Virus record (IMG/VR): IMGVR_UViG_3300043436_000463
Coordinates: 1-26,115 of that record
Source: a virus
DNA: 26,115 bases
Strand: one strand, 5' to 3'
A program made the position numbers and the translations under genes. This document shows, in pieces, positions 1 through 26,115 of this stretch. Position 1 is the first letter of the stretch. Each line of letters starts with the position of its first letter. The notes under the pieces were generated by a model. The model did not search any database, was not told the DNA's origin, and saw only the letters and a list, made by a program, of their open reading frames with translations.

Positions 1-77
1 CTCTTTAACAGTTCCCTATGTTTTTTGTTTCTAAATTACTATTTTTGCTCTTTGAGTTACTACCTGCGATAACTCAT

Positions 78-500
78 TTACAGCGTCAGCATGGTGTAAG
101 CATAGTCTTGCGTTGTGTAGTCTTTTACCGGCTCAACGTAATGCCTGTACACGCCCTTCTTTTCAAGCCCTGATTTGACCCCGTGATGTGTCTCACACAG
201 GCTTTGGAACAGATTGCGTCTAAAAGCGTGTTCACCTATTGCTGACCAAGGAAACACATGGTCCACATGGTTAGCTGACATAACCTGACCATCTAACAGA
301 CATGCTTGGCAAAGTGGCTGTGTTGATAGCTGTCTGTTGCGTATTGATAGCCATGCCTTGTTGTTGTAGTGCGCGTTAAAGGTTTTGCGGTCTTCGCTTG
401 TCTTGGCTGCTGGTGCGTGATCCACACAGTAAACAGACCCTTTGATACTTGGGCCTTTGCATTGGTACTCAGCGCATTGTGTCTTAGGTATTGATGGCAT
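78..500 (-). CDS. HNH endonuclease, probably terminase-associated
   Basis: Encodes 140 residues. A cysteine/histidine cluster lies at the N-terminus (C9, C14, C25, H28) and a second zinc pair at C64 and C67. The HNH core follows: the HVDH segment around residues 78-81, the asparagine in RRNLF near 96, and CETHH at about 102-106. These are the metal-binding and catalytic positions of HNH nucleases. Small stand-alone HNH proteins of this size commonly lie directly upstream of the small terminase gene in HK97-like phages, where gp74 of HK97 supports terminase cleavage of concatemers. Here the gene reads towards the left edge, so terminase genes are expected just outside the window (inference). 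The first 77 bases hold no gene that I can support. The start is the ATG at 498-500; its ribosome site is weak. A homing role is the alternative. Confidence 0.85.
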   Translation of the reverse strand: MPSIPKTQCAEYQCKGPSIKGSVYCVDHAPAAKTSEDRKTFNAHYNNKAWLSIRNRQLSTQPLCQACLLDGQVMSANHVDHVFPWSAIGEHAFRRNLFQSLCETHHGVKSGLEKKGVYRHYVEPVKDYTTQDYAYTMLTL

Positions 501-520
501 CTTGTCAATGTACTGTATGT

Positions 521-536
521 AAACCCATTAGGGTTT
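521..536. repeat. Perfect inverted repeat, candidate operator
   Basis: AAACCC-ATTA-GGGTTT has perfect 6-base arms and a 4-base spacer, and lies about 20 bases upstream of the HNH start. It is followed on the plus strand by further T residues, so a weak terminator is an alternative. It shares a TAGGGTT core with the palindrome at 551-564 and with the sequence at 8799-8813. Confidence 0.45.
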
Positions 537-550
537 TTAGTGTGCAATGT

Positions 551-564
551 TAGGGTTATCCCTA
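551..564. repeat. Perfect inverted repeat, candidate operator
   Basis: TAGGG-TTAT-CCCTA has perfect 5-base arms and a 4-base spacer. It sits in the middle of the divergent region, 61 bases before the plus-strand start at 625, where a dimeric repressor could control both directions. No repressor gene was recognised in the window. Confidence 0.45.
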
Positions 565-574
565 TGGAATTAAT

Positions 575-583
575 TGTGGATAA
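575..583 (-). promoter_or_regulatory. Perfect DnaA-box 9-mer
   Basis: The minus strand reads TTATCCACA, the E. coli DnaA-box consensus without mismatch. With equal base frequencies one would expect about 0.2 such 9-mers in the whole window on both strands, and about 0.001 in this gap. Other boxes elsewhere were not searched exhaustively. A near match (TTGTCCACA) is at 7242-7250. Confidence 0.45.
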
Positions 584-624
584 GTAGATAATAGAGACAT
601 CAACAACACAACGGAGTACACGAC

Positions 625-840
625 ATGAACAGCCAAACAATTCTTGATCTTCTTCTTAATGGTGCATACCTCAACAGCACTGAGTACAAGTTCTACCATC
701 CATCATTTCGTAAAGGATGGCGCAAGATGTCTAGCAGCAACATTTCTTTTTCTGCCGCTGAAAAAAAACTTCGCAAAATGAATCGCTTAGATTGGTCGCG
801 TACCGATAGCGGTATTGTAATTCGCGCAACTGCTCAATAA
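625..840 (+). CDS. Small early protein, unknown function
   Basis: Encodes 71 residues, basic overall, with a polar core rich in Ser, Lys and Arg (for example FRKGWRKMSSSN at about 28-39). I do not recognise a family. The start ATG is preceded by a GGAG ribosome site 9 bases upstream, which supports translation. It is the first gene rightward from the divergent region and is followed by a hairpin and a second tiny gene. A small DNA- or host-factor-binding early protein would fit its position and charge, but nothing in the sequence proves it. Confidence 0.6.
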   Translation: MNSQTILDLLLNGAYLNSTEYKFYHPSFRKGWRKMSSSNISFSAAEKKLRKMNRLDWSRTDSGIVIRATAQ

Positions 841-850
841 TTAAAAATCC

Positions 851-864
851 GGGGCTACGGCCCC
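851..864 (+). other. Stable hairpin with UACG tetraloop
   Basis: GGGGC-TACG-GCCCC forms a perfect 5-bp GC stem closing a C(UACG)G loop, one of the very stable UNCG tetraloops. It lies 10 bases after the stop of the 625-840 gene and 15 bases before the start of the next one. No U-tract follows, so it looks more like an RNA-stabilising or attenuating element than a classical terminator. Confidence 0.5.
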
Positions 865-879
865 ATCTTAGGAGTTCCC

Positions 880-975
880 ATGAAAGAAACCATCCTCGAC
901 ATCAGCCTTGCCATTGTGTTGGGCCTTACTTTTGCGGCATTTGCCCTTGAATGGTTTGATGTGCTGACGTACTAA
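880..975 (+). CDS. Membrane microprotein, 31 residues
   Basis: Encodes 31 residues that are almost entirely one hydrophobic segment (about residues 6-25, including LAIVLGLTFAAFALEW), with Lys-Glu at the N-terminus. This predicts a single-span membrane peptide. A strong AGGAG ribosome site lies 7 bases before the ATG. Its stop ends only 2 bases before the stop of the convergent minus-strand gene at 978. The function is unknown; small phage membrane peptides can be holin-like, superinfection-exclusion or host-inhibitory proteins, and the sequence does not choose among these. Confidence 0.6.
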   Translation: MKETILDISLAIVLGLTFAAFALEWFDVLTY

Positions 976-977
976 CA

Positions 978-1436
978 TTACTGTATAACCGTCACGTCTT
1001 TTGAGCGAGAGCGCAATTTGTTGCGTGTTTTGGCAATCATGCGTTCGTACTCTGACCGGCTAATTGACGTTCTTTGCAGATGATGCCACTCTAAAACCTC
1101 GTTAATAGCCCTTAACCCTGTCCCGGTCAGTAACATCCTACCTGTGGCCTCAAATCGCTTGGCAGCATGTGTTAGCTCAATCTCAGCCATCATGCAATCA
1201 ACCAATGCTTCTGGCCCGATGCCGTTTCTTGCCATGACCTGACAGATGTTGTTCATGTCTACCAGTTCTTGCCATGTGTAAACGGTAGCGTTACCTGTCC
1301 TCATGGCTTCTATGGCGGCAAGCTCTTTGTCTTTGAGTTGTTTAAGGCAATCGTCTGTTGTAATACCTGCGCCAGCAATGGCGTGACCGATAACATCAAC
1401 CAACTGATAAACCTTTCTTTTGCACTGCTTTCTCAT
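978..1436 (-). CDS. Phage protein of unknown function, 152 residues
   Basis: The ATG at 1434-1436 is chosen because a GGAG ribosome site precedes it and because it overlaps the stop of the upstream gene as ATGA. A longer frame to 1481 adds 15 unlikely residues. The protein starts with a basic patch (MRKQCKRK) and is then mostly helical in composition, with a basic C-terminus (TRNKLRSRSK). It resembles, in layout, a group of roughly 120-150-residue phage proteins with a basic start and a helical body, but I cannot name the family. It is the last gene of the long early minus operon and ends against the convergent plus-strand microprotein gene. Confidence 0.65.
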   Translation of the reverse strand: MRKQCKRKVYQLVDVIGHAIAGAGITTDDCLKQLKDKELAAIEAMRTGNATVYTWQELVDMNNICQVMARNGIGPEALVDCMMAEIELTHAAKRFEATGRMLLTGTGLRAINEVLEWHHLQRTSISRSEYERMIAKTRNKLRSRSKDVTVIQ

Positions 1437-1585
1437 TGCTTCTCCAAAACAATTAGTTCCAGCACTTCCATCGACTTGCACAAGTCTTCATGCAAGTAGT
1501 CAGGTAATCGTGCTGATTGGCTCATAGCCCACGACTCCAGCGCAGACAGCAGCTTGATTGCTTGCAATGCTTCTTCTTTTGTCAT
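1433..1585 (-). CDS. Small helical protein, 50 residues
   Basis: Encodes 50 residues, starting MTKEEALQAIKLLSALESW, likely two short helices with many Leu and Glu. An AAGGAC ribosome site precedes the ATG. Its stop overlaps the next gene's start as ATGA, and its own start overlaps the preceding gene's stop in the same way. These two couplings and the ribosome site are the evidence that this short frame is a gene. No family was recognised. Confidence 0.6.
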   Translation of the reverse strand: MTKEEALQAIKLLSALESWAMSQSARLPDYLHEDLCKSMEVLELIVLEKQ

Positions 1586-1701
1586 TTTTCGTCCTTAGTT
1601 GTGTATTTTGTTTTCTGTCGCCAGATTGCATAGCCGCACAGCAAGCCGTGAAACCAAGCTACGCAAAGCATCAGCCATGTTTCGGGGTCGATTTTTCTCA
1701 T
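1582..1701 (-). CDS. Membrane microprotein, 39 residues
   Basis: Encodes 39 residues with one central hydrophobic stretch (about residues 8-25, WLMLCVAWFHGLLCGYAI) and a strongly charged, Lys-rich C-terminal tail. This predicts one membrane span with a cytoplasmic basic tail. Both ends are coupled by ATGA overlaps, to the gene at 1698 and to the gene at 1433. A longer frame on the same strand (1595-1849) has no such coupling and reads as an arginine-rich shadow. The function is unknown. Confidence 0.6.
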   Translation of the reverse strand: MRKIDPETWLMLCVAWFHGLLCGYAIWRQKTKYTTKDEK

Positions 1702-1967
1702 GTGTTCCCCTTGTTTCGGATAATGTCTGGTACGTGCGGGAAATATTGAGCGCAACCGTCAAGGGCCTCAACAACCTTTGCACACGCCTCTTTTTCAGCA
1801 AGCACAGCCTTCTGCACCAAAATCTTGATGTTGTCATCAATAGACTCAAGAACTAGCTTGGCTGCGTCATCAGCAGGGATGTCAGGATTGGCCCATATCC
1901 CGTCTTTAGACAAACGCAAGACTTCTGTTGCTGGCGTTCCGCTGTGAAATTGAATGGTGTTGTTCAT
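1698..1967 (-). CDS. Small early phage protein with AEKEACAK motif
   Basis: Encodes 89 residues from the ATG at 1965-1967, which overlaps the upstream stop as ATGA. A GTG 12 bases further up is possible but uncoupled. The second half contains LAEKEACAKVVEAL, closely matching LAEREACAKLAQS in the protein at 2179-2475. I associate this motif with small phage proteins of unknown function in beta-proteobacterial phages. The N-terminal half includes DGIWANPDIPADDAAKLVLESI. It is a soluble, acidic, helical protein of unknown role. Confidence 0.7.
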   Translation of the reverse strand: MNNTIQFHSGTPATEVLRLSKDGIWANPDIPADDAAKLVLESIDDNIKILVQKAVLAEKEACAKVVEALDGCAQYFPHVPDIIRNKGNT

Positions 1968-2182
1968 GTGTTTTCCCACAGTTTGTCAAAGCACGGCTTG
2001 CAGCAGTCAAACGAACCGTACTCACCGCTTGACCCATCAATCGACATGATGGTTGTTGTTGTTTCGCAGAGTTCACACTTGTAAGTTCCGATCTCAACGG
2101 ACGTACTTCTGCCGTAAACAGAATGTTTAGAGTCAAAAGCTGACCGCTTTGTAGCCATCCATACTTCCCATGCTTGTGTCAT
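1964..2182 (-). CDS. Small Cys-rich (zinc-binding-like) protein
   Basis: Encodes 72 residues. The C-terminal half carries CELC (about 36-39) and then CCKPC (about 60-64), a two-pair arrangement typical of a small zinc ribbon or knuckle. The N-terminus (MTQAWEVWMATKRSAF) is aromatic and basic. The start ATG overlaps the upstream stop as ATGA. It may be a zinc-stabilised nucleic-acid- or protein-binding module, but no family was recognised. Confidence 0.65.
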   Translation of the reverse strand: MTQAWEVWMATKRSAFDSKHSVYGRSTSVEIGTYKCELCETTTTIMSIDGSSGEYGSFDCCKPCFDKLWENT

Positions 2183-2475
2183 TTGGTTTTTCCTCTGGCT
2201 CGGATGGCTTTAGCTGCGACAGTGCCATAAATTTTTACGCCTGTTGGTATGTGCGTATCGCAAACAGTGGATTGCGCCAACTTAGCACACGCCTCTCTTT
2301 CGGCCAAAATCTCTTGCTTGTGCTGCGCTGTCACAGCGTCAAACCACTTCTGGCCTTGCTCACGTTCATCAGCACGGACAAGGGCAACAAGCTGCTCCAG
2401 CCGTTCAAGCGGTGCGCCAGTCCATTCTGTGTGTGCGCCGTAAACTTCACGGGCAAGTTCTATTGTGTCTCTCAT
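2179..2475 (-). CDS. Small early phage protein with AEREACAK motif
   Basis: Encodes 98 residues from the ATG at 2473-2475, which overlaps the upstream stop as ATGA. The frame extends a further 27 codons upstream, but that stretch (rich in Pro, His and Arg) lies wholly inside the preceding gene. The body is a long acidic helix ending in ILAEREACAKLAQS, followed by a short tail ending in AAKAIRARGKTK. That tail and the motif recur in many phage small proteins of unknown function. It is related in part to the protein at 1698-1967, which suggests an old duplication. Confidence 0.7.
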   Translation of the reverse strand: MRDTIELAREVYGAHTEWTGAPLERLEQLVALVRADEREQGQKWFDAVTAQHKQEILAEREACAKLAQSTVCDTHIPTGVKIYGTVAAKAIRARGKTK

Positions 2476-2777
2476 GGCATGGCCTTTCCAATTTCTGCTG
2501 CTGCACGGGTGATGGCTCGGCGGGTGGCGGCAAACAGGTCTGGGTCGATTTCCCAAAACTCTTTCCCACCATAAACTGCAAGGCCGCGAAGGTACTGCTG
2601 GGCGTTTCCAACCTCAATGCCGCAAGCCACCGCCAGTCGTAGCGCATCGCCATCGTCTGTGAGGGGGGTCCAATTAGGGACTTGAGCAAAATCCCAAACT
2701 GCTTTGTATGGCGTATCCCATTTAATTTCAATTCCCGCCGCCTTTGCAGCTAATTCCAATAGTTCTTTGTCAGTCAT
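2472..2777 (-). CDS. Phage protein with DDGDALRLAV motif
   Basis: Encodes 101 residues from the ATG at 2775-2777, coupled by ATGA to the gene above. It starts with MTDKELLELAAKAAGIE and contains WTPLTDDGDALRLAVACG near the middle. This start-plus-motif pattern is common in small phage and prophage proteins of beta-proteobacteria whose function is not established. The C-terminal part (ATRRAITRAAAEIGKA) is a basic helix. Nothing in it points to an enzyme. Confidence 0.75.
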   Translation of the reverse strand: MTDKELLELAAKAAGIEIKWDTPYKAVWDFAQVPNWTPLTDDGDALRLAVACGIEVGNAQQYLRGLAVYGGKEFWEIDPDLFAATRRAITRAAAEIGKAMP

Positions 2778-3265
2778 TTCATTCCTTTCAACATCTCTGC
2801 CCTGCAATCGTTCCACCCAGCCACATATGCAGGGTTCTCATCCTTTGGGTTAAGAGCATCAGGCACGGCTGGCTGTGCTGCTTTCAACCGCTTGATCTCG
2901 GCCATATGCTCACGCAACGACTCCTGCGTGGCTTCAAGCAAAGACCAGTCTCGACCTTCCTGCACGGCTGCTGCGGGTGGGGTGGTGTAAAGGGGTGTGC
3001 ATTTGCCTCCGGGGTTATCCCACTCCAAGTTATCGCCGCCTTTGTGATGTTCTATCCAAGCCACAGGCTCCTGCACACTTGCCAGCGATACATAGGGCTC
3101 GTTCTCTGGCTCGTGCTCCCGCCGTGACTCAGCCAGCGCATCGCTCAGGATTTCCACTTGCCTGTTGGTGGCATCAAGTTCGGCACGGGCTTCGCGCAGT
3201 TCATCAAGCGTGATGCAGCCTGACTCAACAGATTTCAGGTACTCTGCTTTCCAGTCAATACTCAT
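2774..3265 (-). CDS. Phage protein with N-terminal coiled coil, unknown function
   Basis: Encodes 163 residues. The ATG at 3263-3265 is chosen because GGAGGTG, a near-perfect ribosome site, precedes it and it overlaps the stop of the microprotein gene at 3262 as ATGA. The first 65 residues form a charged, likely coiled-coil segment. A middle segment reads EPVAWIEHHKGG and CTPLYTTPPAAA, a recurrent linker-like cassette in phage small proteins, and the end reads YVAGWNDCRAEMLKGMK, also recurrent. The function of this group is unknown to me. Confidence 0.7.
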   Translation of the reverse strand: MSIDWKAEYLKSVESGCITLDELREARAELDATNRQVEILSDALAESRREHEPENEPYVSLASVQEPVAWIEHHKGGDNLEWDNPGGKCTPLYTTPPAAAVQEGRDWSLLEATQESLREHMAEIKRLKAAQPAVPDALNPKDENPAYVAGWNDCRAEMLKGMK

Positions 3266-3372
3266 AACACCTCCACCAGTGCAACCACCAAAGACCACGC
3301 CCACCACAGCACTGTGACGGACACGATGGCCGAGGCAACAACCCCTCCAATCAGAATCAGTTTGTGTTTCAT
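3262..3372 (-). CDS. Membrane microprotein, 36 residues
   Basis: Encodes 36 residues, nearly all hydrophobic after a short MKHK start, with LILIGGVVASAIVSVTVLWW as the membrane span. The positive start suggests the N-terminus faces the cytoplasm. Both ends are joined to neighbours by ATGA overlaps (with 3369-3461 and 2774-3265). The function is unknown. It is one of several similar single-span peptides encoded in this phage. Confidence 0.65.
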   Translation of the reverse strand: MKHKLILIGGVVASAIVSVTVLWWAWSLVVALVEVL

Positions 3373-3461
3373 TTAATGATCCTCATAAAAGCGCCACAAC
3401 GAGCGCATTTGTACAAGGGCAAATCGCTTAACGGCTCCCACAAATGTTTGCAATCCATCAT
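3369..3461 (-). CDS. Zinc-knuckle microprotein, 30 residues
   Basis: Encodes 30 residues. It contains C4-K-H6 near the start and CARC at residues 19-22, a CxH...CxxC pattern that could hold one zinc ion as a minimal zinc ribbon. The start is the first of two adjacent ATGs (3459-3461), which overlaps the upstream stop as ATGA, and its own stop overlaps the next start the same way. I infer a nucleic-acid- or protein-binding peptide; no family was recognised. Confidence 0.55.
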   Translation of the reverse strand: MMDCKHLWEPLSDLPLYKCARCGAFMRIIK

Positions 3462-3712
3462 GTCCCCTTTGTGCCCCAATCGGGAAACTTTTCATTGGCA
3501 GTAAGTGTGTTCAATTGATTGTTTAGGTCATCTAGTTCATGAATGTTGAAGTTGCCACGACAAAAGCATCCCCATGCCCACGCTGCTTCTTCCCACAGAC
3601 ATTCCTTAAACAACCTGTCACGCACAAATGCGCCGGGGCTGTTAGGCATGTACAGCTTTTTGCTGTCATCAATTTCGGCTCTCATAGCCGCTGCAATGGC
3701 TGCGTAGTTCAT
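3458..3712 (-). CDS. Small phage protein, unknown function
   Basis: Encodes 84 residues. The ATG at 3710-3712 is preceded by an AGGAC ribosome site. The sequence has a helical start (MNYAAIAAAMRAEIDD) and an aromatic/acidic middle (CLWEEAAWAWGCFCRGNF). No family was recognised. The 57 bases upstream (3713-3769) hold no convincing gene, only a 16-codon frame starting in the TGATG overlap with the YbcO-like gene. This is the one real gap in the operon between 978 and 7216. Confidence 0.65.
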   Translation of the reverse strand: MNYAAIAAAMRAEIDDSKKLYMPNSPGAFVRDRLFKECLWEEAAWAWGCFCRGNFNIHELDDLNNQLNTLTANEKFPDWGTKGT

Positions 3713-3769
3713 GTTTGTCCTAACTAGTTGCTGATGGCTCTATTATCAGGAAAGCCATTCTTTTGCACA

Positions 3770-4099
3770 TCAGGATAAACCCTTAGGTAGTGGCACATTG
3801 TTAGGCCATAGACCACGCTTCCAAAGCAATGCAACTGTTAACCTGTGTGCGTCTTCCCACATTTGCTGACGCTCAGATTTGGTCATGTTTGACCCTTGAT
3901 CTAGCTGGCTGTGGCAACGAAAGCAAAGACTTGCTATCAGGTTGTCATCAGATTTAATACCACGACCTTTACCACCACCCCAATTGGTGTGGGCTGCAAC
4001 CACTGTTCCATCATCACTTAGGCAATGTTGACAAGGTATTTCCCTTGCTGCTTCCAATAGCTTCTTGCTGCGAACGTAGTTATGTTTCGGAAACATCAT
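3770..4099 (-). CDS. YbcO-like (DUF1364) HNH-type nuclease
   Basis: Encodes 109 residues from the first of two adjacent ATGs; a TTG one codon earlier is also possible. The pattern CQHC (23-26), AH (36-37), a Gly/Lys loop GGGKGRGIKSDD (41-52) and CFRCH (59-63) matches the zinc-bound beta-beta-alpha metal nuclease fold of the DUF1364/YbcO family. Members lie in lambdoid recombination regions next to NinB and RusA, as here. It probably nicks or trims DNA during phage recombination, or resolves intermediates together with the neighbouring RusA. It overlaps the end of the NinB gene by 20 bases. Confidence 0.8.
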   Translation of the reverse strand: MMFPKHNYVRSKKLLEAAREIPCQHCLSDDGTVVAAHTNWGGGKGRGIKSDDNLIASLCFRCHSQLDQGSNMTKSERQQMWEDAHRLTVALLWKRGLWPNNVPLPKGLS

Positions 4100-4400
4100 C
4101 AATCGTTACCCCGTTAGTGTTGGCCCAATACAAAAGCCACTCAGTAAAACTTACAGCTTGCTCTTTGGTAAACCGTCTGCTTTGATGGCCTAGCTGGACG
4201 ACTCTTTCGCCATCAATGCTTGGCATAACTTTGCTGATGCTGGACATCTCTCCGCTTTCGTGCGCCCATTGGTCAATTAGAAATCGCTTAAAGCTTTCAG
4301 CGTTCCAGCGGCTACCGTGCAATGTTGCTTGCTTGGCAATCTGACCAATGATGCTGTGCATGAGTTTGTTTTGTTGGTCTGATCTAAGGCTTGGTGTCAT
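4080..4400 (-). CDS. ninB: NinB-like recombination mediator
   Basis: Encodes 106 residues. The start LRSDQQNKLMHSIIGQIAKQ, the central ESFKRFLIDQW and the C-terminal RFTKEQAVSFTEWLLYWANTNGV follow the NinB family. In lambda (Orf/NinB, 146 residues) this protein binds single-stranded DNA and helps the annealing protein load on SSB-coated DNA, replacing RecFOR. The present protein is shorter than lambda's. A good AAGGTG ribosome site precedes the ATG. It overlaps the transporter gene by 17 bases and the YbcO-like gene by 20, so the three are probably co-translated. A functional link with ERF and the SSB-tip protein on the other strand is likely. Confidence 0.85.
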   Translation of the reverse strand: MTPSLRSDQQNKLMHSIIGQIAKQATLHGSRWNAESFKRFLIDQWAHESGEMSSISKVMPSIDGERVVQLGHQSRRFTKEQAVSFTEWLLYWANTNGVTIDDVSET

Positions 4401-4866
4401 GTTTCACCTTTAAAATTACATAAGCCCAAAAAGCACCACCAGCAACTTTTGCGGCAAATTGCATTGCAACAATCTGCGGCATCAGAACACCAAACGCCAA
4501 TGTTGGGAAAACAACACTATCCACAGCAGCACCAGCAATGTTGCTACCGTTTGCTCGCTTGATCCATGTGCCAGTAAGTTTTGCAAACACAGCCCAATCA
4601 ACAACAGATGCGGCAGTAAATGACACAGCAGACGCAATTGCAATCATTCCAGCAGCAGGATTTAGCAAATATGTCAGCAAGCCAGTGCTAACAATTAAAC
4701 AACCCATTTGCCATGTCTTTAGCTTTTGATGCAAAAGGTCACGCAAGGCCAAATCAAGGCCAATAAACAAAAATGAATTGATTGGAGATACCCAAGGCCC
4801 AAAATGTGAAATAGACAAATTAGCGGCAGTCATTGCCAATGCGTAAATTGCGATTGCTGTTTTCAT
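4384..4866 (-). CDS. yhhQ: YhhQ/VUT-family queuosine-precursor (preQ0/preQ1) transporter
   Basis: Encodes 160 residues with about five hydrophobic spans (roughly 1-20, 27-45, 55-68, 70-95, 112-150), an inner-membrane protein. Signature segments of the short phage/VUT branch are visible: SPINSFLFIGLDLALRD (27-43), with conserved P28, N30, D38, R42 and D43, and GSNIAGAAVDSVVFPTLAFG (107-126), with N109 and D116, followed by QFAAKVAGGAFW. E. coli YhhQ (about 220 residues) imports preQ0 and preQ1. The start codon overlaps the stop of the DpdA-like gene as ATGA, with no strong ribosome site of its own, so the two are translationally coupled. I infer that it feeds the precursor base to that enzyme for DNA modification. 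A role in tRNA queuosine supply is the alternative. Confidence 0.88.
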   Translation of the reverse strand: MKTAIAIYALAMTAANLSISHFGPWVSPINSFLFIGLDLALRDLLHQKLKTWQMGCLIVSTGLLTYLLNPAAGMIAIASAVSFTAASVVDWAVFAKLTGTWIKRANGSNIAGAAVDSVVFPTLAFGVLMPQIVAMQFAAKVAGGAFWAYVILKVKHDTKP

Positions 4867-5594
4867 ATTAAAGTTTCTTGTATTGGTTGTTTAATCCATT
4901 TTTGAGCAGCGTTGTGAGATTCAATTCTTTGTCTCATAACCATTGCTCTTGCTTCTTTTGTTGGTGGTGGGTAGTTTCCATTCTTCCAGTTGTTGTCAAT
5001 TCCTATATTTCGACCAATGTTTGTGCTGTCAGCAGATGCAAACGGCAACTTTGTAAACACTTCAGGGTCAAGCATACGCAAACCATGCAACTTGCAAATC
5101 GGATACCCATCAGGGCAAACAGCATTCATTGCTTCTGCCATACGCCCCCACCACAAAGAGTTGCCGATTTCTGCAAATTCACCAGAAGAACCAATGCAAA
5201 CACGATGGAAAGTCCTAGCCAACCATGTCAATCTGCTCATTGATTCGTGCATATGCCACACAGGAGCGCCAAAAAAGTTTCCTAAAGGCCAAGCACGAAC
5301 AAGAGCGTTGTTATCGTCTTCTGTTCCATCAATTACATCAGGAATAACGGCAAAGTCACAATTAGGCATCTTTTTGCACATCAATGCCCATTCGTAAAAA
5401 TTAGACCAATCAATTCTTGGATTGCCACTTTTCCAAGCACTGAAAGCCCCATTGTCAACAGCAAAGGATTGGCAGACTTCAGCGGCAACGCCAAGTTGGT
5501 CAGGATGTTGGAAAGATACAAAGCCGTGACCAGCTTGTACGGCAGCGACAGCAGCAGTTGCTGGCGTGATTGGCATACCGTGATAGTGGATCAT
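4863..5594 (-). CDS. dpdA: DpdA-like 7-deazaguanine DNA transglycosylase (TGT fold)
   Basis: Encodes 243 residues. Landmarks of tRNA-guanine transglycosylases can be followed in order: AVDNGAF at 45-51 (compare the TDSGG segment with the general-acid/base Asp), IPDVIDG at 84-90, GSSGEF at 135-140 (compare the Gly-rich substrate loop), LHGL at 169-172, and ASADSTNIGRN at 186-196, where D189 would be the nucleophile (compare FDCV...RN). The four-Cys/His zinc site of bacterial tRNA TGT is absent, as expected for a DNA-directed enzyme. DpdA exchanges guanine in DNA for preQ0 or a related 7-deazaguanine and protects phage DNA from restriction. This protein is shorter than bacterial DpdA, suggesting a minimal phage form. 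It is coupled by ATGA to RusA upstream and to the transporter downstream. Confidence 0.85.
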   Translation of the reverse strand: MIHYHGMPITPATAAVAAVQAGHGFVSFQHPDQLGVAAEVCQSFAVDNGAFSAWKSGNPRIDWSNFYEWALMCKKMPNCDFAVIPDVIDGTEDDNNALVRAWPLGNFFGAPVWHMHESMSRLTWLARTFHRVCIGSSGEFAEIGNSLWWGRMAEAMNAVCPDGYPICKLHGLRMLDPEVFTKLPFASADSTNIGRNIGIDNNWKNGNYPPPTKEARAMVMRQRIESHNAAQKWIKQPIQETLI

Positions 5595-6004
5595 GGCAAT
5601 TCTTCCCTGACCAACACATCAACCCCTGAATTTGTGTCGTAGCGTTTAGACACTCGCAATTTAACGACCTGCACATCATCTTTGTAGACAATGCCGTTCA
5701 TTGCATCCAGAAACACTTTAGCTACGTTATCAAGGTCAGGCTTTTTAGGCCAATCCAAACCGTTTAAACAGGCTTCCTTGCGCTTTTTGGAATAGCTGGC
5801 GGGGATAGCATGGCTTATCCAAATAAAGATCGCCACAGGCGTTTGTAGCGGCTCTGATGAACCCATTGCTTGACTTGCTTTGCTAGCAATGATGGTTTCA
5901 TAGTCCACTGTCTTTTTTGGCGTATATGTCCGACCACGGGAAAACCTTGGTCTTTGTTTGCCAACAGGATCGCCTTCAACACTGTAAGTTACTTGAAAAG
6001 TCAT
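5591..6004 (-). CDS. rusA: RusA-family Holliday junction resolvase
   Basis: Encodes 137 residues. The N-terminal VEGDPVGKQRPRFSRGRTYTPKKTVDYE and the catalytic block KKPDLDNVAKVFLDAMNG...YKDDVQV are typical of RusA. D90, D92 and D110 (or D109) correspond to the three metal-binding aspartates of E. coli RusA (D70, D72, D91). The enzyme cuts four-way junctions symmetrically and would resolve recombination or branched replication intermediates before packaging. The length is slightly above the usual 120 or so. It is joined by 4-nt overlaps to the small gene upstream and to the DpdA-like gene downstream. Confidence 0.93.
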   Translation of the reverse strand: MTFQVTYSVEGDPVGKQRPRFSRGRTYTPKKTVDYETIIASKASQAMGSSEPLQTPVAIFIWISHAIPASYSKKRKEACLNGLDWPKKPDLDNVAKVFLDAMNGIVYKDDVQVVKLRVSKRYDTNSGVDVLVREELP

Positions 6005-6207
6005 TCCAATTCTCCGTCTTGTAGTTTCTTCATGTAATCACGAATCCTTGCTACAGAACCCGTTCCGTACTTTTTTTCCAACCATTCCATCCTGACCTGC
6101 GTCAAAACTTTCTGCTTGGTCACTTGGTAGGTGCAAAGCAATACCCTTGCTTCGCCCAACTCAATCATGTATCTGTCGCCAGCGTCTTGTATCTGTCTGC
6201 GTGTCAT
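6001..6207 (-). CDS. Small early protein, 68 residues, unknown function
   Basis: The same frame is open to 6318, but the ATG at 6205-6207 overlaps the upstream stop as ATGA, and the longer version would lie over most of the upstream gene, so 68 residues is preferred. It starts MTRRQIQDAGDRYMIELGEARVLL and ends in a helical, basic segment (WLEKKYGTGSVARIRDYMKKL). The pattern suggests an all-helical DNA- or protein-binding protein. It has no recognised family. Its stop overlaps the RusA start. Confidence 0.7.
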   Translation of the reverse strand: MTRRQIQDAGDRYMIELGEARVLLCTYQVTKQKVLTQVRMEWLEKKYGTGSVARIRDYMKKLQDGELE

Positions 6208-6392
6208 GGGTAAGGCCAAAGTTGAATCAAGCCCCACTTCATCTTTGGGTACTTGCGAACAGTGTTTGTCTTTTGCAGACGCTGGATGCTGGCCCACACT
6301 TGTTTTGTTGTCCAACAAGTGATTTCTTCAATCTCCCTGCTAGACAGTTCGCCGTGTTCAAGTAGGCGCTTCAGGGCATAAGTGCGGGTCAT
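6204..6392 (-). CDS. Small winged-helix/HTH-like protein, 62 residues
   Basis: The ATG at 6390-6392 overlaps the methyltransferase stop as ATGA. Two upstream in-frame starts would lie inside that gene. The sequence TYALKRLLEHGELSSREIEEITCWTTKQVWASIQRLQKTNTVRKY has the helix-turn-helix-wing rhythm of a small winged-helix domain, with SSREIEEIT as helix 2 and TTKQVWASIQRL as the recognition helix. It probably binds DNA. Given its place between the methyltransferase and RusA, it might be a regulator of the operon or an accessory factor; this is inference. Confidence 0.7.
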   Translation of the reverse strand: MTRTYALKRLLEHGELSSREIEEITCWTTKQVWASIQRLQKTNTVRKYPKMKWGLIQLWPYP

Positions 6393-7216
6393 GCTGTTAA
6401 CAATCGCCATGCTGTTGCGGCACACAAGGGGACTTGTCCGTTACCAATGGCTTTAAGTCTGTCCACCCTAGCGGCCACCCCATTAGCCACTCTACCCACG
6501 TTGGGTTCAGAGCTCCACGGGCCAGTTCCGGCATTTGCGTCCGCACCCAATTGCCTGATCCACCCCATTCCTGCATAGTCCCCCCAAATTTTTTGCTCCC
6601 AGCATTGGGTGTAGGCCACATTCTCTGACCCACAATTGTTTCCAAATTTGGGTTTCTCTTTTCGTCCCAAGCTGATTCTGGTGTTATTGTTGCTGCCATT
6701 GCGGAACAACTGCGAGGTGTAGGCCATTTTTCCGACAATCCAGATTCTGTCCCTTTGGTGGTTTGCTCCAACATCGGCAGCTCCCATAACAGTCCACTTC
6801 GTGTCATACCCGAGCGCGGTAAGGTCGCCAAGGACTCGTTCAAGTCCTCGAGAAACGAGCATTGGGCTGTTCTCCACAAAGACGAATCTGGGTCGTACTT
6901 CGCTAACCACCCGCGCCATGTGCTTCCACATTCCTGATCTTTGTCCTTCAATCCCTGCGCCTTTTCCGGCTGCCGAGATGTCTTGGCACGGGAATCCTCC
7001 AGATACAACGTCAACAAGTCCTCTCCATGCGAAACCGTCAAAGGTTTGTACGTCATCCCAAATTGGAAAAGGCGGGAGAAGTCCGTCATTTTGTCTGGCG
7101 CACAGTACGCTAGCTGGGTAGGGTTCCCATTCAACGGCACAGACTGTTCTCCATCCAAGGAGATGTCCCCCAAGTATTCCTCCACCAGCGCCTGCGAAAA
7201 GAGCCAACTCATTCAT
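6389..7216 (-). CDS. Cytosine-C5 DNA methyltransferase (Dcm family)
   Basis: Encodes 275 residues. All main C5-methyltransferase motifs are present: motif I LFAGAGG near the N-terminus (SAM binding), motif IV GGFPCQDIS with catalytic C77, motif VI VFVENSP with E115, motif VIII QRDRIWIVG (154-162), and motif X GNGQVP near 258-263. The target recognition segment between VIII and X is short, about 70 residues. The ATG at 7214-7216 is chosen over an in-frame GTG 6 bases upstream because AAAGGTGG, the ribosome site, overlaps that GTG. The product is 5-methylcytosine, probably for evading host restriction. No cognate restriction enzyme is visible. A 271-codon frame lies inside this gene in the +1 register. 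Confidence 0.95.
   Translation of the reverse strand: MNELALFAGAGGGILGGHLLGWRTVCAVEWEPYPASVLCARQNDGLLPPFPIWDDVQTFDGFAWRGLVDVVSGGFPCQDISAAGKGAGIEGQRSGMWKHMARVVSEVRPRFVFVENSPMLVSRGLERVLGDLTALGYDTKWTVMGAADVGANHQRDRIWIVGKMAYTSQLFRNGSNNNTRISLGRKEKPKFGNNCGSENVAYTQCWEQKIWGDYAGMGWIRQLGADANAGTGPWSSEPNVGRVANGVAARVDRLKAIGNGQVPLCAATAWRLLTA
6397..7212 (-). CDS. Long overlapping ORF inside the methyltransferase gene (possible dual coding)
   Basis: A 271-codon frame without stops runs in the +1 register over almost the whole methyltransferase gene. It starts at an ATG 4 bases inside that gene (the two starts lie in ATGAATGAG). The translation is not random-looking: segments such as HGEDLLTLYLEDSRAKTS, WRGWLAKYDPDSSLWRTAQ, LPRSGMTRSGLLWELP, WPTP and LNPTWVEWLMGWPLGWTDL match, from memory, a family widely predicted in phages and often labelled hypothetical or methyltransferase-associated. 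The same DNA reads as motifs VI to X in the methyltransferase frame. It may be a true overlapping gene, or a frame kept open by conserved methyltransferase codons and then over-annotated. No separate ribosome site is evident beyond the shared one. Confidence 0.4.
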   Translation of the reverse strand: MSWLFSQALVEEYLGDISLDGEQSVPLNGNPTQLAYCAPDKMTDFSRLFQFGMTYKPLTVSHGEDLLTLYLEDSRAKTSRQPEKAQGLKDKDQECGSTWRGWLAKYDPDSSLWRTAQCSFLEDLNESLATLPRSGMTRSGLLWELPMLEQTTKGTESGLSEKWPTPRSCSAMAATITPESAWDEKRNPNLETIVGQRMWPTPNAGSKKFGGTMQEWGGSGNWVRTQMPELARGALNPTWVEWLMGWPLGWTDLKPLVTDKSPCVPQQHGDC

Positions 7217-7280
7217 AACCACCTTTCAATTTATTTCTTAATTGTCCACAGATTTTTCTGTTCTAGCATCAGTGTTTACC
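7217..7280 (-). promoter_or_regulatory. Leader of the methyltransferase-to-YbcO gene group
   Basis: These 64 bases separate the DUF1376 gene from the methyltransferase gene, one of the few gaps in the early operon. They contain a strong ribosome site (AAAGGTGG), a small inverted repeat ACAGA-TTTT-TCTGT (7248-7261) and TTGTCCACA at 7242-7250, one mismatch from a DnaA box. An internal promoter is possible, but no convincing -35/-10 pair was found. Confidence 0.4.
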
Positions 7281-8063
7281 CTATACTTTTCTTAGAACCT
7301 GATTGATTTGCTGACGAATGTGGGCTGGCATGGGCGCGGCTTTTTGTCGGTCTGCCTCAATCTTTAACAGCACAGGGTCAGGGCCAGTGTGTTGTGCAGG
7401 GACTGTTGAACGCGCAACGTCAGCAGCTTGTTGGGCAAAGGATTGACGTTCATTAGTCTTTAGCCAATCAGCTTGCAAACCTTGTGAACCTCTGGCACAC
7501 CAGATAGTCAGGAAAGCGTTAAGGGTGATTCCAGCCTTCTCCGCTTCTTTTCTTGCAGACTTCAAAACTGTTTCGGTAACAGGTGCTTTCTTGGCCTTCC
7601 TGAGTGATAACCAGTCTTCCCACTCTTGCAATCCAACATCAGGGGGGCAAGCAACGGCAGTTGCGCTCTCTCTCTTTGGTTTCTGGTTATTAGTTATTGG
7701 TTCTTGGTTTATAGTTGCCTTAGCGATGGGTTGCGAGTCGGAACCCACTGGGTTCTTTTTGCGTCCACCAAGGCGACCATTCGCCCTATTCTTCTCGGCC
7801 ATTGCGTGATATTGCTCAATAACATCAGCACAACGAGCGTGATACCAGCCATCCTCATGCTGCACAAACATATCATTGAGGACATCACGAACCACATGGG
7901 AATCCACTCGCAAGCGTCTGGAAACCCACTGGGTATCCAATGGGATTTTTTGCTCTGTGTCGTAATACATATCCAGAAGTCGGCGGTAAGCCAAATCTTC
8001 TTCATTGGATAGATGTGCCGTGGCAGCACGATAGTCGCCAATGCTGAACTGGTAGTAGTGCAT
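7281..8063 (-). CDS. DUF1376 (YdaU-like) phage replication-associated protein
   Basis: Encodes 260 residues from the ATG at 8061-8063. The first 85 residues (MHYYQFSIGDYRAATAHLSNEEDLAYRRLLDMYYDTEQKIPLD... in outline) are the DUF1376/YdaU domain, a winged-helix-like module found in phage replication regions, where it often stands in the place of lambda O or an initiator. A Lys/Arg-rich linker (RANGRLGGRKKNP) and a C-terminal helical domain (about 150-260) follow. The frame is open for another 61 codons upstream, but those codons overlap the preceding gene and lack the domain, so they are left out. A DNA-binding or helicase-loading role is a family-based inference. Confidence 0.85.
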   Translation of the reverse strand: MHYYQFSIGDYRAATAHLSNEEDLAYRRLLDMYYDTEQKIPLDTQWVSRRLRVDSHVVRDVLNDMFVQHEDGWYHARCADVIEQYHAMAEKNRANGRLGGRKKNPVGSDSQPIAKATINQEPITNNQKPKRESATAVACPPDVGLQEWEDWLSLRKAKKAPVTETVLKSARKEAEKAGITLNAFLTIWCARGSQGLQADWLKTNERQSFAQQAADVARSTVPAQHTGPDPVLLKIEADRQKAAPMPAHIRQQINQVLRKV

Positions 8064-8178
8064 GATTTCCCGCTTTTTCAACACCCTTTGAAGAAACTGC
8101 GGCAGGGGAAGGGGTAACCCTTTTCGGTCGGGGAGCAAATCCCAACCTAGCCGTTGTTTCAAATTACTATACCACCAC
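8064..8178 (-). other. 115-base intergenic stretch with a small hairpin
   Basis: This gap lies between the stop of the 8179-8598 gene and the DUF1376 start. The DUF1376 frame stays open across it without an ATG, and reads plausibly (WWYSNLKQRLGWDLLP), so a longer DUF1376 protein cannot be fully excluded. A short inverted repeat, AAGGG-GTAA-CCCTT, is present. Nothing else is seen. Confidence 0.35.
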
Positions 8179-8598
8179 TCAAGCCCTGCTGTAAACAGTG
8201 ATCGGGTTGTTGTTGTGGTACTTCTGTTGCGCCAAAACAATCTCACGCTTAGTCATAAGTCGTTGCTCTTGGTTGCGCCAGTTAAAAGCATTGCGTGTTG
8301 ACTTGGCTGTTCCATCTTCCCAAGCATCAGATTCAATTTCTTGATCTTGCACAACACAAACCTTTGGTTGTTGCTTTTGTGCAACAAATGGTTTGCCTGT
8401 TAATTGGTGATGGTAGGCGTACTTGCCGTTACCTTGCAAAACTTTCTTGACGCAGACGATGTAGCCTTCTTTGACCAATGCGTCTTTGATGGCTGCTGGT
8501 GAATCATGGAATCGTGTTGACATGCGGTTCATAATAATTCTATGGCTTACAGGGCCATCTTTTAGTTGCTCAAGGTAATACGCTTTTGCATGTGACAC
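8179..8598 (-). CDS. Putative winged-helix protein, 139 residues
   Basis: The start is a GTG at 8596-8598, with AAGGA about 9 bases upstream; no ATG fits better. The first 50 residues (AYYLEQLKDGPVSHRIIMNRMS...AIKDALVKEGYIVCVKKV) resemble a winged-helix DNA-binding unit in which a partner helix and a beta-wing can be outlined. The remainder is Gln- and Lys-rich and probably flexible. No family was recognised. It lies between the first small early gene and the DUF1376 gene, so a role in replication or early regulation is possible. Confidence 0.6.
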   Translation of the reverse strand: MSHAKAYYLEQLKDGPVSHRIIMNRMSTRFHDSPAAIKDALVKEGYIVCVKKVLQGNGKYAYHHQLTGKPFVAQKQQPKVCVVQDQEIESDAWEDGTAKSTRNAFNWRNQEQRLMTKREIVLAQQKYHNNNPITVYSRA

Positions 8599-8762
8599 AG
8601 AGTTAGTTCCTTCTTTGTGGTGAGTTCAATAGCGCGAGCTAAGACAGCAACGGTAGCTGCCTCAAAGTCGCCGGGGTCAAAAGTGTATTGCTTTACAGAT
8701 TGGATTGCAGTGACGCAAAGTTCCTGCGCGGCAACGGTTTCGTAGTGGTCTGGTGTGTTCAT
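8562..8762 (-). CDS. Small early protein, 66 residues, first gene of the operon
   Basis: The first gene leftward from the divergent region. The ATG at 8760-8762 is preferred; a TTG at 8787-8789 would add 9 residues. Neither has a clear ribosome site. The sequence is an acidic helical protein (YETVAAQELCVTAIQSV...DFEAATVAVLARAIELTTKKEL). It overlaps the next gene by 37 bases. The function is unknown. Confidence 0.55.
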   Translation of the reverse strand: MNTPDHYETVAAQELCVTAIQSVKQYTFDPGDFEAATVAVLARAIELTTKKELTLCHMQKRITLSN

Positions 8763-8867
8763 GCTGGCAAGGTTATCATTGTTGACCAACTTGTCTACTA
8801 GGGTTTGTCCCAGTGTTTTTTTTGTTGATGCGTCATAAGATTAAGGCTTAACAAGACAGGAGTTCAC
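8763..8867. promoter_or_regulatory. Second divergent control region
   Basis: This 105-base gap lies between the leftward early operon and the rightward recombination operon. It contains a run of eight or more T residues and, at 8799-8813, TAGGGTTTGTCCCAG, an imperfect palindrome sharing the TAGGGTT core of the two palindromes at 521-564. A GGAG ribosome site for the plus gene is at the right end. I could not place a good sigma-70 promoter. Confidence 0.5.
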
Positions 8868-9032
8868 ATGAAAATCACGTTGTCCCGAGAAGAAGTTGAG
8901 AAAATTATTCTTGATTACGCAAACAAAGTCGTTGAAGGTTACAGCTTTAATGTAGTTGTTTCTTCTACTTACCGTGATCTGCCAGCCACTATTGAAGTGG
9001 TGAAATCAGAGCCAAAAGAGGTTCAAGAATGA
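8868..9032 (+). CDS. Small early protein, 54 residues
   Basis: Encodes 54 residues, starting MKITLSREEVEKIILDYANKVV and continuing with a beta-like segment (YSFNVVVSSTYRDLPATIEVV). The ATG is preceded by AGGAG with ideal spacing, the best ribosome site in the region. Its stop overlaps the next start (ATGA). It is the first gene of the recombination operon. No family was recognised; a small alpha-beta protein is likely. Confidence 0.65.
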   Translation: MKITLSREEVEKIILDYANKVVEGYSFNVVVSSTYRDLPATIEVVKSEPKEVQE

Positions 9033-9184
9033 ACACAAAATTTCTTACACAGGTTCGCAACTTGTACTGCGTAGCTGGTGTGCCAGTTAGCACACAGCGT
9101 CACAATTGCCGACAGTGGGTTAAATCAATCCGCATTCTTGGCGACAAATGGCTTCTTGCCAAACCAATTAAAAGGCCGCAATGA
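9029..9184 (+). CDS. Small basic protein, 51 residues
   Basis: Encodes 51 residues with a high share of Arg and Lys (for example RHNCRQWVKSIRILGDKW) and a C-terminus of KPIKRPQ. Both ends are joined to neighbours by ATGA overlaps, which is the main support that it is translated. A nucleic-acid-binding role would fit its charge. The family is unknown. Confidence 0.6.
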   Translation: MNTKFLTQVRNLYCVAGVPVSTQRHNCRQWVKSIRILGDKWLLAKPIKRPQ

Positions 9185-9324
9185 ACGACTTAGATGGCGT
9201 AGAGTTCTGTGCGTACTGCTTTGAAGAACGTGCAGACAAACGCTCATGCTGTCAAGAAAACCACTTTATTGAGTTTAAAGACCTTGATAAAGAAACACAA
9301 GATTACTTAAAGGAATCAAAATGA
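9181..9324 (+). CDS. Small Cys-rich protein, 47 residues
   Basis: Encodes 47 residues. FCAYC (9-13) and a later CC pair (23-24) could form one zinc site. The C-terminal half is acidic and helical (FKDLDKETQDYLKESK). It is coupled by ATGA to the gene before it and to the ERF gene after it, which suggests it is co-made with the annealing protein. The function is unknown. Confidence 0.6.
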   Translation: MNDLDGVEFCAYCFEERADKRSCCQENHFIEFKDLDKETQDYLKESK

Positions 9325-9935
9325 ATGTATATCAAAAATTAAATGTTGCTCGTAATAAGTTTCACAACACTGAAATCAAAAAATCAGGTCACAACAAGTT
9401 TGCTGGCTACAAATACTTTGAACTTGGCGATTTTATAGTTCCAGCCTTGAGCATTTTTGATGAAGTTGGTTTGACTAGCATTATCAGCTTTGGCAAAGAG
9501 TCTGCTGACATGCGAATCATTAACACTGACAAGCCAGAAGAAATGATTATCATTGAGTCGCCAATGTCGGAGGCCAATCTTAAGGGCTGTCATCCCGTGC
9601 AGAATCTTGGTGCTGTGCAGACTTACATCCGCAGATACCTGTGGGTTGCTGCTTTAGAGATCGTAGAACACGATGCTCTTGACTCATCTAAGCCTGTTGA
9701 AGAAAAGAAAGTCATCATCACACCATCACAAGGTATTGCAGACACTATTTCACAAGAGGAAATGCAGTACCTTCAAGAATTAGCAGTCGAGTTGATTGCT
9801 AACGTGGCTGAAGGGAACCCAAAGCAAGCCCTTGAACGGCTTGACTCTGAGAATCTTGAGGCAGATCAAAAGGTCGGATTGTGGTCATTGCTGGACAGCA
9901 AGACCCGTTCGGCTATTAAAAAAGCAAAGGAATAA
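9321..9935 (+). CDS. ERF-family single-strand annealing recombinase
   Basis: Encodes 204 residues. The ERF core occupies about residues 1-120: NKFAGYKYFELGDFIVPA, a central strand region, SPMSEANLKGCHPVQNLGAVQTYIRRYLW, then EIVEHDALDSS at the end of the domain. Such proteins (P22 Erf) bind single-stranded DNA and anneal complementary strands during phage recombination and genome circularisation. The C-terminal 80 residues are helical and acidic, then basic. The gene is coupled by ATGA to the small Cys-rich gene and is followed after 2 bases by the SSB-tip protein. Together with RusA, NinB and YbcO on the other strand it makes a full recombination set. Confidence 0.9.
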   Translation: MNVYQKLNVARNKFHNTEIKKSGHNKFAGYKYFELGDFIVPALSIFDEVGLTSIISFGKESADMRIINTDKPEEMIIIESPMSEANLKGCHPVQNLGAVQTYIRRYLWVAALEIVEHDALDSSKPVEEKKVIITPSQGIADTISQEEMQYLQELAVELIANVAEGNPKQALERLDSENLEADQKVGLWSLLDSKTRSAIKKAKE

Positions 9936-9937
9936 AT

Positions 9938-10195
9938 ATGCAATACGACAACACCAATCGCGGAGCCATCTTTAAGAACGATGACAAGCAACAAGACAAT
10001 CATCCAGACTACAAAGGCAGTCTAAACGTCAATGGCGTTGACATGTGGGTGTCAGGATGGCTTAAAACGTCCGAGAAGACGGGCAATAAGTTTATGAGCC
10101 TGTCGGTTAAGCCAAAGGAAGATAAGCCCGTCAAACAGGCTTCTAGCCCTAAACGCCTTAATGTTCAATTTGATGATTCAGACGTACCCTTTTAA
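9938..10195 (+). CDS. Small protein with SSB-like acidic C-terminal tip
   Basis: Encodes 85 residues. The middle (HPDYKGSLNVNGVDMWVSGWLKTSEKTGNKFMSLSVKP) reads as a small beta barrel of the type seen in short phage proteins next to recombinases, and the end, VQFDDSDVPF, closely imitates the acidic DDDIPF tip by which bacterial SSB recruits partner enzymes. It starts 2 bases after the ERF stop. A single-strand-binding or SSB-mimicking role beside ERF is a reasonable inference. I am confident that it is a gene, less so of its fold. Confidence 0.75.
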   Translation: MQYDNTNRGAIFKNDDKQQDNHPDYKGSLNVNGVDMWVSGWLKTSEKTGNKFMSLSVKPKEDKPVKQASSPKRLNVQFDDSDVPF

Positions 10196-10207
10196 CTTGG
10201 AGAAACT

Positions 10208-10369
10208 ATGACTTTTGATCTTGACGCAAATGAAGCAGCTTTTATTGTCCGTGTTCTTGGACAACTGCCAACAGAATCTGGTGCTTTTCCGCTACACCAG
10301 AAACTTGTTCAACAGTTTAAAGAACAAGAGACAAACTCTGAAGTAATGCAAGTTGGCGGAACTGATTAA
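10208..10369 (+). CDS. Small early protein, 53 residues
   Basis: Encodes 53 residues. A GGAG ribosome site lies 6 bases before the ATG. The sequence (MTFDLDANEAAFIVRVLGQLPTESGAFPLHQKLVQQFKEQ) is acidic at the start and helical in the middle, like other small phage proteins of unknown role. It ends 69 bases before the chosen start of the next gene, a gap that contains a possible internal operator. Confidence 0.6.
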   Translation: MTFDLDANEAAFIVRVLGQLPTESGAFPLHQKLVQQFKEQETNSEVMQVGGTD

Positions 10370-10393
10370 CTTATTGGAAAATTAGCAATGTTA

Positions 10394-10420
10394 TTGACAT
10401 TCAATAAGGTTGCTAACCTT
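10394..10420 (+). promoter_or_regulatory. TTGACA hexamer and perfect inverted repeat, candidate internal promoter/operator
   Basis: A consensus -35 hexamer TTGACA (10394-10399) is followed by AAGGTT-GCT-AACCTT (10406-10420), a perfect palindrome with 6-base arms. No good -10 hexamer lies at 16-18 bases (only CATAAC, further away). It lies upstream of the preferred start at 10439. The alternative is that this is coding sequence of a longer form starting at 10388. Confidence 0.35.
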
Positions 10421-10438
10421 CATAACTTAGGACAAGAC

Positions 10439-10750
10439 ATGAACTACGCAAAAACATTCAAAGACTTTTTTGACATCAAGTTTCCTCGTGTCCGTGCGAC
10501 TGATCCAATTGAGTCGTTTGAGGCTGCTGACTCAGTTAAAGAAGTTGCTTGGAAGCATCACAAAATCATTCAAGATTGCTTGGAGACTTACGGGCCTCTT
10601 GGCAAGGATGGTATTGCAAAGATGACTGGCCTAGAAAGCAATCAGGTTGCAAGGCGAATGAACGAAATGAAGGTCATGGGCCTTGTCTCATTAACAGGCA
10701 ACAAAGTTAAATCAAACAGTGGACGTAACGAAAGAGAGTGGACAGTATGA
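10439..10750 (+). CDS. Winged-helix/HTH DNA-binding protein, 103 residues
   Basis: The ATG at 10439 is preferred over one at 10388 because AGGA lies 6 bases upstream. Residues 40-103 (AWKHHKIIQDCLETYGPLGKDGIAKMTGLESNQVARRMNEMKVMGLVSLTG... in outline) have the helix-turn-helix-wing layout of a MarR/ArsR-like winged helix, with GIAKMTGLESNQVARRMNEM as helix 2 and recognition helix. It may regulate the operon or act in replication. Its stop overlaps the MazG-like start as ATGA. Confidence 0.75.
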   Translation: MNYAKTFKDFFDIKFPRVRATDPIESFEAADSVKEVAWKHHKIIQDCLETYGPLGKDGIAKMTGLESNQVARRMNEMKVMGLVSLTGNKVKSNSGRNEREWTV

Positions 10751-11061
10751 AAGAAACACAATCGTTTGGCATGACAGAGTTTCAGGTCATGAAGTGGGCT
10801 GCTGATCGGGGCATCTACGAAAACGGTACAGCATTAGGACAAGCAAAAAAAACGCTTGAAGAAGCTGGCGAATTGCTTGCTGCTGTTGCGGCAAATGACC
10901 GTGCTGAAATTGAAGATGCTTTGGGTGATGTGATGGTTACGCTGGTCAACGTAAGCGTATTGTGCGACATGGATTTACGCCAGTGCTTTTACAAGGCGTT
11001 TAAAGTCATAGAACCAAGGCAAGGTTACATGAACAAAAACGGGCAGTTTGTTAAAGCATGA
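10747..11061 (+). CDS. MazG-like nucleotide pyrophosphohydrolase
   Basis: Encodes 104 residues from the ATG at 10747, which overlaps the upstream stop; a GTG 9 bases earlier is less likely. The metal-binding signature of all-alpha NTP pyrophosphatases is present: EEAGE at 38-42 and EIEDALGD, giving E54, D57 and D61. Such enzymes hydrolyse (d)NTPs to (d)NMP and pyrophosphate; in phages they are proposed to adjust nucleotide pools or (p)ppGpp signalling. The size is typical of the short MazG-like group. It lies at the end of the recombination operon. Confidence 0.88.
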   Translation: MKETQSFGMTEFQVMKWAADRGIYENGTALGQAKKTLEEAGELLAAVAANDRAEIEDALGDVMVTLVNVSVLCDMDLRQCFYKAFKVIEPRQGYMNKNGQFVKA

Positions 11062-11246
11062 ACACCCTACCGTTTGATTACTTAAGGTGTGAGCCAGAGT
11101 TACCAGACTCTTACTGCAAGAACTGCCGCAGATGGTTTAATCACCCTGAACAAGTGAACAATCCTTACGGTCAGTCTTTTGTTAGTGTTGAGTTTAGTAG
11201 CTCAGAATCTTGCTGCTATATGCCAATTTCACTCTTGAAGAAATAG
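11058..11246 (+). CDS. Small Cys-containing protein, 62 residues
   Basis: Encodes 62 residues. YCKNCRRWF (about 19-27) and SCCYMP (about 51-56) could bind zinc through two cysteine pairs. It is coupled by ATGA to the MazG-like gene. Its last 18 bases overlap the end of the convergent lysozyme gene, so the two operons run into each other. The family is unknown to me. Confidence 0.65.
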   Translation: MNTLPFDYLRCEPELPDSYCKNCRRWFNHPEQVNNPYGQSFVSVEFSSSESCCYMPISLLKK

Positions 11247-11750
11247 GGCAATCTCTGCTTCCCGCCTTTTAACGAGTCCGGGCAAGACTTTACCGCCTCC
11301 CTTTACCCAAACTCGGAAAGCCTCCGCAGCACCCTCCCAATCGCCTCTATTAGCCCTCATGCGGATAGTAGAGCGTTGGAGGTTGCCCAAGCCTATGTTA
11401 TAGGCAAGACAGACCAAAGCGTCAAAGCGGCCTTGATGCCCAACACAGCCGGGAACAAGTCGTAAAACACCACGTTCAAAATTTGCGAGATCAGCCTTGA
11501 ACATCGCAACCAATTCTTCTTTGGACCAGACACGATTGTCCTCCGGTTTCAATGGCATCTCTTTGCGAATCATGGGAGCGTCTTTGCCTTCAACTCGCAC
11601 CATTGGTAGCCTGATCTGCTCTTGATATAAGACGGTTCCCCATCCACAAGTCCAAATGTGCGCCGGGCACAAATATGGGCGGTTGCGAAACCCCTCAAAT
11701 TTGTGCATCAAGTGCAAACCAGCATCAGAGGTTTTCACTTCTTGCTCCAA
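11229..11750 (-). CDS. GH24 endolysin (phage lysozyme)
   Basis: Encodes 173 residues. The T4-lysozyme-type catalytic triad reads E19 (in KFEGFR), C28 and T34 (in CPAHIWTCGWGT), which fits the E-8-(D/C)-5-T rule with Cys in the place of the T4 Asp20. The later part (FDALVCLAYNIGLGN...STIRMRANRGDW) matches the lysozyme C-terminal lobe. It cleaves the glycan of murein at the end of infection. There is no N-terminal signal or anchor, so it needs a holin to reach the periplasm; the adjacent upstream gene is the candidate. It overlaps that gene by 16 bases. Confidence 0.93.
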   Translation of the reverse strand: MEQEVKTSDAGLHLMHKFEGFRNRPYLCPAHIWTCGWGTVLYQEQIRLPMVRVEGKDAPMIRKEMPLKPEDNRVWSKEELVAMFKADLANFERGVLRLVPGCVGHQGRFDALVCLAYNIGLGNLQRSTIRMRANRGDWEGAAEAFRVWVKGGGKVLPGLVKRREAEIALFLQE

Positions 11751-12238
11751 GTCCTTGACCCAAACCAGAAGCCAAGAATACCGCCAAGCATAGCCATTTC
11801 GTCAGAGCTAAAGATGATGTCAGAATAGCGAATTACATCGTCAATGCTTGTGATAAGCGTTGGATGCTGATACAGATACCAAGCCATAAAAGCATTGATT
11901 GCTACAAGTTCCAGCACAAAAATGTATGTCACAGTTGGACGCACAGTGCCGACATAGCTAGATACCCATGTAGAAGCTTTTTCAAGCACCTTGGCATCGT
12001 GAGCAAGCGCCGCTTCAGTCATTTTTGCATCAGTCTCCATTGCCACTTGCTCAGTGCGAATCTCCTCGACACGGGCTTGGGCTGCAAATCCAGCAGCGGC
12101 CAGAGCAAGTTCACGTTCTGTTTGCACAGAAGCCAAAGCCAACTCATGCTTTTGGTCAGCCTTGTTCTGGAAATACTCAAGCAACTTAGGTAAGCCGGAA
12201 ATCAGCAGACCTCCAAGAGTTGAAATTAGTGAAAGCAT
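11735..12238 (-). CDS. Putative holin of the three-segment type
   Basis: Encodes 167 residues. An amphipathic start (MLSLISTLGGLLISGLPKLLEYF), a charged Ala-rich helix (about 25-90) and two C-terminal spans (VRPTVTYIFVLELVAINAFMAWYL and MAMLGGILGFWFGSRTW) match the three-segment holin family first described in gene-transfer-agent release. It would form the inner-membrane holes that let the endolysin out. It shares one base with the upstream stop (TAATG) and overlaps the endolysin by 16 bases, as expected in a lysis cassette. Confidence 0.75.
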   Translation of the reverse strand: MLSLISTLGGLLISGLPKLLEYFQNKADQKHELALASVQTERELALAAAGFAAQARVEEIRTEQVAMETDAKMTEAALAHDAKVLEKASTWVSSYVGTVRPTVTYIFVLELVAINAFMAWYLYQHPTLITSIDDVIRYSDIIFSSDEMAMLGGILGFWFGSRTWSKK

Positions 12239-12846
12239 TAGTTACCCCTTTTGGTTAGCATGGCGCTGGCAATTTCCAGCATAAATTTTACTTGCTCTAG
12301 GTTTTCTGGTTGTTCATTCCAGCCAACCGTAATCTGTCCGACAAACCGATGTGAGTCTGGTGGTACGCTTACCCGACAGGTAAACCCAACACCTTTTTCC
12401 AAATACCAAAGCCCAACCTCAGACTGAGCAAAACGGTATTCCCCGCATGGAATCTCGTTTGTCATCAGCTTGACCACATCGGCATTGTTTGCTGAGTTCT
12501 GGCTAAACAATCCAACATCAATGTCTTCAATCGTCTTGTCTCTACCATCCTTCGTGTAGGCCCGGTACAGCACCCGGCTGTTGAACAGGGGGTTGACTTT
12601 AAACACAGCCACCACGGTTGCGCCAGTCTTTTTGAGCAGCATGGAACTTGCGTCATCAGCCCTTGAGGTGTTGATCTCCGGTAGCTTCTTGGACTCCTTG
12701 TAGGCATCGCGCATGAACTCTTGGTTCTGCCACAGGAAGTAACCGGCAAAAACCACCACACCCATGACAAGGATAGCAAACAGCTTAAATGGGCTGTCTA
12801 CGTAGGTCAACACCCTATCAACAACGGACGCTGGTTTGTTGCTCAT
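12238..12846 (-). CDS. Membrane-anchored periplasmic protein, lysis cassette
   Basis: Encodes 202 residues. A short cytoplasmic start is followed by one membrane span (about 20-42, LFAILVMGVVVFAGYFLW) and then a soluble domain of about 160 residues on the outer side of the inner membrane (N-in predicted). The domain contains two cysteines (in PCGEYRF and GFTCRVSV) that could form a disulfide. I do not recognise the family. Its position among lysis genes suggests a role in lysis timing or envelope disruption, but a superinfection or adsorption function is also possible. It overlaps its upstream neighbour by 4 bases. Confidence 0.7.
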   Translation of the reverse strand: MSNKPASVVDRVLTYVDSPFKLFAILVMGVVVFAGYFLWQNQEFMRDAYKESKKLPEINTSRADDASSMLLKKTGATVVAVFKVNPLFNSRVLYRAYTKDGRDKTIEDIDVGLFSQNSANNADVVKLMTNEIPCGEYRFAQSEVGLWYLEKGVGFTCRVSVPPDSHRFVGQITVGWNEQPENLEQVKFMLEIASAMLTKRGN

Positions 12847-13289
12847 CTCAGGTGATTCATGTAGATGATGAAGCCGCCAACCAGAAGGCCAGCAAGCACA
12901 ATTACGGCCAAACCGATAGCGATGTACTCTGCTAGGTCTTCAAGCTCTTGCTTGCGCCTTTGAGCCTCTTTAGCGGCTGCTTCCTTGGCTTCCCTGCGCT
13001 TACGTGCTGCTGCTGCTTGAAACTTTATCCAATCATTCCACATTCCCGGTCTGCCAGCGTAGACCATGCGCTCACGCAATTCTTCTTCTTGCTGCTTAAG
13101 TTGCTCAAGAGCCATGAATTCTTCAAGGTCTGAGCCGCCACCTTTCTTGGTAGCGTTTTCTTGAATCTTGGCTTTGTTGTCAAAGTAGTCAAAGACTCTT
13201 GAGCCAAGTTGATGAAGCTCCTTGCCGTTAGCCAGTGCTTGCTTAATGACGGAAAATGCCGCATTTGCAGCCATCAACTCAGCAATCAC
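12843..13289 (-). CDS. Coiled-coil protein with C-terminal membrane anchor
   Basis: Encodes 148 residues from a GTG at 13287-13289 that overlaps the upstream stop as GTGA. The body contains DLEEFMALEQLKQQEEELRERMVYAGRPGMWNDW, then a very basic Ala/Lys/Arg helix (95-118), and ends in a membrane span (about 122-144). This layout, with the conserved-looking ALEQ and GRPG segments, is one I associate with uncharacterised proteins of aquatic phages. It may link cytoplasmic partners to the membrane during lysis; this is inference. Confidence 0.75.
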   Translation of the reverse strand: MIAELMAANAAFSVIKQALANGKELHQLGSRVFDYFDNKAKIQENATKKGGGSDLEEFMALEQLKQQEEELRERMVYAGRPGMWNDWIKFQAAAARKRREAKEAAAKEAQRRKQELEDLAEYIAIGLAVIVLAGLLVGGFIIYMNHLR

Positions 13290-13378
13290 AGCAATACCTC
13301 AATAAACACTTTGACGCACCAAATAACCATCCCGATAAGAAGGACCGCAGCGATGAAGCTAACGGCCCAGTCTTTCAT
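13286..13378 (-). CDS. Membrane microprotein, 30 residues
   Basis: Encodes 30 residues, one hydrophobic span starting after MKDW (AVSFIAAVLLIGMVIWCV) and ending in EVLL. Both ends are joined to neighbours by 4-nt overlaps: ATGA with the gene at 13375 and GTGA with the gene at 12843. It lies within the lysis cassette, so a pinholin-like or antiholin role is conceivable. The evidence is the hydrophobic profile and the coupling only. Confidence 0.65.
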   Translation of the reverse strand: MKDWAVSFIAAVLLIGMVIWCVKVFIEVLL

Positions 13379-13581
13379 ATGCCAAAGACTTTCTTGACAA
13401 ACTCAGCAGCAACACCGGGGCCAAGCAGCACAGCAACGATGATGGCGTAAAGCAGATACTCAATCTTTGCCATGCGCTTTGAGCCTGACTCAAAAGACTT
13501 TTGGATGCCCTCATAGCGATGGGCGCAGACTTGTTCATGCGTGGTCAATCTAGCCTCCGTTGCGTCAATCTGCTCCGACAT
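13375..13581 (-). CDS. Small protein with C-terminal membrane span (XhlA-like layout)
   Basis: Encodes 68 residues: a charged helix (MSEQIDATEARLTTHEQVCAHRYEGIQKSF), then a hydrophobic segment (about 42-59, YLLYAIIVAVLLGPGVAA) and a short Lys-containing tail. The layout resembles XhlA/holin-accessory proteins, although sequence identity cannot be checked here. A ribosome site AAGGAC precedes the ATG. It is the first gene of the lysis cassette after the tail-module gene at 13592. Confidence 0.75.
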   Translation of the reverse strand: MSEQIDATEARLTTHEQVCAHRYEGIQKSFESGSKRMAKIEYLLYAIIVAVLLGPGVAAEFVKKVFGI

Positions 13582-13591
13582 GGCCTAGTCC

Positions 13592-13888
13592 TTACCACGG
13601 AGTACCAGTGGCCGTCACAGGGTTCTTCTGCAACTCAATGTTTTGAGCCAGAGCAGCTTCGGTGGCGGATTTGTCCACGCCGTTTGCCCAGCACCAGTCC
13701 AGCACTTCTTGCATGGTCACATCAGCGTATGGAATGCTTGGTTCAGCAGCAGCAAAACTGCAAGTCGAATAGATGGAGGCTGTGTAATCTCCGTCAACAG
13801 CAGAGGCTGTCCAGTGTGCTACGGTGATGAAGCCGTTGGAGACTTCGTAGTTGGTCTGTGTAATTGTCCAGTTGTAAGCGATGGTCAT
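13592..13888 (-). CDS. Small tail-module-associated protein, 98 residues
   Basis: Encodes 98 residues. The N-terminal part (MTIAYNWTITQTNYEVSNGFITVAHWTASAVDGDYTASIY in outline) is beta-rich; the C-terminal part is a short helix (TMQEVLDWCWANGVDKSATEAALAQ) followed by a Pro/Thr-rich end. I associate this layout with a small conserved family (DUF7936-like) lying after tail fibres in aquatic phages. A ribosome site AAAGGAC precedes the ATG. The role is unknown; virion-associated or fibre-related is likely from position. Confidence 0.75.
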   Translation of the reverse strand: MTIAYNWTITQTNYEVSNGFITVAHWTASAVDGDYTASIYSTCSFAAAEPSIPYADVTMQEVLDWCWANGVDKSATEAALAQNIELQKNPVTATGTPW

Positions 13889-13906
13889 GATGAGTCCTTT
13901 CGGGGG

Positions 13907-14392
13907 TTAAGATTTGGCGTAAGCGCCGTGATACAAAGAGCGTGCTTCAGTTGCAACAAGTCCAGCCAACTCCAAGTCTTTGAAGTAGCCAATCAAATGT
14001 GACTTGCCGTTTTTCATCACACGCACAAGCCATGCTTTGCTGGCCTTATGCCAAGACACACCGGGATAACCTGATGTGTTGCTTGCCAAAGCATTGCGGT
14101 TGCATTGGTTCTCGCTGCGTGTAGCTGGTCGCAGGTTCTCAATGCGGTTGTCAGCACGGTCGCCGTTGATGTGGTCAACCTCTGGAGGCAGATAGCCGTA
14201 GTGCAGCATAAAGATCAAGCGATGCGCCTTGTGAACCTTGCCACGCCATGTGATGTGACGATAGCCCGTCTTGTGGATTGAGCCAGCAGGTTTGTCCATC
14301 ATGTGCTGTTTGTTTGGATGGCTTACGCCTTTCCAATACAAGTACCCGTCACGGTACTCAAAGCAGTCTGCTACGTCTTGTTGGGTAATCAT
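13907..14392 (-). CDS. HNH homing-type endonuclease with AP2-like DNA-binding domain
   Basis: Encodes 161 residues. The HNH core is clear: [33 protein letters not shown] (about 56-88), with [16 protein letters not shown] as the metal/catalytic block, followed by the linker [12 protein letters not shown] and an AP2-like beta module ([33 protein letters not shown]). This combination is typical of free-standing phage homing nucleases. The gene starts within the fibre stop (ATGA), so it is tightly placed between fibre and lysis genes. It probably spreads by cutting related phages; a packaging role is less likely here. Confidence 0.9.
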
Positions 14393-17295
14393 GCTGCCGC
14401 CAGTGTTGTCACTGTTCCAGATGAACCACGATACTTGAGAGCGCCAGCCTCGACATACAAAGTGCCGCCAGCGATGTTGCCTGTTGGCGCTGTGCCGTTG
14501 TAAATCACAATGGCTTTTGCGGCGCTAGTTGGGTCAGATGTACCGCCAAGCAACAAGTTGCCAACAGCCGACAGGGTTAGCGCCTGAGTGAAGCTAATAG
14601 CGTCACCTGCTGTGCCGGAGGGGGCGTTAAACCACTGGTGTTGACCAGTGATCTGACGATAACTTGCCGCCGCCGCCGTTGTCTTATATCTATTCACATA
14701 ATAGGTATCGACATAGGAGTTTGAGGCAAGCGTAAAAACTGGTGTATCGGTTTGTGAAAACAACGAACAACCCAGTGGCATTTCAAATACTTTGTATGAT
14801 GCCGTATTCCAAGCACTCGGAGTAACCCCCAAGCCGAGGTTGCCGGAGGAGTCGATGGTGGCTGCAATGCTGCCGTTTGTGTAAAGCCTTGTCTGTGTCC
14901 ACTGGCTTGCGTTGTAGCCGCCAATATCCAAAGTAGTACTAACCGCACGAAGCATGGGCCAGTTTTGAACAGCCATCTGAGCGTTGCTGCCGGATGCGTT
15001 CAGGTCAAGTCTTGCCGCTGGCGAACTCGTCCCAATACCTACGTTGATGCCACTTGCCGTGTATAGGCTTGTGCTGGTCAGGCGCATTTGTTCGGTGGAG
15101 CCAACGCCAAAAACAAGGTTGCTAATTGCGGAAACACCAAAATCAGTACCTGAGCCGCCAGTTAAAAAGCTGTTCGGTGTTCCAATGTAGCCGCGATCAG
15201 TTCCACCAATTCTGAACCTCTGCCATGCAAATGTGGCGGCATTAACTGCAATGTAATTTTCAACAGCGGAGCCAGCACCAACAGACAAATTCGTCCCATC
15301 AAACGTCAGCGCAGACCCAGTGGTCAGGACTTTGGAGCCGTTGAGGTAGGCCACGCCGTTGGCTGTGCCAGCGTTGTGCGTAACAGTGCCCGAAGTGGTC
15401 AAAGCAGCAATGTTGGCTGTTCCTGTTAAGTACAGATTACGCCAAGCATGAGCGTTTCTACCAAGGTCATATGCGTTATTGGTAGAAGGGTCAATGTCTG
15501 AATTTACACGAGCGTTGAAATTTACAGTATCGGTGTTGCTTGAACCCAATGTGCTGTTGTCATTTACAACCAGTGTCGTTGCAGTAACCGTTGTTCCTGT
15601 AACTGTTGATGGAGTTGTTGCTCCAATAGTGGTTCCATTAACAGAGCCGCCAGTAATGGCAACACTGTTTGCGTTCTGCGTAGACATCGTGCCAAGACCA
15701 GACACTTGTGTGTTGGCAATAGCAATAGTCGTGTTTGACGCAGCAGTCAGTTGACCTTGAGCGTTTACCGTAAACGTACCCACAGCACTAGCACTGCCAT
15801 ACGAGCCAGCAGATACAGCCGTATTGTCAATAGAAATGGTTCGGTCAGCAGATAAATTGCCGCCACCCGTCAAACCTGTTCCTGTGCTAATAGATCGTGT
15901 TGTAGGTGGCGCGCCAACATCAGCAGCGTTCAAAACCACTGCACCGACATATCCGTTTACGCTTGCTACGGTATCGGTGTTGTCAATCTTTTCCCAAGCA
16001 GTGCCGTTGTAAATTGCCCAATCACCCGGCAACCAATCAGTAATGCCGTTTAAGTTTGTTGAACCAGCAACAGAGACAACGTAGTAGTAGCCCTTTGATC
16101 CAACGCTAGAAGTCAATGTAGGCGTGTTAGTCGATGCGTTCCAAGAGCCTTGATAGCTGACACCGCCTTGGATGCTTGCAGGGATTTGAGACAGCGGAAC
16201 AGTGCCGCCAGCATCAAGCGTAGCCACGCCCAAAGCCACACCAGCGTTAAGCACAGACGCAGTGCCAAGGCCAGATACTTGCGTGTTTGCAATGGCAATA
16301 GGCGTTGCAGCAAGCGCAGTTAGTTGACCTTGTGCGTTAACCGTTGCTGTTAGTGTGTTGCTTGCAGAGCCAAAAGAACCTGCTGTAACCGCTGTGTTAG
16401 CAATAGCCAGTGTTCGGTTAGCCGACAAGTCACCGCCACCAGACAGACCCGTGCCAGCACTAATAGTGGTTGCAGATGCAGCAGCGCCAAGGTTTGTTCG
16501 TGCGCCTGATGCGTCACTTGCACCTGTACCGCCATCCAACACAGTTAAGTCTGTGATGCCTGTAACAGAGCCGCCAGTGATAGCAACGCTGTTTGCATTC
16601 TGAGTTGACATCGTACCCAAGCCAGAGACTTGTGTATTAGCAACAGCAATAGGCGTTGCAGCCAATGCGGTAAGCTGACCTTGTGCGTTTACAGTTGCCG
16701 ACAAAGTGTTAGATGCCGAGCCGTAAGAACCCGCTGTTACTGTTGTATTGGCGATTTCAATTGTTCGGTTAGCAGCCAAACTACCACCACCTGACAAGCC
16801 AGTACCAGCCGTGATGGTAGTTGCTTGATCTGCTGCGTTTAGATTGGTTCGTGCATCAGCAGCAGTAGTAGCGTTTGTGCCTCCGTTTGCAATAGGCAAA
16901 GTACCTGTAATGTCAGCAGTTGAAATGTCAAGCGCATCCCACGATGTGTTAGTTCCATCTGTCTTCAAGTATTTGCCAGCATGAGGGGCTTGAGAAGGAG
17001 CTAAAGCATTAAATCCAGCGTTTGCTGTTGTTTGTCCTGTTCCGCCCAAGTTAACAGGCACTGTAGACAAACTGATTGTGGAACCTACAACAACAATAGG
17101 CGCTTGACCAATGTATTGAATTGTTCCAACAGGGCCAACCGTTTCAGTCGTGCCATCAGAAAATGAAAATACAAGATACAGAGCGTTATCAATTTCAATT
17201 GGTTCAACGTCTGTAACGCCACGACCAGCAACGCCACGATCAATCCGAACAATCAGATTGTTACCATCAACAACAACAACTTTAGAGACAGCCAT
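14389..17295 (-). CDS. Tail fibre protein with internal Gly/Ser/Thr repeats
   Basis: Encodes 968 residues. The ATG at 17293-17295 is used because AAGGGG precedes it; the frame extends 9 codons further only to a GTG. An N-terminal 70-residue head ([13 protein letters not shown]...) probably attaches to the tail. Three copies of a module with GTGLSGGG-type cores and NAQGQLTA segments follow (159-242, 276-347, 466-550). Between copies 2 and 3 lies a carbohydrate-module-like stretch ([12 protein letters not shown]...[19 protein letters not shown]). The C-terminal third is fibre-like, including [16 protein letters not shown] and [19 protein letters not shown]. There is no S74 chaperone at its end, unlike the tip protein. 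It would bind the host surface. Confidence 0.85.
15646..15900 (-). repeat. Tail fibre module, third copy
   Basis: Residues about 466-550 of the fibre: a [20 protein letters not shown] core, then VNAQGQLTA and [20 protein letters not shown]. It is more diverged than the other two copies in its first half, but its end is nearly identical to copy 1. Confidence 0.7.
16255..16470 (-). repeat. Tail fibre module, second copy
   Basis: Residues about 276-347: a [21 protein letters not shown] core, then [20 protein letters not shown] and VSGLGTAS. It is very similar to copy 1 and shorter at its end, where it lacks the SVAITGG segment. Confidence 0.7.
16570..16821 (-). repeat. Tail fibre module, first copy
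   Basis: Residues about 159-242: a [21 protein letters not shown] core, then [20 protein letters not shown] and [20 protein letters not shown]. Near-identity with copy 2 over about 70 residues indicates recent duplication or gene conversion within the gene. Confidence 0.7.
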
Positions 17296-17305
17296 TTTTT
17301 TCCCC

Positions 17306-17791
17306 TTAAACAACAACAACACCGTCCGAACGTACCAAGAACATCAAGAAAATGATGTTGTCTTCAGCAGGTGTAGGACTGTTTGCGGCAAATGCGATTT
17401 TAATTTTCCCTGTGAAACAAGCAGGGTCTTGCGCGTCAATCTTCAACTGTGGGTCTGAGTTGATAAGACCCCACACAGTGTCATCAATGACAAGGGTAAA
17501 AGAACCAGCAGCATCTACTTTGTTGCTGATGGTCAATGTGATTGGTGTAGGTGGAGGCGTGTAATTCGCCACATCAAATGACAGCCCGTTGCGAGTGTCA
17601 ATCAGATTGGATACCTGTCTACGAACAATGTCAGCCGTGATAGTGGCTGTTGACAAATTGATTGGCTGATTGTCAACGTCTAGAAGTGTTAAGTTCCAGT
17701 ACCATTTTTGGTTGTAGACAAGTTCGCCAGTGATAAGCGGATTGTCAAAACCACTGACTTGAGTGATTACGTTCTTAGAAAAAAGCGCCAT
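17306..17791 (-). CDS. Fibre-associated or baseplate-type protein, 161 residues
   Basis: Encodes 161 residues, largely beta-stranded, with a central acidic region ([22 protein letters not shown]...) that resembles the N-terminal fold of upper baseplate proteins such as BppU. It starts after a strong AGGAAAC ribosome site and ends 11 bases before the fibre start. It may be an adaptor between the J-like tip and the fibre, judging by order. No catalytic residues were seen. Moderate confidence in the role, high confidence that it is a gene. Confidence 0.75.
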
Positions 17792-17820
17792 GATAGTTTC
17801 CTGTACTCAGGTGGTACGCT

Positions 17821-17838
17821 CCCCATGTACTCACGGGG
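17821..17838 (-). other. Hairpin between tip and fibre-adaptor genes
   Basis: The minus-strand RNA reads CCCCGUG-AGUA-CAUGGGG, a 7-bp stem with one G-U pair and a 4-base loop. No U-tract follows. The sequence GTACTCA occurs twice nearby (17803-17809 and 17827-17833), 24 bases apart. It could be a regulatory or processing hairpin within the late transcript. Confidence 0.45.
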
Positions 17839-17867
17839 CTACGGGTCTTGTCATGTAATGGCTTATT

Positions 17868-20800
17868 TTAGCCCTTGTTCTGCAAAGCCTCAATCAATTT
17901 TTGCTGTTCATCTACTTTGACAGACAATTCTTGAATGGCCTTTGTCAAAACAGCAATGTATGACGGGTAGTGGATTGTCTTAAACCCAACCTCATCGCCT
18001 ACTTTCCAATCAGGCTCCTCGTAAACCAAGGATGATTCAGCGCCAATCAATTCTTCTACCTCGTCAGCAATAAAGCCGTATCCTTTTTGATGTTTAGGAT
18101 CGGCCTTCAGCTTATATGAGACAGGACGCAACTGATTGACAAAAGAAAGCCCAAGGTCAGCATCTGCTACTTCTTCTTTAAGGCGTATGTCTGATGGGCT
18201 TGTAGTTCGCACATCAAGCGTGACCGTGTTACCTGATCCAGCGGAGCCAACATAAGCACCAGCAATACCTGTTGATGTGCTGCCAAGAATGCCTATCTGA
18301 TTTGAACTGACAGTTGCCGTTCCGCTATTTGTTGGAATAGATGTCAAAATAACAGCAGTTGATTGCCAACTACCATTTCCACTTAAATATGTTGCAACAG
18401 AACCCGGTGGTGGTTCTATTGTAGTAAGGCCATATTGGAATTTGCCCGTGATGAGATAAAGAGCATTTGCTGTTGAATTAAATGCTTGAGCAGTTAACGC
18501 AGAAAAGTTTGGCCCAGTTGATTGGAAATAACCACCACCAAATCCACCAACGCCAATTACGCCATATCCTTTGCCAGTATCAGGAGCGTAGCCAAATACG
18601 CCAATGTTTACGGCTGAAAGGCTTGCTGTTGATGTTCCTAAAACTCCAGACCTAATATAAGCGCCACTTGCTGCGTTTGTTGACCCATCTGCCCAAGCAG
18701 AATAGTCAACAAAATAAGAAGTTGATCCAACGGGAATTGTTGTACCCGCTGTATTGTCTCCAGCAAAATAAGCATCACCAGCAGTGTTAATGTCGCCCTT
18801 GAACAAAGCGTTGCCAGCCGTGTCAATGGTGAAATTTGGTACTCCAGCTTTTGCACCGACAATGCCGTTTTCGGTAATAGCAATACCAGAGCCACTTGTG
18901 ACCACGCCTGATGTGTCCCAAGTAATTGAGCCGACTTTGATTCCGCCTAAGTCTTGCGGGACAATTGTGCCTGTCAAAATGTTTGACGTTGTTTTGCTTA
19001 CCTTGTCGGCTACGTCAATGCTTAACAATGTAACTTGAGTTTGCAGTGCCGATACGTTGCCTGACTCGCTGTTAACTGGCGACCAATTGAAAGCAGTGCT
19101 TGTTGGCGATCTTGCAGAACTACCCAACTCATTGCCGACAACATATGTAAAGTAATATGTTCCAGCCGACAATTGAAGGTTTGCAAAGTCGTAGTTAGCG
19201 CCGTTAGTAGCACTTGTACCCAATGGCGTTGATGCTGTTTGCAGCACCTTCCAATCGTAAGCAGCAGGGGATACGCTAGTTGTGTAATACAACGTACCGA
19301 AAGTTACGCGACCCGTTACAGGCACTACGGTTCTCACAACAAATGTTGCTGGCGTAGTAGATGGACTGCTAGACAAAACTGTTGGAGTTGAAAGCGCACT
19401 AAAGAAAATAGCACTTGGAATGTCGCTGTTAGGCACAGGGACATACTGCGTAATGTCAAAGTCATCGTACACAGCCGCGCTGTATTCGGTCATTTCTAGC
19501 TTTGCACCAAGACTGCCATCAGGCAAAGATGCTTCGTTTACCTTAACCACACGGAACAGTTTGTTGTTCCAGCCGTAGTCTGCGTTGGTCACGCTAACAA
19601 CAGCACCAGCGTCCACTTGGATGCCGTAGTAAGTTGTGCTGAAGCTGACAATCAAATCTTCACGGGCTTGCTCAAGGATTCGGTTAGCAAGGTACTGTGC
19701 TTGAACAGAATCGTTGCACAGGTCATAAGTAACGCTGTACTTGTTAGCTGGCTCATTTGGATACAGCAAACCTGTTGGTGTTGCAATGTTGACAAAGTTA
19801 GGCTGATCCCTTGCGCCCTTGTCAGGGAACTTTGCTTCTACTTGGTTGATTGACTGCGTAATGTCTGTCGCACTAACACGCACTTCACCAATAATGTTGT
19901 CATCGTCAAAAGCGTAAACGGCTGTTTCTGATTTGTTAATGACAATAGACCATTGACCAAGAGCAGCGTTGTACGCCATCCAAGAATCCGCGCAAGTCAT
20001 TATCTTGTCGAGGTTATCTAGCACTGGCTGACCAGCATCAAGCACACCGTTCATGCGGTATCTTGCTTGCGTAGCAGAACCACCACCAGAAGGTGTGTAT
20101 GTGATTGTTTGATCTGCATATGCGTTTAATGCCGTTGCAGAACTTGCATTCACAAATGACGCATCTACAGCGCCGCCATATGCAGCATTGGTAATGTAGT
20201 CATACCAAACATCTCCCGGCTTTGCTGCGCCAGTGCTGTTCAGGTAATGCTTTGCGTAAAACGTAATTGGCGACAGGTTAGTTGTGCCAGCGTCTTGGTT
20301 GTAGTTCAGCTTAACGATGGCAAAGGCCAAGCCATTCATCTTTCTTGGTGCTGGCCCTGTAGATACCCAACGCAAAGCAGCATCAATATCAGAGCCTCCC
20401 ATAACGGTTGTTGGCGCTGCCGCACCGTTTGGCGATGTGATATTTCCAGAGGCATCCGAAACGTAAAGACTAATAAACAAGTTACCGTTGATCTTTGTAT
20501 CTACGTTACCCGCTTCATCAGTCAGGCTAACAACTTTGGTTTGATCTGTGCCATCAAACACAACAAGCCTGTCGCCGTAGTAAAACTTGGTGCTGTCAAA
20601 CGTAAACTGTCCATTAGGACTGACGCAAGACACAGCAACAACGTAATACATTGTTTTTTGATCGGTAGACAGTACAGCATCTACAAACGTACCGCCAAGA
20701 TAAGCGTCACCGTACACAATCGGAATTGCGTTAATGCTTGATGGTGGCACTTGCTGCCTTGTGCCGCTGTCTTGTGGGCCTTGTCCACTTTGCCCAAACA

Positions 20801-20921
20801 CCCTAGTAACAATTTGCGAAACGGCAAAGTTAATGGCAAAAGCTGCCGCCGTCATGCCAGCAGTCATTAGACCCGCACTAGCAAGTCCATAATAGGACAT
20901 GACAATCATTGATCCAACCAT
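17868..20921 (-). CDS. J-like tail tip protein with C-terminal S74 chaperone
   Basis: Encodes 1017 residues. A hydrophobic N-terminus (about 5-45) precedes a tip-protein core (INAIPIVYGDAYLGGTFVDAV...; DAGQPVLDNLDKIMTCADSWMAYNAALGQWSIVIN), as in lambda J-type proteins, then fibronectin-like beta modules (about 490-600) and a repetitive beta region. The last 116 residues are a peptidase S74 intramolecular chaperone: PSDIRLKE (catalytic S910), LRPVSYKLK, KGYGFIADEVEEL, and a terminal coiled coil. These domains fold trimeric fibres and then cut themselves off at the Ser. GGGAG precedes the ATG. It determines host contact at the tail tip. Confidence 0.88.
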   Translation of the reverse strand: MVGSMIVMSYYGLASAGLMTAGMTAAAFAINFAVSQIVTRVFGQSGQGPQDSGTRQQVPPSSINAIPIVYGDAYLGGTFVDAVLSTDQKTMYYVVAVSCVSPNGQFTFDSTKFYYGDRLVVFDGTDQTKVVSLTDEAGNVDTKINGNLFISLYVSDASGNITSPNGAAAPTTVMGGSDIDAALRWVSTGPAPRKMNGLAFAIVKLNYNQDAGTTNLSPITFYAKHYLNSTGAAKPGDVWYDYITNAAYGGAVDASFVNASSATALNAYADQTITYTPSGGGSATQARYRMNGVLDAGQPVLDNLDKIMTCADSWMAYNAALGQWSIVINKSETAVYAFDDDNIIGEVRVSATDITQSINQVEAKFPDKGARDQPNFVNIATPTGLLYPNEPANKYSVTYDLCNDSVQAQYLANRILEQAREDLIVSFSTTYYGIQVDAGAVVSVTNADYGWNNKLFRVVKVNEASLPDGSLGAKLEMTEYSAAVYDDFDITQYVPVPNSDIPSAIFFSALSTPTVLSSSPSTTPATFVVRTVVPVTGRVTFGTLYYTTSVSPAAYDWKVLQTASTPLGTSATNGANYDFANLQLSAGTYYFTYVVGNELGSSARSPTSTAFNWSPVNSESGNVSALQTQVTLLSIDVADKVSKTTSNILTGTIVPQDLGGIKVGSITWDTSGVVTSGSGIAITENGIVGAKAGVPNFTIDTAGNALFKGDINTAGDAYFAGDNTAGTTIPVGSTSYFVDYSAWADGSTNAASGAYIRSGVLGTSTASLSAVNIGVFGYAPDTGKGYGVIGVGGFGGGYFQSTGPNFSALTAQAFNSTANALYLITGKFQYGLTTIEPPPGSVATYLSGNGSWQSTAVILTSIPTNSGTATVSSNQIGILGSTSTGIAGAYVGSAGSGNTVTLDVRTTSPSDIRLKEEVADADLGLSFVNQLRPVSYKLKADPKHQKGYGFIADEVEELIGAESSLVYEEPDWKVGDEVGFKTIHYPSYIAVLTKAIQELSVKVDEQQKLIEALQNKG

Positions 20922-20924
20922 TTT

Positions 20925-21371
20925 TTACTCCCGTACAAACGATGCACCCAAAGGTGTGTAACCGCGTTTTGTGTAATCAATCAAAGGGCCACTAGCAGAA
21001 ATGCTTGTGACAACAAAATCAATGTCGCCAGCTTTAAGCATCGCTTCAGCCCTCTCGTCAAATGCTTTCCATAGCCTACCGCCAATTGTCCCATTTCGAT
21101 GTTCAGGTTCAACCCACCACAACAGTTCATTTAACTCTTTAACCTTTGGCGACCACACGTTACCTTGTTTAATAGCAATCAGTGCGCCGCGCATATTGTT
21201 ATCAATGTAAATAAAACCTCTGCCAGCAATGATGCTAAACAACAGTTCTTCTACATACTTTGGAAAGTGGTTGCTTGGCCTACCAAGACATTTAATTGGA
21301 TTCTCATAGGCGTATGCTTCAACAATCTCTAACAGCCTTGGTATGTCGTATCTTGTCGCAAGTCTTATCAT
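20925..21371 (-). CDS. GNAT-like acetyltransferase in the tail module
   Basis: Encodes 148 residues. The pattern of a GNAT fold is visible: MIRLATRYDIPRLLEIVEAY (alpha-1), GFIYIDNNMRGALIAIK (strands 2-3), LNELLWWVEPEHRNGTIGGRLWKAFDERAE (strand 4 and the CoA loop, where HRNGTIGG stands for the Q/RxxGxG/A motif) and a final YTKRGYTPLGASFVRE. The start abuts the upstream stop (TAAATG). Phages often carry such proteins between minor tail genes, with no proven substrate. It sits where lambda has gpK, but no NlpC/P60 features are present. A structural role is possible. Confidence 0.8.
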   Translation of the reverse strand: MIRLATRYDIPRLLEIVEAYAYENPIKCLGRPSNHFPKYVEELLFSIIAGRGFIYIDNNMRGALIAIKQGNVWSPKVKELNELLWWVEPEHRNGTIGGRLWKAFDERAEAMLKAGDIDFVVTSISASGPLIDYTKRGYTPLGASFVRE

Positions 21372-22010
21372 TTATGCGCCTTGTACTGTTTCGTTTTGTG
21401 TTGTGTCTGTTGATTGTGTGTCTGTCTGTGGTGGTTTGCCAAAGTCAAAATAGGTGTTGGCAATCGTAGCTACACGGTTCATGCTTGTGTCGCCGGGATA
21501 CAAGAACTGCCAGCTAGATTGGTTAGTCTTTACACCGCCAAGCCTGTTCTCCAAGATGCGCCGCATTGACGAGCAAGCAATAGAGCAAGTAGCAATGCGT
21601 GTACGCATATCAGAATTAAAGTCTTCTGTGATGGATACACTATTGATGATGCCCTGATAACGCTTAAAAAATTGCGTTGTAGGCGTAGTGATGATTTGGT
21701 TGTTGGAGTCAAAGAATCCACGCCACACTTCAACAAGCGACCCTTTAATGTCGTTGCTAAGAATGACTGCAATGTTTGCTGGATCAATGCCAGTCAACGC
21801 AATGGTCATGTCATCACTGGTTGAGCGCATATCACGCTGTACGTCACCTACGTTAAGCAACGCACCAAGGTTGTTAAACGTAATGCCGCCAACCGTAATA
21901 GGTGCTGCTGCATTACAGAATGTGTAAACAGTAGCTGCTGTTCCGACCGTCAGCCTTACAAATTCTGCGTGTCTGATTTGTGGCCCACTCAGGGCTGCAA
22001 TAGCTGTCAT
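21372..22010 (-). CDS. Minor tail / baseplate hub protein (DUF2163-like)
   Basis: Encodes 212 residues. The central part (DDMTIALTGIDPANIAVILSNDIKGSLVEVWRGFFDSNNQI..RYQGIINSVSITEDF) has the layout of hub-domain minor tail proteins (lambda L-like or DUF2163), which connect the distal tube to the tip. It includes three cysteines near ATCSIACSSMRR, as in the Cys-rich region that holds a metal cluster in some gpL proteins. The C-terminal 20 residues are Thr/Gln-rich and flexible. It overlaps the upstream gene by 4 bases (ATGA). Confidence 0.75.
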   Translation of the reverse strand: MTAIAALSGPQIRHAEFVRLTVGTAATVYTFCNAAAPITVGGITFNNLGALLNVGDVQRDMRSTSDDMTIALTGIDPANIAVILSNDIKGSLVEVWRGFFDSNNQIITTPTTQFFKRYQGIINSVSITEDFNSDMRTRIATCSIACSSMRRILENRLGGVKTNQSSWQFLYPGDTSMNRVATIANTYFDFGKPPQTDTQSTDTTQNETVQGA

Positions 22011-22603
22011 GTGATGTATTCCCTAAAAACAAACGCATCATCCCACTGAACAAATGCGCCATCTGTCATTGGGTTCAAAGTATACGTTGGGCAGCGTTCT
22101 GCCACAACAGTAAAAGTGCAAGCGTTGCCAATTGACACAGTAGCGCCTGAAGATGGCGTACCGATTAAAGGCCTATGGATGTTGACAGAAGCGCCAGCAG
22201 AGTCTGCTGTGATCTTGTAGGTATATCCACCCACCATGATGAAATCACCAGCCTTAAACGTCCCGTTAGAGGTCAAGGCAAGCGTTTGTGTATTGGCTGT
22301 AGGTGTGCCGTTCAGTGTGGCAGTAGTAGCCGTGCCAAGCGTCTTGGTAAACCAATCCAAGTTGTCGTTGTTAAACGTAATCGTTTCTGGCAATTGACGG
22401 TCTTTGTTGTCAATGGCTTGAATGATGTCGCGTACCTGTGGGTAGTAAAGGTAGTTATGTGGCGTGACAGTAAACACCCAAGGCACTGCTGTCAGGTATT
22501 GAGCAACAGTGATGTACCCTGACCTAGCGACTTGCTGACCAACCATCCTACGGTTGTTCACCGTCATAGACTGCTGGATATTGAACACAGTTTGGAATGA
22601 CAT
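22007..22603 (-). CDS. Minor tail protein, gpM/distal-tail position
   Basis: Encodes 198 residues, mostly beta, with a start FQTVFNIQQSMTVNNRRMVGQQVARSG and a middle Gly/Thr region (ALTSNGTFKAGDFIMVGGYTYKITADSAG) that reads as a small carbohydrate- or tube-binding beta domain. By position, directly after the tape measure, it corresponds to lambda gpM or a distal tail protein. No specific family was recognised. It ends in the ATGA overlap with the hub gene. Confidence 0.75.
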   Translation of the reverse strand: MSFQTVFNIQQSMTVNNRRMVGQQVARSGYITVAQYLTAVPWVFTVTPHNYLYYPQVRDIIQAIDNKDRQLPETITFNNDNLDWFTKTLGTATTATLNGTPTANTQTLALTSNGTFKAGDFIMVGGYTYKITADSAGASVNIHRPLIGTPSSGATVSIGNACTFTVVAERCPTYTLNPMTDGAFVQWDDAFVFREYIT

Positions 22604-22605
22604 GG

Positions 22606-24666
22606 TTAAGCCCTTCTTCCGTTCGATGCCAACTGTTTGTTAGCGTACTGATAGCCAGCCCAAATAGTGTTGCTGCTTTCCAACAGTTTAGTCTCAAACG
22701 ACTTCACATCAATGGCGTTAATGTAGTTGTTTGTGACGTTGGTGGTGCTTCCCATGTTGCCAAGCGCGTGGTTAGGGATGATTGTTCCAGCAGTGCGAGG
22801 TACAAAGATTTCAGGGCCACGCTCGCCAACAATACTTGCTCGACCAACTTCAGGATTACCACCATCAGCGTAACCCGGCATCCCCATAACAGCAGCAGGT
22901 TGGTATGGAGTTGCACCACCACCAAACATACGACTAAACAAGCTAATCATTTGAGCGCGTAGTTGTATGCGAATCATGTCTTGGATGATGCTGCGCGTCA
23001 GGTCTTTAAAAGACAGCTTGCCAGTGCTGACAAACGCATCAAGCGCACTGGTCATGTTACCCATCAACGATTCAAAAATCTGTGCGCCGTTCTCCATTGC
23101 TGTTGGAGCAAAAGCAAAGAATTCTTCAGCACGTTTGCCAAAGCCTTTAACTTCGTCACCCTCTTGCATTTCACGCATTACACGGTTACGTTCTTTTGCC
23201 AATTCAATTGCTTTTTCTGCCAATTGGTTTTGGGCTTTTATGCGTTCTTCACGATCAGCTTCTAGCAAATTTGTTTCTTGTTGGATAGCCCTGATCTTGT
23301 CTTCTTGCTGTGCGCGAATGTTAAAAATGTCCAGTGCTAATTGCTTGTCTTTTTCACGCAAAAGTCTTGTTTGCTGCTCGTAGTTCAAAACTGTTCGCTG
23401 TCGATCAAGCGACAATGACTCTAGCGTTTGGCGTTCTGCCAATTGTTCATTAGTTTTAAAGTTAAGACCAACTGTTTGATTGCGTATTTCGCCAATTTTA
23501 ATTTCTTCATCACGCAGTTTTTGTTCTGCTTTTAATCTATCGTCAATTTGACGATTCATAATTTCGCCAATTTTTATATCGTTTTCGCGTATACGTTTGG
23601 CTTCGCGTTCAGCTTCAGCAGCCAATCGTTTGGCTTCAGGGTCTACAGCAACTTTTGTTGCGCGTAGTGGGCCGCTTGGTCTGCTAGCTTGCGGAATACG
23701 GGGATCGTCTAACCCCCTGCGTCCATCTGGCGAACCCATAACTCTAAACTCAAATGCTTGCAATGCAGCTAGATTAGCTAGTGCTTCTTTTCGTCCTTCT
23801 TCGCCAAGACTTTTAAACTTAGCAAAGTCAAATGTTGCAAGCGCAATTGTCTGTTTAACCAACAGTTCAATTTCAGTAACAATTCCTTTAATGACAAAAG
23901 CCACGTTAGCAGCAACAACAGCAACAGTCTGAAAAACAACTTTAAACACTGAACCAAATACGTTGGTCTTTTCGGCCAAGTTATTAAAATAATCAATTGT
24001 TGCTTTTAAAGGTGGGCCAAGTTCAGACGCTAATGAAATTGCAAGCTCACGGGTCTGTTTTTCAAAGTAACCAATAACGTCAGATGCATCTTGAAATGCT
24101 TTGGCTTGTTCGTCTGCAAGCGTACTTGTCTCAGCCAAGCTGTCAGCCATGCCAACAAAGTCAACGCCCTTTGCGGCCTTGCCAAACACCTCCATTGCCA
24201 TTGCGTTACGAGTTATCGGGTCTTCAACATTAGCCAAAGACCTAACTAACTTGTTTTGCAATTCTTCAATGCTTAGATTACCAACATCTTTGAGAGTAAC
24301 ACCCAATCTTGACATTGTTTGTTGTGCAGCCAATCCACCATCAGCCGCCTTGTCAACAAAGCCAACAAAGGATGACAGCATCTTTGCAGCGTTGTCAGCT
24401 TCGCCACCGTTGTCTTGCAGTGCGTTACGCAGCTTGATGACTGAGCCAACAGCAATGTCATTAGCCTTGGCTACGTCAACAATTTGATCTGCGTAATTAA
24501 GCGCCGCAATGCCAGCCGCCGTTAATGCCGTTGCAGCAATCTTTCCGTACTTCTCCGCAGCCTCGCCAAACTGTTCTAGCTTTTTGCTTGCACCATCAAT
24601 GCCACGGACAAACTCAGCACTGTCAATGCCAAGCAACACACCCAATCGGGCAATCATATTAGCCAT
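22606..24666 (-). CDS. Tape measure protein
   Basis: Encodes 686 residues. The start MANMIARLGVLLGIDSAEFVRGI is typical of phage tape measures. A hydrophobic region lies at about 220-285 (VVFQTVAVVAANVAFVIKGIV) and long charged helices with heptad character at about 330-500 (repeats such as IKIGEIMNRQ and IKIGEIRNQ). The C-terminal block GKLSFKDLTRSIIQDMIRIQLRAQMISLFSRMFG matches the lambda H-type end, followed by GERGPEIFVPRTAGTIIP. It sets tail length; at roughly 0.15 nm per residue this would give a tail near 100 nm. It carries a strong AAGGTG ribosome site and overlaps the chaperone extension by 8 bases. Confidence 0.93.
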   Translation of the reverse strand: MANMIARLGVLLGIDSAEFVRGIDGASKKLEQFGEAAEKYGKIAATALTAAGIAALNYADQIVDVAKANDIAVGSVIKLRNALQDNGGEADNAAKMLSSFVGFVDKAADGGLAAQQTMSRLGVTLKDVGNLSIEELQNKLVRSLANVEDPITRNAMAMEVFGKAAKGVDFVGMADSLAETSTLADEQAKAFQDASDVIGYFEKQTRELAISLASELGPPLKATIDYFNNLAEKTNVFGSVFKVVFQTVAVVAANVAFVIKGIVTEIELLVKQTIALATFDFAKFKSLGEEGRKEALANLAALQAFEFRVMGSPDGRRGLDDPRIPQASRPSGPLRATKVAVDPEAKRLAAEAEREAKRIRENDIKIGEIMNRQIDDRLKAEQKLRDEEIKIGEIRNQTVGLNFKTNEQLAERQTLESLSLDRQRTVLNYEQQTRLLREKDKQLALDIFNIRAQQEDKIRAIQQETNLLEADREERIKAQNQLAEKAIELAKERNRVMREMQEGDEVKGFGKRAEEFFAFAPTAMENGAQIFESLMGNMTSALDAFVSTGKLSFKDLTRSIIQDMIRIQLRAQMISLFSRMFGGGATPYQPAAVMGMPGYADGGNPEVGRASIVGERGPEIFVPRTAGTIIPNHALGNMGSTTNVTNNYINAIDVKSFETKLLESSNTIWAGYQYANKQLASNGRRA

Positions 24667-25027
24667 CGTTTTTCACCTTAAACCTGTCTTTTGCAAATCC
24701 CGGTGCTTGGCTTAAGAAGGCAAGCAAGCTGTTGTTTGCCGCCTCTTTTTGCGCTTCTGGAGGCAACGGAGGGTACAAGTAATCATAAGCCGAACCAGCA
24801 ACATTGGCTAGTGTATAAGGCCGTGATTTTGAATCACGAACATAATTAAACACACCAGTTATAAGCGTTCCAAGCATTTCAATCGTCTTGTGATTTCCAA
24901 TAACCCCGTCCCCGTACATTGTCTGAAGACGCGCCATTGTTATTCCATCCAGTGCCGCAATTGATTCGGGTGTATGCCCGTTAAAGATCAAAGCTGTTTC
25001 AACTTGAGTCTTTAACGAGCCAATCAG
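24659..25027 (-). CDS. Tail chaperone extension (T-part), reached by -1 frameshift
   Basis: Encodes about 122 codons that have no good start of their own. The first possible start codon (24991) is a TTG without a ribosome site, while the frame is open back to the slippery site at 25027-25033. After a -1 shift there, translation continues with LIGSLKTQVETALIFNGHTPES in outline and ends at 24659, giving a fusion of about 285 residues with the upstream gene. This is the lambda G/GT arrangement, where the GT fusion guides tube polymerisation on the tape measure and is needed in a fixed ratio to G. No separate protein needs to be made from this frame. Confidence 0.85.
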   Translation of the reverse strand: MIGSLKTQVETALIFNGHTPESIAALDGITMARLQTMYGDGVIGNHKTIEMLGTLITGVFNYVRDSKSRPYTLANVAGSAYDYLYPPLPPEAQKEAANNSLLAFLSQAPGFAKDRFKVKNDG

Positions 25028-25515
25028 TTTCCCCGAGTTTCCTTGTAGTTAGGACTGATAACCTCACCGATCTTTTCGCACAAAGCCAACTGGACGTTCA
25101 AAGGCCATTCAGCCTCAATGTCATCATATGTAACGTCACTAAGATTTGATTCGGGGTCTTCTGGAACCAGCAATTTGATGTATTCAACAATCCTAGCCTC
25201 GGTCAATGCTTTGTTTCTGGCAGCTTCGCGTAAAGACTTACCTTGCACCAACACATCGTTTTCCAAAAACTCAAAGCCTGATTCAGTAGCCTCAGATGAA
25301 TCACGGAACTTTTGCAAAGGCTCAACAAGCAATTGATAAATGCTTTCAATCTTTGCTTCATCAGGATTGGTGATGCGCGTGTAAATCGCATCAGACTCTG
25401 CGACCAAAGGAACACGGACTTTAAACGTAAAGCCTCCAAGTTCAAATTTGCGAGTCAAAATTTCGCGGCGCATCTTGTCATAAGTTGCGCCAAATGCAGA
25501 ACTAAGTTTTGTCAT
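25024..25515 (-). CDS. Tail assembly chaperone, G-like
   Basis: Encodes 163 residues. The sequence (MTKLSSAFGATYDKMRREILTRKFELGGFTFKVRVPLVAESDAIYTRI in outline) is acidic and helical, with the KVRVPL segment common in tail assembly chaperones of this type. Position, size, the slippery site at its end and the following extension identify it as the G partner of a G/GT pair. It does not enter the virion but organises tube assembly with the tape measure. Its start overlaps the stop of the HK97-gp10-like gene by 4 bases. Confidence 0.85.
   Translation of the reverse strand: MTKLSSAFGATYDKMRREILTRKFELGGFTFKVRVPLVAESDAIYTRITNPDEAKIESIYQLLVEPLQKFRDSSEATESGFEFLENDVLVQGKSLREAARNKALTEARIVEYIKLLVPEDPESNLSDVTYDDIEAEWPLNVQLALCEKIGEVISPNYKETRGN
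25027..25033 (-). other. Slippery heptamer GGGAAAC for -1 ribosomal frameshift
   Basis: On the minus strand the end of the first chaperone reads CGG GGA AAC TGA, containing G-GGA-AAC in exact X-XXY-YYZ register, directly before the TGA stop. Lambda uses GGGAAAG at the same place. An AAGGA sequence a few bases upstream could act as an internal stimulator. A downstream RNA structure was not modelled. Confidence 0.9.
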
Positions 25516-26066
25516 GTTTTTGCCCTAAATTTTGAAATGTATTTGCGTAAACTTTCAGCCAACCTGTTCACAGTTTCTTGTGATTGACTTTCTAACGCTG
25601 GTCTTAGGTATGGCTGTGCTGGCATTTTACCTGTGCCAAACTCTTGTGCAATGGCCCTTGCATCACTTTTAAAGCCTTCAAAAGTCGCTGCTTCTTCTTT
25701 GGTAGAGCCTAGCTTTATCATGCGCCTTCTGGTTCGTTCTAGCCCCTTGCCTTCGCTCATGGCTCGCATCTTCTTTCCAGAGGCTGTAGTGACAGCAGCA
25801 ATTACCGCATCGTTGCCCGTGATGTATTTAGATCGTCTGTCTTTGCTTGTGGGTCTTCTGGCTTCAACTTGCAACAACAATTGCAAAGCGCCTGTATCCA
25901 CTGGTGCGTTTTGTTGGGCTAGAGCTAGAACGGGTTTGATTGCATCCCTTGCCGCAGGAATCAAGATTTTGCTACGAGCCTTTTTATCGCCAATCTCTTG
26001 GGCAAGCTCATCAAAGACTTTGATAACGTCACCAAGACCTTCTAGCTTAATGGTAACGCCACCCAT
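25512..26066 (-). CDS. HK97-gp10-like tail completion protein
   Basis: Encodes 184 residues. The family features are clear: IKLEGLGDVIKVFDELAQEI at the start, AARDAIKPVLALAQQNAPVDTGALQ near 38-62, and the end block IAQEFGTGKMPAQPYLRPALES. Members are head-tail or tail completion proteins (lambda Z or HK97 gp10). The middle (about 85-135) is a charged insertion of about 50 residues, long for the family. The ATG at 26064-26066 follows the preceding stop by 1 base. In lambda, two further genes (U and V) come between this protein and the chaperones; here there is none, so tube and terminator genes probably lie upstream of the right edge. Confidence 0.9.
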   Translation of the reverse strand: MGGVTIKLEGLGDVIKVFDELAQEIGDKKARSKILIPAARDAIKPVLALAQQNAPVDTGALQLLLQVEARRPTSKDRRSKYITGNDAVIAAVTTASGKKMRAMSEGKGLERTRRRMIKLGSTKEEAATFEGFKSDARAIAQEFGTGKMPAQPYLRPALESQSQETVNRLAESLRKYISKFRAKT

Positions 26067-26067
26067 G

Positions 26068-26115
26068 TCATGTTCTCGGTTTGATAATTTTTTGATATAG
26101 CTCGTTGTTTAACTC
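26068..26115 (-). CDS. Partial C-terminus of an upstream late gene
   Basis: A frame entering from the right edge reads ELNNELYQKIIKPRT and stops at 26068-26070, one base from the next start. The tight spacing matches the rest of the operon. It is too short to identify, and other frames of this stretch contain a stop near the edge. Probably a head-tail or tail-tube gene. Confidence 0.45.
   Translation of the reverse strand, partial: ELNNELYQKIIKPRT

Follow-up and report, generated by a model that had tools for sequence, protein, structure and literature searches.

A phage DpdA-like gene tightly coupled to a Vut_1-family membrane protein gene suggests salvage of 7-deazaguanine for insertion into DNA

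In the window analysed here, a 26,115-base linear fragment of a virus record, we identified a two-gene unit made of a DpdA-like protein of 243 amino acids (named T), which is a singleton-type phage DpdA judging from sequence profiles and a predicted model, and a membrane protein of 160 amino acids (named V), which by its sequence is a Vut_1/QPTR-family protein and a putative preQ0/preQ1 importer. The two genes are genetically coupled far above chance, and this coupling recurs across phages. The tight coupling is the new part of this work, and the idea of salvage was raised already in 2019. The reading we prefer, with a probability of roughly 0.6, is that the T-V pair salvages a 7-deazaguanine base and inserts it into DNA.

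T (4863..5594, minus strand) was assigned to the TGT superfamily on the basis of a PHROG_887 match, residue conservation, hhalign, AlphaFold2 (AF2) and VIA-align, and V (4384..4866, minus strand) was assigned by Pfam Vut_1. The start of V lies on the stop of T within an ATGA overlap (4863..4866, minus strand). The order on the minus strand is RusA-T-V-NinB-HNH. Directly upstream of T, the gene for a RusA Holliday-junction resolvase (5591..6004, minus strand; PF05866, E 5.6e-33) shares 4 nt with T (5591/5594), an ATGA as at the T/V junction. A NinB/Orf recombination mediator (4080..4400, minus strand; PF05772, E 2.4e-15) overlaps the 3' end of V, and a YbcO-like HNH endonuclease (3770..4102, minus strand; phrog_131, E 4.7e-27) lies downstream in the operon. 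The first-pass annotation had described two ATGA-coupled genes in a recombination operon, and this description holds: both open reading frames (ORFs) are present with the same coordinates, lengths and 4-nt overlap, and Pfam and PHROG matches place RusA, NinB and HNH around them. The same -4 nt T/V overlap is found in close T-V relatives, and the overlap is likely to couple the translation of the two genes.

Several other features of the window were observed alongside this operon. An ORF of 271 aa (6397-7212, minus strand) with its own PHROG match (phrog_1008, E 7.2e-23) lies in another frame and overlaps the whole of a C5-cytosine methyltransferase gene (PF00145; 6389-7222, minus strand). The second frame over the methyltransferase gene is open in all nine of nine homologues, with 39-65% amino acid identity in that frame. 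For each homologue, no more than 2 of 1000 shuffles of its synonymous codons were stop-free; the two look like genuine genes that overlap completely. A match to the int-alpA RNA (RF02996; 8084-8157, minus strand) sits in the 5' part of the primosomal/DUF1376 ORF and scores 34.4 bits, below the gathering score of 35.8. On the plus strand, a MazG-like nucleotide pyrophosphohydrolase (10738-11061) is encoded in an early operon alongside ERF and SSB.

T matches PHROG_887, named 'queuine tRNA-ribosyltransferase', with an E-value of 3.7e-70, and returned no Pfam or NCBIfam match. A profile was built from 33 non-redundant T proteins, with CAjan and 9g left out of the build. In an hmmsearch of a small protein set, this profile found CAjan DpdA (E 2.3e-19) and 9g DpdA (E 3.3e-15), and E. 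coli TGT was undetected (E 1.3). By hhalign, the T profile aligned with ten DpdA proteins (97.9%, E 6e-13), with residues 46-191 of T placed on 62-208 of CAjan, and the comparison with a profile of 13 TGTs was not significant. The hhalign pairing joins D47, H170 and D189 of T to D63, H187 (equal to H196 of 9g) and D206 of CAjan. Among the 33 relatives, D47 and H170 are each kept in 32 and D189 in all 33; H114 is also conserved. By analogy with TGT, D189 may act as the nucleophile that attacks C1' and D47 as the base-recognising acid/base. The zinc motif CxCxxC, which E. coli TGT has, occurs in no T protein and in none of the DpdA set. T had at first been described as a TGT-fold protein with D47 and D189 but lacking the zinc site of tRNA enzymes, and both aspartates proved near-invariant and the motif missing throughout.

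Structure prediction of T and a profile search of both proteins had been proposed as checks, and both came out in favour of the first description, with T leading to DpdA and V to Vut_1 in the profile searches. The AlphaFold2 model of T (pLDDT 91.9, pTM 0.88) aligns best with TGT-family structures, which make up all of the best 50 VIA-align matches listed (Z 14.2-15.7). The highest is Cap10-CdnD (9ntn; Z 15.7, rmsd 3.4, 218 residues aligned), and the archaeal TGT 1iq8 follows within one Z unit (Z 15.3). Plain Foldseek against the PDB placed tryptophan-synthase alpha TIM barrels at the top (E 7e-4) and an archaeal TGT at rank 20, so the TGT family is separated from other TIM barrels by VIA-align only. 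Searches of PDB sequences by phmmer and hmmsearch gave no match to T, and the fold assignment therefore rests on the predicted model. Collectively, T has the sequence and model features of a DpdA, namely profile homology, the two aspartates, the histidine equivalent to 9g H196 and a predicted TGT fold.

Other assignments of T were tried and rejected. The histidine H196 of 9g separates DpdA from DpdA2 (Hutinet et al., PMC6884629); an identity as DpdA2 (nt-1 type) was ruled out because DpdA2 lacks this histidine and T has H170. Membership in the tRNA-guanine transglycosylase family PF01702 was rejected on the missing CxCxxC motif, the missing Pfam TGT match and the non-significant profile comparison.

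V matches Pfam Vut_1 with an E-value of 1e-9 and 39.4 bits, above the curated cut-off of 27.2, and phrog_4899 with an E-value of 1.7e-38. Its placement in the YhhQ/VUT transporter family, made earlier from the letters, is thus borne out, though V misses the NCBI queuosine-precursor-transporter equivalog TIGR00697 (E 0.012, 15.4 bits against a cut-off of 50.95). Six helices are predicted, and the AlphaFold2 model has a pLDDT of 85.8; against the PDB it gave weak matches, the best being ECF S-components (E 0.3). In a two-sequence comparison, V shares 26% identity (E 3e-9) with gp41 of CAjan, a putative preQ0 transporter within the CAjan preQ0/DpdA cluster. We take preQ0 or preQ1 to be the presumed substrate of V.

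The coupling of T and V was examined in larger collections. A query with V only returned 80 IMG/VR loci, many of them close relatives, and T adjoins V in 79 of the 80, the one exception being cut by a contig end. T also adjoins V in PEAT2, Tbat1_6, AB3P2, ECO111 5-P, LHE71, Phleasolo, Opt-79, Phc, Lg3 and RCIP0319, and among the named phage groups checked V occurs with T in all but one, the mEp021-like phages. T is rare (104 of 50,697 phage records), and its commonest neighbour is V (14 of 61 dereplicated loci), followed by a DNA methylase (9). Both gene orders, T-V and V-T, are found, and the T tree requires a minimum of 14 switches in the V neighbour label, which indicates repeated gain or loss of the association. 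Of 209 loci where the call was clear, counting those found with V as the query, 97 have a T without an adjoining V, as do 70 of 80 prophage loci. T is distributed over Pseudomonadota, Acidobacteriota and other phyla, and 18 records of a plasmid collection carry it.

The mEp021-like phages (mEp021, 3929-5196; MagusPhagus) carry a Vut-type gene without DpdA or QueC. There the Vut-type gene follows a DUF6378/phosphofructokinase-like gene and overlaps a phrog_757 'DNA methyltransferase' that has no Pfam match, which could point to another use for a phage Vut protein.

The absence of a visible preQ0 synthesis gene, as first reported for this DNA, holds for QueC over the 26-kb fragment and for FolE, QueD and QueE among the ORFs scanned. 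QueC was found neither in the window nor in 25 related viral records, apart from one sub-cut-off fragment in one record, and none of the scanned window ORFs matched FolE, QueD or QueE. The fully sequenced T-V phages PEAT2, AB3P2, Tbat1_6, Phleasolo, LHE71 and Phc are likewise without QueC. No Rfam match to a preQ1 riboswitch was found upstream within the window, where the sub-threshold int-alpA RNA was the sole Rfam match.

Host supply was analysed by checking the hosts of T prophages for QueC, with short partial matches to other ATPases not counted. Full-length QueC is present in 6 of 10 hosts with T and V, compared with 67 of 68 hosts with T only, so that QueC is missing from 4 of 10 versus 1 of 68 (Fisher p 7e-4). 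The sole QueC-less T-only host has a poor assembly, in which tgt is interrupted as well. When only Alphaproteobacteria were considered, QueC was missing from three of four T-V hosts versus none of nine T-only hosts (p 0.014). The four QueC-less T-V hosts, three of them Alphaproteobacteria and some of them MAGs, all retain their own TGT and hence look like salvagers. Of the tree-independent pairs for QueC and V, 2-3 spoke for the association and none against it, a result short of significance. Among 385 random genomes of the class of the Devosia-prophage host, T was found in the seed genome only. The host-QueC association is suggestive support for salvage.

Previous studies provide the frame for this reading. 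Hutinet et al. (2019) recognised 76 phages that have DpdA and no synthesis genes as a third group; these singleton-DpdA phages then outnumbered every other group carrying 7-deazaguanine genes, and the function of their DpdA was left open (PMC6884629). Host preQ0 or uptake was proposed for them, and YhhQ homologues, which were noted in some phages, showed 'no correlation' with any of the groups (PMC6884629). In the same work, CAjan without dpdA lost dPreQ0, Salmonella 7-11 DNA held 50 dADG per 10^6 nt, and dADG was absent from Orion, a phage of a host that does not make preQ0 (PMC6884629). Pantoea MED16 DNA contains 354 dADG and 3 dPreQ0 per 10^6 nt; in that study, dADG did not noticeably affect restriction (PMC8306585). 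The dADG of 7-11 and MED16 is a trace, 0.02-0.13% of G, and may be explained by carry-over of host DNA, as neither study deleted the gene. For EC151, the phage transporter was proposed to raise cellular preQ0 by uptake (PMC8310023). In a further preQ0/DpdA cluster, that of Aminobacter phage Erebus, we observed a gene annotated as nucleoside deoxyribosyltransferase (3379-3765), which is a possible second route for the base into DNA.

In the salvage-and-insert reading, V would take up preQ0 or preQ1 from the medium and so raise the supply in the infected cell, and T would use the TGT mechanism to replace guanine in phage DNA with a 7-deazaguanine base. Since the host or the environment would provide the base, two genes would be enough for the phage. 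The substrate of V, the activity of T, DNA as the target and a benefit in protection are the parts that we infer. Modification probably stays at a low level or is limited to certain sites, and the nearest relatives with measured DNA, 7-11 and MED16, do not support bulk replacement of guanine. A bolder and rather doubtful extension is that the compact singleton DpdAs accompanied by an importer are a functional class apart, placing salvaged 7-deazaguanine at rare, specific DNA sites or acting on another macromolecule instead of replacing guanine in bulk, with phages of preQ0-lacking hosts using environmental base.

The same observations bear on other accounts of the pair. The T-V unit might work only where the host supplies much preQ0, leaving mostly negligible modification and making it a marginal accessory (moron) pair. 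The trace dADG of 7-11 and MED16, its absence from Orion and the patchy gain and loss of V are in keeping with this; however, the catalytic residues are near-invariant across distant phages and T is spread over several phyla, both of which argue for selection, and we consider such a marginal role unlikely. T might also modify host or phage tRNA like bacterial TGT, with V feeding the reaction and the pair tuning translation. This would suit the fold that T has in common with tRNA TGT (Z ~14-15), the name 'queuine tRNA-ribosyltransferase' in public records and the normal service of QPTR to tRNA queuosine in bacteria (PMC11130926). We nevertheless hold a tRNA role to be improbable, given that T matches neither the zinc motif nor the Pfam TGT family, that its profile match is to DpdA and not TGT, that the DpdA histidine is conserved, and that the QueC-lacking hosts already have a TGT of their own.

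Finally, T could resemble Cap10 of type IV CBASS and act on a deazaguanylated protein, or could serve the phage in countering this kind of defence, with no nucleic acid as target. Although Cap10-CdnD gave the highest VIA-align match, near-tied with 1iq8, and TGT-family enzymes are able to act on protein (PMC11996544), no QueC-like (Cap9-like) partner is present in the window or the related viral records, PADLOC found nothing, and the sequence profile of T leads to the DNA-modifying DpdA. We regard the Cap10-like account as very improbable. A recurrent unit of DpdA and importer without QueC makes the function of singleton DpdA directly testable, and, if salvage and insertion is true, the phage would depend on an environmental nucleobase for its own DNA chemistry.

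Compared with known systems, T has the TIM-barrel fold and, by motif, the two catalytic aspartates of bacterial and archaeal TGT, but it lacks the zinc motif, the PUA domain and any detectable sequence-profile similarity. V is a Pfam Vut_1 membrane protein like E. coli YhhQ (QPTR), a preQ0/preQ1 transporter, but with 160 aa against 221 positions of the YhhQ model it falls far below the YhhQ/TIGR00697 cut-offs. The singleton DpdAs of MED16 and 7-11 belong to the same PHROG_887 family as T (41% and 32% identity) and have the same catalytic motifs, and no preQ0 synthesis genes are reported in these phages; in the part of each genome examined, no V adjoins T. They are the two relatives of T with measured DNA. 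The DpdA proteins of the Seuratvirus-like CAjan and EC151 are longer (~306 aa versus 243 aa), being extended at both the N and the C terminus, and their clusters also carry FolE, QueD, QueE and QueC, unlike the window; in both phages, as here, DpdA and a Vut-type transporter are encoded together.
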